NCBI RefSeq assembly: GCF_023897065.1
Contig: NZ_JAMHIV010000013.1
Span: 62,001-126,000 of the forward strand
Direction of reading: 5' to 3'
DNA from: Crossiella sp. SN42
GTDB lineage: Bacteria; Actinomycetota; Actinomycetes; Mycobacteriales; Pseudonocardiaceae
Length of the DNA stretch: 64,000 nt
Under the pieces are notes generated by a model. The model made no database searches. It was not told the DNA's origin and saw only the letters and a program-made list of their open reading frames with translations. A program made the position numbers and the translations under genes. Below are positions 1-64,000 of this stretch, piece by piece; the stretch's first letter is position 1; every line of letters begins with the position of its first letter.

Positions 1-50
1 TTCCGGTCACCTCGGGCCTCCGAGGAGACGGGTGTCCGGGTTGCTATGAC

Positions 51-71
51 AGCCGGGGCTTTCCCCCGGCT
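51..71. terminator. Hairpin, possible terminator of an upstream gene
   Basis: Perfect 8-bp stem AGCCGGGG/CCCCGGCT around a 5-nt loop, followed by a modestly T-containing stretch. It would end a gene lying left of the window. No coding sequence is supportable in bases 1-237; otherwise that stretch holds only the degenerate operator-like site at 172-186. Confidence 0.4.
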
Positions 72-171
72 CGCTACTGTTTCCGGGGGACCGCGCGTCT
101 GGCACGGGGTGCTTCACTCCTCAAACAGGATGGATCACAGGATCGGACCCGCGTGCGCGGATCGTACCCAG

Positions 172-186
172 TGTAAGCGCTGGACA
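172..186. promoter_or_regulatory. Degenerate LacI-type operator candidate
   Basis: TGTAAGCGCTGGACA has the central AGCGCT typical of LacI-family operators, but only partial symmetry. It lies just beyond the 3' end of the lacI-like gene and could serve a leftward promoter for a gene outside the window. Much weaker than the perfect site at 1345-1360. Confidence 0.3.
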
Positions 187-237
187 AACGCGGTCCGGCG
201 GCAAAGCTGTGACCCATGTCCCCTCTTCGCGGGAACA

Positions 238-1266
238 TCAGCGCGGCGGCGCCGTGGAGTCGCGCAGCACGACCTCGCCGTTGACCCGCACCGACCGGGC
301 CTGCGGCGGCGGGTCCTCATCCAGCGCCAGCCTGGCCGCGCGCTCGCCCATCTCCTCCAGCGGCAGCCGGACCGTGGTCAGCGAAGGCACCAGGTCGGAC
401 AGGGTGGGGATGTCGTCGAACCCGGCCACCGAGATGTCCGCCGGGATGGTCAGCCCGGCCGCGCGGAAGGCGGCCATCGCGCCCAGCGCCATCACGTCGT
501 TGACGGCGAACACGCAGGTCGCCCTGGTCTTGCCGGCCAGCAGCCGCTCGGCGGCCGCGTAGCCGCCGTCGCGGGTGAACCCGCCGTGCAGCACGTCCTC
601 GGCGCCCAGCTCGATACCGGACTCGGCCAGCCCGGCCCGGAAGCCCGCCAGCCGGTCCCTGGCGCTGACCAGCTCCGGCGGCCCGGCCAGCACGGCGAAG
701 CGGCGGTGGCCCTGCTCGATGAGCGCGCGGGCCAGCTTGGTCGCACCCAGCTTGTTGGCCGGGATCACCGTGTCCGCGGGCAGCCTGGCCTGGGACACGC
801 AGGCCAGCCTGCCGCCCTGGGCGGTGAAGGCCTGCACCTCGGCGGCCAGCTGCGCGGTGGTGTTGCGGTCGGTGGTCCTGGTGCCCGCCAGCACGATCGC
901 CCTGGCCCGGTGCGCGCGCAGGGTGGACAGCAGCGCCAGCTCGCGGCCGGGGTCGCGGTTGGTGGTGCCGAGCACCACGATCAGCCCGTTCTCCTCGGCC
1001 ACCCTGGTCACCCCGGCGGCGATGGAGGAGAAGTACGGGTCGGCGATGTCGTGCACCACCAGGCCGACCAGCACGCTGGAGTTGCGGGCCAGCGCCTGCG
1101 CGGAGGCGTTGGGCAGATAGCCGAGGACGCGCGCCGTGGTCAGCACCCGGTCGCGCAGCTCGGTGCTCACCTGCCGGGTGCTGCCGTTGAGCACCCGGGA
1201 CGCGGTCGCCAAGGACACGCTCGCCTGTCTGGCCACCTCGGCCAGCGTGACCTGCCGTTGCGTCAC
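238..1266 (-). CDS. LacI-family transcriptional regulator
   Basis: A DNA-binding repressor of 342 residues, normal for the family. The N-terminal LacI helix-turn-helix is at about residues 5-25 (TLAEVARQASVSLATASRVL), followed by the hinge-helix region and a periplasmic-binding-protein-like effector domain with the usual 'FAVNDVMALG' and 'SVAGFDDIP' segments. I chose the GTG at 1266 because a clear GGAGGT lies about 5 nt upstream and the HTH begins immediately; an in-frame extension upstream is not family-like. It is divergent from the oxidoreductase-DUF993-isomerase operon, and a perfect LacI operator (1345-1360) lies between them. It therefore probably controls that operon and itself, with a sugar or sugar derivative as inducer. 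The ligand is unknown. Confidence 0.93.
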   Translation of the reverse strand: MTQRQVTLAEVARQASVSLATASRVLNGSTRQVSTELRDRVLTTARVLGYLPNASAQALARNSSVLVGLVVHDIADPYFSSIAAGVTRVAEENGLIVVLGTTNRDPGRELALLSTLRAHRARAIVLAGTRTTDRNTTAQLAAEVQAFTAQGGRLACVSQARLPADTVIPANKLGATKLARALIEQGHRRFAVLAGPPELVSARDRLAGFRAGLAESGIELGAEDVLHGGFTRDGGYAAAERLLAGKTRATCVFAVNDVMALGAMAAFRAAGLTIPADISVAGFDDIPTLSDLVPSLTTVRLPLEEMGERAARLALDEDPPPQARSVRVNGEVVLRDSTAPPR

Positions 1267-1344
1267 TGGTCTACCTCCATACTCGCGGTACGCAGAGTAG
1301 CGGTCGCGCGCCTTGACGGTGGCGATCCGGTGACCGTAGCGTGT

Positions 1345-1360
1345 TGGAAAGCGCTTTCCA
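1345..1360. promoter_or_regulatory. LacI-family operator, perfect palindrome
   Basis: TGGAAAGCGCTTTCCA is a perfect 16-bp palindrome centred on the CG of the LacI-family core. It lies between the divergent lacI-like gene and the oxidoreductase, ending 30 bp before the oxidoreductase ATG, which suits repression of the rightward operon. Assignment to the adjacent LacI protein is inference from position. Confidence 0.85.
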
Positions 1361-1390
1361 GACTGCCGCCGAAGTTCACGGGAGGTCGAC

Positions 1391-2548
1391 ATGTCGGTGC
1401 GCCCCATCGGGATCGCACTCAACGGGGTTACCGGGCGGATGGGATATCGGCAACACCTGGTCCGATCCCTGCTGGCCATCCGCGCCGAAGGCGGCGTCCG
1501 GTTGCCCAATGGGGACACCTTGTTGCCGGAGCTCGTCCTGCTCGGCCGGGACCCGGCCAAGCTCAAGGACATCGCCGACCGGCACGACCTGCCGAACTGG
1601 AGCACCGATGTGGACGGTGTGCTCGCCGACCCCGCGGTCGAGGTCTACTTCGACGCGCAGGTGACCAGCGCGCGGGCCGAGGCGGTGCACCGGGCGGTCG
1701 CCGCGGGCAAGCACGTCTACGCGGAGAAGCCGATCGCGCCGGACGTGCCGACCGCGCTGGCGCTGGCGCGGGCCGCCGAGGCCGCGGGCATCCGGCACGG
1801 GGTGGTCGCGGACAAGCTGTACCTGCCCGGCATCCAGAAGCTGCGGCGGCTGATCGACGGTGGCTTCTTCGGCCGGGTGCTCAGCGTGCGCGGCGAGTTC
1901 GGTTACTGGGTGTTCGAGGGCGACTGGCAGCCCGCGCAGCGGCCCAGCTGGAACTACCGCGCGCAGGACGGCGGCGGCATCGTGCTGGACATGTTCGCGC
2001 ACTGGAGCTATCTGCTCGAAGGCCTGTTCGGGCCGATCACCGCGGTCACCGCGCGGGCGGTCACCCATGTCCCGCAACGGTGGGACGAGCAGGGCCGGCC
2101 GTACGAGGCCACCGCCGACGACGCCGCCTACGCCATCTTCGAGCTGGGTGACGGGGTGGTCGCGCAGGTCAACTCCTCCTGGTGCACCAGGGTGCGGCGG
2201 GACGAGCTGGTGGAGTTCCAGGTGGACGGTGTGCAGGGCAGCGCGGTCGCCGGGCTGCGCGAGTGCGTGGCCCAGCACCGGGCGCACACGCCGAAACCGG
2301 TGTGGAACCCGGACCTGCCGGTGGACTCGGACTTCCGGTCGCAGTGGCAGCCGGTGCCGGACAACACCGTCTTCGACAACGGGTTCAAGGCGCAGTGGAC
2401 GGAGTTCCTGCGGCACCTGGCCGATCCCGAGCCCGCCGCGGCCTACCCGCACAACTTCCACACCGCCGCCCGCGGGGTGCAGCTGGCCGAGCTGGGCCTG
2501 AAGTCCTCGGCGGAGGGCCGCCGACTGAGCGTTCCGGAGCTGACGTGA
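1391..2548 (+). CDS. Gfo/Idh/MocA-family NAD(P)-dependent oxidoreductase
   Basis: A 385-residue sugar or polyol dehydrogenase of the Gfo/Idh/MocA family. The N-terminal Rossmann segment (residues ~5-20, GIALNGVTGRMG) binds NAD(P). The EKP signature 'YAEKPIAP' places the conserved lysine at residue 113, and 'GGGIVLDMFAHW' is the expected C-terminal domain motif. It is the first gene of a three-gene operon: its TGA overlaps the GTG of the DUF993 gene, implying translational coupling. The likely role is oxidising a sugar or cyclitol hydroxyl to a ketone before isomerisation and retro-aldol cleavage by the next two products. The substrate is not readable from sequence. Controlled by the LacI operator just upstream. 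Confidence 0.92.
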   Translation: MSVRPIGIALNGVTGRMGYRQHLVRSLLAIRAEGGVRLPNGDTLLPELVLLGRDPAKLKDIADRHDLPNWSTDVDGVLADPAVEVYFDAQVTSARAEAVHRAVAAGKHVYAEKPIAPDVPTALALARAAEAAGIRHGVVADKLYLPGIQKLRRLIDGGFFGRVLSVRGEFGYWVFEGDWQPAQRPSWNYRAQDGGGIVLDMFAHWSYLLEGLFGPITAVTARAVTHVPQRWDEQGRPYEATADDAAYAIFELGDGVVAQVNSSWCTRVRRDELVEFQVDGVQGSAVAGLRECVAQHRAHTPKPVWNPDLPVDSDFRSQWQPVPDNTVFDNGFKAQWTEFLRHLADPEPAAAYPHNFHTAARGVQLAELGLKSSAEGRRLSVPELT

Positions 2549-3702
2549 CCGAGGTCCTGCTGCCCCAGCCCGACGGCACCCTGAGCCGCCACGCACTCGA
2601 CACCGGCGGCTGGCGCTGGTCGCGGCCGGCCAGGGCGGCCACCTCGCGGCAGGTGCTGGCCGCCGCGCACGTGGTCGCCGACCCCTTCGCCGACAACACC
2701 CCCGGCTCCCCGGCCGCCCTGGACTGGGACAGCACCCTGGCCTACCGGCACCACCTGTGGCGGCACGGGCTCGGCGTGGCCGAGGCGATGGACACCGCCC
2801 AGCGCGGCATGGGCCTGGACTGGCCGACCGCGGCCGAGCTGATCCGCCGCAGCGCCAAGGAGGCCCGCGCCTGCGGCGGCCGGATCGCCGCCGGGGTGGG
2901 CACCGACCAGCTGACCGGACCGGCCACCCTGGACCAGGTCGCCGATGCCTACCTCGAACAGCTCGAGGTGGCCGCCGAGGCCGAGGTCCAGCCGATCCTG
3001 ATGTGCAGCAGGGCACTGGCCGCCGCGGCGGGCTCGGCCGAGGACTACCACCGGGTCTACGACCGGGTACTGGGCCAGGCCGATCAGCCGGTGATCCTGC
3101 ACTGGCTCGGCCCCGCCTTCGATCCCGCGCTGACCGGCTACTGGGGATCGACGGAGGTCCCGGAGGCCACCGGGCACTTCCTGGACCTGATCCACGCGCA
3201 CCGGTCCAGGGTGGACGGGATCAAGGTCTCGCTGCTGGACGCCGGGCACGAGATCGGCCTGCGCCGCAGGCTGCCCGAGGGCGTGCGCTGCTACACCGGC
3301 GACGACTACCACTACCCGGAGCTGATCGCCGGCGACGAGCAGGGCCACAGCGACGCCCTGCTCGGCATCCTGGACGGCATCGCGCCGATCGCGGCCGCCT
3401 CACTGTCCCTTTTGGACTCCGGGGACACCGCGGGGTTCCGCGCGCAGCTGGCCACCACGGTCCCGCTGTCCAGCCACCTGTTCGCCACCCCCACCTATCA
3501 CTACAAGACCGGTCTGACCTTCCTGGCCTGGCTGACCGGCCACCAGTCCGCCTTCGCCATGGTCGGCGGCGCGCAGTCGGCCCGCTCCCTGCCGCACCTG
3601 GCCGAGGTGCTGCGCCTGGCCGACCGCACCGGTCTGCTGCCCGACCCCGAGCTGGCCGCGCGCCGCTGGACCGCCCTGCTCGCCACGGCCGGAGGCCTGT
3701 GA
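2545..3702 (+). CDS. DUF993 protein, dihydrodipicolinate-synthase-like fold (putative aldolase)
   Basis: A 385-residue protein recognised as DUF993, a poorly characterised member of the DHDPS/class I aldolase TIM-barrel group. 'VDGIKVSLLD' near residues 224-233 contains Lys227, in the position expected of a Schiff-base lysine; this is inference from motif similarity. The GTG start overlaps the stop of the preceding oxidoreductase (GTGA), and the gene's own stop overlaps the next ATG (TGATG), so the three genes are translationally coupled. In this context a retro-aldol or related C-C cleavage of a keto-sugar acid is the best guess. No sugar transporter is adjacent. Confidence 0.85.
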   Translation: MTEVLLPQPDGTLSRHALDTGGWRWSRPARAATSRQVLAAAHVVADPFADNTPGSPAALDWDSTLAYRHHLWRHGLGVAEAMDTAQRGMGLDWPTAAELIRRSAKEARACGGRIAAGVGTDQLTGPATLDQVADAYLEQLEVAAEAEVQPILMCSRALAAAAGSAEDYHRVYDRVLGQADQPVILHWLGPAFDPALTGYWGSTEVPEATGHFLDLIHAHRSRVDGIKVSLLDAGHEIGLRRRLPEGVRCYTGDDYHYPELIAGDEQGHSDALLGILDGIAPIAAASLSLLDSGDTAGFRAQLATTVPLSSHLFATPTYHYKTGLTFLAWLTGHQSAFAMVGGAQSARSLPHLAEVLRLADRTGLLPDPELAARRWTALLATAGGL

Positions 3703-4523
3703 TGCACCGCCTGTCGATGAACCAGATGACCGTGCGCAGCCTGTCCATCCCGGAGCTGCTGGCGGCCTGCCTGCGCCACGAGGTCCCGGCGGTGGGCCTG
3801 TGGCGCGATCCGGTGCAGACCCACGGGGTGACCCGGACCGCCCGCGAGGTCAGGGAGTCCGGCCTTGAGGTCTCCTCCCTGTGCCGGGGCGGTTTCCTCA
3901 CCAACCCGGCGAACCAGCCCGAGGCCCTGGCCGACAACCGCCGCGCCATCGACGAGGCCGCCGAGCTCGGCGCGCAGTCCCTGGTGCTGGTCGTCGGCGG
4001 CCTGTTCGACCGCGATCTGCCGGCCGCCCGGACCCGGGTCGCCGACGCGGTGGCCGAACTGGCCCCCTACGCCGCGGAACGGGAGGTCGTGCTGGCCCTG
4101 GAGCCCATGCACCCGGTGTTCTGCGCGGACCGGGGCGTGCTGTCCACGTTGAAACAGGCGCTGGACATGGTGGAGGCGATCGGCAGTCCGGCGGTGCGGG
4201 TGGTGGTGGACACCGTGCACGTGTGGTGGGACCCGGAGGTCGAGGCGCAGATCGCGCGGGCGGGGGAGCGGATCGCGCTGTACCAGGTATGCGACTGGAT
4301 CACGCCATTGCCGGCGGATGTGCTGGCCGGACGCGGGATTCCGGGGCAGGGGCATATCGACTTCGGACATCTGGGGCGGTGCGTGGCCGGGGCCGGTTAT
4401 GCCGGGGTGGCCGAGGTGGAGGTCTTTCACGAGGAGGTCTGGGCGGCGGATCCGGACGAGGTGTTCGCCAGGGTGGTCGCGGCGCACCGGGAACTGGTGC
4501 TGCCCGGATTGACGTCGGGCTGA
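3702..4523 (+). CDS. Sugar phosphate isomerase/epimerase-family TIM-barrel protein
   Basis: A 273-residue AP-endonuclease-2-type TIM barrel of the kind seen in xylose-isomerase-like, IolE/IolI and hydroxypyruvate-isomerase enzymes. Family metal-site elements are visible: the Glu of 'LALEPMHP', 'VVVDTVHVWWDP' (Asp and His), 'GQGHIDFG' and a terminal 'AEVEVFHEEVW'. It is the last gene of the LacI-controlled operon, starting within the stop codon of the DUF993 gene. It probably isomerises or epimerises the keto product made by the Gfo/Idh enzyme. Exact substrate unknown. Confidence 0.9.
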   Translation: MHRLSMNQMTVRSLSIPELLAACLRHEVPAVGLWRDPVQTHGVTRTAREVRESGLEVSSLCRGGFLTNPANQPEALADNRRAIDEAAELGAQSLVLVVGGLFDRDLPAARTRVADAVAELAPYAAEREVVLALEPMHPVFCADRGVLSTLKQALDMVEAIGSPAVRVVVDTVHVWWDPEVEAQIARAGERIALYQVCDWITPLPADVLAGRGIPGQGHIDFGHLGRCVAGAGYAGVAEVEVFHEEVWAADPDEVFARVVAAHRELVLPGLTSG

Positions 4524-4713
4524 ACCGCGCAAATCTGGCACCGGTGCTGAACAAACCATTTACCGGTGAATGAGACCTGTGTCACCAGGGCCTTTGGTGT
4601 GCCTCAATTCGGTGAAACACGGGCCGTTGTCGGGCGAAATCGGACGCGCGTACTCTTTCGCCCTTGACAGGTCCGGTTGACCCGGGCGGTGTGACATCAG
4701 GAGGGACCTCACC

Positions 4714-6183
4714 GTGAGCGCGACCGTCAACGAAGCGGCGCCGCAACGCGGCTTCTTCGGCCAACCACGAGGGCTGTCCAGCCTCTTCTTCACCGAGATG
4801 TGGGAGCGGTTCTCCTACTACGGGATGAAGGCGCTGCTGGTCATCTACCTCTACAAGGCCGTGAGTGAGGGCGGCCTGGGCATTCCCAAGGAGACCGCGA
4901 TCGCGGTCGGCTCGGTGTACGCCGCCGCGGTGTACATGGGGTCCCTGCCCGGTGGCTGGATCGCCGACCGGTTGCTCGGCGCGCAGAAGGCGCTGCTCTA
5001 CGGCGGCATCCTGATCATGTTCGGGCACATCAGCATGGCCATTCCGGCCGGGGCGTCCACGACCTACCTCGGTCTGGTGCTCATCGTGCTCGGCACCAGC
5101 CTGCTCAAGCCGAACATCTCCAGCATCGTCGGCCGCCTCTACGCCGAGGACGACCCGCGCCGCGACGCCGGGTTCACCATCTTCTACATGTCGATCAACA
5201 TCGGTGGCGGCATCGCGCCGCTGCTGTGCGGCTTCCTGGCCGCCCAGTGGGGTTACCACGTGGGCTTCGGCGCGGCCGCGGTCGGCATGTTCTTCGGTCT
5301 GCTGCAGTACGTGCTCACCCGCAAGAACCTCGGCGAGGCCGGTCTGCGCCCGACCAACCCGCTGCCGGAGGACCACCGCGCCAAGATCGTCGGCCGGCTG
5401 GTCGGCATCGTGATCGCGGTGGTGCTGGTGATCGTGGCCGCGATCTCCCTTGGCTGGCTGGCCGTGGGCGGCGTGGTCGACCTGATCAGCCTGCTGTCCA
5501 TCCTGCTGCCCGCTGGCTACTTCGTGTTCATGCTGCGCAGCGGCAAGACCACCGACGTGGAGCGGGACCGGGTCAAGGCCTACATCCCGCTGTTCATCGG
5601 CGCCACCCTGTTCTGGATGATCTTCGAGCAGGCTGGCACGGTGCTCAACATCTACGCCGAGGAGCGGGTGGACCGCAACATCTTCGGCTGGGAGTTCCCG
5701 GCGCCGTGGTTCCAGTCGGTCAACCCGGCCTTCATCGTGCTGCTGGCCCCGCTGGTGGCCGCGCTGTGGCTGCGCATGGGCACCCGCCAGCCGACCACCC
5801 CGCGCAAGTTCGCCGTGGCGCTGGTGCTGGTCGGCGCGTCCTTCGGCATCCTCGCGGTGGCCGGGCTCAGCGGTGAGAAGGTCGGCGCGCTGTGGCTGCT
5901 GCTGGTCTTCGCGGTGCAGACGGTCGGCGAGCTGTGCCTGTCCCCGGTGGGCCTGTCCGCCACCACGAAGCTGGCCCCGGCCGCCTTCGCCTCGCAGATG
6001 ATGGGCCTGTGGTTCCTGGCCACCGCGGCAGGCAACGGCATCGCGGGCCAGATCGCGCCGCTGTCCACCACCATGTCCGAGCTGGCCTACTTCGGTCTGC
6101 TCGGCGGTGCGGCGATCCTGCTCGCGGTCTGCCTGTGGATCGGCGCCAACCGGGTGAAGCGGCTGATGCACGGCGTCAACTGA
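4714..6183 (+). CDS. POT-family proton-dependent oligopeptide transporter
   Basis: A 489-residue membrane transporter of the PTR2/POT (DtpT-like) family importing di- and tripeptides with protons. The POT signature 'FFTEMWERFSYYGM' (ExxER: E28, E31, R32) sits in the first membrane helix, and about 12-14 hydrophobic segments follow. The GTG start has AGGAGG about 8 nt upstream. It is monocistronic: a 190-bp upstream gap contains the promoter and the 3' end meets a convergent P450 through a shared hairpin. It is the full family length. Confidence 0.95.
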   Translation: MSATVNEAAPQRGFFGQPRGLSSLFFTEMWERFSYYGMKALLVIYLYKAVSEGGLGIPKETAIAVGSVYAAAVYMGSLPGGWIADRLLGAQKALLYGGILIMFGHISMAIPAGASTTYLGLVLIVLGTSLLKPNISSIVGRLYAEDDPRRDAGFTIFYMSINIGGGIAPLLCGFLAAQWGYHVGFGAAAVGMFFGLLQYVLTRKNLGEAGLRPTNPLPEDHRAKIVGRLVGIVIAVVLVIVAAISLGWLAVGGVVDLISLLSILLPAGYFVFMLRSGKTTDVERDRVKAYIPLFIGATLFWMIFEQAGTVLNIYAEERVDRNIFGWEFPAPWFQSVNPAFIVLLAPLVAALWLRMGTRQPTTPRKFAVALVLVGASFGILAVAGLSGEKVGALWLLLVFAVQTVGELCLSPVGLSATTKLAPAAFASQMMGLWFLATAAGNGIAGQIAPLSTTMSELAYFGLLGGAAILLAVCLWIGANRVKRLMHGVN

Positions 6184-6190
6184 CGCACCC

Positions 6191-6240
6191 GCTGCCCGCG
6201 CCGGGTCAGGCCGCCGAACTGGCCGCCCGGCGCGGGCAGC
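6191..6240. terminator. Bidirectional terminator hairpin between POT gene and P450
   Basis: A perfect 15-bp stem (GCTGCCCGCGCCGGG and its complement, 20-nt loop) lies between convergent genes. Its right part is inside the 3' end of the P450 reading frame, so the last P450 codons double as the terminator stem. Confidence 0.7.
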
Positions 6241-7483
6241 GCGTCGGCAGGCTGGTCAGCATCGGCAGCGTCCGGCCGTCGCCGCGTTGCGGCGGCCCGG
6301 CCAGCTCCAGGCCGGGGTGCCGCTGGAACAGCTCGCGCAGCGCGATCGTGCCTTCCAGTCGGGCCAGCGCCGCGCCGACGCAGAAGTGGATGCCGCCGGA
6401 GAAGGCCAGGTGCTCCCTGGCGTTGGGCCGGGCCGGGTCGAACCTCGCCGGGTCCGCGAACACCGCGGGATCCCGGTTGGCCCCGGCCAGGGAGAGCACG
6501 ATCTGCTCGCCGCGCCGGATCCGCCGCCCGCCCAGCTCCAGCTCGGTCCTGGCGTAGCGCTCGGTCAGGTGCACCGGCGGGTCGTAGCGCAGCGTCTCCT
6601 CCACCACCGCCCCGGCCAGGCCGGGATCGTGGCGCAGCCGGTCCAGCGCCTCCGGGTGGGTCAGCAGTGCCAGCGCGCCCTTGCCGATCAGGTTCACCGT
6701 GGTGCCGAATCCGGCCAGCAGCAGCAGTCCGCTGGTGGCCAGCAGCTCCCGGTCGCTCAGCGGCTCCCCGTCCACCTTGGCGTGCACCAGTCCGCTGAGG
6801 ATGTCCTCGGCCGGATGGCGGCGGCGGAAGGCGATCAGCTCGGTGAAGAACTCCTGCAGCTCGGCCATCACCTGGCGCAGCCGCTGGTGCTCGCCGACGG
6901 AGTGCACCCCGTCGAAGGCGGGCGCGATCCGGTTCGCCCAGCCGCGGAAGCGCTCGTGCTCCGGCGCGGGCACGCCGAGCAGGTCGCAGATCACCTGCAC
7001 CGGCACCCGGTTGGCGAAGGCCGGGATCAGGTCGACCTCGCCGCCGAACTCCGCCAGGCTGGCCCGCACGGTCTGCTCGATCCGCTCGGTGTGCTTGACC
7101 ACCGCGCGCGAGGTGAACCAGGGTGCGGCCAGCCTGCGCAGCCGGGTGTGCGCCGGCGGGTCCAGCATCAGGAACGAGTCCTCGATGGGGTGCACCAGCT
7201 CGTCCTCGGCGCGCACGACCGGGGGCGCGTCCGGGTGGCGCATGCCGAAGCGGTCGTCCCGGAACACCCGCGCGGCCAGCGCGTGCTCGGTGGTCACCCA
7301 GAAGCCGAACCGGCTGCGCACCAACGGGCCTGCCGCGCGGATCTGCTCGTAGAGCGGATAGGGGTCGCCGGTGCCGCGGCGGACCAGCCGCGCGCCGGGG
7401 TCGCCCAGCGCCGAGCCGCCCCACAGCAGGGCGCGGTGGGTCAGGAAGGTCAGCTGTTCCCGCAGGTGTGTCAGCACGGTCAT
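6206..7483 (-). CDS. Cytochrome P450 with atypical I-helix
   Basis: A 425-residue soluble bacterial P450. The ExxR region ('ETLRYDPP') and the heme loop 'FSGGIHFCVGAALARLEG', with Cys368 as thiolate ligand, are intact. The I-helix reads 'LLLLAGFGTTVNLIG': the acidic residue of the usual AGx(D/E)T(T/S) motif is Gly260, confirmed in the DNA as GGC at 6704-6706. That acid normally assists proton delivery to the iron-bound oxygen, so catalysis may be altered. The ATG start overlaps the stop of the upstream TetR gene (ATGA), forming a tetR-P450 operon. Substrate unknown. Confidence 0.93.
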   Translation of the reverse strand: MTVLTHLREQLTFLTHRALLWGGSALGDPGARLVRRGTGDPYPLYEQIRAAGPLVRSRFGFWVTTEHALAARVFRDDRFGMRHPDAPPVVRAEDELVHPIEDSFLMLDPPAHTRLRRLAAPWFTSRAVVKHTERIEQTVRASLAEFGGEVDLIPAFANRVPVQVICDLLGVPAPEHERFRGWANRIAPAFDGVHSVGEHQRLRQVMAELQEFFTELIAFRRRHPAEDILSGLVHAKVDGEPLSDRELLATSGLLLLAGFGTTVNLIGKGALALLTHPEALDRLRHDPGLAGAVVEETLRYDPPVHLTERYARTELELGGRRIRRGEQIVLSLAGANRDPAVFADPARFDPARPNAREHLAFSGGIHFCVGAALARLEGTIALRELFQRHPGLELAGPPQRGDGRTLPMLTSLPTRCPRRAASSAA

Positions 7484-8037
7484 CGGGCGACCCCTCTCAA
7501 CACGGTCTCCACCACCAGTTCCGGCGCCTGCTTGGGCGCGAGCTCGCCGTTGTCCACGGCCTCCCAGGCCGCGCAGACCACCGCCACGAACACCTGCACC
7601 ACCCAGTTCGGCGACAGCTTCGGCGTGAAGTGCCCGCTCGCCTGCTGCCGGATCACCAGCGCGCGCAGCGGCTCGGCCAGCCGCTCGAACCCGGCCATCA
7701 CCTCGCGGTCCCTGGCCAGCGCGCTCTCGTTGGCCAGCCAGGACACCCTCGGCCCCATCGGCAGCAGCGCGGCGGCCAGCTGGGAGAGGGCGCACTCCGG
7801 CGGTTCGGCGGTCATGTCGACCTCGGCCAGGCCCTCGGCGATGGTGGCCAGCGCGTCGAAGGCCAGCGCCTGCAACAGCACCTCCCTGGTCGGGAAGTGC
7901 CGGTGCACGGTGGTGCGGCCGATGCCCGCGGCCGCCGCGATCTCGCCGAGGCTGGCGCCGGAGTCCTTGGCCAGCAGGCGGGCGGCGGCGTCGAGCACCC
8001 GGCTCCGGGTGCGGTTACCGCGTGGTGTGGTGGACAT
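7480..8037 (-). CDS. TetR-family regulator co-transcribed with P450
   Basis: A 185-residue TetR repressor. The N-terminal HTH is 'SLGEIAAAAGIGRTTVHRHF' at about residues 28-47, followed by an all-helical ligand domain. I placed the start at the ATG at 8037; an ATG at 8049 and a TTG at 8058 are in frame, but the latter falls inside the operator palindrome at 8051-8068. The stop overlaps the P450 start, so the regulator probably represses its own operon. It is divergent from the DUF1707 gene. Confidence 0.88.
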   Translation of the reverse strand: MSTTPRGNRTRSRVLDAAARLLAKDSGASLGEIAAAAGIGRTTVHRHFPTREVLLQALAFDALATIAEGLAEVDMTAEPPECALSQLAAALLPMGPRVSWLANESALARDREVMAGFERLAEPLRALVIRQQASGHFTPKLSPNWVVQVFVAVVCAAWEAVDNGELAPKQAPELVVETVLRGVAR

Positions 8038-8050
8038 CCCCTGTCCCATC

Positions 8051-8068
8051 TGGAACAACTTTGTTCCA
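8051..8068. promoter_or_regulatory. TetR operator upstream of tetR-P450 operon
   Basis: TGGAACAACTTTGTTCCA is a perfect 8+2+8 inverted repeat directly upstream of the TetR start. Placement fits autorepression of the TetR-P450 operon. Confidence 0.78.
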
Positions 8069-8204
8069 CTGTCTCGTCACGCCCTGTCCTGGGCAAGGGG
8101 CCGGATGGCGGATGCGGATGCCGCCGTTCGGTGGTGTCCCGGCTGCTTGACGTGAACTCACCGTCACGAAAGAATCTCGCGCACTGAGAGAAGTGGGGGG
8201 CGGC

Positions 8205-8717
8205 ATGGCTGGCGAGGACACGCGTCCGGTGGTGCGGATCAGCGACCAGGAGCGGGAGGCCGCGGTCGCGCGGCTGAACACCGCGGTCGCCGACGGCAGG
8301 CTGACCTGGCCGGAACACAACGACCGGCTGGCCAAGGCCTACGCCGCCCGCACCGCGGCCGAGCTGGCCCCGGTGCTGGCCGACCTCGGCAAGCCCGCGC
8401 CGCCTGCCCAGCGGGTGGTCGCGGTGGGCAGCAAGATCCAGCGCGCGATGGAGCCCGGCCGGGTCGAGGTCAAGGCGGTCTTCGGCGCGGTGATCCTGGA
8501 CCTGTCCGGGCTCTCCGGCGACATCGAGGTCGAGGTGGTGGCCAACGCCTTCTGCGGCAAGGTGATCATCACCGTGCCCGGCGACGCCACCGTGCTGGAC
8601 GAGGGCAGCGCGGTGCTGGGCAAGCGCGCGCTGCCGGGCGCCACGGCCACGCCGGGGCCTCGGGTGCGGATCACCGGCCGCAGCACGCTGAGCAAGCTCG
8701 CCGTGCTGCGCGGCTGA
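8205..8717 (+). CDS. DUF1707 domain protein
   Basis: A 170-residue protein with the N-terminal DUF1707 domain typical of actinobacteria ('RISDQEREAAVARLNTAVADGRLTWPEHNDRLAKAYAA' at ~12-50, split here by no motif). A beta-rich C-terminal part (~90-170) resembles the cell-wall-active-antibiotic-response/LiaF-like region. DUF1707 proteins often lie near envelope-stress functions; the role is unproven. I chose the ATG at 8205, preceded by a G-rich ribosome-binding stretch, over an in-frame GTG at 8193. It has no membrane segment, so it is probably cytoplasmic. The upstream gap is shared with the divergent TetR. Confidence 0.85.
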   Translation: MAGEDTRPVVRISDQEREAAVARLNTAVADGRLTWPEHNDRLAKAYAARTAAELAPVLADLGKPAPPAQRVVAVGSKIQRAMEPGRVEVKAVFGAVILDLSGLSGDIEVEVVANAFCGKVIITVPGDATVLDEGSAVLGKRALPGATATPGPRVRITGRSTLSKLAVLRG

Positions 8718-8785
8718 ACCCGCCTGTGACGAACCCGTGACACGGCCCGCACGGAACGCGGACTCCGCTTTCCTAGCGTGCTGGC

Positions 8786-10234
8786 ATGATCACGACAACG
8801 AGGGTCCTGCGCCTGGGAATGGTGGCCGCCGCGGTCGCCGTGCTCCCCGCGCCCGCGGCCCAGGCGGCACCGGAGATCAACTGGCGGCCCTGCGCCCAGG
8901 TGGCGAAGGACTGGCCCTACAAGGACGACAGCAGGACCGAGTGCGCGGAGCTGACGGTCCCGCTGGACTACGCGAAACCACAGGGCCGCAAGACCACGGT
9001 CGCGGTGAGCCGGGTCAAGGCCACCGGTCCGGCCCAGCGCAAGGGCGCGATCTTCTTCAGCACCGGCGGCCCCGGCATCGGCAACCTCACCGGTCCGCAC
9101 GACATGACCGAGCGGCGGATCAGCGGGCTCAACACCGAGTACGACTTCCTCGGCATGGATCCCCGGGGCACCGGCTACAGCGAGCACATCTCCTGCCCGG
9201 CCCCCGATCCCGGGCAGCTGCCGCCCACCGCCACCGCCAAGGAGCGCGCCAGGAGCAGCTTCGACTACGAGGCCGGGCACAACAAGCGTTGCGCGGCAAC
9301 GGATCCCGAGTTCGTCCGGCAGCTCACCCCGGACAACGCCGCCCGCGACGTGGACGCCTTCCGCGCCGCGCTCGGTGAGCAGAAGATCGGCTTCTACGGC
9401 ATCTCCTACGGCACCCTGATCGGCACCCGCTTCCGCGCGCTGTTCGACGACCGGGTGGACAAGATGCTGCTGGACTCCGGCATGCCACCGGTCCAGGACC
9501 ACACCTGGATGGACGAGAGCATCGACCAGCAGTCCGAGGCGGCGTTCCCGGCCTTCCTCACCTGGCTGGCCAAGCACGACCCCGAGTACCACTTCGGCAG
9601 CACCGCGGCCGCGGTCCGCAAGACCCTGTTCGACCTGCGTGCCGAGCTCGGCCGAAACCCCCGCCTGGTCGGCGGGATCCGGCTGGACGCGGAGTGGGCG
9701 AGCAGCCACTTCAGTGCCAGTCCCGCCGGCTACGGCCATGCCGCGAGCGAGCTGGCCAAGGCGCTGGAGGGTGGCGCGCCCGCGCCGGCGCCGGACCAGC
9801 CGGCGAAGCGGGCCTTCGGCCTCGGCGACCCGCACAATGGCATGAACGCCTTGCAGTACAACGCGATGATGTGCAACCAGGGCACCGGCGCCAGGGACTT
9901 CGACGCGATCTGGGCGAACAACGAGGACCGGCAGCGGCGCTACCCGGCCACCGGTGGCGGCAACCTCACCGTGTGGTGCGCGCAGTGGCCGTGGCCCGGC
10001 CAGGCGCTGCGACCGGTGCGCGGCAAGAGCCCGCTGCAGCACGTGGGCCACCTCGACGAGGGCAGCACGCCCTACCCGTGGACCGTGGCCACCAGGAACG
10101 CCGTCGGCGGCGCGCTGCTCACCGTGCTGGACGACTCGCACGGCTCGCTGTCCAAGATCCCCTGCGCGGCCAAGGCCGTCGACTTCTTCCGCACCGGCCG
10201 CACCACCGAGGGCAGCTGCCCCGGCACGAGCTGA
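8786..10234 (+). CDS. Secreted alpha/beta-hydrolase, tripeptidyl-aminopeptidase (TAP) type
   Basis: A 482-residue exported hydrolase. A signal peptide (residues 1-27, ending AQA-A) precedes an alpha/beta-hydrolase domain. Oxyanion-hole region is 'FFSTGGPGIG', the nucleophile elbow 'GISYG' supplies the catalytic serine, and 'DDSHGS' near the C-terminus supplies the histidine within the TAP-like C-terminal domain. Family members (SlpD/SlpE, tripeptidyl aminopeptidase) release peptides from protein N-termini outside the cell. A secreted trypsin-like protease gene follows 20 bp downstream, suggesting an extracellular proteolysis operon. A paralogue lies at 29478-31088. Confidence 0.92.
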   Translation: MITTTRVLRLGMVAAAVAVLPAPAAQAAPEINWRPCAQVAKDWPYKDDSRTECAELTVPLDYAKPQGRKTTVAVSRVKATGPAQRKGAIFFSTGGPGIGNLTGPHDMTERRISGLNTEYDFLGMDPRGTGYSEHISCPAPDPGQLPPTATAKERARSSFDYEAGHNKRCAATDPEFVRQLTPDNAARDVDAFRAALGEQKIGFYGISYGTLIGTRFRALFDDRVDKMLLDSGMPPVQDHTWMDESIDQQSEAAFPAFLTWLAKHDPEYHFGSTAAAVRKTLFDLRAELGRNPRLVGGIRLDAEWASSHFSASPAGYGHAASELAKALEGGAPAPAPDQPAKRAFGLGDPHNGMNALQYNAMMCNQGTGARDFDAIWANNEDRQRRYPATGGGNLTVWCAQWPWPGQALRPVRGKSPLQHVGHLDEGSTPYPWTVATRNAVGGALLTVLDDSHGSLSKIPCAAKAVDFFRTGRTTEGSCPGTS

Positions 10235-10254
10235 CCCAGCAACGGAGTTCTCCC

Positions 10255-11055
10255 ATGCGTACTCTCCCCGCCCTCGGCGCCGCCCTCGCGGGCCTGCTCC
10301 TGGCCGCCCCCAGCGCCCAGGCCGCGACCGTGGACTTCACCGGCGCGGTCAACGTCAACGGCTGCTCCGGCTCCGTGGTGCGAATGCCCAGCTCCCGCGA
10401 CCACGACAAGGCCCTGGTGCTGACCAACGGCCACTGCCTGGAACGAGGCCGCCCGATCCCGGACGAGGTGCTGGTGGACCAGCCCTCGCACCGGCTGTTC
10501 GACCTGCTGGACGGCTCCGGCAAGGTGGTCGCCGGGGTGCACGCCGCGCGGGCCCTCTACGCCACCATGACCGGCACCGACATCGCGCTGTACCGGCTGC
10601 ACGACAGCTACGCCGACCTGGCCAGGCAGGGCGTCCGCCCGCTGACCGTCTCGGCCAAGCGACCCGCCCGCGGCGCCGACATCCGGGTGGTTTCCGGCAG
10701 CTGGAAGCAGATCTTCTCCTGCAAGATCGACCAGTTCGCCTACCGGGTGCTGGAGACCGGCTACGTCACCAAGGACGTGGTGCGCTACACCCCGGACTGC
10801 AAGACCGGGCCCGGCACCTCCGGCTCGCCCGTGGTGGACGCGGCCAGCGGTGAGATCGTGGCCATCAACAACACCAGCAACCGCGAAGGCGAGCAGTGCA
10901 CGGCGAACAACCCGTGCGAGATGGACCGCGACGGCCGGATCACCGTGCGCAAGGGCATCGGCTACGCCACCCAGACGCACTGGCTGGTGGACTGTTTTGG
11001 GCCAGGCAACCGGTTCGACCTCCACCGCAAGGGCTGCCTGCTGCCCAAGCCCTGA
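10255..11055 (+). CDS. Secreted trypsin-like serine protease
   Basis: A 266-residue S1-type protease with an N-terminal signal peptide (residues 1-23, ending AQA-A). The catalytic triad is visible: His in 'VLTNGHCLE', Asp in 'GTDIALYRL', Ser in 'GPGTSGSPVVD'. Six or more cysteines allow disulfides. It starts 20 bp after the TAP-type hydrolase and is probably co-transcribed with it. Unlike streptogrisins there is no long propeptide. A hairpin shared with the convergent TauE/SafE gene ends the unit. Confidence 0.9.
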   Translation: MRTLPALGAALAGLLLAAPSAQAATVDFTGAVNVNGCSGSVVRMPSSRDHDKALVLTNGHCLERGRPIPDEVLVDQPSHRLFDLLDGSGKVVAGVHAARALYATMTGTDIALYRLHDSYADLARQGVRPLTVSAKRPARGADIRVVSGSWKQIFSCKIDQFAYRVLETGYVTKDVVRYTPDCKTGPGTSGSPVVDAASGEIVAINNTSNREGEQCTANNPCEMDRDGRITVRKGIGYATQTHWLVDCFGPGNRFDLHRKGCLLPKP

Positions 11056-11067
11056 GCCGCAATCCCG

Positions 11068-11099
11068 CTGGAGGCCAGGCCGGTCGGTCTGGCCTTCAG
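11068..11099. terminator. Hairpin between convergent genes
   Basis: An inverted repeat with 11-bp arms (one mismatch, core AGGCCAG/CTGGCCT) and a 10-nt loop, overlapping the stop of the leftward TauE/SafE gene. Likely bidirectional terminator. Confidence 0.55.
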
Positions 11100-11884
11100 T
11101 CCTTGGTCCGCACCATCCGGTAGGCCGTGAAGGCCAGCAGCGCGGCGAACAGCAGCACCGAGACCCTGGGCGGCAGCAGCAGCGCCAGCCGCACCCCGCC
11201 GTAGGCCGAGACCACCCCGGCCAGCCCGAGCAGCGCGGCCGAGCGCAGATCGGCGTTGCCGCGCTTGAGGTTCTGCACGGTGGCGATGATCCCGGTCGGG
11301 ATGACCACCAGCAGCGAGGTGCCCTTGGCCACCACGTCGCTGATGCCGAAGAGCAGGATCATGGCGGGCACCATGATGATCCCGCCGCCAACGCCGAACA
11401 GGCCGGACAGCGTGCCCACCAGCAGCCCCAGCGCCAGCATCAGCACCGCGCCGCCGACGTCCAGCTCCGCCTCGGCCAGCCGGTGCGGGGTCTCCAAACC
11501 CAGTCGCACCGCGGTGAGCAGCAGCAGCGCGGCGAAGCCGTAGCGCAGCCAGCGCACCGGCAGCACGTGCAGCAGCCAGGTGCCGATCAGCGCCCCCGCC
11601 ATCGACCCGGCCGCGAGCAGGGCGGCCACCACCCAGTTGACCGAGCCCTCCATGGCGTAGCCGAGGGCGCCGGTGACCGAGATGGGCACCACCGCGGCCA
11701 GTGAGGTGCCGTGCGCGAGCTTCTGGCCAAAACCAGCCAGCAGCACCAGTGCGGGCACGATGAGCACCCCGCCGCCGACCCCGAACAGGCCGGAGAGCAG
11801 ACCGCTGGTCAGCCCGATGGCGAGCAGGGTGACCGGGGCCTGCCGGAGTGGGGACTGCTGGACCTGGTTTAGCTGGTCGGGCAT
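11096..11884 (-). CDS. TauE/SafE-family sulfite/organosulfonate exporter-like permease
   Basis: A 262-residue membrane protein with about 8 hydrophobic helices. The family's internal duplication is clear: two copies of 'LSGLFGVGGG', at about residues 30-39 and 158-167. Members export sulfite, sulfoacetate or related anions. Nothing nearby identifies the substrate. It is divergent from the GntR gene at 11965, with an 80-bp shared promoter gap. Confidence 0.9.
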   Translation of the reverse strand: MPDQLNQVQQSPLRQAPVTLLAIGLTSGLLSGLFGVGGGVLIVPALVLLAGFGQKLAHGTSLAAVVPISVTGALGYAMEGSVNWVVAALLAAGSMAGALIGTWLLHVLPVRWLRYGFAALLLLTAVRLGLETPHRLAEAELDVGGAVLMLALGLLVGTLSGLFGVGGGIIMVPAMILLFGISDVVAKGTSLLVVIPTGIIATVQNLKRGNADLRSAALLGLAGVVSAYGGVRLALLLPPRVSVLLFAALLAFTAYRMVRTKD

Positions 11885-11964
11885 GCGCTTCCTCGGTTTG
11901 GCGGCTGGCGGAACTGGCTACAGTATTTGTGGCGGATTGTTGATATGGCAACTAGGAGGCGCTC

Positions 11965-12672
11965 GTGCCCAGGCCGCGCAAAAAATCGCCGACGGCCAAG
12001 GTAACCGAGCTGCCCGGACTCAGCGCGCCGACCCCCTTGGGCAACCAGCTCTACCGCCTGCTGGAGGAGGCGATCCTGGACGGCACCCTGGCCCCGGGCC
12101 AGCGCCTGGACCCCGACGAGCTGGCCCGGCACTTCGGGGTCAGCCGGGTCCCGGTCCGGGAGACGCTGCGCGCGCTGGACGTGGCGGGCTGGATCGAGCA
12201 GCGCCCGCGCGAGGGCGCCTGCGTGCGCACCTGGTCCGCCCAGGAGGTGGTGGACCTGTTCGAGGCCAGGACCGTGCTGGAGGGCGAGATCTCGGCCAAG
12301 GCCGCGCTGCGCCGCACCGAGCCGCAGCTGACCAGGCTGACCGAGCTGGTCGCGCTGGGCCGGGAGGCGCTGGACTGCGAGGAGCCGGAACGCCTGCCCG
12401 GCATCAACGAGCACTTCCACGCCGCGATCGCGGCCTGCGCGCACAACGAGGTGCTGGCCGGCATCCGCGAGGGCCTGGCCAAACGGGTCCGGTTCTACTT
12501 CGCCGCGGTGGCCCCGGCCCGTGGCGCGGACAGCATCGCCGAGCACCAGGCCCTGGTCACCGCGATCCGCAACCGCGACGCGGGTCTGGCCGCCGAACTG
12601 GCCCGCCAGCACGTCCGCCGCACCAGGGCCGCCCTCGGCGAGCTGCTCGCCGACGCGGGCGCCGGTCCCTGA
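11965..12672 (+). CDS. GntR-family regulator, FadR/FCD subfamily
   Basis: A 235-residue regulator with an N-terminal winged HTH (~residues 25-90, 'LDPDELARHFGVSRVPVRETLRALD' split by the motif) and a C-terminal FCD ligand domain (metal-binding region 'NEHFHAAIA', 'EHQALVTAI', 'ARQHVRRT'). The GTG start has AGGAGG 6 nt upstream. It is divergent from the TauE/SafE permease, which it may regulate. Effector unknown, probably a small carboxylate as in other FCD proteins. Confidence 0.9.
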   Translation: MPRPRKKSPTAKVTELPGLSAPTPLGNQLYRLLEEAILDGTLAPGQRLDPDELARHFGVSRVPVRETLRALDVAGWIEQRPREGACVRTWSAQEVVDLFEARTVLEGEISAKAALRRTEPQLTRLTELVALGREALDCEEPERLPGINEHFHAAIAACAHNEVLAGIREGLAKRVRFYFAAVAPARGADSIAEHQALVTAIRNRDAGLAAELARQHVRRTRAALGELLADAGAGP

Positions 12673-12677
12673 CCCGG

Positions 12678-13274
12678 CTATGGCGTCGAGCGGCGGTGCC
12701 TGCGGACGGTCTCCTCGACCAGGTCCAGCACCGGGTCCAGGTCGTCGGCGGGCAGCCCCATCGCCAGGTGCGAGACCAGGCCCTCCAGCACCAGCTCCAG
12801 GAACGCGGTCAGCACGTGCACGTCCACGTCGTCGCGCAGGTTCCCGGCCTCGCGCTGCCGTTGCAGGCGGGCCCGGGTGGCGGCGGTCAGCGCCTCGGAG
12901 CGCTCGGCCCAGCGGCTGCGGAAGTCCGGGTCGGTGCGCAGCCGCCGGGAGACCTCCAGCCGGGTGCCCAGCCAGTCCGCGGGATGCTCGCCGCCCTCGT
13001 GCGACTCGTGCTTGAGCAGCTCGCGCATCACCTGCACCAGGCCCTGCTCGGCGACCACCTGGGCCATCCGGAGCGCGTCGTCCTCGGCCAGGGCCAGGAA
13101 CAGCGACTCCTTGTCCCGGAAGTGGTGGAAGATGGCCCCGCGCGACAACGCGGTGGCTTCCTCCAGGCGGCGGACCGTGGCACCCTCGTAGCCATAGCGG
13201 GCGAAGCAGGTCCGCGCGCCGTCGAGGATCTGGCGGCGGCGCGCGTCGAGGTGGTCCTGGCTTACCCGTGGCAC
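12678..13274 (-). CDS. acnR: AcnR-like TetR-family regulator
   Basis: A 198-residue TetR protein closely resembling corynebacterial/mycobacterial AcnR, the aconitase repressor. The signature stretch runs through 'ARRRQILDGARTCFARYGY' and 'ATVRRLEEATALSRGAIF' and continues in the ligand domain as 'EQGLVQVMRELL' and 'LGTRLEVSRRLRTDP'. I chose the GTG at 13274 (VPRVSQDH) because AcnR-type proteins start there; a GTG at 13331 would add 19 unrelated residues. In mycobacteria acnR is next to acn; here acnA is about 20 kb away (32901-35657). An AcnR-box-like site lies upstream at 13313-13328. Assignment rests on remembered family sequence. Confidence 0.78.
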   Translation of the reverse strand: MPRVSQDHLDARRRQILDGARTCFARYGYEGATVRRLEEATALSRGAIFHHFRDKESLFLALAEDDALRMAQVVAEQGLVQVMRELLKHESHEGGEHPADWLGTRLEVSRRLRTDPDFRSRWAERSEALTAATRARLQRQREAGNLRDDVDVHVLTAFLELVLEGLVSHLAMGLPADDLDPVLDLVEETVRRHRRSTP

Positions 13275-13312
13275 GGGACTGATCGTGACAGTCCGCACCA
13301 GGCCGGTGCAAA

Positions 13313-13328
13313 CCGTACGTACGTACTT
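13313..13328. promoter_or_regulatory. AcnR-box-like operator upstream of acnR
   Basis: CCGTACGTACGTACTT matches the published AcnR motif CAGNACnnncGTACTG, as I recall it, at 10 of 12 specified positions. Its position upstream of the AcnR-like gene suggests autoregulation. Confidence 0.5.
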
Positions 13329-13535
13329 CACAGTCGCCCGTAGGCAGCAAACGCTTTCATTTCCGCCAACCGGCCGTTGACAGCCCCGCCTGGCGGTGGT
13401 GTTATTCGGCCCGCGGGATTGGAAACTTTATTTACTGTCCCAGTTGGTCTTGTCGTACCAGGTGAGTCCGCCAGCTCGCGCACCTCCGCCGCCGCCCCTG
13501 CAGACGACCGCTTTTCCGCAAGCTGTGAGGTAACC

Positions 13536-16097
13536 GTGGCAACGAGTCCAGCCCGGTCACGACGTGTGACCGCGGCCTCCATCGCGGTGGCGCTGGCCGC
13601 CTTCGCCGTCTCCGCCGCTCCCGCCGCCAGCGCGGCGCCCACCGACTACCAGGCCGAGGACGCGACCATCTCCCAGGGCGTGGTGGAGTCCAACCACGCC
13701 GGGTTCACCGGACGTGGTTTTGTCAACTACACCAACGCGGTCGGCGGCTACGTCGAGTGGACGGTCAACGCGGCCGCCGCGGGCACGCACGCACTCACCC
13801 TGCGCTACGCCAACGGCACCGCGGCCAACCGGGCCCTGGACGTCACCGTGGACGGCGCGACCGTGGCCAACGACCTGGCCTTCGCCGGCACCGGCGCCTG
13901 GACCACCTGGGCCACCAAGAACATCACCGCCCCGCTGAAGGCGGGCGCGAACAAGATCAGGGCCACCGCGGTGACCGCCGACGGCGGCCCGAACCTGGAC
14001 AAGCTGACCGTGGACAGCAGCGACACCCAGGCGCCGGGCGCGCCGCCGAACCTGCGCGCCACCGGCAAGTCGGCCACCTCGGTCTCGCTGGCCTGGGACG
14101 CGGCCAGTGACAACGTCGGCGTCACCGGCTACGACATCTACCAGCACGGCCAGCTGATGAAGAGCGTCGGCGCGGTGCTGGCGGCCACGGTGGAGAACCT
14201 GGAGCCGGACACCCTCTACGACTGGACGGTCTTCGCCAAGGACGCCGCGGGCAACGTCTCCCCGGCCTCCAACGCGGTGCCGGTGCGCACCGACGCGGCC
14301 CCGCCGGACAACGAGAAGCCCACCGTGCCCGGCGCGCTGCGCTCGACAGGCAAGACCGCCACCAGCGTCGACCTGGCCTGGACCGCCTCCACCGACAACG
14401 TGAAGGTCACCGGCTACGAGATCCTCACCGACGGCGCGCAGACCGGCACCGCCGACGGCAACACCACCACGCACACCGCGGCCGGCTTGCAGCCGAACAA
14501 GGCCTACACCTTCCAGGTCCGCGCCAGGGACGCCGCGGGCAACCGCTCGGACCTCTCCACCCCGATCACGGTGACCACGGGCGCCAGCGGCGGCACCGGC
14601 GTGCCCGAGCCGGGCGCGGTGAGCCAGATCGCCGGCGGCGTGGACGTGGCCTGGGGCGTGGGCTTCCTGCCGGACGGCTCCGCGCTGGTCACCGAGCGGG
14701 AGACCTTCAACGTCCTGCGCGTCACCCCGTCCGGCCAGAAGACGGTGCTGGGCAAGATCCCCGGCGCGCAGAGCACCGGCGGCGAGGGCGGCGCGCTGGG
14801 TCTGGAGATCTCCCCGAACTTCGCCGCCGACGGATTTGTGTACATCTACCACACGGCCAGCTCCGGCAACCAGCTCGTGCGGGCCAAGCTGACCGGCAAC
14901 ACCCTCTCCGGCTGGCAGACCCTGCTCGGCGGCACCCCGAAGAGCCGCTTCCACAACGGCGGCAGACTGCGCTTCAGCCCCGACGGCAAGTACCTGTTCG
15001 TCTCCACCGGTGACGCGCAGAACGGCCCGAACGCGCAGAACCTGAACAACAACGCGGGCAAGATCCTGCGTCTGAACCCCGACGGCACCATCCCCGCGGA
15101 CAACCCCTTCCCCGGCAAGGCGATCTGGAGCTACGGCCACCGCAATGTGCAGGGCCTGGACTTCGACTCCCAGGGCAGGCTGTGGGCCTCGGAGTTCGGC
15201 AACTCCCAGCAGGACGAGGTCAACCTGATCACCAAGGGCGGCAACTACGGCTGGGACAAGTGCGAAGGCACCTCTGGCACCGGCTGCGCGGGCACCATCC
15301 CACCGAAGAAGACCTGGTCCACCAGCGCCGCCAGCCCCAGCGGCCTGACCATCATCAACGACCACGTCTTCGTCGCCACCACCAAGGGCGAGCGGATCTA
15401 CCGGATGCGCATCGACGCCAACGCCAACCTGGTCGAGCAGAAGGTCTACTTCCAGGGCAGCTACGGCCGCCTGCGCACGGTCGAGGTGGACAAGCAGGGC
15501 GACATCTGGCTGACCACCAGCACCGACAAGGACGGCACCCCGGGCAACGACCGCATCCTGCGCATCGACATCCAGTACTCCGGCGGCGACCCCCAGCCCG
15601 GCGACTTCAAGCTGACCAGCACCGCCTTCACCGACAACGCGATGATCCCCACCCGCCACACCTGCGCCGGCGACAAGGTCGCGGGCCAGGACCCCAGCCC
15701 GCCCCTGTCCTGGGGCGCGGGCGCCACCGGCGCCAAGGCCTACGCGATCGTCTTCGCCGACCGCGTCAACAACGGCAACAAACTCCACTGGGCGATCTGG
15801 GACATCCCAGCCGCCACCCTGGGCCTGCCGGACAACCTCCCAGCGGGCTTCACCGTCCCCGGCCAAGGCGGAGCCAAGCAGAAGGCCATGGGCAGCGGCG
15901 CCAACACCCAGAAGTTCTTCGGCCCCTGCCCCGGCGGCAACACCAACCCCTACACCTTCACCCTGTACGCCCAGAACACCACCACCATCCCCGGCCTGAC
16001 CGCCAGCTCCTCCATGGCCCAGATCGAGTCCGCGATCAAGGCCAGCAGCACCGCCAACACCGTCCTGCGCGGCCGCTCCAACGCCAAGGCAGGCTGA
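13536..16097 (+). CDS. Secreted CBM/FN3/glucose-sorbosone dehydrogenase-like protein fused to a PEBP domain
   Basis: An 853-residue exported multidomain protein. In order: signal peptide (1-31, ASA-AP); a CBM6/35-like jelly roll ('YQAEDATISQG', ~35-155); two fibronectin type III domains (~165-255 and ~262-345); a glucose/sorbosone-dehydrogenase-type beta-propeller (~355-675, with 'YGHRNVQGLDF' and 'WASEFGNSQQDEVN'); and a C-terminal YbhB/PEBP domain (~690-850, 'FTDNAMIPTRHTC', 'SPPLSW', 'LHWAIWDIPA'). The GTG at 13536 has GAGG about 8 nt upstream and places the signal peptide at the N-terminus. It probably oxidises or binds carbohydrate outside the cell; the PEBP part's role is unknown. A strong terminator follows. 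Confidence 0.88.
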   Translation: MATSPARSRRVTAASIAVALAAFAVSAAPAASAAPTDYQAEDATISQGVVESNHAGFTGRGFVNYTNAVGGYVEWTVNAAAAGTHALTLRYANGTAANRALDVTVDGATVANDLAFAGTGAWTTWATKNITAPLKAGANKIRATAVTADGGPNLDKLTVDSSDTQAPGAPPNLRATGKSATSVSLAWDAASDNVGVTGYDIYQHGQLMKSVGAVLAATVENLEPDTLYDWTVFAKDAAGNVSPASNAVPVRTDAAPPDNEKPTVPGALRSTGKTATSVDLAWTASTDNVKVTGYEILTDGAQTGTADGNTTTHTAAGLQPNKAYTFQVRARDAAGNRSDLSTPITVTTGASGGTGVPEPGAVSQIAGGVDVAWGVGFLPDGSALVTERETFNVLRVTPSGQKTVLGKIPGAQSTGGEGGALGLEISPNFAADGFVYIYHTASSGNQLVRAKLTGNTLSGWQTLLGGTPKSRFHNGGRLRFSPDGKYLFVSTGDAQNGPNAQNLNNNAGKILRLNPDGTIPADNPFPGKAIWSYGHRNVQGLDFDSQGRLWASEFGNSQQDEVNLITKGGNYGWDKCEGTSGTGCAGTIPPKKTWSTSAASPSGLTIINDHVFVATTKGERIYRMRIDANANLVEQKVYFQGSYGRLRTVEVDKQGDIWLTTSTDKDGTPGNDRILRIDIQYSGGDPQPGDFKLTSTAFTDNAMIPTRHTCAGDKVAGQDPSPPLSWGAGATGAKAYAIVFADRVNNGNKLHWAIWDIPAATLGLPDNLPAGFTVPGQGGAKQKAMGSGANTQKFFGPCPGGNTNPYTFTLYAQNTTTIPGLTASSSMAQIESAIKASSTANTVLRGRSNAKAG

Positions 16098-16114
16098 CCC
16101 ACAATCAACCGGCA

Positions 16115-16155
16115 CCGCTGCCGGGGCGAGGAAATTAACCCCGCCCCGGCAGCGG
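16115..16155 (+). terminator. Terminator hairpin of the dehydrogenase-PEBP gene
   Basis: A perfect 14-bp stem CCGCTGCCGGGGCG/CGCCCCGGCAGCGG with a 13-nt loop, 18 bp after the stop codon. No long T tract follows, as is common in high-GC actinobacteria. Confidence 0.75.
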
Positions 16156-16330
16156 CAGTCCCCCCTTTCGTCGCCGGAAAGATTCGCCGGGCCTCGAAGA
16201 GATCGCCGTCAGCGCGGACCGCCCGAGAAAAGTGAAGCCGCAAGGCGGGAACCGAGAACAAAGCAACGCCGCAGGTAGAAACACGAACAGCGATCCCCAG
16301 AACCGCCAGCGCAATATGCGCAAAAGCGTG

Positions 16331-16468
16331 GCGGTGGATTTCTTGATTTTGTTTGGGGGAAGGCCATCCCATAAGCTAGCCCAGCGATTGGGCAGGCCTC
16401 ACCGCCTGCCCCGAAAGCCCAATCAGGGATGGCCTAGGGGCCCCAAACCAAATCGAGAAATCCACCGC
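16331..16468. repeat. 138-bp long imperfect hairpin upstream of egtA
   Basis: A nested inverted repeat. Outer 28-bp arms (16331-16358 and 16441-16468) match at 26 of 28 positions. Inside are AGGCCATCCC/GGGATGGCCT, GATTGGGC/GCCCAATC, and GGGCAGGC/GCCTGCCC around a 6-nt loop. It sits alone in the 491-bp gap 16098-16588, after the terminator at 16115-16155 and about 120 bp before egtA; the rest of the gap shows only promoter-like sequence. No flanking duplication or transposase is visible. It could be a folded RNA leader, a cruciform or a MITE-like remnant. Confidence 0.8.
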
Positions 16469-16588
16469 AACCCAGCGACGACCCAGCGACCCCAACGTGA
16501 GACAGCCAACCCCCCAGATCGACGGAGTGCGAGGTTCACCTTCGCCGTGTAGCTTCGGATGTCGGTCGATCACAAGGGGTGATCAAAA

Positions 16589-17839
16589 GTGCTGTCGTCC
16601 GATACAACAACGTTCGCCGAACCGCAAGCCCAACCGCTCCACGACCGAGCGGAAGCAGAGGCATATGTCGCTTCTGTCTGCTTCAAAACCGGCCCACCCG
16701 CCCTCGTCGGCGTCGAGCTGGAATGGACCGTGCACCACGCGGACCACCCTCGCCGCCCACTCACCACCGACACGCTCCGTAACGCCCTGGGCACCCACGC
16801 GCCGCCCCTCCTGGCGCCGGAGAGCCCGCACCACCCGCTCCCGAACGGCTCCCTGATCACCGTCGAACCCGGTGGCCAGGTCGAGATCTCCACCCAACCG
16901 GCGCCGAGCCTGGCGGGCCTGCTGCCCGTGGCCACCGCCGACATCGCCTACCTCGTCGAACTGCTCCGCTCGGCCGGTCTCCGGCTGGGCAAGCACGGCA
17001 TCGACGCGCACCGGCTACCGAACCGCCTGCTCCAGGTCCCGCGCTACGCGGCGATGGAGTCCGCGTTCAACCGGCGTGGCCCGGACGGCCGGACCATGAT
17101 GTGCAGCACCGCCGGACTCCAGGTGTGCGTGGACGCGGGTGAACCCGGCCGGGTCGCCACCCGCTGGGCCACCGCACACGCGCTGGGACCGCTGATGCTG
17201 GCGGCCTTCGCCAACTCCGCCGAGTTCGCCGGGCGCCGCACCGGCTGGGCCTCGGCCCGGATGCGCGCCCTGTTCGGCACCGACCCCAACCGCACCCGCG
17301 CGGGCGAGGTCAGCGAGGATCCCGGCGGCGACTGGGCGCGGCGGGTGATGGACACGCCGGTGATCTGCCTGCGGCGCCCGGGAACCTGCTGGGACGCCCC
17401 GCCGGGCCTGACCTTCGGCGCGTGGGCCGACGGCGCGCTGGACCGCCGTCCGACCACCGACGACCTGGACTACCACCTCACCACCATGTTCCCGCCGGTC
17501 CGCCCGCGCGGGTATCTCGAGATCCGCTACCTGGACACCCAGCCGACCGGCGAATGGGTGGTCCCGGTGGCGCTGCTGCTCGCCCTGTTCCACCGCGAGT
17601 CCACAGTGGACAGCGCGCTGGACGCGGTCAGCGCGGCCGCCGACCGCTGGCACGAGGCGGCACGGCACGGGCTGACCGATCCGGTGCTGGCCATGGTGGC
17701 GCCACAGGTCTTCGACCTGGCGCTGCGCGCGTTGCCCGAGCTCGGGCTGCCAGCCGCCACCGCGGCGCTGGTCGAGGAGACAGTGGGATACCTGTTGGCC
17801 GGCCGTGCTCCGGTCGGCGCCGCCGAGGAGCTGGCATGA
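16589..17839 (+). CDS. egtA: EgtA, glutamate-cysteine ligase of ergothioneine synthesis
   Basis: A 416-residue glutamate-cysteine ligase of the actinobacterial EgtA type, joining glutamate and cysteine to the gamma-glutamylcysteine used by EgtB. 'VGVELEWTVH' near residue 40 holds the acidic metal/ATP-site residues, and 'RGYLEIRYLDTQP' near residue 310 is the family's C-terminal motif. The GTG start is preceded by AAGGGG. It heads the coupled egtABCD operon: its TGA overlaps the egtB ATG. Confidence in the name comes from context as well as sequence. Confidence 0.93.
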   Translation: MLSSDTTTFAEPQAQPLHDRAEAEAYVASVCFKTGPPALVGVELEWTVHHADHPRRPLTTDTLRNALGTHAPPLLAPESPHHPLPNGSLITVEPGGQVEISTQPAPSLAGLLPVATADIAYLVELLRSAGLRLGKHGIDAHRLPNRLLQVPRYAAMESAFNRRGPDGRTMMCSTAGLQVCVDAGEPGRVATRWATAHALGPLMLAAFANSAEFAGRRTGWASARMRALFGTDPNRTRAGEVSEDPGGDWARRVMDTPVICLRRPGTCWDAPPGLTFGAWADGALDRRPTTDDLDYHLTTMFPPVRPRGYLEIRYLDTQPTGEWVVPVALLLALFHRESTVDSALDAVSAAADRWHEAARHGLTDPVLAMVAPQVFDLALRALPELGLPAATAALVEETVGYLLAGRAPVGAAEELA

Positions 17840-19182
17840 CCGTCAACCCGATCGAGCTGCCCATCGAGAAGCTACGCGGATCCGTCGGCGAGGCGTTACA
17901 GCGCGCCCGCGCCCGCAGCACCACCCTGACCAACGCCGTCGACGAGTCCGACCTGGTCAAGCAGCACTCCAAACTGATGTCCCCGCTGATCTGGGACCTG
18001 GCGCACATCGGCAACCAGGAAGAGCTCTGGCTGGTCCGCGACGTCGGCGGCCGCGAGCCGGTCCGCTCCGACATCGACGAGCTCTACGACGCCTTCAAAC
18101 ACCCGCGCGCGGGCCGCCCGGAGCTCCCGCTGCTCAACCCGCGCGAGGCCCGGACCTACGTGCGCGAGGTGCGGGAGAAGGTGCTGGACGTGCTGGACAC
18201 CTCACCGCTGGAGGGCGGACGGCTCCTCGACGGCGCGTTCGCTTTCGGCATGATCGCCCAGCACGAGCAGCAGCACGACGAGACCATGCTGGCCACTCAC
18301 CAGCTCCGCGTCGGCGCCGCCGCCCTGCACGCCCCGCCACCACCGGACCCACCGTCCGATGTGGACGAACTACCGGCCGAGGTGCTCATCCCGGGCGGCC
18401 GTTTCGAGATGGGCACCTCCACCGAGGCGTGGGCGCTGGACAACGAACGACCGGCGCACACCGTGCACGTGGACCCGTTCTTCCTGGACACCACCCCGGT
18501 CACCAACGGCGCCTACCGCGAGTTCATCGCCGACGGCGGCTATGACGACCAGCGGTGGTGGACCGAGGCGGGCTGGGCGCACCGCCAGCGAGCGAACCTC
18601 TCCGCCCCGCTGTTCTGGCGCGCCGACGGCCACCACGGCTGGCTGCGCCGCCGCTTCGGCGTGCTGGAGACCTTGCCGGACAACGAACCCGTGCTGCACG
18701 TCAGTTTCCACGAGGCCAAGGCCTACGCCACCTGGGCGGGCAAGCGGCTGCCGACCGAGCCGGAGTGGGAGAAGGCCGCCCGCTTCGACCCGGCCACCGG
18801 CCGCTCCCGCCGCTATCCCTGGGGCGATGAGGATCCCGGTCCCGAGCACGCCAACCTCGGCCAGCGGCACCTGCGACCCGCGCCCGCCGGGTCCTATCCG
18901 GCCGGGACCTCCCCGCTGGGCGTGCGGCAGCTGATCGGCGATGTCTGGGAGTGGGTGGACAGCGACTTCAAGCCCTATCCCGGTTTCGCCGCCTTCCCCT
19001 ACCGAGAGTACTCCGAGGTCTTCTTCGGCGGTGACTACAAGATGCTGCGCGGCGGCAGCTTCGGCACCGACCAGGTCGCGGTGCGCGGCACCTTCCGCAA
19101 CTGGGACCACCCGATCCGCAGACAGATCTTCAGCGGGTTCAGGTGCGCACGCGATGTCCGCCAAGGGGAAGTGAACCGCTAG
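17836..19182 (+). CDS. egtB: EgtB, hercynine oxygenase (sulfoxide synthase)
   Basis: A 448-residue non-heme iron enzyme that couples gamma-glutamylcysteine to hercynine with O2 to give the sulfoxide. An N-terminal DinB-like domain carries the iron motif HxxxHxE ('QHEQQHDET', ~residues 140-148), and a C-terminal FGE-sulfatase domain follows ('IPGGRFEMGT', 'VSFHEAKAYATWAGKRLPTE', 'GDVWEWVDSDF', 'LRGGSFGT'). The ATG overlaps the egtA stop, and egtC starts 2 bp after its stop. Confidence 0.97.
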   Translation: MTVNPIELPIEKLRGSVGEALQRARARSTTLTNAVDESDLVKQHSKLMSPLIWDLAHIGNQEELWLVRDVGGREPVRSDIDELYDAFKHPRAGRPELPLLNPREARTYVREVREKVLDVLDTSPLEGGRLLDGAFAFGMIAQHEQQHDETMLATHQLRVGAAALHAPPPPDPPSDVDELPAEVLIPGGRFEMGTSTEAWALDNERPAHTVHVDPFFLDTTPVTNGAYREFIADGGYDDQRWWTEAGWAHRQRANLSAPLFWRADGHHGWLRRRFGVLETLPDNEPVLHVSFHEAKAYATWAGKRLPTEPEWEKAARFDPATGRSRRYPWGDEDPGPEHANLGQRHLRPAPAGSYPAGTSPLGVRQLIGDVWEWVDSDFKPYPGFAAFPYREYSEVFFGGDYKMLRGGSFGTDQVAVRGTFRNWDHPIRRQIFSGFRCARDVRQGEVNR

Positions 19183-19184
19183 GC

Positions 19185-19934
19185 GTGTGCCGCCATCTGG
19201 CTTACCTCGGCCCCGCCATGCCCTTGGCCGACCTGGTGCTGACCCCGGCGCACTCGCTGCTGCGGCAGTCCTGGGCGCCGGCGGACATGCGCGGCGGCGG
19301 CACGGTCAACGCCGACGGCTACGGCGTCGGCTGGTACCCCGCGCCCGGCGCGGACCCGGTCCGGCACCGCAGCGCCCGTCCACTGTGGACGGACACCTCG
19401 TTCGCCTCCTGGGCGGGCGCGGTGTCCTCGGGCGCGGTGCTGGCCGCGGTCCGCTCGGCCACCGTCGGCATGCCGGTGACCGAGACCGCCAGTGCCCCGT
19501 TCGCCGACGGGCGCTGGCTGTTCAGCCACAACGGCCGGGTCACCGGCTGGCCGCACTCACTGGCCGCGCTGGCCGGGGCGCTGCCGGTGACCGACCTGAT
19601 GACCCTGGACGCCGCGACCGACTCGGCCCTGCTGTGGGCCGTGCTGCGCAACCGGCTGCGCGCGGGCGAACCCGCCGCGGCCGCGGTCGCCGACCTGGTC
19701 CGGATGGTGGCGGAGGCCGCCCCGGACTCCAGGCTCAACCTCTTGCTGACCGACGGCACGAGCATCGTGGCCACCACCTGGTGGCACTCGCTGTCCGTGC
19801 GCCACACGGGAAGTTCCGTGATCGTCGCCTCCGAACCCTCTGATGAGCGCGACTGGCAGCCGGTCCCCGACCGGCACCTGGTGGTAGCCACTCCGTCCAC
19901 TCTGGACACGACTCCCCTAGAGGATCTTCGATGA
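19185..19934 (+). CDS. egtC: EgtC, gamma-glutamyl hercynylcysteine sulfoxide amidohydrolase
   Basis: A 249-residue class II glutamine-amidotransferase-like (Ntn) hydrolase that removes glutamate from the EgtB product. I chose the GTG at 19185 because it puts Cys2 ([10 protein letters not shown]) at the N-terminus, where the nucleophile must be exposed after Met removal. '[10 protein letters not shown]' and 'LFSHNGRV' are the family's active-site strands. It sits 2 bp after egtB and overlaps egtD by 4 bases (ATGA). Confidence 0.95.
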
Positions 19935-20905
19935 CCCTGCCCGTGCTCGACATCCACCTGACCGAGAACGACGCGGCCGCCGCGCTGCGCGCCGATGTCC
20001 TCAGTGGACTGACCGCCAACCCGAAAACTTTGCCGCCCAAGTGGTTCTACGACGAACGCGGCAGCGAGCTGTTCGAGCAGATCACCGAGCTGCCCGAGTA
20101 CTACCCGACCGGAGCCGAACGCGAGGTGCTGGCCGCGGTCGCGGACGAGATCGCCGCGACCACCGGCGCGGAGACCATGGTCGAGCTCGGCTCCGGCTCC
20201 TCGGCCAAGACCCGCCTGCTGCTGGACGCCTTGCGCGCCAACGGTTCCCTGCGCCGGTTCATCCCGCTGGACGTCTCCGCCGCCGCCCTGGTCCAGTCCA
20301 CCCAGGCGCTGGCCGAGGACTATCCGGGCCTGGAGATCCGCGGCGTGGTCGGCGACTTCACCCGTCACCTGGAACGGCTCCCGGTCGGCGGCAGGCGGCT
20401 GGTCGCCTTCCTGGGCGGCACCATCGGGAACCTGCTGCCCGCCGAACGCGCCGAGTTCTTCGCCAGTGTGCGCGCCACGCTCAAGCCGGGGGAGTGGCTG
20501 CTGCTGGGCACCGACCTGGTCAAGGACCCGGACACGCTGGTGCGGGCCTACGACGACGGTCAGGGCGTGACCGCGGAGTTCAACCGCAACGTGCTGCGGG
20601 TGCTCAACCGGGAGCTGGCGGCGGACTTCGAGGTGGAGGCCTTCGAGCACGTCGCGGTGTGGGACGAGGACTGGGAGTGGATCGAGATGCGGCTGCGCGC
20701 CACCAAGGCGATGAGCGTGCGGGTCGAGGAGCTGGGCCTGGAGGTCAAGTTCGACGCGGGGGAGGAGCTGCGCACCGAGGTCTCGGCCAAGTTCCGCCAG
20801 TCCGGTGTCCGCCGCGAGCTCGCCGCGACAGGCTTCGACCTGCGCAAATGGTGGACCGACCCGGCCGGTAGGTTCGGGGTCTCGCTCGCCCGCGCGGAGG
20901 GGTAA
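19931..20905 (+). CDS. egtD: EgtD, histidine N-alpha-methyltransferase
   Basis: A 324-residue SAM-dependent methyltransferase that trimethylates histidine to hercynine, the first committed ergothioneine step. '[20 protein letters not shown]' near residue 36 and the SAM loop '[14 protein letters not shown]' near residue 87 are characteristic, as is '[10 protein letters not shown]'. It is last in the egt operon; the PLP lyase egtE that normally finishes the pathway is not adjacent and I did not find it in the window. Confidence 0.97.
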
Positions 20906-20917
20906 TAGGGTCTAAAC

Positions 20918-21388
20918 ATGAATCTTGTTCGCAACCTGGCGGTCAAGCTCGGCCGCCAGGAGTGGTTCGCCAAGCTCGGCCGCAAGCTGGTCCCCCTGGA
21001 CGTCAAGATCCAGCAGCGCACCAAGGGCAAGATCAGCGTGTCCGAGCTGCTCGGCCTGCCCGCGCTGCTGCTGACCACCACCGGCCGCAAGAGCGGTCAG
21101 CCGAGGTCGGTGCCGCTGCTGTTCGTGCCCTACGGCGAGGAGTTCATCGTCACCGGCTCGAACTGGGGCCAGCAGCAGCACCCGGCCTGGTCGGCAAACC
21201 TGCTGGCGAACCCCGACGCCGAGATCACCCTGCGCGCCAAGCGTTTCCCGGTGACCGGCCGCCTGGTCACCGGCGAGGAGCGAGCCAAGGTCTGGTCCGA
21301 GATCGTCAAGGTCTGGCCCGCCTACGACACCTACGCCGAACGCGCGGGCGACCGGGAGATCCGCGTCTTCCTGCTCCGGAAGAAGTAG
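20918..21388 (+). CDS. Deazaflavin (F420)-dependent nitroreductase-family protein
   Basis: A 156-residue split-beta-barrel protein of the Ddn/DUF385 family, recognised from 'LLLTTTGRKSGQPRSVPLLF' (residues ~50-69) and 'GSNWGQQQHPAWSANLLANP'. Family members use F420H2 to reduce quinones, nitro compounds or other oxidants. It begins 12 bp after egtD and may be transcribed with the egt operon, which would join two redox-defence functions; no functional link is proven. Confidence 0.88.
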   Translation: MNLVRNLAVKLGRQEWFAKLGRKLVPLDVKIQQRTKGKISVSELLGLPALLLTTTGRKSGQPRSVPLLFVPYGEEFIVTGSNWGQQQHPAWSANLLANPDAEITLRAKRFPVTGRLVTGEERAKVWSEIVKVWPAYDTYAERAGDREIRVFLLRKK

Positions 21389-21427
21389 CGGGACCCCTCC
21401 CGGTCGACCCACGGTCCACTCCACCCC

Positions 21428-22351
21428 GTGGCCGCACCCCCGTCCCCGCCCCGCAAGCTCTGGCTGCTGGCGGGAGCGGGGGTGCTGGTGGCGGCCGCGC
21501 TGGTGGTGGTCCCGTTGCTGCGCAGGGGAAACCCGATCGAGGACGTGGCCACCGCGGTCGCCGAGGCGATGACCGACTACGACGAACTCGCCTTCGCCGC
21601 GCAACTGTGCCCCGTGACGCCCCGCCCGGAGTGGCCGGCCGCTGACCTGGCCGCCGCGCCCGATGTGCCGGTCGAAGTGCTGACCGTCGAAGGCCGCACC
21701 GTCCGCCCCGCCACTGATGCCACCCGAACCGCCGCCATTCCCGCGCGGCCGGGTGCCGAGCCCACCCAATCTGGAGCCGAGTCCGCCCGGTCGACGCCCG
21801 TCCCAGCTCAGTCGACCGGCGCTTCTGCTCAGTCCGGTGCTGGGTCTGCTCGGTCGATCACCGGCCCAGCTCAGGCGACCGGCGCTTCCACTCAGTCCGG
21901 TGCTGAGTCCGCCCGGTCAACCATCGGCCCAGCTCAGCTGACCAGTGCTTCCGCCCAGTCCGGTGCCAAGTCCGCCCCGCCGATCGCCGCACCCGGTCAG
22001 CCGACCAGCACTTCCGCCCACCCCGGTGCCGCGCCCGCCCCGTCGACCGCCGCTCCCCCGCCGAGCACCGCCGGTCCTCCTTGGCCGACCCCCGTTCCTG
22101 CCCGGCCCACCGCCAGTCCAGCTCAGCCGACCGCCGCTTCAGGTCAGCCCACCGCCACTTCCGCCCAGCCCGCCACCGCTTCAGCCCAGCCGACCGGCGC
22201 GTCCACCGCGTCCGCCCGCCCCACCCCCGACCCCGCGGTGCCAACCGCGGTCCTCGCACTCGGCACCATCCGCTTCACCCTGCACATCGACCGCGCCGGC
22301 TTCGACCGCCCCTGCGTCATCGCCCTGCACCGCGCCCCCGCGCCCGGCTAG
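21428..22351 (+). CDS. Hypothetical membrane-anchored protein with 21-residue Ala/Ser/Gln/Pro repeats
   Basis: Not a family I recognise. The 307-residue product has a short positive N-terminus, one membrane helix (~residues 11-30), a ~60-residue segment ('IEDVATAVAEAMTDYDELAF'), a ~170-residue low-complexity linker of near-identical 21-residue units like 'PAQ-TGASAQSGAGSARS', and a C-terminal ~45-residue ordered piece ('TIRFTLHIDRAGFDRPC'). The linker is probably an extended extracytoplasmic spacer. The GTG start lacks a strong ribosome-binding site. The stop overlaps that of the convergent SRPBCC gene by 3 bases. The base pattern stays coding-like, so I believe the frame is real. Confidence 0.6.
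   Translation: MAAPPSPPRKLWLLAGAGVLVAAALVVVPLLRRGNPIEDVATAVAEAMTDYDELAFAAQLCPVTPRPEWPAADLAAAPDVPVEVLTVEGRTVRPATDATRTAAIPARPGAEPTQSGAESARSTPVPAQSTGASAQSGAGSARSITGPAQATGASTQSGAESARSTIGPAQLTSASAQSGAKSAPPIAAPGQPTSTSAHPGAAPAPSTAAPPPSTAGPPWPTPVPARPTASPAQPTAASGQPTATSAQPATASAQPTGASTASARPTPDPAVPTAVLALGTIRFTLHIDRAGFDRPCVIALHRAPAPG
21805..22056 (+). repeat. 63-bp in-frame tandem repeat
   Basis: Copies begin at about 21805, 21868, 21931 and 21994, exactly 63 bp apart, and decay toward the 3' end into Pro/Thr-rich sequence. Each encodes 21 residues of the linker of the surrounding protein. Coding, not CRISPR: no spacers. Confidence 0.8.
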
Positions 22352-22803
22352 GCCCTGCCCTCCAGGTACCGCTTCGCCAGCCGGACCTCCTCCGCCACCT
22401 CGCCGGTCACCTTGCGGCGCAGCACCGGTTCCAGCCAGCGCAGCCATGGCCGGAAGTGGAAGTTCAGCGTCCGCGTCAGCCGGGTCCCGCGCTCGACCGG
22501 GGTGCACACGAAGCTCGCGTCGAAATCCGAGAACAGCCGGGTCAGCCGGTTGGCGGGGGCGGGTGCCAGGCGGACGTCGACCCGTTCGCCGGGGGTGCGG
22601 CGCATCTGGGACACGGTGGGCGGCACCGGCAGGCCGGCCAGGCGGGGCCGGAAGGCGAACTCGGTCAGGTCGCCGTCGCGGCGCATCCACACCACGGGGC
22701 GGATCTTGCGGTCGACCTCGGCGTAGCGCCGGGCGTCCATGACGAACTCCAGCAGTTCGTCCGGGGTGCAGCCGATCGTCTCGGTGACCTCGATGGTGAG
22801 CAT
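22348..22803 (-). CDS. SRPBCC (START-like) ligand-binding domain protein
   Basis: A 151-residue protein with a polyketide-cyclase/dehydrase-like helix-grip fold: 'IEVTETIGCTPDELLEFVMD' at the N-terminus, central beta strands, and a long C-terminal helix ('LRRKVTGEVAEEVRLAKRYL'). Such proteins bind hydrophobic ligands or act as small cyclases; no catalytic residue is identifiable. It sits 20 bp downstream of mca in the same direction, so it is probably co-transcribed with it. Confidence 0.85.
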   Translation of the reverse strand: MLTIEVTETIGCTPDELLEFVMDARRYAEVDRKIRPVVWMRRDGDLTEFAFRPRLAGLPVPPTVSQMRRTPGERVDVRLAPAPANRLTRLFSDFDASFVCTPVERGTRLTRTLNFHFRPWLRWLEPVLRRKVTGEVAEEVRLAKRYLEGRA

Positions 22804-22823
22804 GTAGCCACGCTACCCATGAT

Positions 22824-23675
22824 TCAGTCCCGTAGTCCGGCGAACAGGTCCGACTCCGGGATGGTCGTCGGCACCGTGGACCAGGCCAGGTGGTAGTCCT
22901 CGGTGGGCCAGACCTCGCGTTCCAGGTCCCTGGGGTGGGCGAAGAACGGGTGGGCCGGGTCGGACTGGGTGGCGTGGGCGCGCAGGGCGCGGTCCCTGGT
23001 GGCGAAGTGTTCGGGGCAGTGGATCTTGGTGGTGATCGGGTGTGGTGGTTCGGGTGGGAGTTCGACGAGCACCTCGCCCATCGCCGAGTCCCGGCCGCTG
23101 GCGAGGATGGCCTCGTGCAGGGTCTGGAACCAGGCTCGGCTGAGTCTGGCGTGGTAGTAGAGCTTGCTGGGCTGCCAAGGGGTTCCGGCTTCCGGGAACT
23201 GGTTCGCAACGGGGGCGGCGGCCAGCGCGGCGAGGGTGACCTCGTGGGTGCGCAGGTGGTCGGGGTGTGGGTAGCCGCCGGTCTCGTCGTAGGTGAGCAC
23301 CACGTGGGGGCGGAACTCGCGGAACTGGCGGACCAGGGCCGCGGTGACCTCGGTCAGCGGGCGGGTGGCGAAGCAGTCCTGGGGGAGTTCTTCGCCGTTG
23401 GCGGGCAGGCCGGAGTCGGGGAAGCCGAGGAAGTGCTGGCGGACGCCCAGGATCCGGGCGGCCTCGGCCATCTCCCTGCGCCGGATCGCCGGCAGGTCGG
23501 CGCGCACCTCGGGACGGTCCAGTGCCGGGTTCAGCAAGTCACCGCGTTCGCCGCCGGTGCAGGTGACCACCAGGATCTCCACACCCAGGCTCGCGTAGTG
23601 CGCCAGCGTGGCCGCGCCCTTGCTGGACTCATCGTCGGGATGGGCGTGCACGGACAGCAAGCGGAAGTTGGGCAT
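22824..23675 (-). CDS. mca: Mycothiol S-conjugate amidase (Mca)
   Basis: A 283-residue zinc amidase of the PIG-L/LmbE family. The N-terminal 'VHAHPDDESSKGAATLAHYA' region and 'GGYPHPDHLRTHEV' supply the zinc ligands (HPDD and HPDH) and match Mca more closely than MshB; 'RALRAHATQSDP' and 'WPTEDYHLA' near the C-terminus agree. Mca cleaves mycothiol conjugates of toxins and antibiotics to mercapturic acids for export. It is divergent from a TetR gene with a dense operator array between them, so it is likely inducible, which is unusual for a thiol-detoxification housekeeping gene. Confidence 0.9.
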   Translation of the reverse strand: MPNFRLLSVHAHPDDESSKGAATLAHYASLGVEILVVTCTGGERGDLLNPALDRPEVRADLPAIRRREMAEAARILGVRQHFLGFPDSGLPANGEELPQDCFATRPLTEVTAALVRQFREFRPHVVLTYDETGGYPHPDHLRTHEVTLAALAAAPVANQFPEAGTPWQPSKLYYHARLSRAWFQTLHEAILASGRDSAMGEVLVELPPEPPHPITTKIHCPEHFATRDRALRAHATQSDPAHPFFAHPRDLEREVWPTEDYHLAWSTVPTTIPESDLFAGLRD

Positions 23676-23676
23676 G

Positions 23677-23736
23677 ACCTAAACTTAGGTCGGACCTACA
23701 GATGGGTCAAACCTATTAGTAGGTCGGACCTAAGGT
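23677..23736. promoter_or_regulatory. Operator array between mca and tetR
   Basis: Two identical palindromes TAGGTCGGACCTA (23686-23698 and 23720-23732, 34 bp apart) are interleaved with further ACCTA/TAGGT half-sites, giving eight half-sites in 60 bp. This is a strong candidate for cooperative binding by the divergent TetR protein and covers both promoters. Confidence 0.85.
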
Positions 23737-23747
23737 ATGCTGCGCGC

Positions 23748-24368
23748 ATGGGACTGCGGGAGCAGAAGAAGCGGGAGACCCGGCAGGCCATCTCGGACCT
23801 GGCCACCCGGTTGTTCATCGAGCGCGGTTTCGAGGCGGTCACCATCGCCGAGGTCGCCGCCGTGGCCAAGGTGGCCAAGATGACCGTGACCAACCACTTC
23901 CCGCGCAAGGAAGACCTGGTCCTGGACATCCACGCCGAACTGGCCGGCAGCCTGGCCAACACGGTCCGGGCCAGGGCCAAGGGCGTCACGGCCTGGGCGG
24001 CTCTGCGCGCGGCGTACCTGGCCGCCATCCCGCGTCACGACCCGCTGCTCGGCTTCGCCGAACCGGCCTTCATCTGGATGATCAACGACTCGCCGACCCT
24101 GCTGGCCCGCCTGCGCGAGTTGCACGAGGCCCGCGAGCAGGCGCTGGCCGCCACCCTGGCCGCCGAGGAGACCGCGGCCGACGACTTCCTGGTCCGCGCC
24201 GTGGCCGGACAGCTGGCCAGCGCGCACCGGGTGCTGTTCGAGGACGCCTTCCGCGCCATCCAGGCCGGGGTCAGCCACGACGAGCTCGCCGAACGCCTGC
24301 TGGTGACGGGGCGAGCGGTGTTCGAGCTGCTCCGGCCGTCGATCGGCGACTTCGCGCCGCGCAAGTGA
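23748..24368 (+). CDS. TetR-family regulator divergent from mca
   Basis: A 206-residue TetR protein. The HTH is 'TIAEVAAVAKVAKMTVTNHF' (~residues 33-52) after the usual 'RQAISDLATRLFIERGFEAV' helix, and the C-terminal ligand domain is of the MftR-like/TetR_C type. It lies 72 bp from the divergent mca start, with the repeated TAGGTCGGACCTA palindrome between, so it probably represses both itself and mca. A mycothiol conjugate or xenobiotic inducer is plausible but unproven. Confidence 0.9.
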   Translation: MGLREQKKRETRQAISDLATRLFIERGFEAVTIAEVAAVAKVAKMTVTNHFPRKEDLVLDIHAELAGSLANTVRARAKGVTAWAALRAAYLAAIPRHDPLLGFAEPAFIWMINDSPTLLARLRELHEAREQALAATLAAEETAADDFLVRAVAGQLASAHRVLFEDAFRAIQAGVSHDELAERLLVTGRAVFELLRPSIGDFAPRK

Positions 24369-24530
24369 GGTTGCCGCGCGGGTGACGGCGCGGCGCGGGT
24401 GACGCTCCCGGGCAGTGCGACGGGCGGTGCGCCGCCGCGGGAACGTCACCCATCGGGCATCCGGTGACCCTCGGTGGAGGTCGCCAGCACCGGACACCCA
24501 GCCTGGTGGGAAGGATCAGCGCCTAGCGGC

Positions 24531-25706
24531 TCACAGCGGCAGGGCCTGCTCGATGTCCGACCACAGGTCCTCGACGTGCTCGATCCCCACTGACAGCCGC
24601 ACCATCCCGGCCCCGATGCCCGCCGCCGCCAGCTCCTCCTCGTTCAGCTGCCGGTGCGAGGTGCTGGCCGGGTGCAGCACCGTGGTCTCCACCCCGCCCA
24701 GCGAGGCCGCCAGCTGCACCACCCGCACGCCCTTGCTGAACGCGTGCCCGGCCTCCCGCCCGCCGGCCAGCTCGAAGGCGATCATCCCGCCGAAGTCGGC
24801 CAGCAGCCGCGTGGCCACCTCGTGGTCCGGGTGTGAGACCAATCCCGGCCAGTGCACCGCGGTGACCGCCGGGTGCTCGGCGAGCCGTTCGGCGAGCACG
24901 GCGGCGTTCGCGCAGTGCTGGCGCATCCGGATCGGCAGGGTCTGGATGCCGCGGATGGTCAGCCAGGCAGCGAAGGGATCGGCCATCGCGCCCAGTTCCA
25001 TGGCGTGGTGCCAGACCTTGCGGTGCAGGTCCTCGTCGGCGAAGGCCAGGATGCCGCCGGTGATGTCGCTGTGGCCGCCCAGGTACTTGGTCGCCGAGTG
25101 CAGCACGATGTCAGCGCCGTGGGCGAGGGGCCGGCACAGCAGCGGGGTGGCGAAGGTGTTGTCCACGATGGTGGTCAGGCCCGCGGCCTTGCCCTCGGCC
25201 AGGAAGGCGGGCAGGTCGATGACCCTGGTGACCGGGTTGGCGATGGTCTCCAGGTACAGCAGGCGGGTGTTGGGGCGCACCGCGGTGGCCACCTCGGCGG
25301 GGTCGTCGCCGGGGATGTAGGTGACCTCGATGCCGAAGCGGGCGGTCAGGTCGGCCAGGGTGGCGAAGGTGCCGCCGTAGAGGCACCGTTGCGCGATCAC
25401 GTGGTCCCCGCTGCGCAGCAGGCCGAGCAGGGCGGAGTTGATCGCGCCCATGCCGGAGGCGGTGGACACCGCGCCGACCCCGCCCTCCAGCGCGGCGACC
25501 GTCTCCTCCAGGGCCCGGGTGGTCGGGTTGGCGTAGCGGCTGTAGACGAAGCCGGTTTCCGGGGAGTCCAGTGCGGCGGCCAGCGCGTCGGGGTCGTCGA
25601 AGGCGAAGTTGGACGCCTGGTAGATCGGCACGCTGATCGGGCGCGAGTTCGGCAGCGCCGGGGCGGTGATGTGGACGGCTCGGGTCTCGGGGCGCGTGGG
25701 CGTCAT
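24531..25706 (-). CDS. Cys/Met-metabolism PLP-dependent lyase (cystathionine gamma-lyase/synthase type)
   Basis: A 391-residue trans-sulfuration enzyme. 'VYSRYANPTTRALEETVAAL' (~residues 52-71), 'YLETIANPVTRVIDL', and the PLP lysine in 'LHSATKYLGGHSD' (~residue 207) are diagnostic. Distinguishing gamma-synthase, gamma-lyase and methionine gamma-lyase from sequence alone is unsafe. The neighbouring divergent MocR-type regulator suggests amino-acid-responsive control. The 162-bp gap 24369-24530 on its 3' side holds only GGGTGAC/GTCACCC inverted sequences, probably terminators. Confidence 0.92.
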   Translation of the reverse strand: MTPTRPETRAVHITAPALPNSRPISVPIYQASNFAFDDPDALAAALDSPETGFVYSRYANPTTRALEETVAALEGGVGAVSTASGMGAINSALLGLLRSGDHVIAQRCLYGGTFATLADLTARFGIEVTYIPGDDPAEVATAVRPNTRLLYLETIANPVTRVIDLPAFLAEGKAAGLTTIVDNTFATPLLCRPLAHGADIVLHSATKYLGGHSDITGGILAFADEDLHRKVWHHAMELGAMADPFAAWLTIRGIQTLPIRMRQHCANAAVLAERLAEHPAVTAVHWPGLVSHPDHEVATRLLADFGGMIAFELAGGREAGHAFSKGVRVVQLAASLGGVETTVLHPASTSHRQLNEEELAAAGIGAGMVRLSVGIEHVEDLWSDIEQALPL

Positions 25707-25745
25707 GCGTTTCAGCCTGCTCGGGCAACAGGGGCGGGGACAGCG

Positions 25746-25782
25746 CCAATCCCGGGTAGATTGGTTTGCCTATGGAGCCAAT
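25746..25782. promoter_or_regulatory. CCAAT/ATTGG box array between PLP lyase and MocR regulator
   Basis: Three boxes, CCAAT (25746), ATTGG (25760) and CCAAT (25778), are spaced 14 and 18 bp apart in the 65-bp divergent gap, the last overlapping the MocR start region. Repeated alternating half-sites are typical for dimeric MocR regulators. Confidence 0.6.
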
Positions 25783-27244
25783 ACCGTGGCCGGTGGACCG
25801 GCTCGTCGCTCAACTCGGCCGCTGGTCGGCCGGGCGCGGTCCGCTGTACCTGCTGCTGGCCGAGCGACTGCGCCAGCTCATCGACTCCGGCCAGCTGCCC
25901 CCGCGCGCCACGCTGCCGCCGGACCGCACCCTGGCCGAGCGGCTCGCCGTCGGCCGCACCACGGTGGTCGCCGCCTACGACCGGCTGCGCCAGGAACGCA
26001 AGTTGGAACGGCACCAGGGCCGGGGCACCTGGGTCGCGCCCGCGGTGCTCTCCGGCTGGCGCGGCGCGCAGATCGCCCCGGCCAGCCCGCTGTTCCTGAA
26101 CTACCTGGAACCGCTGGACGACGTGCTGCCGCTGGCCTGCGCCGCCCCGCACGGCCCGCCGCCGGAGCTGGCCGCGGCCTACCAGCGCGCGCTGCCGCTG
26201 CTGCCCGAGCTGGACAGCGGCGACATCGGCTACCACCCGCTGGGCCACCCCGCGCTGCGCGCCGCGCTCGCCGAGCGGCACACCAGCCGCGGCCTGCCCA
26301 CCGATCCCGGCCAGATCCTGGTCACCACCGGCGGCCAGCAGGCGCTGGCGCTGCTCGCCCGGCTGTTCCTGAAACCCGGCGACCAGGTGCTGGTGCAGGC
26401 CCCCACCTATCCCGGCGCGCTGGAGCTGTTCCGGGAGGCCGCCGCGCTGGTCCGCTCCGTGCCGACCGGGCCGGACGGCCTGGACGTGGCCGCGTGGACC
26501 GCCGCCGTGGCCGCCGACCGCCCCGGCCTGGCCTACCTCAACCCCACCCACCACAACCCGACCGGCGCCACCGTGCCCACGCTGGCCCGCCGCCGGATCG
26601 CCGAGGTGGCCGCCGAGCACGGCGTGCCGCTGATCGAGGACGACATCCTGGCCGGGCTTTCCCTTGACGGCAGCGAGGATCCGCCGAACGTCGCCTCCTT
26701 CGCCCCGCCCGGCGCGGTGATCACCGTCGGCTCGCTGAGCAAGGTGGTCTGGGGCGGCATGCGGGTGGGCTGGATCAGGGCCGCGGAGGGCCAGATCGCC
26801 CAGCTGTCCCGGATCAAGTCCATCCACGACCTGGGCAGCGCGGTGCTGGAACAGCTCGCCGCCGCCGAGCTGCTGCCCGCGCTGCCGGAGATCGCGGCCC
26901 GCCGCGGCGCGCAGCTGCGGGCCCGGCACGACCACCTGTGCGCCCAGCTGGCCGAGCAGCTGCCCGGCTGGCGGTTCCGGCGCGCCGGTGGCGGGCAGTG
27001 CCTGTGGGTGCGGCTGCCCGGCTGCGACGCCTCGGCCTACGCGCAGGTCGCGCTGCGGCACGGGGTCGCGGTGCTGCCGGGGGACGCGCTGGCCACCGAC
27101 GGCAGCGGTGCGGACCACCTGCGCATCCCGTTCACCGCCCCGCCGGAGCAGCTGACCGAGAGCGTCACCCGGTTGGCCGCGGCCTGGCGGGCCTTCCGGC
27201 GAACGGGGCACAGCCCGGCCGCGGTGCATGCGATGGTCGTGTGA
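25772..27244 (+). CDS. MocR-family (GntR-aminotransferase fusion) regulator
   Basis: A 490-residue regulator: a winged GntR HTH (~residues 10-85, 'LAERLAVGRTTVVAAYDRLR') joined to a fold-type I aminotransferase domain (~110-480). The PLP lysine is in 'VGSLSKVVWGGMRVGW', and 'YLNPTHHNPTGATVP' is the family Asn/Pro motif. I chose the ATG at 25772 over a TTG two codons earlier. Members sense amino acids through PLP chemistry. It is divergent from the Cys/Met lyase, its probable target. Confidence 0.92.
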   Translation: MEPIPWPVDRLVAQLGRWSAGRGPLYLLLAERLRQLIDSGQLPPRATLPPDRTLAERLAVGRTTVVAAYDRLRQERKLERHQGRGTWVAPAVLSGWRGAQIAPASPLFLNYLEPLDDVLPLACAAPHGPPPELAAAYQRALPLLPELDSGDIGYHPLGHPALRAALAERHTSRGLPTDPGQILVTTGGQQALALLARLFLKPGDQVLVQAPTYPGALELFREAAALVRSVPTGPDGLDVAAWTAAVAADRPGLAYLNPTHHNPTGATVPTLARRRIAEVAAEHGVPLIEDDILAGLSLDGSEDPPNVASFAPPGAVITVGSLSKVVWGGMRVGWIRAAEGQIAQLSRIKSIHDLGSAVLEQLAAAELLPALPEIAARRGAQLRARHDHLCAQLAEQLPGWRFRRAGGGQCLWVRLPGCDASAYAQVALRHGVAVLPGDALATDGSGADHLRIPFTAPPEQLTESVTRLAAAWRAFRRTGHSPAAVHAMVV

Positions 27245-27326
27245 TCTGGGTCAGTTAACCCTGCGTTCGGCCCTTGTTCCGACTCGGGCTTGTCCCCATC
27301 TATGTTGATGTTCCTAACATCCGCTC

Positions 27327-29159
27327 ATGAGTGACGGATTCTCGGCGAACCGGCGCGCGTTCCTGCGCACCACCGGACTGCTCGGCATGAGCGCGACCAT
27401 GCTGGGCGGCGCGGGACTGAGCGCGCAGGCCACGCCCGAGGACGACGCGCGGCACAGCGGGGACGGCGCCGGCGCGGCGGCGCGTCCGGCGGACGTGCAG
27501 AACCCGCGCTTCACCCTGGCCGTGGTGCCGGACACCCAGTACCTCTTCGACCGCGACCGCGGCGACCGGGAACCCCTGGAAGCCACCTTCGAGCACGTGC
27601 TGGACCAGGCCAGGGAGCACAACATCGTGTTCCTGGCGCACCTGGGCGATGTCACCGAGAACGGCCTGCCGGACGAGGTCGCCGAGGCCGACCGGGCCTT
27701 CCGCGTGCTGGACCGCAAGCGCTTCCCGTACAGCGTGCTGGCAGGCAACCACGACATCAACTCCCGCACCGACGACCAGCGCGGCCGCAGCCCGTACCTG
27801 GATGCCTTCGGCCCCAAGCGGTTCGAGCACTCGCCGACCTTCCGCGGCGCCTCGCCCGGCGGCTACAACAGCTACCACGTCTTCCGCGCCGGTGGCCGGG
27901 AGTGGCTGCTGCTGGCGCTGGACTGGCGGGTCTCCGCGGTCGGCTACACCTGGGTCCGGCAGGTGCTGGACAAGCATCCCGGGCTGCCGGTCATCCTCAC
28001 CACGCACGAGTTGGTGCACGCCGACGGCGGCACCGGCGAGGCCGAGCTCTCCGCCGCCGGGAAACAGATGTGGGACAAGCTGATCGCCGGTGAGGACCGG
28101 ATCTTCCTGACCCTCAACGGCCACTTCTGGCCACCCGGCCGCACCACGCTGCGCAACAAGGCCGGCAACGAGGTGCACCTGCACATCACCAACTACCAGG
28201 ACCGCTACTACGGCGGCGGCGCGATGCTGCGGCTCTACCACTTCGACCTGGCGCGCAACGTGATCGACGTGGAGACCGTCGCACCCTGGCTGCTGCGGCG
28301 TCGCCCGGAACGGCTCAACGTGCTGGAGCAGCAGGAGATCCGCCGCACCGGCGCGGCCGACCGGTTCACCGTGGAGATCGACTTCACCGAGCGGTTCCGC
28401 CGGTTCGCGCCGCCGCCGGTGCGCCCGGCCCGGCCCGCGCCGGAGGTGGTCATCCCCGGCACGGTGGCCTACTGGCGGTTCGAGGACGCCGAGCGCTTCG
28501 CCGACCTCTCCGGCAACGGCAACCACCTCACCCGCGCCACCTTGCCCGGCGCGCCGACCGACGCGCTCAGCCACAGCGAGGAGCACCACCCCGACCAGCC
28601 CGGTCACGGCAGCCTGCGTATGCACGGCGGCGGCTACCTGCGCACCGCCGCGGACGCGCCGCTGACCAAGCTGACCTTCCCGCGCGGCTACACCATCGAG
28701 GCATTTGTCAAGCTGCCCAAGGACTTCGACCACCGGCACGCCTGGTGCGGCCTGTTCACCACGGTGGCCACCGGCGCGGACGCGGGCAAGACCGGCGACG
28801 ACCCGAGGGAACCGCTGGCCACGCTCAACCTCTCCGACGGGGCCGCCTTCCAGTGGGCGGTGTTCCCGCGCAACCAGGAGGGCCTGTCCACCAACTGGGG
28901 GCACGAGCTGCCGCGCGCGCACTGGTGGCACGTCGCGGTGGTCAACGACGGGCGGCGCAGCGTGTTGCACGTCGACGGCGCGCCGGTGCTGCGCAACCCC
29001 GACACGCCGGCGGTCGGCATCCCGGCGGCGGTCGGCGGCTGGCTGGTCGGCGCGTACGCCTATGACCGGAAGGTGGAGAAGAGCTTCACGGGGTGGCTGG
29101 GCGATCTGCGGATCGTGGACCGCCCGCTGCGCCGGGAGGAGTTCCTGACCGGGCGCTGA
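27327..29159 (+). CDS. Tat-exported metallophosphoesterase with C-terminal LamG domain
   Basis: A 610-residue secreted calcineurin-like phosphoesterase. The N-terminus has a twin-arginine signal ('ANRRAFLRTTG', residues 7-17). The metallophosphoesterase domain (~60-310) shows 'VVPDTQYL', 'LAHLGDVTENG', 'VLAGNHDIN', 'LTTHELVH' and 'LNGHFW', giving all metal-binding motifs in order. A concanavalin-like LamG domain (~365-605) probably binds carbohydrate or another surface. Tat export fits cofactor loading in the cytoplasm. Substrate unknown; no operon partner. Confidence 0.9.
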   Translation: MSDGFSANRRAFLRTTGLLGMSATMLGGAGLSAQATPEDDARHSGDGAGAAARPADVQNPRFTLAVVPDTQYLFDRDRGDREPLEATFEHVLDQAREHNIVFLAHLGDVTENGLPDEVAEADRAFRVLDRKRFPYSVLAGNHDINSRTDDQRGRSPYLDAFGPKRFEHSPTFRGASPGGYNSYHVFRAGGREWLLLALDWRVSAVGYTWVRQVLDKHPGLPVILTTHELVHADGGTGEAELSAAGKQMWDKLIAGEDRIFLTLNGHFWPPGRTTLRNKAGNEVHLHITNYQDRYYGGGAMLRLYHFDLARNVIDVETVAPWLLRRRPERLNVLEQQEIRRTGAADRFTVEIDFTERFRRFAPPPVRPARPAPEVVIPGTVAYWRFEDAERFADLSGNGNHLTRATLPGAPTDALSHSEEHHPDQPGHGSLRMHGGGYLRTAADAPLTKLTFPRGYTIEAFVKLPKDFDHRHAWCGLFTTVATGADAGKTGDDPREPLATLNLSDGAAFQWAVFPRNQEGLSTNWGHELPRAHWWHVAVVNDGRRSVLHVDGAPVLRNPDTPAVGIPAAVGGWLVGAYAYDRKVEKSFTGWLGDLRIVDRPLRREEFLTGR

Positions 29160-29400
29160 CGGACTCGCCCCGCCGCCACAGGGCGACTCCGGTGGCGATC
29201 ATCCAGGCCCAGGCGGCCACGGTGCACGGCAGCGCGCCGCTGAGCCAGCCGAGCCCGCCGCGGTCACCCGGCGCGAGCAGCCGGGTCGACGATCCCGTTG
29301 GCGTTCGTGGTGGTGGTGCTGGCGGCGCGGCTGGCCGAGCCGGCGGCCGGCACGCTGGACTGGGACGCCGGGGCGCTGCTCGGCCGCATTCAGTGAAATG
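29160..29400. pseudogene. Possible relics of membrane-protein genes
   Basis: The 318-bp gap 29160-29477 has no intact gene, but two short coding-like stretches remain. On the minus strand ~29165-29290 encodes 'LPCTVAAWAWMIATGVALW', a convincing membrane helix. On the plus strand ~29294-29397 encodes 'PLAFVVVVLAARLAEPAAG' then ends at a TGA. They point in opposite directions and neither has a start. Erosion after a rearrangement is plausible; chance hydrophobic frames in GC-rich DNA cannot be excluded. Confidence 0.25.
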
Positions 29401-29439
29401 CCTGCTCTTGCCGCTGCACTGGCGAGCTGTGAGGGTTCG

Positions 29440-29453
29440 ACACAAACTTGTGT
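29440..29453. promoter_or_regulatory. Palindromic operator-like site
   Basis: ACACAAACTTGTGT, a perfect 6+2+6 inverted repeat flanked by TTCG/TTCGA, lies 24 bp upstream of the GTG start of the secreted hydrolase. The binding protein is unknown. Confidence 0.45.
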
Positions 29454-29477
29454 TCGACCCAGCTTAAGGAGTACGCG

Positions 29478-31088
29478 GTGGCCCGACAGGGTTTCCCATG
29501 GCTGCGCGGGGCGGGGGCGGTGACCGCGATGGCGGTGGTCGCGGCCACCGCGCTGACCGGCACCGGCGCGGCGGCGCCCGAACAGGAGAGCACCGAGCGG
29601 TTCGCGCTGGAGTCGGTGAAGTGGGCGCCGTGCCCGGACGCGGTGTTCGTCAACGACCCGCAGGCCGACCGCACCCGGTTCGGCTGCGCCACCTACAAGG
29701 TGCCGATCGACTACCGCAAGCCGTCCACCGGCTCGGTGGAGATCGCGCTGCTGCGGCGGCTGGCCGATGACCCGGCGCGCCGGATCGGCTCGATGTTCAT
29801 CAACCCCGGCGGGCCGGGCGGTTCCGGCTACCTGGGGCCGATCCGCGCGGACCGGCGCTACGGCGCCGAGGTGCTCAAGCGCTTCGACATCGTCGGCTTC
29901 GACCCGCGCGGGGTGGCCCGCAGCAGCCCGCTGCGCTGCTTCACCACCGCCGAGGAGGCCAACGCGGTCGGCGACCGGCAGATCGCGGTGCCGTTCACCC
30001 GGCAGGAGGTCAGGGACGCGGTCCAGGCCGGCCAGGACCACAGCGCGGCGTGCGCCAAGAACGCCGGTCCGCTGCTCCGGCACATGTCCACCAAGAACGT
30101 GGCCAGGGACCTGGACGTGCTGCGCCAGGCCGTCGGCGACGCCAAGCTGACCTTCGTCGGCTTCTCCTACGGCACGCTGATCGGCTCCACCTACGCCAAC
30201 ATGTTCCCCAGCAAGACCAGGGCGATCGTGATCGACGGCAACGTCGACCCCGAGCTGCGCACCGGGGACGGCCTGGAGTCCGACCGGCAGCGGGCCGAGG
30301 GCTTCGAGCTGGCCCTGGACGGCTTCCTCAAGCGCTGCACCGCGGCCGGGCCCAAGTGCGCCTTCAGCGAGGGCGACACGCGGAAGAAGTTCGACGAGCT
30401 GCGCACCCGGCTGCAGCGCGAGCCGATCACCCTGCCCACCGGCGCCAAGCTGACGCTGAGCGCGTTCACCAGCAACGTGAGCACCGCGATGTACGCCGCG
30501 GACCGCTTCGCACCGCTGGCGGTGGCGCTGCAGCAGGCATACGCCGCGATGAGCCCGGTGGACGTCCTGGACCGGGGCAGGTCCGAAGCGCCCTCGGACT
30601 TCCTGACCAGGGAAACGCCGAGGAACAGCCTGGACGCGCTGGCCGACACGCCCTACACCGGCGACGACTCCTTCTACGGCGTCAACTGCATCGACAAGCC
30701 CTACCTGCGGCTGCCCGCCGCCTACCCGGTGATCGCGAAGATCTGGGAGCGCCAGTTCCCCACCTTCGGCCGGTTCCAGGCCTTCGACGCGGTGCCGTGC
30801 GCGACCTGGCCGGGTGGTTCGGACCGCTATGACGGGCCGTGGCACAAGAAGACCGAGCACCCGATCGTGGTGATCGGGAACTATTACGACCCGGCCACCC
30901 CGTACTCGTTCTCCCAGCGGATGGCCAAGCAGCTCGGCTCGGCGCGGCTGGTCAGCGTGGACTCCTTCGGCCACGCGATCCTGGGCCGCTCCAAGTGCGT
31001 GGACGACCTGACCACGGCCTACCTGGCCGAGTTGAAGGCCCCGGCGAACGGGATCGTCTGCCAGCCCAACGCGCAGCCCTTCGCCTGA
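29478..31088 (+). CDS. Secreted alpha/beta-hydrolase, TAP (SlpD/SlpE) type
   Basis: A 536-residue exported hydrolase, paralogous to the one at 8786. A signal peptide (1-32) is followed by the hydrolase core: oxyanion-hole 'MFINPGGPGGSGY', nucleophile elbow 'GFSYG', then a TAP-like C-terminal domain with 'VVIGNYYDPATPYSFSQRMA' (Asp) and 'DSFGHAILG' (His). The GTG at 29478 is preceded by AAGGAG. Probable extracellular aminopeptidase; some family members act on other esters or amides. A terminator hairpin follows. Confidence 0.93.
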   Translation: MARQGFPWLRGAGAVTAMAVVAATALTGTGAAAPEQESTERFALESVKWAPCPDAVFVNDPQADRTRFGCATYKVPIDYRKPSTGSVEIALLRRLADDPARRIGSMFINPGGPGGSGYLGPIRADRRYGAEVLKRFDIVGFDPRGVARSSPLRCFTTAEEANAVGDRQIAVPFTRQEVRDAVQAGQDHSAACAKNAGPLLRHMSTKNVARDLDVLRQAVGDAKLTFVGFSYGTLIGSTYANMFPSKTRAIVIDGNVDPELRTGDGLESDRQRAEGFELALDGFLKRCTAAGPKCAFSEGDTRKKFDELRTRLQREPITLPTGAKLTLSAFTSNVSTAMYAADRFAPLAVALQQAYAAMSPVDVLDRGRSEAPSDFLTRETPRNSLDALADTPYTGDDSFYGVNCIDKPYLRLPAAYPVIAKIWERQFPTFGRFQAFDAVPCATWPGGSDRYDGPWHKKTEHPIVVIGNYYDPATPYSFSQRMAKQLGSARLVSVDSFGHAILGRSKCVDDLTTAYLAELKAPANGIVCQPNAQPFA

Positions 31089-31105
31089 CCCGCTGGTCCA
31101 CGACG

Positions 31106-31135
31106 CGGCCCCGTCCGGTTCACCGGGCGGGGCCG
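31106..31135 (+). terminator. Terminator of the secreted hydrolase
   Basis: Stem CGGCCCCGTCCGG with its near-perfect complement around loop ttca, followed by TTGTCG; 17 bp after the stop codon. Confidence 0.7.
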
Positions 31136-31150
31136 TTGTCGATTCCCCAA

Positions 31151-31166
31151 CTGGAAGGCCTTCCAG
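31151..31166. promoter_or_regulatory. Perfect 16-bp palindrome upstream of the glutamate-binding lipoprotein
   Basis: CTGGAAGGCCTTCCAG is fully symmetric and lies about 150 bp before the lipoprotein ATG, after the terminator of the preceding gene. It looks like an operator; no regulator gene is adjacent. Confidence 0.5.
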
Positions 31167-31316
31167 CCAGCGAGTTTCGGATGATCTCGGAGAACGGACG
31201 GTCGAGTAGCCGCAGCGCAACGTGCCCGCATCGGAACGGTCACGAGGGGTGAAATCCTTTGCCCGCGCATGACCAGACTGCACGCCTGCAACAAACGGGC
31301 GGGAGGACACAAGGAG

Positions 31317-32168
31317 ATGCGCAGATCAGGCAGGCTCGGCCTCCGCGCGGCCGCGATCGCCGCACTGGCGGTGGCACTGGTCGCCGGGTGCGGGTCCGCG
31401 CCGGAGGAAACCAGGGACGCCTCGGTGGTCAACCGGGCCGCCAAGACCAAGAAGCTCACCATCGGTATCGCCTACGACCAGCCTGGCCTGTCCGAGCGGG
31501 TGGGGGAAGGCAAAATCGAAGGATTCGACGTCGACGTCGCCGAGTACGTGGCCCGCGAGCTCGGCGTGCAGGCCGACAACATCACCTGGAAGGAGAGCAG
31601 GGCGGGCGAGCGGGAGAAGGCGATCATGGACGGGTCGGTGGACCTGGTGGTCACCACCTTCTCCATCACCGAGGACCGCAAGACCAGGATCGCCTTCGCC
31701 GGGCCGTACTTCATCGCCGGGCAGGGACTGCTGGTGCGCATGACCACCAACGACATCACCGGCCCCGAGTCGTTGAACGGCAAAAAGCTGTGCACGGTGC
31801 CGAACACGACCTCGGCGCAGACCATCAAGGACCGTTTCGCCAAGGGCACCCAGCTGGTGGAGTACTTCCGCTACTCCGAGTGCATCAGCGCGCTGCTGCT
31901 GGGCAACGTGGACGCGGTGACCACCGACGACGTCATCCTGGCCGGGTACGCCGCGCAGAACCCGGAGCTGCTGAAGGTGGTCGGCAAGCCGTTCAACCCG
32001 GAGCGGTACGGAATCGGCCTGGCCAAGGACGACGTCTCGGGCAAGGGCAAGGTCAACTCCGCGATCGAGAAGATGATCAGCTCAGGGGAGTGGAAGAAGT
32101 CCCTGGACAAGCACGTCGGCCCGTCGGGCTACCCGGTGCCCACGCCACCGGAGGTGAACGAGCGCTGA
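31317..32168 (+). CDS. Glutamate-type ABC transporter substrate-binding lipoprotein
   Basis: A 283-residue periplasmic-binding-protein family 3 (GluB/GlnH type) lipoprotein. The lipobox 'ALVAGCGSAP' (Cys ~25) follows a short signal. 'KLTIGIAYDQPGLSER', 'GFDVDVAEYVARELG', 'ITEDRKTRIAFAGPYF' and 'LCTVPNTTSAQTIKDRF' are typical ligand-pocket segments for acidic amino acids. The ATG at 31317 is supported by GGAGG about 10 nt upstream; an earlier in-frame ATG at 31269 would lengthen the signal. No permease or ATPase gene accompanies it, so it is an orphan binding protein. Confidence 0.9.
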   Translation: MRRSGRLGLRAAAIAALAVALVAGCGSAPEETRDASVVNRAAKTKKLTIGIAYDQPGLSERVGEGKIEGFDVDVAEYVARELGVQADNITWKESRAGEREKAIMDGSVDLVVTTFSITEDRKTRIAFAGPYFIAGQGLLVRMTTNDITGPESLNGKKLCTVPNTTSAQTIKDRFAKGTQLVEYFRYSECISALLLGNVDAVTTDDVILAGYAAQNPELLKVVGKPFNPERYGIGLAKDDVSGKGKVNSAIEKMISSGEWKKSLDKHVGPSGYPVPTPPEVNER

Positions 32169-32201
32169 GCGCGCTCCTGCCTGCCAAGGCGGCGGCGGAC
32201 G

Positions 32202-32226
32202 CTTCGGCCGGGGTTTGAAAACCCAC
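32202..32226 (+). repeat. Left imperfect 25-bp direct repeat flanking the hairpin cluster
   Basis: Matches 32779-32803 at 21 of 25 positions in the same orientation (shared CTTCGG, TTTGAAAA and CCAC). The two copies bracket the three hairpins and may be the ends of one unit. Confidence 0.6.
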
Positions 32227-32235
32227 AAAGCGGGT

Positions 32236-32385
32236 CTCTCGTCTTCTCCGTACGGCCTGGAGACTGCTAACCACATCCCCGCGAGCAGACGCTCACAGCA
32301 ACCGCCGCCAAGGCCACGCCACGTGACGGCGGCTGGTCGCGGGGATGTGGTTCGCTGTCGGAAGGTCGTGCGGAGAAGACGAGAG
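32236..32385 (+). repeat. Long structured hairpin A
   Basis: A 150-bp element. The outer stem CTCTCGTCTTCTCCG/CGGAGAAGACGAGAG is perfect (15 bp) and continues as 8 more pairs with two wobbles. The inner stem AACCACATCCCCGCGA/TCGCGGGGATGTGGTT is perfect (16 bp). Between them CCT-GGA-GA-C on the left faces G-GA-AGG on the right, which fits a kink-turn. The 52-nt apical part holds a core beginning CACAGCAACCGCCGCC with its own CCGCCG/CGGCGG stem. Hairpin C (32618-32779) is its homologue on the other strand. No coding sequence. Confidence 0.85.
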
Positions 32386-32479
32386 GGCCGCGAGCACGCT
32401 GGGTCTTGAGTCGGCAGCCCAAACCCCGCCCCGCAACCTGCTCATCCGGGTGTTGATCTGCCCCACCCCTCCGGGGGTC

Positions 32480-32566
32480 TGCCCGTCCGGCGAGGACATT
32501 CTTTTGATCTTGGTCTTGGGTTTTCAGTCAAGAGCGAAGATCAAGAGCGTCCTCGCCGGACGGGCA
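32480..32566. repeat. Long hairpin B, between A and C
   Basis: Perfect 18-bp outer arms TGCCCGTCCGGCGAGGAC (32480-32497) and complement (32549-32566), then nested TTGATCTT/AAGATCAA (32504-32511/32537-32544) and TCTTG/CAAGA (32514-32518/32529-32533) around a 10-nt loop. It is unrelated in sequence to A and C and lies near their midpoint. Confidence 0.85.
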
Positions 32567-32617
32567 GAGATCAAAGCATGGGGGGAAAGTCAAAGTCAAA
32601 GGCCAAGACGCAGGCGG

Positions 32618-32779
32618 GTCTTGAGGTTCCCCATGCCCGTCAACCTTCCGAAATCACACCACATCCCAGCCCACGGCCGCCGTTGCGTGGCGTGGCCTTG
32701 GCGGCGGTTGCTGTGTGCGTCCGTGGGCTGGGATGCGGTCTGATGTCTCCAGGTTGACGGGCATGGGGAACCTCAAGAC
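32618..32779 (-). repeat. Long structured hairpin C, inverted homologue of A
   Basis: A 162-bp element with perfect 29-bp outer arms (32618-32646 and 32751-32779) and a perfect 15-bp inner stem CATCCCAGCCCACGG/CCGTGGGCTGGGATG. Read on the minus strand, its 44-nt loop matches hairpin A's core at 41 positions, and the internal loop CCTGGAGAC opposite TCGGAAGGT is identical to A's. The outer arms share no sequence with A's outer arms yet pair perfectly, which argues for selection on structure. Confidence 0.88.
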
Positions 32780-32803
32780 TTCGGACAGGTTTTGAAAAGC
32801 CAC
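32779..32803 (+). repeat. Right imperfect 25-bp direct repeat flanking the hairpin cluster
   Basis: Partner of 32202-32226 (21/25 identical). It abuts the outer arm of hairpin C exactly. Confidence 0.6.
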
Positions 32804-32838
32804 CCCGGTCGCTGGTCCCTGGTCGCGAGCGTGAAAAA

Positions 32839-32871
32839 GCGGGCGGGAAGACCTTTGGCCTTCCCGCCCGC
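32839..32871 (-). terminator. Rho-independent terminator of acnA
   Basis: Perfect 12-bp stem GCGGGCGGGAAG/CTTCCCGCCCGC with a 9-nt loop; on the minus strand it is followed directly by TTTTT (AAAAA at 32834-32838). One of the few canonical U-tract terminators in the window. Confidence 0.92.
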
Positions 32872-32900
32872 CCCGTTCACGAGCCCCGGTGGGGGATCGC

Positions 32901-35657
<2,757 letters not shown>

Positions 35658-35751
35658 GTGCAACTCCATCTCGCGGCGGTGCAAGTTCGGGGAACGAGGG
35701 CGAGTCTTGCGCACCCGAGCCGAGCGCGCCGCCGTGCCCTCCTGGCTCTAA

Positions 35752-35767
35752 CAGTACGCTTGTCCTA
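35752..35767 (-). promoter_or_regulatory. AcnR-box-like operator in the acnA promoter
   Basis: On the acnA strand the site reads TAGGACAAGCGTACTG and matches the AcnR motif CAGNACnnncGTACTG, as I recall it from Corynebacterium, at 11 of 12 specified positions. It lies about 95 bp upstream of the acnA start. Confidence 0.7.
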
Positions 35768-35849
35768 TATTCACGTTCAACCGGGGGTGGCGCGTGTCGG
35801 GTTACATGGCACGTGTCGCCGGACACACCGGGACGCGAAGGGACTGGGG

Positions 35850-36569
35850 ATGCTCCGTCTGGAGGGAGTGGGCAAGCGCTACGGACGCGGCCCGCTGGTG
35901 CTCGCCGAGGTCGACCTGGCGCTGACCGCCGGCCAGACCACGGTGGTGCGCGGCCGCAACGGCTCCGGCAAGTCCACCCTGCTGCGAGTCGTGGCCGGGG
36001 TGTGTCAGCCCAGCCTGGGCCGGGTGCGCGGGAGACCGGCCCAGGTGGGCTACGTGCCCGAACGTTTTCCGGCACACCTGCGGCTTTCCCCGATCGGCTA
36101 CCTCCGACACCTCGGCGCCGTCCGCGGCCAGTCCCGCGCGGCCACCGAGGCCCGGATGACCGAGCTGCTCACCAGGCTGGCCTTCGCCGGGGAGCCGGAC
36201 GAGCCGATGAACCGGCTGTCCAAGGGCAACACGCAGAAGATCGCCCTGGCCCAGGCCCTGCTCGCGCCGGTCGGCCTGCTGGTCCTGGACGAGCCGTGGA
36301 CCGGCCTGGACACCACCGCCGCCGGCGTGCTGGGCGAACTGCTCGCCGAGGAGGCCGCGCGCGGGGCCGCCGTGCTGCTCATCGACCACGAGGAGCACCA
36401 CGAGCTGATCCGCCGGGACCGCCTGGTGGAGATCGCGCAGGGCCGGATCCGGGTGCACGACACCCCGCCGGAGGACCTGGTCGAGCTGACCCTGCGGGTG
36501 CCCGCGCGCGCCGCCGACACGCTGCGCGCCACCGCCCGCGAGCTCGGCGGCACGGAGGTCACCCGATGA
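35850..36569 (+). CDS. ABC transporter ATP-binding protein
   Basis: A 239-residue ABC ATPase with Walker A 'GRNGSGKST' (~residue 37), a signature 'LSKGNTQK', Walker B 'LLVLDEPWTGLD' and H-loop 'VLLIDHEEH'. The ATG overlaps nothing upstream; the stop overlaps the permease ATG (ATGA). With the small permease it forms a two-gene exporter of the CcmA/drug-exporter class. Substrate unknown. A comparable ABC gene lies near acn in mycobacteria (Rv1473), but that protein is a different, longer type. Confidence 0.93.
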   Translation: MLRLEGVGKRYGRGPLVLAEVDLALTAGQTTVVRGRNGSGKSTLLRVVAGVCQPSLGRVRGRPAQVGYVPERFPAHLRLSPIGYLRHLGAVRGQSRAATEARMTELLTRLAFAGEPDEPMNRLSKGNTQKIALAQALLAPVGLLVLDEPWTGLDTTAAGVLGELLAEEAARGAAVLLIDHEEHHELIRRDRLVEIAQGRIRVHDTPPEDLVELTLRVPARAADTLRATARELGGTEVTR

Positions 36570-37219
36570 CCGCGCTGCTCCGCTACCTGGCCGCCGACCT
36601 GCTGCGCTCGCAGGCCTTCTTCCTGCCCGCGCTGCTGTTCCTGGCCGTGCTGGGCATGCTCAACAGCGGCGACCCCGGCCCGCCGCTGTCGGCCTACCAG
36701 GGCACCGCACTGGTCATCTACCCGGTCGCGGCCGCGCTGACCATGGTCATCGCCAACGCGGAGGACCCGGTCGCCCGCCAGGTCACCCTGGTCACCGCGC
36801 GCGGCTGGGGCCGGGTGCTGGCCGCGCTGCTGGCGCTGGCGGTGCTGGCCCTGCTGCTGCTCACCGCGCTGGCCCTGCTGGTCCCGCTGCTGGTCAACCC
36901 GCGCCCGCAACCGCCGAGCCTGCTGCTGGCCGGCGCGCTGGCACACCTGGGCAGCGGCCTGCTCGGGGTCGCGGTCGGCCTGCTGTGCGCCCGGCCGCTG
37001 CTGCACCGCCCGGTGCACGCGGTCAGCACCATCCTGCTCGGCGTGGTGCTGGTCGTCTTCCTCGGCCGGGTGCCGCCGATCGGCAACCTGATGACCCTGC
37101 TGGAAGGCGGCGACGGCAGCCACGCGCTGGCCGCGCTCACCGGCAACCTCGCCCTCTCCGCCGGGCTGCTCGCCGCCACGGCCGCCCTGGTCTACGCCAT
37201 CGGCCGCAAACGACTGTGA
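36566..37219 (+). CDS. ABC transporter permease
   Basis: A 217-residue membrane protein with about six hydrophobic helices and the compact ABC-2 layout; no sequence motif beyond that. Its start overlaps the stop of the ATPase gene. The VOC gene follows after 16 bp with AAGGAG upstream, so three genes are probably co-transcribed. Confidence 0.82.
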   Translation: MTALLRYLAADLLRSQAFFLPALLFLAVLGMLNSGDPGPPLSAYQGTALVIYPVAAALTMVIANAEDPVARQVTLVTARGWGRVLAALLALAVLALLLLTALALLVPLLVNPRPQPPSLLLAGALAHLGSGLLGVAVGLLCARPLLHRPVHAVSTILLGVVLVVFLGRVPPIGNLMTLLEGGDGSHALAALTGNLALSAGLLAATAALVYAIGRKRL

Positions 37220-37235
37220 GACAAGGAGAACCGCG

Positions 37236-37589
37236 ATGATCCACCACGTGCAACTGGCCGGTCCGCCCGGCTGCGAGGACAGCATGCGGGCCTACTACAG
37301 CGGCGTGCTCGGCTGGACCGAGATCCCCAAGCCGCCGCTGCTGGCCGCGCGCGGCGGCTGCTGGTTCGCCGTGCCCGGCGGCGGCGAGCTTCACATCGGC
37401 GCCGAGGAGGGCTTCCGCCCCTCGGCCAAGGCGCACCCCGCCTTCGTCACCGACGTGCACGCCCTGGCCGCCACCCTCACCGCCGCCGGCCACCAGGTGA
37501 CCTGGGCCGACCCGGCCGAGATCCCCGGCCGGGACCGCTTCCACACCACCGACCCGGTGGGCAACCGTCTGGAGTTCCTGGCCGGCTGA
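37236..37589 (+). CDS. VOC/glyoxalase-family protein
   Basis: A 117-residue single-unit vicinal-oxygen-chelate protein. It starts 'MIHHVQLAGPPGCEDSMRAY', with 'YYSGVLGWTEI' and the C-terminal 'DPVGNRLEFL' typical of glyoxalase/bleomycin-resistance folds; His3/4 and the Glu of RLEF are candidate metal ligands. Two chains would pair to form the active site. It may modify or sequester a toxic small molecule; location beside the exporter is suggestive only. Confidence 0.85.
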   Translation: MIHHVQLAGPPGCEDSMRAYYSGVLGWTEIPKPPLLAARGGCWFAVPGGGELHIGAEEGFRPSAKAHPAFVTDVHALAATLTAAGHQVTWADPAEIPGRDRFHTTDPVGNRLEFLAG

Positions 37590-37743
37590 CCCCGGGGCGG
37601 GCCGCCACCCGCCCGACCGCTTGCCGCCGCCAGCCGCGCACCCGCCGCTGCGTCACCCACCAGGGGGATCAGGCGAGCTGACACCGGGTACCCCCGCTGA
37701 CTACCGTCTGTGCCCATTCGGACGAACCGGAGGAGCCTCAACG

Positions 37744-39282
37744 ATGCGGGTACCGTTGACCGTCGCCGACTTCCTCGACCGGGCGGAGACCGTCTTTCCC
37801 ACCAGCACCGCGGTGATCGACGAACCCAGCCAACCGGCCGCGGCGGTGCCGACGACCACCTATGGCGAACTGGCCCGGCGGGCGCGGGCCTGGCAGGCCG
37901 GGCTGGACCGGCTCGGGGTGGGCGAGGGCGAACGCGTGGCCGTGGTCAGCCACAACTCCGCCCGGCTGCTGGAGTTGCTGCACGCCGTGCCGGCCAGCGG
38001 GCGGATCTGCGTGCCGGTGAACTTCCGGCTGCGGCCGGAGGAGATCGAGTACATCGTCGGCCACAGCGGCGCCTCGGTGCTGCTGGTCGACCCCGAGCTG
38101 GCCCCCGCGCTGAGCGGGATCTCCGCGCCGCACAAGCACATCCTCGGCGAGGAGACCGAGACCGAGGTGATGCGCTTCGGCACCGAGCCGCGCCCGTGGG
38201 CCGCGCCGGATGAGGACGCCACCGCCACCATCAACTACACCTCGGGCACCACCGCCCGCCCCAAGGGCGTGCAGATGACCCACCGCAACATCTGGATCAA
38301 CGCGATGACCTTCGGCCTGCACGCCAGGGTCTGGGAACGCGACGTCTACCTGCACACCCTGCCCATGTTCCACTGCAACGGCTGGGGCATGCCCTTCGCC
38401 GCCACCGGCCTCGGCGTGCCGCAGGTGGTGCTGCGCAAGGTCGACGGCGCGGAGATCCTGCGCCGGGTCGAGCGGCACGGCGTCACCCTGGCCTGCGGGG
38501 CGCCCGCGGTGTGGAACATGGTCCTGGATGCCGCGCAGGAGTGGGACGGCGAGATCCCCGGCCGGGACCGGGTGCGCATCGTCTGCGCCGGCGCGCCGCC
38601 GCCCACCCGCACCATCGCCCGCATCGAGGAGGAGCTGGGCTGGAGCTTCCAGCAGCTCTACGGCCTCACCGAGACCTCCCCGTTCCTCACCTTCAACCGC
38701 ACCCGCCCCGCCGACCTCGACCTGCCCGCCGAGGAGCGGGCCCGCAAGCTCTCCCGCGCGGGCGCGCCCGGCATCGGCGTGCGCCTGAAGATCTCCGACA
38801 GCGGCGAGGTGCTGGCCCGCGGCAACACCGTGCTCGCCGGGTACTGGGAGAACCCGGCGGCCACCGAGGCGGCCCTGGAGGGCGGCTGGTTCCACACCGG
38901 CGACGGCGGCACCCTGGACGAGGAGGGCCACCTCAGCATCTCCGACCGGAAGAAGGACGTGATCATCACCGGCGGGGAGAACGTGTCCTCCATCGAGGTC
39001 GAGGACTGCGTGTTCAGTCACCCGTCCGTGGCTGAGGTGGCGGTCATCGGGGTGCCGGATGACAAATGGGGCGAAACGATCAAGGCACTGGTCGTGGTGA
39101 GCGAGGGCGCGCAGGTCAGCGAGGCCGAGATCATCGCGCACTGCAAGGAGAAGCTCGCCGGGTACAAGGCCCCGACGACGGTCGAGTTCCGCGAGTCCAT
39201 ACCGCGTACGGCGACCGGGAAAATCCAGAAGTTCAAGCTCCGTGAGCCCTACTGGGCCGGTTTGGACCGCAAAGTGAACTAG
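37744..39282 (+). CDS. Acyl-CoA synthetase (AMP-dependent fatty-acid-CoA ligase)
   Basis: A 512-residue ANL-superfamily enzyme that activates a carboxylic acid via acyl-AMP to the CoA ester. Motifs in order: P-loop-like 'INYTSGTTARPKGVQMTH' (~165), 'YGLTETSPF', 'GWFHTGD', 'ISDRKKDVIITGGENVSSIE', and the C-terminal lysine in 'PRTATGKIQKFKLRE'. The ATG at 37744 has GGAGG 9 nt upstream. Chain specificity cannot be read. A 12-bp-stem terminator follows, separating it from ripA. Confidence 0.93.
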   Translation: MRVPLTVADFLDRAETVFPTSTAVIDEPSQPAAAVPTTTYGELARRARAWQAGLDRLGVGEGERVAVVSHNSARLLELLHAVPASGRICVPVNFRLRPEEIEYIVGHSGASVLLVDPELAPALSGISAPHKHILGEETETEVMRFGTEPRPWAAPDEDATATINYTSGTTARPKGVQMTHRNIWINAMTFGLHARVWERDVYLHTLPMFHCNGWGMPFAATGLGVPQVVLRKVDGAEILRRVERHGVTLACGAPAVWNMVLDAAQEWDGEIPGRDRVRIVCAGAPPPTRTIARIEEELGWSFQQLYGLTETSPFLTFNRTRPADLDLPAEERARKLSRAGAPGIGVRLKISDSGEVLARGNTVLAGYWENPAATEAALEGGWFHTGDGGTLDEEGHLSISDRKKDVIITGGENVSSIEVEDCVFSHPSVAEVAVIGVPDDKWGETIKALVVVSEGAQVSEAEIIAHCKEKLAGYKAPTTVEFRESIPRTATGKIQKFKLREPYWAGLDRKVN

Positions 39283-39305
39283 ACCGTTTACCGAATCGTT
39301 TCCGC

Positions 39306-39334
39306 AGCTCGGGGCACCTCGCGTGCCCCGAGCT
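39306..39334 (+). terminator. Terminator after the acyl-CoA synthetase
   Basis: Perfect 12-bp stem AGCTCGGGGCAC/GTGCCCCGAGCT with loop ctcgc, followed by GTTTTGTG. The rest of the gap to 39570 contains promoter-like sequence for the NlpC/P60 gene. Confidence 0.88.
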
Positions 39335-39570
39335 GTTTTGTGCACGGCGCGTGTGCTGAATGCCTCTTTCGGGCGACATTGTCCCCAGTAAATGTGACAC
39401 GTGTGAGGGATGAGGCGCGTGTTCATGCTGGGATCACTGGCGACTGGTGGGACGAAATGTCACAGTTGCTCAGCGTGTCCGACCGCTGCCGTTCGGTACC
39501 CGGCGTGTAGGCCGAGCGGGCGTTGTCGGCTGGGCGCTACCGGCGGAGGAAAGGTTCGGAGGTGGGCGTG

Positions 39571-40929
39571 ATGCCGACGCGACGGAACCTGGTTCTGGGG
39601 CTCGTGACGACCGCGATCGCGGGTGTGCTGCTGGCCGGCACGCCCGGCGTGGGCGCGGCCGTGCCGCCGCCACCGCCCAACCCGAGCGACGCCGACATCC
39701 GCAACGGCCGCGCCCAGGTCGACTCCAAGGCGGGCGAGGTCGGCAGGCTCACCAACGAGCTCAGCCGCGCCGAGGCCCGCCTGGCCGAGCTGATGGCCGA
39801 TGTGGAGCTGCGCCGCGAAGAGGCGATGAAGGCCCTGGTCGACCTGGAGGCCGCGCAGGAGGCCGCGGACCGGGCCAAGGCCGAGGCCAGGGGCGCCCGC
39901 GCCGAAGCCGACGCCGCCGCCAAGTCGGTGGAGGACCTGCGCGCCAAGGCCGACGCCTTCGCCGCCGCGACCTACCAGAACGGCAACCTGCTGGACACCA
40001 CCGGCGCGCTGCTGACCGCCAAGGGCCCGCAGGAGGTGCTGGACCGCTCCGAGATGCTGGAGCTGATCAGCGGCTCGCAGGCCGACGTGCTGGAGGTCAT
40101 GCGCCGGGCGCGCACGGACAAGGCGAACAAGGACTCCCTGGCCCGCAAGGCCCTGGAGGCCGCCGAGGCCAAGCAGAACGCCGCCGAGCAGGCCAAGCGG
40201 GTCGCCGACGCGGCGCAGGCCATCGCGGTGCAGGCGGGCAGCACCCAGGAGCAGCGGGCCAACGAGATCGAGGCCACCAGGGTCGCGGTGGAGAAGCAGC
40301 TGTTCGAGGCGCGCGACCACGTCTCCGGCCTGCAGGGCCAGCGGCAGCGCTACGAGGACTGGCTGGCGGCCAAGAAGCGCGAGGAGGAGGAGCGGCAGCG
40401 CCGCGAGGCCGAGGAGGCCCGCAAGGCCGCCGCGGCCGCCGCCGCGCAGAACCGCCCGGCCGCCCGCCCGCAGACCGCGGCCCGGCCCACGGTCGCCCCC
40501 GCGCCCGGCCGCGGCGTGCAGATCGCGATCAACCGCGCGCTGTCCCAGCTCGGCGTGATCTACGCCTGGGGCGGCGGCAACGGCTCCGGCCCGACCCGCG
40601 GCATCCGCGACGGCGGCGTGGCCGACACCTTCGGCGACTACCGCAAGGTCGGCTTCGACTGCTCCGGCCTGATGATCTACGCCTACGCCGGGATCGGCGT
40701 CAACCTGCCGCACTACAGCGGCTACCAGTACAACTACGGCCGCAAGGTGCCGCTGTCCCAGATGGCCGCCGGCGACATGCTGTTCTGGGCCACCAACGGC
40801 CGCATCCACCACGTGGCGATGTACCTGGGCGGCGGGCGGATGGTGGAGGCCCCGCACTCCGGCGCGCGGGTGCGGATCTCGCCGGTGCGCTACGGCGGCC
40901 TGATGCCGTACGCGGTGCGCCTGGTCTAG
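39571..40929 (+). CDS. ripA: RipA-like peptidoglycan endopeptidase, NlpC/P60
   Basis: A 452-residue secreted cell-wall hydrolase. A signal peptide (1-29, VGA-A) leads into a long coiled coil (~40-300, heptad-rich 'EARLAELMADVELRREEAMK'), an Ala/Pro/Arg linker, and a C-terminal NlpC/P60 domain (~330-452). The catalytic Cys is in 'VGFDCSGLMIYAYAG' and the His in 'NGRIHHVAMYLGG'. 'GGGNGSGPTRGIRDGGVADT' is shared with mycobacterial RipA, which cleaves D-Glu-mDAP bonds at septation. The ATG at 39571 has GGAGG 8 nt upstream. Position between acnA and moxR matches mycobacterial gene order. Confidence 0.88.
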   Translation: MPTRRNLVLGLVTTAIAGVLLAGTPGVGAAVPPPPPNPSDADIRNGRAQVDSKAGEVGRLTNELSRAEARLAELMADVELRREEAMKALVDLEAAQEAADRAKAEARGARAEADAAAKSVEDLRAKADAFAAATYQNGNLLDTTGALLTAKGPQEVLDRSEMLELISGSQADVLEVMRRARTDKANKDSLARKALEAAEAKQNAAEQAKRVADAAQAIAVQAGSTQEQRANEIEATRVAVEKQLFEARDHVSGLQGQRQRYEDWLAAKKREEEERQRREAEEARKAAAAAAAQNRPAARPQTAARPTVAPAPGRGVQIAINRALSQLGVIYAWGGGNGSGPTRGIRDGGVADTFGDYRKVGFDCSGLMIYAYAGIGVNLPHYSGYQYNYGRKVPLSQMAAGDMLFWATNGRIHHVAMYLGGGRMVEAPHSGARVRISPVRYGGLMPYAVRLV

Positions 40930-40969
40930 TCCGGAAAAGGAGTCGACAGGTCGCGGCGCGGGCTTGTAG

Positions 40970-42541
<1,572 letters not shown>

Positions 42542-42559
42542 GGTCGTTAGCGTGGCGGG

Positions 42560-43450
42560 ATGTCGTTCACCGTCCTGATCACCGGGGGCAACGCGGGCAT
42601 CGGGTACTTCGTCGCCGAACAGCTGGCGGCTGCCGGGTGCGCCGTGCTGATCGGCAGTCGCAGCCCGGCCAAGGCCGAGGCCGCGCTGTCCGCCCTGCGC
42701 GCGCGGGTGCCCGGCGCCGAGGTCGGCCAGGTCTCGCTCGACCTGGCCGACCTGCCCTCGATCAAGTCCACTGTGGACGGTCTGCGGCTGGACCGGCTGG
42801 ACGCGGTGGTGCACAACGCCGGGGTGCTGCTCGACGACCCGCCGCGCCAGGAGACCCCGCAGGGCCACGAGTTGATGTTCGGCACCAACCACCTCGGCCA
42901 CTTCGCCCTCACCGCCCTGCTCGCCCCGCTGCTCTCCGCCGCCCCGGCCGCCAGGGTGGTCACCACCGGCAGCTTCACCGCCAAGTCCGAGACCTTCGAC
43001 TTCGACGACCCGCAGAGCACCCGCGACTACCGGTCCAAACGCACCTACGCCCGGTCCAAGCTGGCCCAGATGCTCTTCGGCTTCGAGCTGGACCGCCGCC
43101 TGCGCGCCACCGGCAGCCCGGTGCTCAGCGTGGTCACCCATCCCGGCGGGGCGCTGGACTCGCTCACCCCGTCCCGCCCGCCGGTGCACGTGCGCGGCGC
43201 CGGTCAGCGGCTGCTCGGCCTGCCGGCCGGGATCATGGTGCACGGCAAGGACAAGGCGGCCAGGGTCGCGGTCAGGGCGGTGCTCGACCCCGCGGTGCGC
43301 GGCGGGCAGCTGTGGGGGCCGAGGATGTTCGGCCTGCGCGGCGCGCCCAGGGTGGAACCGGTGCGCGGGCCGCTGGCGGACCTGGCAGCGGCGGCCCGGG
43401 TCTGGGACCTCAGCGTGGAGCTGACCGGGCTGGCGCCGGACTTCGGTTGA
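42560..43450 (+). CDS. Short-chain dehydrogenase/reductase
   Basis: A 296-residue extended SDR of the retinol-dehydrogenase/WW-oxidoreductase type. The cofactor motif is 'TGGNAGIG' (~8-15), NAG is 'VVHNAGVLL', the catalytic Ser is in 'TTGSFTAKS' and Tyr/Lys in 'YARSK'. It starts 18 bp after the Rox-like gene, so it may act with it. Its 3' end overlaps the convergent DMT transporter by 41 bp. Confidence 0.9.
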   Translation: MSFTVLITGGNAGIGYFVAEQLAAAGCAVLIGSRSPAKAEAALSALRARVPGAEVGQVSLDLADLPSIKSTVDGLRLDRLDAVVHNAGVLLDDPPRQETPQGHELMFGTNHLGHFALTALLAPLLSAAPAARVVTTGSFTAKSETFDFDDPQSTRDYRSKRTYARSKLAQMLFGFELDRRLRATGSPVLSVVTHPGGALDSLTPSRPPVHVRGAGQRLLGLPAGIMVHGKDKAARVAVRAVLDPAVRGGQLWGPRMFGLRGAPRVEPVRGPLADLAAAARVWDLSVELTGLAPDFG

Positions 43451-44372
43451 CCCGCGCGGCCAGCAGCACCGCGAGCAGTGTCAGCCCGGCCCCGGCCCAG
43501 GTCGCCACCGTGGGCTGGGGCCCGGTCACCAGGTCCAGGGCGATCGCCCCGAGCAGCTGCCCCGCCACGCTCGCCAGCCCATAGACCAGCACCCCGATCT
43601 CGCCGACGGCCAGGGTGGCCACCGCCACCACGCCGATCCCGATCAGCCCGGCCAGGTAGAACCACGGCTCGGCCGGGAAGGCGCCGGTGGGCAGCCCGCG
43701 CACGGCGAACCCGGCCAGCAGCAGCACCGCGAGGGTCGCCGTGGCCACCACGAAGTTCACCATGGTGGCCGGCCACGGCGAGCCCGCGGCCGCGGCCACC
43801 CGCCCGTTGAACGCCGACTGCACCGCCCCCGTCACCCCCGCCAGCAGCGGCAACGCCACCAGCACCAGGGTGCTCGCGCCGCCGATCCGGTCCGTCCCGG
43901 CGATCAGCACCGCCAGCACGCACAGCACCGCCCCGCCCAGCCGCGCCGCGGTCACCGGCCGCACCCCGCCCGGCCCGAGCCCCCACCGGTCCGCGGCCAG
44001 GCTGCCGCCCACGGTGCCCGCCACGACCGCCACCGTGAACAGCGCGACGCCCAGCGAGGTCACCGTGATCCCCTGGCCGCCGACGATCAGCGCGCCACTG
44101 ATCCCGCCAAGGCAGTGCCACCAGCGCAACTGCCCTGCGCGCACCGCCGTCCGCAGCCGCCGGATACCGCGACGTCCGGCGGGGAAGGCGGGCACCAGCG
44201 CCAGCAGCACGACCATGCCCATGGCGGTGGTCAGCAGCGGCGCGCCGATCCCGTCCCCGAGCCGCGCGCCGAACTCCCCGTTCAACCGGGCCTGCCCGGC
44301 CAGCCCGACCCCGGCGGCCACGGTCGACGCCACCGCCAGCACGCGCCGCGATCTGATCTCCACAACTGTCAC
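43410..44372 (-). CDS. DMT-superfamily transporter (DUF606/YdcZ type, fused repeat)
   Basis: A 320-residue integral membrane protein with about ten helices, made of two tandem DUF606/YdcZ-like halves ('AAGVGLAGQARLNGEFGARLG' in the first and 'GVTGAVQSAFNGRVAAAAG' in the second). In many bacteria these halves are separate genes. Probably a small-molecule exporter. It converges on the SDR, overlapping it by 41 bp, and is divergent from the NACHT gene. Confidence 0.87.
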   Translation of the reverse strand: MTVVEIRSRRVLAVASTVAAGVGLAGQARLNGEFGARLGDGIGAPLLTTAMGMVVLLALVPAFPAGRRGIRRLRTAVRAGQLRWWHCLGGISGALIVGGQGITVTSLGVALFTVAVVAGTVGGSLAADRWGLGPGGVRPVTAARLGGAVLCVLAVLIAGTDRIGGASTLVLVALPLLAGVTGAVQSAFNGRVAAAAGSPWPATMVNFVVATATLAVLLLAGFAVRGLPTGAFPAEPWFYLAGLIGIGVVAVATLAVGEIGVLVYGLASVAGQLLGAIALDLVTGPQPTVATWAGAGLTLLAVLLAARVNRSPAPARSAPR

Positions 44373-44498
44373 GTACGCCGAGTCTGACCTACCGGGACCG
44401 CCGGGTCGCGCGGATTTCCCGGTCTAGGCCGAACGGCGGATTTGCGCCGGTTCCCGCCACCCCGGCCGGCCAGTCGGCCGACACTGTCCGCGCGAGAT

Positions 44499-47400
44499 GT
44501 GAACGTGGGGGAGGCCGTCATCAGCGGGCTGGAAGTGCTCGACCTCGGCAAGATCATCGCCGAGAAGGCGGTGACCGCTTGGCTGCGCAGGCACCGGGCC
44601 CGCAAGCAGCGCACCGCCACCCTGGCCGAGCTGGCCGCCGAGGAACTGGCCAGTCCCGTCCAGCGCAACAAGCTGGAGCGGCTGCTCGGCAACGTCGGCG
44701 GCCAGGTCGCCGAACGCCTGGAACTGGTGCTGGAGACCCGGTTCAGGTCCCTGCCGGAGCACGAGGTCGCCGCCGCGCTCGCCGGGGCGGGCGACGCACT
44801 GGCCGAGGTCAAGCTGAGCGACGAGCTGATCTTCGCCACCGACGCCGACGGGGACAAGCTCGCCGCGCACGTCCGCTCGGTCTGCCCGCCGCCGGCCGGC
44901 CTGGCCGAACCCGCGGGCCAGCTCTACGACATCGCGCTGGACCAGTCCTGCCGCTACCTGGCCCAGGTCATCCAGCACCTGCCCGCGCTGCCGCCGCGCG
45001 CGCTGGCCGAGACGCTGTCCCGGCTCACCGCGCAGACCGCCCAGCTGGACGAGCTGCTGGCCAGGGTGCCCCGCTCCACCCTGCACGCGCCGCGCGGCAC
45101 CGACCACGACGCCGAGTTCACCGCCGCCTACCTCCGGCACATCGAGTCCACTTTGGACAGTGTGACGCTGCTCGGCCTGGCCGCCCACGAGCAACCGAAG
45201 CTGGCGCTGAGCACCGCCTACCTGAGCCTGAGCGTGGCCAGCGTGCTGGACCGGCACAGCCGCGCTACCCGCCGCCGCCCGGACCGGCACTGGTTCGCCG
45301 AGACCGGGGACGGCGGCACCAGCAGCGGCCGGGTGGAGGCCGCGCTCGGTGGCGCGGACCGCGCGTTCGTGCGTGGCGAGGCGGGTTCGGGCAAGACCAC
45401 GCTGCTGCACTGGCTCGCCGTCACCGCGGCCCGCTCCGCCTTCACCGACCAGCTCGCGGACTGGAACTCCTGCGTGCCCTTCGTGATCCGCCTGCGCGGC
45501 CACGCCACCGGCGACCTGCCGCGCCCCGAGCAGTTCCTCCAGGACGCCTGGCCTGCGCGCTCGGCGGAGATGCCCGAACTGTGGACGCACCGCCGCCTGG
45601 ACGAGGGCAGCGCGCTGCTGCTGGTCGACGGGGTGGACGAGGTGCCGCCGAACCGCCGCCCGCAGGTGCACGCCTGGCTCTCCGAACTGGCCCGCGAGTT
45701 CCCCAAGGCCCGCATGGTGGTCACCGCCCGCCCCGCCGCGGCCGAGGCGAAGTGGCTGGCCGCCGAGGGTTTCACCGCGGTCACCCTGGAACCGATGAAC
45801 CGGGAGGACATCACCCGGTTCGTGGCCTGCTGGCACCAGGCCGCCCAGCGCGCGCACAGCCTGCCCGGCGACCCGGCCGAGCTGCCCGCCGCCCAGCGCC
45901 GCCTGCTCAACCAGCTCGCCAGCCGCCCGCACCTGCGGGTGCTGGCCGCGAACCCGTTGCTGTGCGCCATGTTGTGCGCGCTGAACCTGGACCAGGTCAG
46001 CGAACTGCCGCGCAACCGGATGGAGCTCTACCGCCGCGCGCTGGAGATGCTGCTGGAGACCAGGGACCTCAAGCGCGGCATCGCCGGCCTGCTGGACGTC
46101 AGCCGCAAGCGGGTCCTGTTGCGGGACATGGCCTGGCGGCTCACCGAGGCCAACCGGATCGAGCTGGACCGGGCCCGCGCGGAGGAGCACGTGGCCCGCA
46201 AGCTGCTGGCCATGCCCAATGTCACCGATCCGGCCGGGGAGATCCTGGACCACCTGCTGGAGCGCAGCGGGGTGCTGCGCGAACCGGTGCCCGGCAAGGT
46301 CGACTTCGTGCACCGCACCTTCCAGGAGTACCTGGCCGCCAGCGAGGCCACCGAGCAGGGCCGGATCGAGAAGCTGGTCTCCCAGGCGCACCTGGACGTC
46401 TGGTGGGAGACCATCGTGATGGCCTGCGGCCACGCCAAACGCACCCAGGCCGACGCCCTGCTCACCGAGATCCTGGACCGCGCCGACACCGAACCCCGCC
46501 GTGCCCGCCACCTCCGCCTGCTCGCCGCGGCCTGCCTGGAAACGGTGGAGGAGCTGGACCCCGCGGTCCGCGCGCGGGTGGACACGCTGATCGAGACGCA
46601 CCTGGTGCCGCCGCGCAGCGTCCGCGAGGCCGGATCGCTGGCCGCGATCGGGCACCGGGTGCTGCGCTACTTCCCGTCCACTGTGGACAATCTGTCCGAG
46701 GCCTCGGCGGCGGCCACCGTGCGGGCGGCGGCCTTCACCGAGAACGAGGACGGCCTGCGGCTGCTGCGCGGGTACGCGGCCGACCCGCGGCACCGGGTGC
46801 AGGAGGAGCTGGCCGCGGCCTGGCGCTACTTCGAGCCCGCGCGGTACGCCGAGGAGGTGCTGGCCGGGGCGCCGTTGCGGGACGGGCACATCCGGGTCCG
46901 CGACGAACACCTGCTGTCCTACGTCGACCGCCTGACCAACCTGCGCAGCCTGGAGCTCGACCTGGAGTCCGGCCGTCACCGGGTGCCCCTGGACGTCATC
47001 GCGGACCTGCCATGCCTCACCGTGATCCGGCTCGACCTGCTGCCGGAGACCGTTGACCTGACCCCCCTGCTGGAACACCCGCTGCTGCACACGGTGGAGC
47101 TGTTCGCCGCCGAGGACTACCGGGGGACCGAGTTGCTGTGCCGGCTGCCCCGCCTGGCCAACCTGGCCCTGTTCTGCGCCGTGCCCATGCCCGACCTCGG
47201 CTTCGTCCGGGAGCTGCCGGGCTTGCAGACCCTGTCCCTGGACTACCTGGGACAGGTCGAGGACTATTCCCCGCTGGATGGGCTGACCTCGTTGTGGCGC
47301 TTGAACCTCTGGCGGGAAGCGAGCCTGGCGTCGGAGTCCGGACGGTCCTGGCCGAGCATCCGGCAGCTGCTGTTGTCCAGGACCGGCGCCGAGGTGCTGC

Positions 47401-47636
47401 ACCGGCTGCCGGAGCTGATGCCCAACTTGCAGACCCTGATCATCGACGAGCTCACCGCGGGCGACCTGGCGGCCGTGGCGGAGTTCCCGTTGCACACCTT
47501 GGAGATCCGGGATCACCTGGCGGCGCTCGACCTGCGCGCGCTGGCCGGCCGGGAGCTGAGGCTGCGGCTGGACCGCGGCGGCTCCTACCTCGGCCTGGAC
47601 GAGCTGGGTCCCGGCGTGCGGATCAGCTACCTCTGA
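44499..47636 (+). CDS. NACHT-domain STAND NTPase with C-terminal leucine-rich-like region
   Basis: A ~1045-residue signal-transducing NTPase. An N-terminal helical region (~1-280, 'LAELAAEELASPVQRNKLERL') resembles the NNH domains of bacterial NACHT proteins. The NACHT core has Walker A GEAGSGKTT (293-301) and Walker B LLLVDGVDEV (D377, D380, E381), with the extra acidic residues that define NACHT. 'FVHRTFQEYLAASEA' marks the NACHT winged-helix end (~605). A helical repeat and an LRR-like sensor (~800-1045, 'LTNLRSLELDLESG') follow. Bacterial NACHT proteins include anti-phage defence proteins. The start is uncertain (GTG 44499 or 44505). It is monogenic. Confidence 0.88.
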   Translation: MNVGEAVISGLEVLDLGKIIAEKAVTAWLRRHRARKQRTATLAELAAEELASPVQRNKLERLLGNVGGQVAERLELVLETRFRSLPEHEVAAALAGAGDALAEVKLSDELIFATDADGDKLAAHVRSVCPPPAGLAEPAGQLYDIALDQSCRYLAQVIQHLPALPPRALAETLSRLTAQTAQLDELLARVPRSTLHAPRGTDHDAEFTAAYLRHIESTLDSVTLLGLAAHEQPKLALSTAYLSLSVASVLDRHSRATRRRPDRHWFAETGDGGTSSGRVEAALGGADRAFVRGEAGSGKTTLLHWLAVTAARSAFTDQLADWNSCVPFVIRLRGHATGDLPRPEQFLQDAWPARSAEMPELWTHRRLDEGSALLLVDGVDEVPPNRRPQVHAWLSELAREFPKARMVVTARPAAAEAKWLAAEGFTAVTLEPMNREDITRFVACWHQAAQRAHSLPGDPAELPAAQRRLLNQLASRPHLRVLAANPLLCAMLCALNLDQVSELPRNRMELYRRALEMLLETRDLKRGIAGLLDVSRKRVLLRDMAWRLTEANRIELDRARAEEHVARKLLAMPNVTDPAGEILDHLLERSGVLREPVPGKVDFVHRTFQEYLAASEATEQGRIEKLVSQAHLDVWWETIVMACGHAKRTQADALLTEILDRADTEPRRARHLRLLAAACLETVEELDPAVRARVDTLIETHLVPPRSVREAGSLAAIGHRVLRYFPSTVDNLSEASAAATVRAAAFTENEDGLRLLRGYAADPRHRVQEELAAAWRYFEPARYAEEVLAGAPLRDGHIRVRDEHLLSYVDRLTNLRSLELDLESGRHRVPLDVIADLPCLTVIRLDLLPETVDLTPLLEHPLLHTVELFAAEDYRGTELLCRLPRLANLALFCAVPMPDLGFVRELPGLQTLSLDYLGQVEDYSPLDGLTSLWRLNLWREASLASESGRSWPSIRQLLLSRTGAEVLHRLPELMPNLQTLIIDELTAGDLAAVAEFPLHTLEIRDHLAALDLRALAGRELRLRLDRGGSYLGLDELGPGVRISYL

Positions 47637-47644
47637 GCCGTGTT

Positions 47645-47670
47645 GCCCGCTCTCCCCGTGGAGAGCGGGC
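47645..47670. terminator. Hairpin between convergent NACHT and FMN-reductase genes
   Basis: Perfect 11-bp stem GCCCGCTCTCC/GGAGAGCGGGC with loop ccgt, 8 bp after the NACHT stop and 18 bp from the end of the convergent gene. Confidence 0.75.
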
Positions 47671-47688
47671 AAACCCCCAGTCAGCACC

Positions 47689-48240
47689 TCACACCGAGGC
47701 GAAGAAGACCTTCGCGTTGTTCATCGCCTCGGTGTCGGCCAGCACGTCGCCCGGCTTGCTCCCGTTCCCGGTCAGCGCCCCCGCGAACTCCATCTTCAGG
47801 TACGCCGCCGACCGCCGGAGCTGGTCGATCAGCGCGTCCGCCTGGTGCGGCTCCTCGCTCAGCGCGGTGATCACCCACAGCCGTTTGCCAGCCATCCGGC
47901 CCTTGAAACCGAGCTCCTCGATGTCGAACCAGTCGCTCCAGTAGTCGAGGTAGCGCTTGGTCGGGGTGGACACCGAGTACCAGTAGGTGGGCGAGGCGAT
48001 CACGATGTCGGTGGCGGCCAGGGTCGCGTCCAACAGTTGCCGCTCGGTGCCGATCGGGGCGGGATGCAGACGATTGCCGGGCGCATGGCGGCGGTCCACG
48101 TACTCCGGAAGGGGCAGCGCGGCCAGGTTGAGCCACTGTTGCTCGACGTTAGTAGGGAGATTTTCCGCTGCGTTACGTGCCAATGTCTCTGTGTTACCAC
48201 CTTGGCGCGTGCTGCCGAGCAAGAACAGGAACGAACGCAT
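47689..48240 (-). CDS. NADPH-dependent FMN reductase / flavodoxin-like quinone reductase
   Basis: A 183-residue flavodoxin-like protein. 'LFLLGSTRQGGNTETLARNA' forms the FMN phosphate loop, and 'SPTYWYSVSTPTKRYLDYWS' the second FMN loop. Family members reduce FMN, quinones or nitro compounds. It is divergent from a MarR regulator with an operator between them, a common arrangement for quinone- or electrophile-responsive defence. Confidence 0.9.
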   Translation of the reverse strand: MRSFLFLLGSTRQGGNTETLARNAAENLPTNVEQQWLNLAALPLPEYVDRRHAPGNRLHPAPIGTERQLLDATLAATDIVIASPTYWYSVSTPTKRYLDYWSDWFDIEELGFKGRMAGKRLWVITALSEEPHQADALIDQLRRSAAYLKMEFAGALTGNGSKPGDVLADTEAMNNAKVFFASV

Positions 48241-48267
48241 GAGAAGGGGACCTTTCTAGGGGATAGA

Positions 48268-48285
48268 GTAGATGCATGCACCTAC
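48268..48285. promoter_or_regulatory. MarR operator candidate
   Basis: GTAGATGCATGCACCTAC is an 18-bp palindrome with one mismatched pair, in the gap between the divergent FMN reductase and MarR genes; an adjacent TACATGTA (48283-48290) may extend it. Confidence 0.72.
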
Positions 48286-48343
48286 ATGTACTTCTGGCCG
48301 AGATACTGGCACCGGAGGTAGGCTCCGGTCAAGGGGCGTGGTT

Positions 48344-48805
48344 GTGGGGTCAACAGTGACAGCGGAGAACACAGTGGCCGCGCGGGACGCGGTGGACGAA
48401 CCGGCCTGGCGCAGGGTGATCACCCTGCACGGGCGGATCGAGCAGGAGCTGGCCAAGGCCCTGCAACGGCGGTTCGGGCTCGGGCTGACCGAGTACCGGG
48501 CGCTGAGCAGGCTGGCCGAGGTGGACGGGTGCAGCCTGCGCATGCAGGTGCTCGCCGACGCCATCGGGCTCAACCAGAGCTCGGTGTCCCGGCTGGTGGC
48601 GCGGCTGGAGGAGGCCGGGCTGACCGTGCGCGACCCCTGCGAGAACGACCGCAGGGGCGTGTACTCGATGCTCACCCCCGAGGGCAGACAGCGGCAGGCC
48701 CTGGCCGAACCGGTCTACCGGGAGACGCTCAGCGCCGCGCTGGACAAGGCCGCCAACGATCCCGACCTGGCCGACGCGGTGGCCGCGCTGCGGGCGGCGA
48801 CCTGA
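48344..48805 (+). CDS. MarR-family transcriptional regulator
   Basis: A ~153-residue MarR protein. The winged HTH runs about residues 40-110: 'LTEYRALSRLAEVDGCSLRM', 'QVLADAIGLNQSSVSRLVAR' and the wing 'DPCENDRRGVYSMLTPEG'. Three GTG codons (48338, 48344, 48356) are possible starts; I chose 48344, about 8 nt after AAGGGG. It is divergent from the FMN reductase and lies 3 bp from the mobA-like gene, which is probably co-transcribed. Confidence 0.88.
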   Translation: MGSTVTAENTVAARDAVDEPAWRRVITLHGRIEQELAKALQRRFGLGLTEYRALSRLAEVDGCSLRMQVLADAIGLNQSSVSRLVARLEEAGLTVRDPCENDRRGVYSMLTPEGRQRQALAEPVYRETLSAALDKAANDPDLADAVAALRAAT

Positions 48806-48808
48806 GCG

Positions 48809-49384
48809 GTGGACGTGCGCTTGACGGCCGTGGTGCTCGCCGGGGGAAGGGCGAGCCGGATGCGCGGCGTGGACAAACCGGGGCTGCTGCTCGGCGGGCG
48901 CAGCCTGCTCGAGCACGCGCTGGCCGCCGTCGCGGCCGCGTCGCTGGTGGTCGTGGTTGGTCCACAACGGACGGTCAGCCGTCCGGTGTCCTGGACACGT
49001 GAGGTACCAGTCGGATCGGGGCCGCTCGCGGCACTGGGGGCCGGACTGGCATCACTGTCCGAAGTGGACGGTCTGGTGGCGGTGCTGGCCGCCGACCAGC
49101 CAGGTGTCACCGCGGACACGGTGTCCCGCCTGTGTGCGGCACTGTCCGATGTGGACGGTTCGGACGGGGCGGTGCTGGTGGCCGACGGGCGGAAGCAGTG
49201 GCTCACCGGGGTGTGGCGGCTGGCCGCGTTGCGGGCGGCGATGCCCGCCGAGCTGGCCGACGCGCCGCTGCGCGCGGTGTTCGGTGGTCTGCACGTCGTC
49301 GAGGTGCCCGCGGTGGTGCGGGAGGGGCGCGACGTGGACACGCCTGAGGATCTGGCCGCCTGGCGGGCGGCTCACCCGGACTGA
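48809..49384 (+). CDS. MobA-like molybdenum cofactor guanylyltransferase
   Basis: A 191-residue nucleotidyltransferase. 'VVLAGGRASRMRGVDKPGLL' is the GTP-binding signature, with 'VLAADQPGV' the metal-binding Asp motif and the C-terminal 'VDTPEDLAAW' typical of MobA. It would attach GMP to molybdopterin or a related nucleotidyl group; no molybdoenzyme is near. Its GTG lies 3 bp after the MarR stop, and its 3' end overlaps the convergent TetR gene by 13 bp. Confidence 0.83.
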   Translation: MDVRLTAVVLAGGRASRMRGVDKPGLLLGGRSLLEHALAAVAAASLVVVVGPQRTVSRPVSWTREVPVGSGPLAALGAGLASLSEVDGLVAVLAADQPGVTADTVSRLCAALSDVDGSDGAVLVADGRKQWLTGVWRLAALRAAMPAELADAPLRAVFGGLHVVEVPAVVREGRDVDTPEDLAAWRAAHPD

Positions 49385-49977
49385 GGCGGTGGCGCGCTGG
49401 CCAGCATGGCCCCGTAGGCGCGCTCGATCAGCTTCGCGGGATCGTAGGCCTGGCCGAGGGTCCAGGGCATCAGCATGCTCAGCTGCAGGCCGCGCAGGAA
49501 GATCCCGATCAGGTCCAGGGTCTCCCGGTCATCCGGCAGCTGCTGGAGCCGGTGGTTGATCCCCATCTGCTTGGTGACCAGCTCGTTGAGCTCGTGCAGG
49601 GTCGGCCGCAGGCCTGGTCGCCGGATCGCCTCCAGGTTCAGCTCCAGCATGGCCAGGTTGAAGATCCGGCCCTCCTCCTCCAGTCCGGTCAGCATCAGGC
49701 TGATCGCCTCGGATGCCTCTATCGGCGTGGCCATCTTCTCCGGGAAGCCCTCGATGGTGCCGATGATCTCCCAGTGCCGCTCGGCCACCCGGTGCGCCAC
49801 CGCCGACCACAGCGCGTCCCTGGTGCGGAAGTAGTTCGAGGTCGTGCCGGTCGGCACCCCGGCCTCCTTGTCCACCGTCCGGTGGGTCAGGCCGTGGCCG
49901 CCCTCGCGGGCCAGCACGTCGATCGCGGCGTCCGCGAGGTGCTTCTTGCGCTGCTCGTTCTGGGGTGGCACCCGCAC
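49372..49977 (-). CDS. TetR-family regulator divergent from P450
   Basis: A 201-residue TetR repressor with HTH 'THRTVDKEAGVPTGTTSNYF' (~30-49) after 'KKHLADAAIDVLAREGGHGL', and a TetR_C-like ligand domain. The start is a GTG at 49977 or 49971. It faces the P450 at 50062 across an 84-bp gap containing interlocked palindromes, so it probably controls that P450 and itself. Confidence 0.88.
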   Translation of the reverse strand: MRVPPQNEQRKKHLADAAIDVLAREGGHGLTHRTVDKEAGVPTGTTSNYFRTRDALWSAVAHRVAERHWEIIGTIEGFPEKMATPIEASEAISLMLTGLEEEGRIFNLAMLELNLEAIRRPGLRPTLHELNELVTKQMGINHRLQQLPDDRETLDLIGIFLRGLQLSMLMPWTLGQAYDPAKLIERAYGAMLASAPPPQSG

Positions 49978-50020
49978 AGTCTGCCCCACGCCGCGCACCG
50001 CCGACAGATTCACTGCTACA

Positions 50021-50039
50021 GTAGTACTACGTTCGTAGT
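50021..50039. promoter_or_regulatory. TetR operator between tetR and P450
   Basis: Two overlapping symmetric sites: GTAGTACTAC (50021-50030, perfect) and ACTACGTTCGTAGT (50026-50039, perfect 6+2+6). They lie in the gap between the divergent TetR and P450 genes, about 25 bp before the P450 ATG. Confidence 0.75.
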
Positions 50040-50061
50040 GAACGGGCGTTGAGGAGGGGAA

Positions 50062-51303
50062 ATGTCGACCAAGCAGGACCAGACCGAGCACATCGCGGAG
50101 GCCCTCGCGGCCCTGGGGCCGGCGGTCGCGGAGATCACCGAGCCGCAGCCGCCCAAGCTGCTCTGGGAGCTCGGCGGCCGGCAGCACTGGGCGGTCAGCA
50201 GGCACGCCGACGCGGTCGCGGTGCTGGCCGCGCCGCAGGCCACGGTGCGCATCCACCAGCCGGAGACCCCACCGGAGTCGTCGGCGGAGTCGCCGACGGG
50301 GGAGATCGGCGAGGCGCTGATGGCCATCGGCGCGCTGGTGGGCGGCTCGATGCTGCACCTGGACCCGCCGGAGCACACCCGGCAGCGCAAGCTCGTGGTG
50401 CGCGCCTTCAGCGCCCGCCGGGTGGACGCGCTGCGGCCGCGGATCGAGCAGATCACCGCCGAGCTGCTGGACCGGCTGGCCGAGCGCACCGAACCGGTCG
50501 AGCTGATCGAGGAGTTCGCCTTCCAGCTGCCCATCACGGTGATCTGCGAGCTGCTCGGCACCCCGGTCGAGGACCGCGCGCTGTTCCGGGACTGGTCGCA
50601 CGCGATGACCGCGCTGTTCGCCGACCTCGCCCAGGCGCCGGTGCACATCCCGAAGCTGCTGGAGATGGGGGAGTACCTGCGCGAGCTGATGGTCCACAAG
50701 CGCGGTGACGCCGCCGCCGGGGACCTGCTCGGCGACCTGGCCGCGGTGGAGGTCGACGGCCAGGCGCTCACCGACGCGGAGATGGTCGCGATGGCCGCGC
50801 TGCTGATCTTCGCCGGGCACGAGACCACCACCCACCTCATCTCCCTGGGTATGCGCGCCCTGCTCACCCACCCCGACCAGCTCCAGCTGCTGCGCGAGCG
50901 CCCCGAGCTGCTCAACCCGGCCATGGACGAGCTGCTGCGCTTCGACGGCCCGATCAACCCCGGCCTCAACCGGGCGCTCACCGAGGACCTGCGGCTGGGT
51001 GACACGGTGATCCCGGCGGGCAGCGCGGTGTTCATCGCGGTGCCGGTGGCCAACCGGGACCCCGAGCTGTTCACCGACCCGGACCGGCTGGACGTCACCA
51101 GGGACGCGGGCAAGCACCTCGGCTTCGGCCACGGCATCCACTTCTGCCTCGGCGCGCGGCTGGCCAGGCTGGAGGGCGAGGTGGCCATCGGCACCCTGAT
51201 CCGGCGCTTCCCGGAGATCAGGCTCGCGGTGCCGCCGGAGGAGCTCAAGCTGCGGGTCAGCGGCATGCGCGCGCTGGCCGAGCTGCCGGTCAGGCTGAAC
51301 TGA
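50062..51303 (+). CDS. Cytochrome P450
   Basis: A 413-residue bacterial class I P450. The I-helix 'LLIFAGHETTTHLI' keeps the acid/threonine pair, the K-helix ExxR is 'DELLRFDGP', and the heme loop is 'GFGHGIHFCLGARLARLEG' with an intact Cys. The ATG has GAGGAGGGG upstream. It is controlled by the divergent TetR through the operators at 50021-50039. Substrate unknown; no ferredoxin gene is adjacent. Confidence 0.95.
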   Translation: MSTKQDQTEHIAEALAALGPAVAEITEPQPPKLLWELGGRQHWAVSRHADAVAVLAAPQATVRIHQPETPPESSAESPTGEIGEALMAIGALVGGSMLHLDPPEHTRQRKLVVRAFSARRVDALRPRIEQITAELLDRLAERTEPVELIEEFAFQLPITVICELLGTPVEDRALFRDWSHAMTALFADLAQAPVHIPKLLEMGEYLRELMVHKRGDAAAGDLLGDLAAVEVDGQALTDAEMVAMAALLIFAGHETTTHLISLGMRALLTHPDQLQLLRERPELLNPAMDELLRFDGPINPGLNRALTEDLRLGDTVIPAGSAVFIAVPVANRDPELFTDPDRLDVTRDAGKHLGFGHGIHFCLGARLARLEGEVAIGTLIRRFPEIRLAVPPEELKLRVSGMRALAELPVRLN

Positions 51304-51336
51304 TCTTCACAGGGGTCATACCCAACGAGGGGTTTG

Positions 51337-51376
51337 CTGTGTACCGGCACAGGTGGGGTTATGTGCCGGTACACAG
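51337..51376. promoter_or_regulatory. 14-bp perfect inverted repeat between P450 and moxR
   Basis: CTGTGTACCGGCAC and its exact complement with a 12-nt spacer, followed by TTCTTCGTTCT. It may terminate the P450 transcript or bind a regulator at the moxR promoter; the T-rich tail favours the terminator and its position 25 bp before the moxR start favours the operator. Confidence 0.6.
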
Positions 51377-51400
51377 TTCTTCGTTCTAGGAGGTTCGCCA

Positions 51401-52489
51401 GTGACCGAGCCCGGGTACGCCGAGGGCGCGGCCGCGACCACGCCCGCGCGCGACGCACAGCTGCTCGAGCGCACCGTGTTCGAGGTCAAGCGCGTCATCG
51501 TCGGCCAGGACCGGTTGGTCGAGCGCATGCTGGTGGGCCTGCTGGCCAAGGGACACCTGCTGCTGGAGGGCGTGCCCGGCGTGGCCAAGACCCTCGCGGT
51601 GGAGACCTTCGCCAAGGTCGTCGGCGGCTCCTTCTCCCGCCTGCAGTTCACCCCCGACCTGGTGCCAGCCGACATCCTCGGCACCCGCATCTACCGGCAG
51701 GGCACCGAGAGCTTCGACGTGGAGCTGGGCCCGGTGGTGGCCAACTTCGTGCTCGCCGACGAGATCAACCGCGCGCCCGCGAAGGTGCAGTCGGCGATGC
51801 TGGAGGTGATGGCCGAGCGGCACGTCTCCATCGGCGGCCAGACCTTCCCGATGCCTGCCCCGTTCCTGGTGCTGGCCACCCAGAACCCGATCGAGAACGA
51901 GGGCGTCTACCCGCTGCCGGAGGCGCAGCGCGACCGCTTCCTGTTCAAGATCATCGTCGAGTACCCGACCGCCGAGGAAGAGCGCGAGATCGTCTACCGG
52001 ATGGGTGTGACCCCGCCGGAGCCGTCCCAGGTGCTCAGCCCGGAGGAGCTGTCCCGGCTGCAGGGCGTGGCCAGCAAGGTCTTCGTGCACCACGCGCTGG
52101 TCGACTACGTGGTCCGCCTGGTGCTGGCCACCCGCGCGCCCGCCGAGAACGGCCTTGGCGACGTGGCGGGCTGGATCGCCTACGGCGCCTCCCCGCGCGC
52201 CACCCTGGGCATCGTGGCCGCCGCCCGCGCGCTGGCCCTGGTCCGCGGCCGCGACTACGTGCTGCCGCAGGACGTGGTGGACGTGGTGCCGGACGTGCTG
52301 CGGCACCGCCTGGTCCTCTCCTACGACGCGCTGGCCGACGGCGTGCCCATGGACCACCTGGTCTCCCGGGTGCTGCAGACCGTGCCGCTGCCCCAGGTCT
52401 CCGCGCGCCCGCAGCTGCCGCAGCCGCAGCACTCGCCCGTGCCGCAGGCGCCCGTCGTCCCGCAGGCCGCGCCGGTCCAGCGCCCGTGA
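51401..52489 (+). CDS. moxR: MoxR-family AAA+ ATPase
   Basis: A 362-residue AAA+ chaperone-like ATPase. Walker A is 'LEGVPGVAKT' (~58-67) and Walker B 'FVLADEINRAP'; sensor 1 is 'VLATQNPIENEGVYPLPEAQ', plus the AAA_lid_2 C-terminal domain and a Pro/Gln-rich tail. MoxR proteins act with DUF58 and VWA partners in assembling or activating protein complexes, often at the envelope. The GTG start has AGGAGG 7 nt upstream. Its stop overlaps the DUF58 start (GTGA). Order MoxR-DUF58-VWA after ripA matches the mycobacterial Rv1479-Rv1481 locus. Confidence 0.95.
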   Translation: MTEPGYAEGAAATTPARDAQLLERTVFEVKRVIVGQDRLVERMLVGLLAKGHLLLEGVPGVAKTLAVETFAKVVGGSFSRLQFTPDLVPADILGTRIYRQGTESFDVELGPVVANFVLADEINRAPAKVQSAMLEVMAERHVSIGGQTFPMPAPFLVLATQNPIENEGVYPLPEAQRDRFLFKIIVEYPTAEEEREIVYRMGVTPPEPSQVLSPEELSRLQGVASKVFVHHALVDYVVRLVLATRAPAENGLGDVAGWIAYGASPRATLGIVAAARALALVRGRDYVLPQDVVDVVPDVLRHRLVLSYDALADGVPMDHLVSRVLQTVPLPQVSARPQLPQPQHSPVPQAPVVPQAAPVQRP

Positions 52490-53460
52490 CCGGCACGCCC
52501 AGCCCCGAGAACCCCGACGCCGGGCCGGTGCGCGCCACCAGGCCGTCCTGGGCCCCGCCAGCGCTGGACGAGTCCCGCCTGGACGTGGCGCTGCGCACCC
52601 TGGAGCTGACCGTCCGGCGCAGGCTGGACGGGCTGTTGCAGGGCAACCACCTCGGCCTGGTGCCCGGTCCCGGCACCGAGCCCGGTGAGGCGCGGCCGTA
52701 CCAGCCCGGCGACGACGTGCGCCGGATGGACTGGGCGGTCACCGCGCGCACCACCGTGCCGCACATCAGGGAGACGGTGGCCGACCGCGAGCTGGAGACC
52801 TGGGTCGTGGTCGACCTCTCGCCCAGCCTGGACTTCGGCACCGCCGCCTGCGAGAAGCGGGAGCTGGCGGTGGCCGCGGTGTCCGCGGTGACCCACCTGA
52901 CCGGGGGCGGCGGCAACCGGATCGGCGCGATCGTCTCCACCGGCGAGCACACCGAACGCGTGCCCGCCCGCGGCGGCCTGGCGCACGGCAGCGGCCTGCT
53001 GCGCCGGATCGCGCAGACCAAGCGCGCCCCTGACGGCACCCGCGGCGACCTGGCGCTGGCCCTGGAACAGCTGCGCCGCCCGCCCCGGCGGCGCGGCCTG
53101 GCCGTGGTGATCTCCGACTTCCTCGGCCCGCTGACCTGGGAGCGCCCGCTGCGCGCGCTTTCGGCCCGGCACGACCTGCTGGCCATCGAGGTGCTCGACC
53201 CGCGAGACGTGGAGCTGCCCGACGTGGGAACCGTCGTCCTGTCCGACCCGGAGACCGGCAAACAGCGCGAGGTGCACACCACCCCGTTGCTGCGCAAGGA
53301 GTTCGGCGCCGCGGCGGCCGCGCACCGGGAGCAGGTGGCCACCGTGCTGCGCGGCGTGGGCGCCGGTCACCTGGTGCTGCGCACCGACTCCGACTGGGTG
53401 GCCGACACGGTCCGTTTTGTGGTCGCCCGCAAGCGCCGCTGGTCGGGAGGGGTGGCCTGA
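52486..53460 (+). CDS. DUF58 domain protein (MoxR partner)
   Basis: A 324-residue protein with the DUF58 core 'RPYQPGDDVRRMDWAVTART' (~65-84) and a VWA-like fold downstream ('TWVVVDLSPSLDFGT', a DxSxS metal site). No membrane helix, so cytoplasmic. It is translationally coupled to moxR at its GTG and to the VWA gene at its stop (TGATG). Known MoxR partners interact through DUF58 and VWA surfaces; the client here is unknown. Confidence 0.93.
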   Translation: MTGTPSPENPDAGPVRATRPSWAPPALDESRLDVALRTLELTVRRRLDGLLQGNHLGLVPGPGTEPGEARPYQPGDDVRRMDWAVTARTTVPHIRETVADRELETWVVVDLSPSLDFGTAACEKRELAVAAVSAVTHLTGGGGNRIGAIVSTGEHTERVPARGGLAHGSGLLRRIAQTKRAPDGTRGDLALALEQLRRPPRRRGLAVVISDFLGPLTWERPLRALSARHDLLAIEVLDPRDVELPDVGTVVLSDPETGKQREVHTTPLLRKEFGAAAAAHREQVATVLRGVGAGHLVLRTDSDWVADTVRFVVARKRRWSGGVA

Positions 53461-54431
53461 TGTTCGGGCTCAGCCTGCGCGGGTTCACCGCGCCGTGGTG
53501 GTTCCTGCTCGCGATCGCGGTCGCCGTGCTGGTCGTGGTGTACCTGCTGGTGCAGCGCAGGCGGCGGCGCTACGTCATGCGCTTCACCAACCTGGAGCTG
53601 CTGGAGAAGGTCATCCCCAAGCGGCAGAACTGGGTCCGGCACGTGCCGCCCGCGCTGCTCGGGGTCGCGCTGCTGCTGCTCACCATCGCGCTGACCGGGC
53701 CGACCTCCGAGCAGCGGGTGCCGCGCAACCGGGCCACCGTGATGCTGGTGATCGACGTGTCGCTGTCCATGCAGGCCACCGACATCACGCCGACCCGGCT
53801 GGACGCGGCGAAGAAGTCCGCGAAGTCCTTCACCGACGGCCTGACCAAGGGCGTCAACCTGGGCCTGATCTCCTTCGCCGGTTCCGCGGTGGTGCTGGTC
53901 TCGCCCACAGTGGACCGCAAACCGGTGGCCGAGGCCATCGACACGCTCAAGCTCGGCCCGGCCACCGCCACCGGTGACGCGCTGAACGCGGCGATGGCCA
54001 CCATCGAGTCCTTCGGCAAGCTGCTCACCGGCGCCGACGGCCCGCCCCCCTCGCGCATCGTGCTGATGACCGACGGCAAGAAGACGGTGGGCGCCGACCC
54101 GGTCGAGGTCGCGCAGCGGGCGGGCAAGGCCAAGATCCCGGTCTCCGCGATCGCCTTCGGCACCGACTACGGCACCATCGAGAGCGAGGGCCGCACCACC
54201 CAGGTGCCTGCCGACGTGGAGACCATGAAGGAGATCGCCGAGGCCTCCGGCGGCGACTTCCACCGCGCGGACTCCGCCGAACAGCTGCAGAAGGTCTACG
54301 ACACCCTGGGCGAGCAGATCGGCTACGAGACCAAGGAAGACGACGCCAGCCGCCCCTGGCTGATGCTCGGCACCCTGGCGCTGATCATCGCCGCGGGCAC
54401 CTCGCTGCTGATCGGTCAGCGCCTGCCCTGA
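53460..54431 (+). CDS. Membrane-anchored VWA-domain protein (BatA-like)
   Basis: A 323-residue protein with two N-terminal membrane helices (~10-30 and ~58-80), a von Willebrand A domain (~95-285) carrying a complete MIDAS motif ('VIDVSLSM', DxSxS; 'MTDGKKTVG') and one C-terminal helix (~298-320). The VWA domain is predicted on one side of the membrane as in BatA/Rv1481. It ends the MoxR-DUF58-VWA operon. Confidence 0.93.
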   Translation: MFGLSLRGFTAPWWFLLAIAVAVLVVVYLLVQRRRRRYVMRFTNLELLEKVIPKRQNWVRHVPPALLGVALLLLTIALTGPTSEQRVPRNRATVMLVIDVSLSMQATDITPTRLDAAKKSAKSFTDGLTKGVNLGLISFAGSAVVLVSPTVDRKPVAEAIDTLKLGPATATGDALNAAMATIESFGKLLTGADGPPPSRIVLMTDGKKTVGADPVEVAQRAGKAKIPVSAIAFGTDYGTIESEGRTTQVPADVETMKEIAEASGGDFHRADSAEQLQKVYDTLGEQIGYETKEDDASRPWLMLGTLALIIAAGTSLLIGQRLP

Positions 54432-54440
54432 ACCACTGCT

Positions 54441-54469
54441 CGCCGCGGCCGGGCTCCCCGGCCGTGGCG
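54441..54469. terminator. Hairpin between convergent VWA and S41 genes
   Basis: 13-bp stem CGCCGCGGCCGGG with its complement (one G-T wobble) and a 3-nt loop, 10 bp after the VWA stop. Confidence 0.65.
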
Positions 54470-54477
54470 AGGCGGCT

Positions 54478-55383
54478 TCACTGTGAGAACACGCCCCAGG
54501 GGCGTCCCAGTGTGGTCAGCGCCTCGCGGTGCGCGCGGTCGAGCGCTTCCCCGGCTGGTACCGCGATGTCGGGGACGACGCCGACTTCTTCCCAGTTCGT
54601 GCCGGATATGGGGTTGATCGCGCGGGCGGCCGGAATGGTCGCCTCCAGGTGCGGGTGGACGGTGAAGCCGCGGCACGGGTGCGCGCCACCGCGGGTCGTC
54701 TCGCCGATGATCGTGGCACGCCCCAGTTGCTGGAGGTCGTAGCTGAGCTCTTCGGCGGCGGAGAACGTCGTGCCGCTGGTGAGCACGTACACCGGCTTGG
54801 CGCTGCCGAACCTCGTCCCCGGCACGTGCGGCAGGCTCCAGAACTGGCGGTATGACTCGTCCTCGCGGGCGTAGAACGTGTTGAGGTGCGTCGGCTCGTC
54901 CAGCAGGTAGCCGCACACCAGCGCGACGGTGTCCGGGTCCCCGCCGCGGTTGCGCCGCAGGTCGATGATCAGTGCGTCGGCGTGCGCGACGAGGGTGAAG
55001 GCCGCCGCGATCGACTCCGCGACCATCGCCACCGGGAACAGCATCGGCGCGAGTTCCAGGTGCGCGACGCCGCCGTCGAGCAGGCGCACCAGCGGCACGC
55101 CGCCCATGCTGTCGTCGAACGTCTTGGCGTCATGCTGCCGGGACGCCGCGTCGTCACCCTCGGGCACCTCGTCGACGTGGTGCTTGAGCCGCAGGTGCCG
55201 GTCGCCGTTGACCGACTGGAGGTCCGCCGTGACGAGCCCAGCCAGCTCCTTCGGCGTGGTGGCGCTCGCGTAGTGGCCGGCGCGCGCGGCGAGGTGGGCG
55301 TCCAGTCTCGCCGCGACCTCGGGGAAGACGTAGTGCCCGATCAGCAGCTCGCGGGTCCTGGTGACGATCGACGGGATGTCCAT
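54478..55383 (-). CDS. S41-family (C-terminal-processing/tricorn-like) peptidase
   Basis: A 301-residue IRBP-type S41 protein. The N-terminal helical domain (~1-90) is followed by the S41 core: 'ALIIDLRRNRGGDPDTVALV' and the nucleophile region 'VLTSGTTFSAAEELSYDLQQ', with 'IGETTRGGAHP' after it. There is no signal peptide and no PDZ domain, so it is probably cytoplasmic. Substrate unknown. It is divergent from an ArsR-like regulator. Confidence 0.87.
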   Translation of the reverse strand: MDIPSIVTRTRELLIGHYVFPEVAARLDAHLAARAGHYASATTPKELAGLVTADLQSVNGDRHLRLKHHVDEVPEGDDAASRQHDAKTFDDSMGGVPLVRLLDGGVAHLELAPMLFPVAMVAESIAAAFTLVAHADALIIDLRRNRGGDPDTVALVCGYLLDEPTHLNTFYAREDESYRQFWSLPHVPGTRFGSAKPVYVLTSGTTFSAAEELSYDLQQLGRATIIGETTRGGAHPCRGFTVHPHLEATIPAARAINPISGTNWEEVGVVPDIAVPAGEALDRAHREALTTLGRPWGVFSQ

Positions 55384-55441
55384 GCCGGGCAGTAGAGCAG
55401 CGGCCTTGCAAAAGCGTCAATGGAATTAGACACTTTCTGGT

Positions 55442-55936
55442 GTGGATGACTGGCTGGAGATCGGCAGCCCCGAGCAGTTCAAGGCACTGTCGCACCCGCT
55501 GCGCCAGCGGCTGCTCTTCGTGCTGGGCCGCGAACCCGCGACGACCAGCCAGTTGGCCGTGTCCCTTGGCGAGCGCAAGGGCAACGTCGGACACCACCTC
55601 AAGGTGCTGCGCGAGGCCGGGCTCGTCCGCATCGTGCAGACCCGGCAGGTCCGCGGCGGAACGGAGCAGTACTACCAGCGCACCGCCCACCGCATGTCCT
55701 ACACCGAATCGCCGCCCGAACACACCCAGGCGATGTTCGCCGCCGTGGCCGAGGAGATCGGTCGCGCCGCCGGGGAACCGCTCGTGGTGCTGCGCCACCT
55801 CCGGCTCACTCCGGAGGTGGCCGCCCGGACAGCCCACGCCTTGCAGCAGATCGTGGACGAGACAGCGGATGCCGGTGAGGGCGAGGCCGTCCACGGGATC
55901 CTGGTGACCCTCTATCGGCGGGCGGTCACACCCTGA
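55442..55936 (+). CDS. ArsR-like winged-helix regulator
   Basis: A 164-residue HTH protein with an ArsR/HTH_20-type winged helix in its first ~80 residues: 'KALSHPLRQRLLFVLGREPA', 'TSQLAVSLGERKGNVGHHLK' and 'VLREAGLVRIVQTRQVRGGT'. No cysteine pair typical of metal sensing is present in the DNA-binding helix, so it likely senses something other than metal. The GTG start is 58 bp from the divergent S41 gene, a probable target. Confidence 0.87.
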   Translation: MDDWLEIGSPEQFKALSHPLRQRLLFVLGREPATTSQLAVSLGERKGNVGHHLKVLREAGLVRIVQTRQVRGGTEQYYQRTAHRMSYTESPPEHTQAMFAAVAEEIGRAAGEPLVVLRHLRLTPEVAARTAHALQQIVDETADAGEGEAVHGILVTLYRRAVTP

Positions 55937-55949
55937 CGCCGGAGCCCAG

Positions 55950-55995
55950 GCCGGGGCCGGGCCATGATCGCCGAGCGTCGGCTTCCGGCCCCGGC
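55950..55995. terminator. Hairpin between convergent ArsR and P450 genes
   Basis: Perfect 11-bp stem GCCGGGGCCGG/CCGGCCCCGGC with a 24-nt loop, filling the 67-bp gap between convergent stops. Confidence 0.6.
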
Positions 55996-56003
55996 GTCGT
56001 TGC

Positions 56004-57209
56004 TCACCAGGCGATCGGCATGCTCTTGGGTCCGCGCACGATCATCCGGTTCTTCCAGGTGATGTCCCCGGCCAGGTGCAGCCCCGGCAGCCGGGCCAGC
56101 AGCACCCGCAGCGCCTCCTGCAGCTCCATCCTGGCCAGCATCGCGCCGAGGCAGTGGTGCACGCCGTGCCCGAAGCCCAGGTGCTGGATGTTGGTCCTGG
56201 TCACGTCGAGCACGCCGGGCTCGGTGAACTTCAGCGCGTCCCGGTTGGCCGAACCCACCGACACCAGCACCGGCTCACCCGCCTTGACCAGCACCTCGCC
56301 CACCTGCACGTCCTCGGTGGCGTAGCGCGGGAAACTGGCGCCGACACCGAGTGGCACGAACCGCAGCAGCTCCTCCACCGCGTTCGGGATCAGCTCCGGC
56401 TCGGCCCGCAGCTTCTTCAGCTGGTCCGGGTGCTCCAGCAGCATCCACAGGAAGTTCGGGATCTGGGTCGCGGTGGTCTCGTGGCCGGCCACCAGGATGC
56501 CCACGCACAGGTCGACCAGCTCCAGCTCGGTCAGCCGGTCGCCCACGTCGCGGGCCTCGATCAGCGCGGTCATCAGGTCGTCCCGCGGCCGCTCGCGGTG
56601 CTCGGCGATCAGCCCGGACATGTAGCCGCGCAGGTCCTCCTGGTTCTGCTCCATCTCCTGCGGGGTCAGCCCGGAGGTGGACAGCGCGGCGTCGCTCCAC
56701 ACCCGGAACTGAGGCCGGTCCTCCGGCGGCACGCCGAGCAGCTCGCAGATCACCACCACCGGGATGGGCAGCGCGTACTCCTCCACCAGGTCGGCCGGCG
56801 GGCCCTTCTCGATCAGCCCGGCGACCAGGTCCTCGGCCAGCTGGGCCACCCTGGGCCGCAGCGCCTCGACCCGGCGCATGGTGAAGCCCTTGGCGGCCAG
56901 GGTGCGCAGCCGGGTGTGGTCCGGCGGGTCCATGCCCAGGATGCCGCCGGGCCGGACCACGGGCACCGCCCGGGGCGCGTCCCTGGTCTCGGCCATCGCG
57001 CGGCTGAACCGCTTGTCGCCCAGCACAAATCGGGCGTCGGCGTAGCGGGTGGCCAGCCAGGCGGGCTCGCCGTAGGGCAGTCGCACGCGCAGCATGCCGG
57101 GGGTGTTGCGGATCTGTTCGTAGAGGTCGGACAGGCCGAGGCCCTCGGCTTCGTTGAACGGGTACGGGATCGGGTCCAGATCCCTGGCGGCGGCAGGTGT
57201 GGTGGTCAT
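56004..57209 (-). CDS. Cytochrome P450
   Basis: A 401-residue bacterial P450 with intact motifs: I-helix 'ILVAGHETTATQIPNFLW', ExxR 'EELLRFVPL', heme loop 'GFGHGVHHCLGAMLARMEL'. The ATG at 57209 has GGGAG about 8 nt upstream. A TetR-type operator (57230-57251) lies directly upstream, but no TetR gene adjoins; the nearest are at 58816 and outside this locus. Substrate unknown. Confidence 0.95.
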   Translation of the reverse strand: MTTTPAAARDLDPIPYPFNEAEGLGLSDLYEQIRNTPGMLRVRLPYGEPAWLATRYADARFVLGDKRFSRAMAETRDAPRAVPVVRPGGILGMDPPDHTRLRTLAAKGFTMRRVEALRPRVAQLAEDLVAGLIEKGPPADLVEEYALPIPVVVICELLGVPPEDRPQFRVWSDAALSTSGLTPQEMEQNQEDLRGYMSGLIAEHRERPRDDLMTALIEARDVGDRLTELELVDLCVGILVAGHETTATQIPNFLWMLLEHPDQLKKLRAEPELIPNAVEELLRFVPLGVGASFPRYATEDVQVGEVLVKAGEPVLVSVGSANRDALKFTEPGVLDVTRTNIQHLGFGHGVHHCLGAMLARMELQEALRVLLARLPGLHLAGDITWKNRMIVRGPKSMPIAW

Positions 57210-57229
57210 GTGCGAGCTCCCGACGTGGC

Positions 57230-57251
57230 TTTGTAAGCACTCGCTTACAAA
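57230..57251. promoter_or_regulatory. TetR-type operator of the P450 at 56004
   Basis: TTTGTAAGC-ACTC-GCTTACAAA is a perfect 9+4+9 inverted repeat of classic TetR form, 20 bp upstream of the P450 ATG. The cognate regulator is not adjacent. Confidence 0.82.
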
Positions 57252-57454
57252 GTTAGGCCGGTGTGGGTGAGCCGTCAATGCGCGATCGGGTGGAGTCGGT
57301 TCCCACCGCCTGGCTCTGGTGGCGGCGGGCACTAAGAGGCAGAATTCTTGCCCTATTTCCCCCGGTTTACGCCGAACGGGTGGGTGGGCAAGTGGTCTAT
57401 ACCGCTACTCTCGGTACTAGCCCGATGTGAGCCACGCCATGGGTAGGGGGCCCA

Positions 57455-58819
57455 ATGAGCGGTGCAGAGGAACGCGATCCACCGATCCCATCCTCGACCT
57501 GGGATGAACCGGAGATGCGCATGGCGCTGGTGCGCCGCGATATCTCACGCGTTTACCAGCTATTGCGCCGTCTCGGCATCACTCAGAAGCGTATTGCCGC
57601 CCGGACCGGACAGTCGCAGTCCGAGGTCTCCGAGATCACCAAAGGCCGCCAGGTGATGGCCTATGACGTGCTCGCCCGTATAGGTGATGGGTTGGGCATT
57701 CCGCGTGGTTACATGGGGATGGGTTACTCACCTGGAGTAGCCGTGGATGGGCCATCCGGCGGGAGGGAGGACGAGGACGTGCAACGCCGCAGGTTCCTCG
57801 CCGCCGCCGCGAGCGCTGTCGTCGGTGCGACGCTGGACTTCGGCTGGGGGCAGCTGGGGCCGTTGCGCGATGTGACCAGCCCGACCCCCGTGCCGGGGCG
57901 GCTGGGGCTGGAGGACGTACGGCGGATCGAGGCTGCGACGGGGGCGTTGAAGGCCCTGGACTACCAGCAGGGCGGGGGGTCGGTCCGGGACGCGGCGATC
58001 GCGCATGTCTCCTGGTGCAGACGATTGCTCTCCGCGGACTGCACGGAGGCCGTGCGCGGGCGGCTGCTCAGCGCGGTGGCGAACGCGCATCGCTTCGCCG
58101 GCTGGACCTCCTTCGACGTCGGACTGGCCGACGCCGCCCGCTACCACTACGTGCAGGCGGTGGAGCTGGCCAAACAGGCCGATGACCACGGGCTGATGTG
58201 CAGCGTGCTCTACGCCGCGGCCCGCATCGAGCTGCACAACGGCGCGGTCAACGACGCGCTGAAGCTGTTCCAGCTCGGCGAGATCCCGGCCGCGGACGCC
58301 GGCGACGCGCGCGCCGGCGCGGTGCTCGCGGCCAACCAGGCCTGGGCCTACGGTCGCCTCAACCGGCCCGGCCTGGCGGCCTCGGCGATGGCCCGCGCGC
58401 GCAGGGACTTCGCCCGCGCCCAGGAGTACGGCGAACCGGAACGGCCCAGCTGGGCCGCCTTCTTCACCGCCGCGGACCTGGCCGCCAGCGAGGGCATGAT
58501 GCACCTGGAGATGCGCGACGGCGACCCGTTCCGGGCCATCCCGCTGTTCGAGCACTCCATCGGCCTGCGCACCGAGCTGACCGCGCGCAGCCAGACCTTC
58601 GAGCGGATCGCCCTGGCCACCGGGTATCTGCGCGCGGGGGACCACCGGCTCGGCGTGCCCGCGGCGGTGGCCGCGGTCTCCGCCGCCGAACAGCTCCAGT
58701 CCCGCCGGGTGCTGGACCGGCTCACTCCGCTGAAGGAGGAGGCGGCCCGCCGCCGGGACCCGGACTGCCAGCAACTGGTGCACGAGATCACCACGGTGCA
58801 GTCGCAGTACGCCGCTTAG
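57455..58819 (+). CDS. XRE-family regulator with TPR-like helical domain
   Basis: A 454-residue actinobacterial regulator. The Cro/C1-type HTH is at ~30-85 ('RRLGITQKRIAARTGQSQSE', 'VSEITKGRQVMAYDVLARIG'), followed by a Pro/Gly linker with an 'RRRFLAAAASAVVGATLDF' hydrophobic stretch and a long helical TPR-like region (~160-454). Such proteins often control secondary metabolism or development and sense peptides or proteins. Its 3' end overlaps that of the convergent TetR gene by 4 bp. Confidence 0.9.
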   Translation: MSGAEERDPPIPSSTWDEPEMRMALVRRDISRVYQLLRRLGITQKRIAARTGQSQSEVSEITKGRQVMAYDVLARIGDGLGIPRGYMGMGYSPGVAVDGPSGGREDEDVQRRRFLAAAASAVVGATLDFGWGQLGPLRDVTSPTPVPGRLGLEDVRRIEAATGALKALDYQQGGGSVRDAAIAHVSWCRRLLSADCTEAVRGRLLSAVANAHRFAGWTSFDVGLADAARYHYVQAVELAKQADDHGLMCSVLYAAARIELHNGAVNDALKLFQLGEIPAADAGDARAGAVLAANQAWAYGRLNRPGLAASAMARARRDFARAQEYGEPERPSWAAFFTAADLAASEGMMHLEMRDGDPFRAIPLFEHSIGLRTELTARSQTFERIALATGYLRAGDHRLGVPAAVAAVSAAEQLQSRRVLDRLTPLKEEAARRRDPDCQQLVHEITTVQSQYAA

Positions 58820-59505
58820 GCCGTTCCTGGCCCGGCCTCCCGCTGGGCCAGGACCCGCTCCAGCCCGGTGATCAGCAGGTCCAGCCCGAACTCGTACTGG
58901 GCGTCGCCGTTGCTGCGGTTGAGCTCCGGCACCAGGTCCACCAGGGTCGGATACCTGGTGCGGGACAAGGAGTCCATCGTCTCGCGCAGCTGGCGGCGGC
59001 CCTCCCGGTCGGCCAGCTGCCGGCTCAGCTGCACCTCCCAGGCGGCCACCCCGAGCACGTGGTTGAACAGGGTCAGGTAGGCCCGGGTGGCGGAGTCGCG
59101 GTCGAAGCCGGCCGAGCGCAGCACGCTGAGCAGCGCCTCCACCGCGTGCGGCACCTCGTGCCCGGCCAGCGGGCGCGCGGTGAACAGCTGCACCAGGCAC
59201 GGGTGGGCCAGCATCATGCCGCGGATGCCCCGGCAGGTCAGCCGGACCCGCTCCTGCCAGGTGTCCCCGCCCAGCTGGATCGGGTGCTGGGCCATCGCGT
59301 GGTCGCGCACGGCATCCAGGAGCTCGTCCCGGCCGCGGAAGTAGGTGTAGAGGGCCATCGGGCCGACGCCGAGCCGTTTGGCCAGAGCGCGCATGCCGAA
59401 GGAGTCGACGCCCTCGGCGTCCATCAGTTCCAGCGCGGTGCGCACGATCAGCTCGGGGTTGAGCGTGTTGCGGGGCGCGCGCTTGCGCTGGAGCTGTTCG
59501 GTCAT
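58816..59505 (-). CDS. TetR-family regulator (tetracycline-repressor-type C-terminal domain)
   Basis: A 229-residue TetR with HTH 'SFGMRALAKRLGVGPMALYT' (~35-54) and a TetR_C_1-type ligand domain ('LDAVRDHAMAQHPIQLGGDT', 'LTLFNHVLGVAAWEV'). It is divergent from the quinone-oxidoreductase-SDR operon, with a GTAC-rich operator region between, so it likely represses that operon. Confidence 0.9.
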   Translation of the reverse strand: MTEQLQRKRAPRNTLNPELIVRTALELMDAEGVDSFGMRALAKRLGVGPMALYTYFRGRDELLDAVRDHAMAQHPIQLGGDTWQERVRLTCRGIRGMMLAHPCLVQLFTARPLAGHEVPHAVEALLSVLRSAGFDRDSATRAYLTLFNHVLGVAAWEVQLSRQLADREGRRQLRETMDSLSRTRYPTLVDLVPELNRSNGDAQYEFGLDLLITGLERVLAQREAGPGTA

Positions 59506-59517
59506 GGTTGCCTCCTC

Positions 59518-59547
59518 CTTACTGTACAGCGTACTGTACGGCGTAAG
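59518..59547. promoter_or_regulatory. TetR operator region with repeated GTAC half-sites
   Basis: CTTAC and GTAAG bracket four GTAC/GTA-type half-sites (TGTACAGCGTAC, CTGTACGGCGTA) in 30 bp between the divergent TetR and oxidoreductase genes. Likely a double operator. Confidence 0.65.
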
Positions 59548-59585
59548 TTAGAAGTCGGCACTGGGGCAGGCAGAGGGAGCGGCAC

Positions 59586-60542
59586 GTGCGCGCGGTACAG
59601 ATCACCGAGTTCGGCGGACCCGAGGTCATGACCCTGGTCGAGCTGCCGGACCCGGTCGCTGCGGAGGGGCAGGTGCTGGTCGAGGTCGACCGCGCAGGCG
59701 TCAACTACGGCGACACCCACAACGTGGAGAACTCCTACCTGGCCCCGGCGAAGCTGCCGCTGATCCCCGGCGGCGAGGTCATCGGCCGCACCGCGGACGG
59801 GCGCAGGGTGATCGCGCTGATCGACTCCGGCGGCTACGCCAGCAAGGTCGTCGCCGCGCCGCAGCGCCTGTTCGAGGTGCCCGAGGACATCTCGCACGGT
59901 GACGCGCTGGCGCTGATCTGCCAGGGCACCACCGCCTGGCACATCCTCAGGACCTCGGCCCGGATCCAGCCCGGCGAGTCCGTGGTGGTGCACGCCGCCG
60001 CCGGTGGCGTCGGCTCCCTGGCCGTGCAGCTGGCCAAGGTCTTCGGCGCGGGCACCGTGATCGCCACCGCCTCCACCGAGGACAAGCGCAAGCTGGCCCT
60101 GGACCTCGGCGCGGACGTCGCGGTCGACGGCGACCCCGACGGCCTGGCCGAGCGGCTGCGGGAAGCCAACGGCGGCAAGCGGATCGACGTGGTCCTGGAG
60201 ATGGTCGGCGGGCCGGTCTTCGACGCCTCGCTGAGCGTGCTGGCCCCCTTCGGCCGGATCGTGGCCTACGGCAGCGCGGGCCGGGTGCAGCCCACCCCGG
60301 TGCTGCCCGCCAAGCTGATGCGCGGCTCGCTGTCCATCGTCGGCTTCTGGCTGATCGACTGCCTGCGCAACCCGGCCGAGCTGGTGCAGGCCCCCTTCGA
60401 CGAGATGGTCGAGCTGGTGCGCGCGGGCAAGCTGCGCCCGCAGATCGGCGGCGAGTACCCGATGTCGGCCGCCCGCACCGCACACGAGGACCTGCGCGCC
60501 CGCCGCACCGTCGGCAAGCTCGTGCTGGACCCCGCCCAGTGA
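59586..60542 (+). CDS. Zinc-independent quinone oxidoreductase (MDR superfamily)
   Basis: A 318-residue medium-chain reductase. It starts 'MRAVQITEFGGPEVMTLVEL'; the NADPH-binding motif is 'HAAAGGVGSLAVQLAK' (~138-153). Zinc ligands are absent, as expected of the quinone-oxidoreductase branch. Its stop overlaps the SDR start (GTGA). With the TetR at 58816 and the SDR it forms an inducible xenobiotic-reduction module. Confidence 0.92.
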   Translation: MRAVQITEFGGPEVMTLVELPDPVAAEGQVLVEVDRAGVNYGDTHNVENSYLAPAKLPLIPGGEVIGRTADGRRVIALIDSGGYASKVVAAPQRLFEVPEDISHGDALALICQGTTAWHILRTSARIQPGESVVVHAAAGGVGSLAVQLAKVFGAGTVIATASTEDKRKLALDLGADVAVDGDPDGLAERLREANGGKRIDVVLEMVGGPVFDASLSVLAPFGRIVAYGSAGRVQPTPVLPAKLMRGSLSIVGFWLIDCLRNPAELVQAPFDEMVELVRAGKLRPQIGGEYPMSAARTAHEDLRARRTVGKLVLDPAQ

Positions 60543-61378
60543 CCGCGCTGCGGGAGCTGACCGGCAAGGTCGCCGTCATCACCGGCGCGGCCGGCGGCAT
60601 CGGCACCGCGCTGGCGCACACCTTCGCCGCGCAGGGCGCTCAGCTGGTTCTGTCCGATGTGGACGGTGACGCGCTGGACGCGCTGGTGGAGTCCTTCGGG
60701 GACAAGGCCATCGGCGTCCGGGCCGACGTGGCCAAGGCCGAGGACGTGGAGGCCCTGGCCGAGCGGACCTACGCGGAGTTCGGCGCCGCGCACGTGCTGT
60801 GCAACAACGCGGGCATCGGCACTTCCAACCTGTTCTGGCGGATCAGCCTGGCGGAGTGGAAGCGCGCGATCGACATCAACCTGTGGGGCGTGATCCACGG
60901 CATGCACGCCTTCCTGCCCAGGATGATGCGCCAGGACCAGGGCCACATCGTCAACACCGCGTCCATGAGCGGCCTGCTGGCCGGCATGGGTACCAGCGCC
61001 TACGCCGCGACCAAGCACGCGGTGGTCGGCCTGACCGAGACGGTGCAGCACGAGCTGGCGCTCACCGGCTCCCCGCTGCGCACCTCGGTGCTCTGCCCGG
61101 CCTGGACCCGCTCCAACATCGCCGCCAGCACCCCGCCCGCGGCCGGGGAGGGGCCGGAGGCGGAGCTGATGGCCAAGTCCAGCGAGGCGATCAGCGCCGC
61201 GGTGCGGAATGGCAAGCCCGCGTCCGAGGTCGCCGAGGCGGTGCTGGACGCGGTGCGGGAGCAGCGGTTCTGGGTGCTCACCCACCCGGAGTTCTCGCCG
61301 GTGGTCACCGACCGGTTCGCCAGGGCGGTCACCGGCGCGGACCCGGTGGTGCCGCCGGTGATCCCGAAGCAGCGCTGA
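60539..61378 (+). CDS. Short-chain dehydrogenase/reductase
   Basis: A 279-residue classical SDR: cofactor motif 'TGAAGGIG' (~15-22), 'NNAGIG', catalytic Ser in 'TASMSG', and 'YAATKHAV' for Tyr/Lys. It is translationally coupled to the upstream quinone oxidoreductase. Substrate unknown; probably acts on the same compound class. Confidence 0.92.
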   Translation: MTALRELTGKVAVITGAAGGIGTALAHTFAAQGAQLVLSDVDGDALDALVESFGDKAIGVRADVAKAEDVEALAERTYAEFGAAHVLCNNAGIGTSNLFWRISLAEWKRAIDINLWGVIHGMHAFLPRMMRQDQGHIVNTASMSGLLAGMGTSAYAATKHAVVGLTETVQHELALTGSPLRTSVLCPAWTRSNIAASTPPAAGEGPEAELMAKSSEAISAAVRNGKPASEVAEAVLDAVREQRFWVLTHPEFSPVVTDRFARAVTGADPVVPPVIPKQR

Positions 61379-61380
61379 GC

Positions 61381-62316
61381 TCAGCCGTGCAGCTCGCGGT
61401 ACACCGCCGCGGCCCCCGGGTGCAGGGGGATCGCGGCGGTGCTGATCAACGTCCGCTGGTCCAGGAACTGGATGCCCAGCGCCTCCTGCGGGATCAGCCG
61501 GTCCGCCCTGGTGAGCAGCACCCTGGTCACCGCCGCCGCCACTTCGGCCGGCAGGTCTTCCCGGCACACCACCAGGTTCGCCACCCCGATGGTGGGCACC
61601 GCCCGCGGCGCGCGGTACACCCCGCTGGGCACCGACACCTGCTCGTACACCGGCCCGTGCGCCTCGCGCAGCGCGGGCAGCACATCTTCCAGGGGTAGCA
61701 GGCGGATCGGGGTGCGGATGTCCAGCTGTTCCAAGGCCGGGGTGGGCACGCCGCCGGACCAGACCAGGGCGTCCACCGAGCCCTCGGCCAGCGCTGAGGC
61801 CGCCTCGGCCAGGCGCAGCTGCGGACCGGGTGTCAGGCCGAGCCGGGCGGTGATCCGCTGGGCGAGCAGGGCCGCGCCGGAACCCGGTGCGCCCATGGCG
61901 ATCCGGCGGCCGGCCAGGTCGGCCATCCGGCGGGCCGGGCTGGCGGCCGGGACCGCGACCTGGAGGTAGTTCTCATAGATCCGGCCCAGCGCGCGCAGCG
62001 GCACCGGCCCGGTGAACGGGCTGGTGCCGCCGACCGCGGCCTCGCAGGCGTCGGCGTGTGCCAGCGCCAGGTCGACCTGCCGCGCGCCGAGCTGGCGCAG
62101 GTTGTCCACGCTGGCCTGGGTCTGGGCCGGGGTGCAGCGCAGTTTCGGGGTGGCTGAGGAGACCTCGGCGGCCAGCCGGGTGGCGAAGGCCAGGTACGGG
62201 CCGCCGGGTTCGCCCGCGCCGATGGACAGCGGCCGGGCCGGACCGGTGTAGTCGGCGGTGGTGCAGGCCACGGCGGCCAGCGGGACGAGCAGGAAGGCGC
62301 GGCGGGACAGGCTCAT
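61381..62316 (-). CDS. TAXI-family TRAP-type solute-binding lipoprotein
   Basis: A 311-residue extracytoplasmic binding protein of the TAXI class. The N-terminus 'SRRAFLLVPLAAVACTTA' combines a twin-arginine-like signal with a lipobox (Cys ~18). 'GGPYLAFATRLAAEV' and 'AMGAPGSGAALLAQRI' are family motifs. Its ATG overlaps the histidine kinase stop (ATGA), so it is co-transcribed with a two-component system. No TRAP permease is visible, so it may serve as the signal-sensing partner of the kinase rather than in transport. Confidence 0.88.
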   Translation of the reverse strand: MSLSRRAFLLVPLAAVACTTADYTGPARPLSIGAGEPGGPYLAFATRLAAEVSSATPKLRCTPAQTQASVDNLRQLGARQVDLALAHADACEAAVGGTSPFTGPVPLRALGRIYENYLQVAVPAASPARRMADLAGRRIAMGAPGSGAALLAQRITARLGLTPGPQLRLAEAASALAEGSVDALVWSGGVPTPALEQLDIRTPIRLLPLEDVLPALREAHGPVYEQVSVPSGVYRAPRAVPTIGVANLVVCREDLPAEVAAAVTRVLLTRADRLIPQEALGIQFLDQRTLISTAAIPLHPGAAAVYRELHG

Positions 62317-63716
62317 CCGGCCGCCCTGGGGAGTCCGATGTGGACGGACAGGCCGTGCGGCTCGGCCCGGTGCAGGATCAGCTCGCCGCCGTGCGCGGTG
62401 AGCAGCTGTTCGGCGATGGCCAGGCCCAGCCCGCTGCCCCGGCTGCCGCGGTGCTCCTGGGACCGCCAGAACCGTTCGGTGGCCAGCGCCAGCTCCTCGG
62501 CGGTGAGGCCGGGGCCGGTGTCGGTGACGGTGAGCCGCAGCGTTTCGGGCTCGGCCAGCAGGCGCAGGGTGACCGTGGCGCCGGACCCGGCGTACTTGAT
62601 CGCGTTGTCCAGCACCACATCGAGGACCTGGGCCAGCTCCTCGGCCGGGAACGCGGCCAGCACGGGCGTGGCCGGAGCGCCGCCGATCCGCAGGGTGATC
62701 CCGGCGGCGTCGGCCGCGGCCGACCAGGCGTCCCTGCGGTCGGCCAGCACCAGCAGCGGCTCGCAGTCGGCCGCGGGCTCCTCCGGGGTGGCGGGGGCGC
62801 GCAGCTCGGCGGCCCGGTTCTCCGCGCTGGCCAGGGTGAGCAGCCCGTCCAGCAACGACTCCAGCCGGTCCACCTCGCCGAGCACCGACTGGTAGGAGCG
62901 CTGCGCGGGCTCGGCCACCGAGGGCCCGAGCGCGTCCACCCGCAGCCGCAGCGCGGTCATCGGGTTGCGCAGCTGATGGGAGGCCTCGGCGACCAGGCGG
63001 CGCTGCCGTTCGGCCGCGTCGGAGACCGAGTCCGACATCTGGTTGAAGGCCGCGGCCACCGTGCGCAGCTCGCTCGGCCCGTGCACCGCGACCTGGGCGT
63101 GCGGCTCCCCGGAGGCGACCGCGCGCACCCCGCGTTCCAGCTCCCGCAACGGCCGCAGCACCCAGCGGGAGACCCCCAGCGCCAGTGCGGCGCAGGCGAT
63201 CGCGGCGGCCAGCGCGCCCAGCAGCACCACCACCCAGCGGCGCGCGATGTCCCCCGCCGCCGCGGTCACGTCGGCGCGCAGCACCACCGCGCCGGTGACC
63301 CGGATGCCGGTGCCGACCGGGCGGGCCAGCAGCACCGGCTCGGCCGACCACGGCGTCAGGGAGTCCACTGTGGACGCTCGCTCGTTGCGCAGCGCGCCGT
63401 CGACCAGGCGCACCACCGCCGGGTCAGTGGGGCGCAGGTCGCCGGTGGCCACCAGGGACTGCCGCCGGGTGTCCACCACCAGCACCGCCTCGCCGTAGAG
63501 CTCGCCGTAGCGGCGGACCTCCGCGGTCAGCGTGCCCAGGTCGGCGGTGGCGTTGGCGGTGTCGGCCAGCGCGGCGAAGCGGTCCAGGTCCGCGGTGCGG
63601 GAGAGCAGCAGCTGCTGGGTGCGTTCGGCCGCGGTGCTCATCAGCAGCGGCCAGGCGAAGGCGGCCACCGCGAGCACCGCGAAGGCCAGCAGCGCCGCCA
63701 GCAGCCGCCCGCGCAC
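62313..63716 (-). CDS. Two-component sensor histidine kinase
   Basis: A 467-residue membrane kinase. Two membrane helices (~4-24 and ~160-182) flank an extracytoplasmic sensor. A HAMP domain follows, then the phospho-His in 'VAEASHQLRNPMTALRLRVD' (~263), N-box 'LDVVLDNAIKYAG', G1 'VTDTGPGL' and G2 'GSRGSGLGLAI'. The GTG at 63716 overlaps the response-regulator stop (TAGTG). It is middle gene of a regulator-kinase-TAXI operon, suggesting the binding protein modulates the sensor. Confidence 0.94.
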   Translation of the reverse strand: MRGRLLAALLAFAVLAVAAFAWPLLMSTAAERTQQLLLSRTADLDRFAALADTANATADLGTLTAEVRRYGELYGEAVLVVDTRRQSLVATGDLRPTDPAVVRLVDGALRNERASTVDSLTPWSAEPVLLARPVGTGIRVTGAVVLRADVTAAAGDIARRWVVVLLGALAAAIACAALALGVSRWVLRPLRELERGVRAVASGEPHAQVAVHGPSELRTVAAAFNQMSDSVSDAAERQRRLVAEASHQLRNPMTALRLRVDALGPSVAEPAQRSYQSVLGEVDRLESLLDGLLTLASAENRAAELRAPATPEEPAADCEPLLVLADRRDAWSAAADAAGITLRIGGAPATPVLAAFPAEELAQVLDVVLDNAIKYAGSGATVTLRLLAEPETLRLTVTDTGPGLTAEELALATERFWRSQEHRGSRGSGLGLAIAEQLLTAHGGELILHRAEPHGLSVHIGLPRAAG

Positions 63717-64000
63717 TACAGCTCCAGCCGGTAGCCGAAGCCGCGGATGGTGCTGATCAGGTTGGGGCGGCCCAGCTTCGCCCGCAGCTGCGCGATGTGC
63801 ACGTCCAGCGACCGGGAGATCGCCAGGTAGGCGTCGCCCCACAGCTCGTCCATCAGCTGCTGGCGGCTCACCGCCGCGCCCGCGCGCCGGGCCAGCGCGG
63901 CCAGCAGGTCGAACTCCTTGGCGGTCAACGAGACCAGCTCTCCGCCTGCCTCCACCCGGCGACCGGCCAGGTCGATGCGCACATCGCCCGCGGTGATTTC
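63716..64000 (-). CDS. Response regulator, OmpR/PhoB type (3' part only)
   Basis: Only the C-terminal ~94 residues lie in the window: a winged-helix DNA-binding domain with 'LVSLTAKEFDLLAALARRAG', 'SRSLDVHIAQLRAKLGRPN' and the terminal 'ISTIRGFGYRLEL'. The receiver domain is beyond the right edge. The stop overlaps the kinase start by one base, so the two are coupled. Confidence 0.93.
   Translation of the reverse strand, partial: EITAGDVRIDLAGRRVEAGGELVSLTAKEFDLLAALARRAGAAVSRQQLMDELWGDAYLAISRSLDVHIAQLRAKLGRPNLISTIRGFGYRLEL

Follow-up and report, generated by a model that had tools for sequence, protein, structure and literature searches.

The window analysed here is a stretch of 64,000 nt from Crossiella sp. 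SN42, whose genome (G000; 9.72 Mb in 82 contigs) was compared with that of a conspecific (G271) and with those of three congeners (G001, G002 and G003; the G002 chromosome is one contig). Between the convergent genes for an amino-acid ABC transporter substrate-binding protein (SBP) and aconitate hydratase (acnA) lies a non-coding stretch that contains three palindromes, A, B and C (Table 1). A sequence-only reading had described two homologous long hairpins in opposite orientation, and both direct comparison and an inverted-repeat finder bear this out. The arms of A (32230-32292 and 32329-32391) score 83% and those of C (32618-32680 and 32717-32779) 89%, while the 111 nt cores of the two hairpins (32256-32366 and 32643-32753 respectively) match at 80% in inverted orientation. 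Read in their own sense, the 44 nt cores run CGCTCACAG...GGCGGC in A and CGCACACAG...GGCGGC in C, with three differences, exactly as reported. The outer stem of C pairs perfectly over 29 bp, and that of A has some G.T wobbles. Palindrome B (arms 32478-32503 and 32543-32568) had been missed, as had the fact that the region from about 32210 to 32806 is a single interspersed repeat. Predicted fold energies are -122.2 kcal/mol for A and -127.6 kcal/mol for C (z = -11.8 and -14.9), equalled by none of 200 shuffled sequences, and B folds better than shuffles on each of its two strands (z -10.8 and -13.1).

Table 1. Window positions of the element, its parts and the neighbouring genes.
Feature	Position	Strand	Remark
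Whole element, two monomers tail to tail, ~600 bp	32210..32806 (approx.)	no strand	homology in other copies reaches ~32207-32831
Hairpin A (monomer A)	32230..32391	+	outer stem ~32234-32258/32363-32387
5' side of the 11x11 internal loop of A	32259..32269	+	begins GGA, between CCT and ACC
3' side of the 11x11 internal loop of A	32352..32362	+	ends GGA, between GGT and AGG
Inner hairpin of A	32270..32351	+	portion that other copies swap as one block
20-mer half-site of monomer A, TCTGCCCGTCCGGCGAGGAC	32478..32497	+	
Hairpin B	32478..32568	no strand	two facing half-sites, variable AT-rich middle
20-mer half-site of monomer C	32549..32568	-	
Hairpin C (monomer C)	32618..32779	-	loop GGA at 32748-32750 and 32647-32649, minus strand
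Neighbour: amino-acid ABC transporter substrate-binding protein (SBP) gene	31269..32168	+	outside element
Neighbour: aconitate hydratase AcnA gene	32901..35714	-	outside element

Copies in the genus and the family

Hairpin A alone gave 53 matches in G000 (40 of 65 candidates scored), and the 641 bp region gave 69 pieces (40 of 62 scored). The 24 G000 loci that we analysed, in which some sites are represented twice, by two contig ends or by two pieces, correspond to 21 distinct sites in G271, so that the element occupies at least 21 sites in G000. In G002, 35 full-length and five partial copies were present among the 40 candidates scored out of 132. Copies are of the A-B-C type, of an A-B type with a different third hairpin, D, or are deleted or broken. 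Counts of context and orientation were made in the two complete genomes, G271 (25 loci) and G002 (40 loci), with genes called by a retrained codon model that was checked against known genes; at none of these 65 loci does a called gene lie inside the element or reach more than 150 bp into it. Six matches in G000 reach the very end of a contig (C12, C33, C40, C50, C58 and C82), and the repeat therefore probably breaks short-read assemblies.

The sequence-only reading had reasoned that a lack of further copies, or copies whose arms fail to pair, would make the hairpins a local accident. The dozens of copies rule this out, and a set of 124 distinct A, C and D hairpins, drawn from four genomes, shares one pairing register: 83.5-86.9% of cells are paired in it, as against 29.7-49.6% when the register is slid, in a sample biased by having been gathered with the loop motif and a filter for outer-stem pairing.

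When 100 genomes including G000 were searched, with five candidates scored per genome, 13 gave a match of any kind; outside the window's own genome, long matches occurred in G001 and G002, and the remaining matching genomes had only B or scraps in common. A degenerate pattern for the 20-mer half-site was found in 57 of 390 genomes of the family and 12 of 46 genera (a control pattern gave one match). Among the matches listed, most are in Saccharothrix, with others in Amycolatopsis eburnea and in some unrelated MAGs, where the 20-mer stands within other sequence. Related monomers, single or head to head, occur in Saccharothrix, Amycolatopsis and others.

At the Rfam gathering threshold there was no match in the window, and only a tRNA in five loci with related elements. 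A known RNA was considered and rejected: at E <= 1 Rfam returned seven hits, all far under gathering and mostly of microRNA type, plus mraW and a viral 3'UTR. Searches of one open-access library and of Rfam 15 turned up no description that we recognised as this repeat family.

A two-storey monomer with a conserved internal loop

The monomer is a two-storey hairpin of 130-160 nt, followed by a spacer and then by the 20-mer TCTGCCCGTCCGGCGAGGAC, two facing copies of which make up B. At Pseudonocardiaceae loci, 73 of 85 half-sites have a long hairpin upstream of the 20-mer on the same strand, in 67 cases within 65 nt; the count excludes half-sites close to a locus end, as well as eight loci of unrelated taxa. 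The other 12 half-sites are without a strong hairpin, and six of the 73 hairpins, too distant and in part the partner's, do not enter the later counts. Because the 20-mer trails a long hairpin on the same strand, the unit is the monomer. The window copy is a tail-to-tail dimer, and Saccharothrix has single monomers and head-to-head dimers. That the outer stems of A and C differ is explained by their being two monomers, each with its own series.

An earlier apparent invariance of GGA on both sides of the loop came from hairpins gathered by that very motif; the fair test is to anchor each arm on its outer stem. Anchored in this way, the next bases of distinct 5' arms from the genus are CTGGA in 49/49 A, 45/45 C and 8/9 D hairpins, and the 3' side starts GGA in 53/53 A, 36/36 C and 4/7 D hairpins (15 of the 36 C sides read GGAGG instead of GGAAG). 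Overall, 102 of 103 5' arms and 93 of 96 3' arms keep the GGA loop, D being less strict. CCTGGA-N8-ACC with GGT-N8-GGAAGG is present in 131 of 132 hairpins of the genus, a count in which only the ACC/GGT spacing is informative because these hairpins were gathered by a motif with CTGGA and GGAAG. In other genera, whose hairpins were found without that motif, 58 of 67 show CCT-N-ACC with GGT-N-AGG, N being 11 in 47 of the 58 on the 5' side and in 39 of the 58 on the 3' side. Across genera the group thus shares a two-storey hairpin architecture, including the 11x11 internal loop, although the stem sequences differ.

G.T pairs exceed A.C pairs on the strand of the monomer

Opposed G.T and A.C were counted alike in the monomer's own strand. 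Within the stem, the G.T:A.C ratio in the genus is 358:2 for A, 63:1 for C (register 10 inward, a limit picked after the count beyond the stem was known) and 1:1 for D; by position, 19 show G.T and two A.C in A, and nine and one in C. Counts extending beyond the stem gave 73:1, 184:30 and 20:5 for A, and 6:19 and 41:22 for C. In other genera the ratio is 227:38, with G.T in excess in 61 of 62 informative hairpins and five ties.

Since A is on one strand and C on the other at a single locus, a bias of one chromosome strand would not yield the same sign in both, with the reservation that common ancestry and exchange between A and C lower their independence. From this own-strand excess on opposite strands it seems that the folded single strand matters, and selection on that strand is supported by the conserved internal loop together with the polarity. 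Comparing A with C at one locus offers a way to separate such selection from strand-biased mutation, although exchange between A and C could also spread the polarity.

Inner hairpins are exchanged as blocks

All 24 G000 loci have counterparts in G271, with flanks 93-99% identical; four G271 loci are without a partner among these. We compared 23 orthologous hairpins (16 A, 4 C and 3 D) between the two genomes, a set from which several were left out because one copy was not recognised, among them both hairpins, A and C, at the window site, where A is missing its 5' arm in G271. Mean identity is 98.6-100% in the outer stem zone and 83% (A), 92% (C) and 86% (D) in the inner zone. In both genomes, a paralogue (the best of many) matches the inner zone more closely than the orthologue does for 21 of the 23 hairpins; in at least one genome this holds for all 23. 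At least 94% of 17 inner stem positions are nevertheless still paired. At these shared sites the inner hairpin, both arms and tip, has been replaced as a block by a version present elsewhere in the same genome. Gene conversion in which the constant outer stems provide the homology would be the simplest account of this block replacement.

Exchange of inner hairpins with their arms together explains 'covarying' arms without pair-by-pair selection. Cells changed on both sides number 359 in A and 317 in C, as against at most 170 and 154, respectively, in 200 shuffles, with none in D, and these cells are non-independent through block exchange; counted as pairs, the 19 in A and 21 in C compare with up to 20 and up to 22 in shuffles, again with none in D. 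The earlier proposal that paired but freely changing arms are the signature of selection on structure was thus too simple, as block exchange can make paired changes by itself; what survives of it is selection on the folded strand, to which loop and polarity point.

The window holds a second, unrelated long hairpin repeat of ~140 nt at 16328-16471 (GCGGTGGATT...AATCCACCGC), with seven matches in G000, nine in G271 and a partial one in G002. In nine aligned copies its outer arms show paired changes and its interior is almost constant.

Sites, gene context and replication

The acnA/SBP site is empty in both syntenic congeners, G001 and G002; in G003 the neighbourhood differs. At the positions of two neighbouring G002 copies, G001 has in one case only a short array of a 22 bp repeat and in the other part of an A hairpin. 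When the 24 G000 loci were compared with 30 from G002, four had a counterpart with the same flanks on both sides; in one of these four the element is reversed. All four G001 loci have at least one flank in common with G002. As both empty and common sites occur, the sites are of mixed age. Part of the presence/absence pattern could reflect loss, to judge from copies that end inside a hairpin, and assembly errors at hairpins are possible, given the six contig-end matches in G000. Short arrays of the ~22 bp repeat GTGTTGGCCGTTnTnGTACG flank several elements in G002 and G001 (L323 3250-4200 and 13700-14720; L332; L049, L066), often in inverted orientation on an element's two sides; the empty G001 site also holds one.

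The 65 loci comprise 37 convergent, 26 tandem and two divergent gene contexts (34-37, 26-28 and 2-3 over four thresholds). Relative to tandem genes, the A-to-C strand runs antisense at 19 loci and sense at seven (p 0.03; 19-21:6-7 over the thresholds). The replication fork was inferred from the location of dnaA and a terminus assumed to lie opposite, GC skew in 20 kb samples being uninformative; on this basis the A-to-C direction opposes the fork in 51 of the 65 copies (p 4.5e-6; 21:4 in G271 and 30:10 in G002), the listed copies lying more than 1 Mb from the presumed terminus. The opposition is 27:10 in convergent (p 0.008), 22:4 in tandem and 2:0 in divergent contexts, and where gene and fork directions conflict at tandem loci, five of seven follow the fork. 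Context and fork counts are slightly inflated because at least four sites are common to G271 and G002. Copies in these two genomes thus avoid divergent promoters and mostly oppose the fork. None of the scored copies lies around the presumed terminus (3.24-6.01 Mb in G271, 5.05-7.70 Mb in G002). Single monomers of Saccharothrix and other genera stand in 21 tandem (13 sense, eight antisense), 15 convergent and four divergent contexts, in a count that omits 18 of 62 units (13 near a locus end, five unresolved or far from a gene).

Candidate mobilising enzymes and element ends

The Y1 transposase domain of RAYT and IS200 proteins (PF01797) is absent from 10 of 12 genomes, namely G000, G271, G003 and all seven of genus g21, which we take to be Saccharothrix; it is present in G001 and G002 only, and the control responds in 5/14. 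Mobilisation by a RAYT/IS200 enzyme in this genome is rejected on the absence of PF01797 from G000. An obligate reverse transcriptase partner is likewise rejected: PF00078 is present in G000 and lacking in five of 12 genomes, and four of these five contain 12-41 hits to the 20-mer pattern. No transposase linked to the element was found. The inverted repeat at the element's ends is only ~6 bp long (GGGGTG/CACCCC). Inspection by eye of 25 G271 loci and 22 of 40 G002 loci revealed no target-site duplication. At L043 (1803-3041) the B palindrome of one copy is cut short and a gene for an IS30-family transposase (NCBIfam NF033563, E 4e-86) follows, as though an IS had inserted at that point.

Discussion

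We lean towards reading the element as a non-coding, non-autonomous mobile repeat that resembles REP/BIME elements and represents a new, giant type, several-fold larger than they are. The sequence-only reading had offered an undescribed non-coding RNA or a structured DNA mobile unit, and the latter fits best, given the many copies, their presence or absence at orthologous sites and the lack of an Rfam match. Under this reading an enzyme of the host or of another element would recognise the folded single strand, through its internal loop and tag, and move the unit, perhaps at replication forks. Copies would survive where genes or promoters are not interrupted, and gene conversion among them, with the constant outer stems as homology, would keep the arms paired while the tips vary. 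Several points speak against this reading: no transposase linked to the element was found, its inverted ends are short and came with no recognised target-site duplication, loss could account for part of the presence/absence pattern, assembly errors at hairpins are possible, and as all 24 G000 loci lie at sites common to G271, no movement is visible since the strains split.

In one account (PMC3733652), REP/BIME elements are interspersed extragenic palindromes, single or in inverted head-to-head or tail-to-tail dimers, mostly between convergent or unidirectional genes. The present elements are likewise extragenic at gene ends, with tail-to-tail dimers here and head-to-head dimers and singles in Saccharothrix. 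They differ in size, since a REP spans 20-40 bp and its stem 5-13 bp whereas these hairpins are 130-160 nt with two stems and an 11x11 internal loop, and in tag, since REPs carry GTAG or CGTC at one end and the tag here is a different one of 20 nt, 15-60 nt away. At the stem feet of 132 hairpins of the genus, GTAG occurs at no 5' foot and once, reversed, at a 3' foot, and CGTC at five 5' and 19 3' feet; in 67 hairpins of other genera GTAG is absent and CGTC occurs once, plus twice reversed, at the 3' foot. With REP/BIME behaviour shared, and size, tag and transposase different, a REP-like repeat of a new giant type is the fitting description. REPINs, or RAYT-mobilised REP pairs, are likewise inverted and non-autonomous, and may be mobilised in trans (PMC2817692). 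The likeness extends to a possible movement in trans and stops at the Y1 transposase, absent from G000, G271, G003 and all seven g21 genomes. MITEs are also short, non-coding, multicopy units of inverted organisation; here, in contrast, two long hairpins take the place of simple terminal repeats of a known IS, the inverted ends are of ~6 bp and no target duplication was recognised by eye. Finally, 6S/Ms1-like RNAs have a long hairpin with a large central internal loop, as these hairpins do; the elements differ from them in having dozens of copies per genome and no Rfam match at the gathering threshold.

A role as RNA at gene 3' ends is possible and is the main functional rival: a sense hairpin past the stop codon would end, stabilise or process 3' ends, and a tail-to-tail dimer would serve both convergent genes. 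The predominance of convergent over divergent contexts (37 against two of 65) is what it predicts, and it would account for the conserved internal loop and for an excess of G.T (G.U in RNA) over A.C in the own sense of A and C on opposite strands and in 61 of 62 informative hairpins elsewhere. We nevertheless regard it as fairly unlikely, since a transcript that runs into a head-to-head dimer of Saccharothrix meets the antisense side, tandem-context single monomers of Saccharothrix and other genera divide 13 sense to eight antisense, and the acnA/SBP pair does without the element in two congeners. No promoter-like site was found, and one terminator-like site as against 0.7 in shuffles. The A-to-C strand in tandem contexts of the genus, 19 antisense to seven sense, also runs against an RNA role, although fork direction may explain this. 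The mobile-repeat reading has a narrower version, in which spread would occur as in IS200/IS605, by single-stranded DNA inserting at replication forks. The 51 of 65 copies that oppose the inferred fork, a bias that holds in convergent contexts alone as well as in tandem ones and prevails in five of the seven tandem conflicts, argue for it, as does the G.T polarity of the folded strand. The counts cover G271 and G002 only, with a terminus assumed opposite dnaA and uninformative sampled skew (though the listed copies are more than 1 Mb away from that terminus); some sites are common to both genomes, loss rather than insertion may be biased, and this genome lacks a Y1 transposase. We rate fork insertion as unlikely.

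A passive DNA palindrome, of no function and no present mobility, whose stems are mended by template switching between the arms (quasipalindrome correction) and by gene conversion, would make the paired arms a by-product of mutation. By template switching, stems can arise or be repaired and several bases can change in a compensatory manner (PMC8794818); the block changes at common sites, and the paired changes in the outer arms of the second, unrelated repeat of the window, agree with this. A mutational origin of pairing explains covariation, and neither loop nor polarity: it does not predict a mismatched GGA loop kept in 102 of 103 5' and 93 of 96 3' arms, the 11x11 geometry in 58 of 67 hairpins of other genera, or the excess of G.T. 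Inverted tips, an outcome of template switching, were not noticed among the tips read by eye. Such a palindrome is in our view very unlikely.

Going beyond the mobile-repeat reading, one may picture a class of structured single-strand elements, spread through the bacterial family, in which a constant recognition frame (outer stem, 11x11 loop and 20-mer tag) carries a hypervariable inner-hairpin cassette that is actively swapped among dozens of sites. Bacteria would then possess a hairpin-cassette system with a mobiliser of its own, its units being read either as RNA or as single-stranded DNA; we find this doubtful.

If the mobile-repeat reading is true, Pseudonocardiaceae hold a giant, RAYT-free counterpart of REP-like palindromic repeats, and paired stem changes, the usual proof of RNA structure, can come from block exchange between repeat copies, which calls for caution in covariation-based RNA discovery. 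Short-read assemblies of these actinobacteria also seem to break at the elements. Outside the family, groundwater Deltaproteobacteria MAGs (L228, L246, L248, L263, L293) carry a different repeat that contains the same 20-mer or near variants; some of its copies are ~90 nt apart, and the 20-mer is often followed by CGCTCGGCG.
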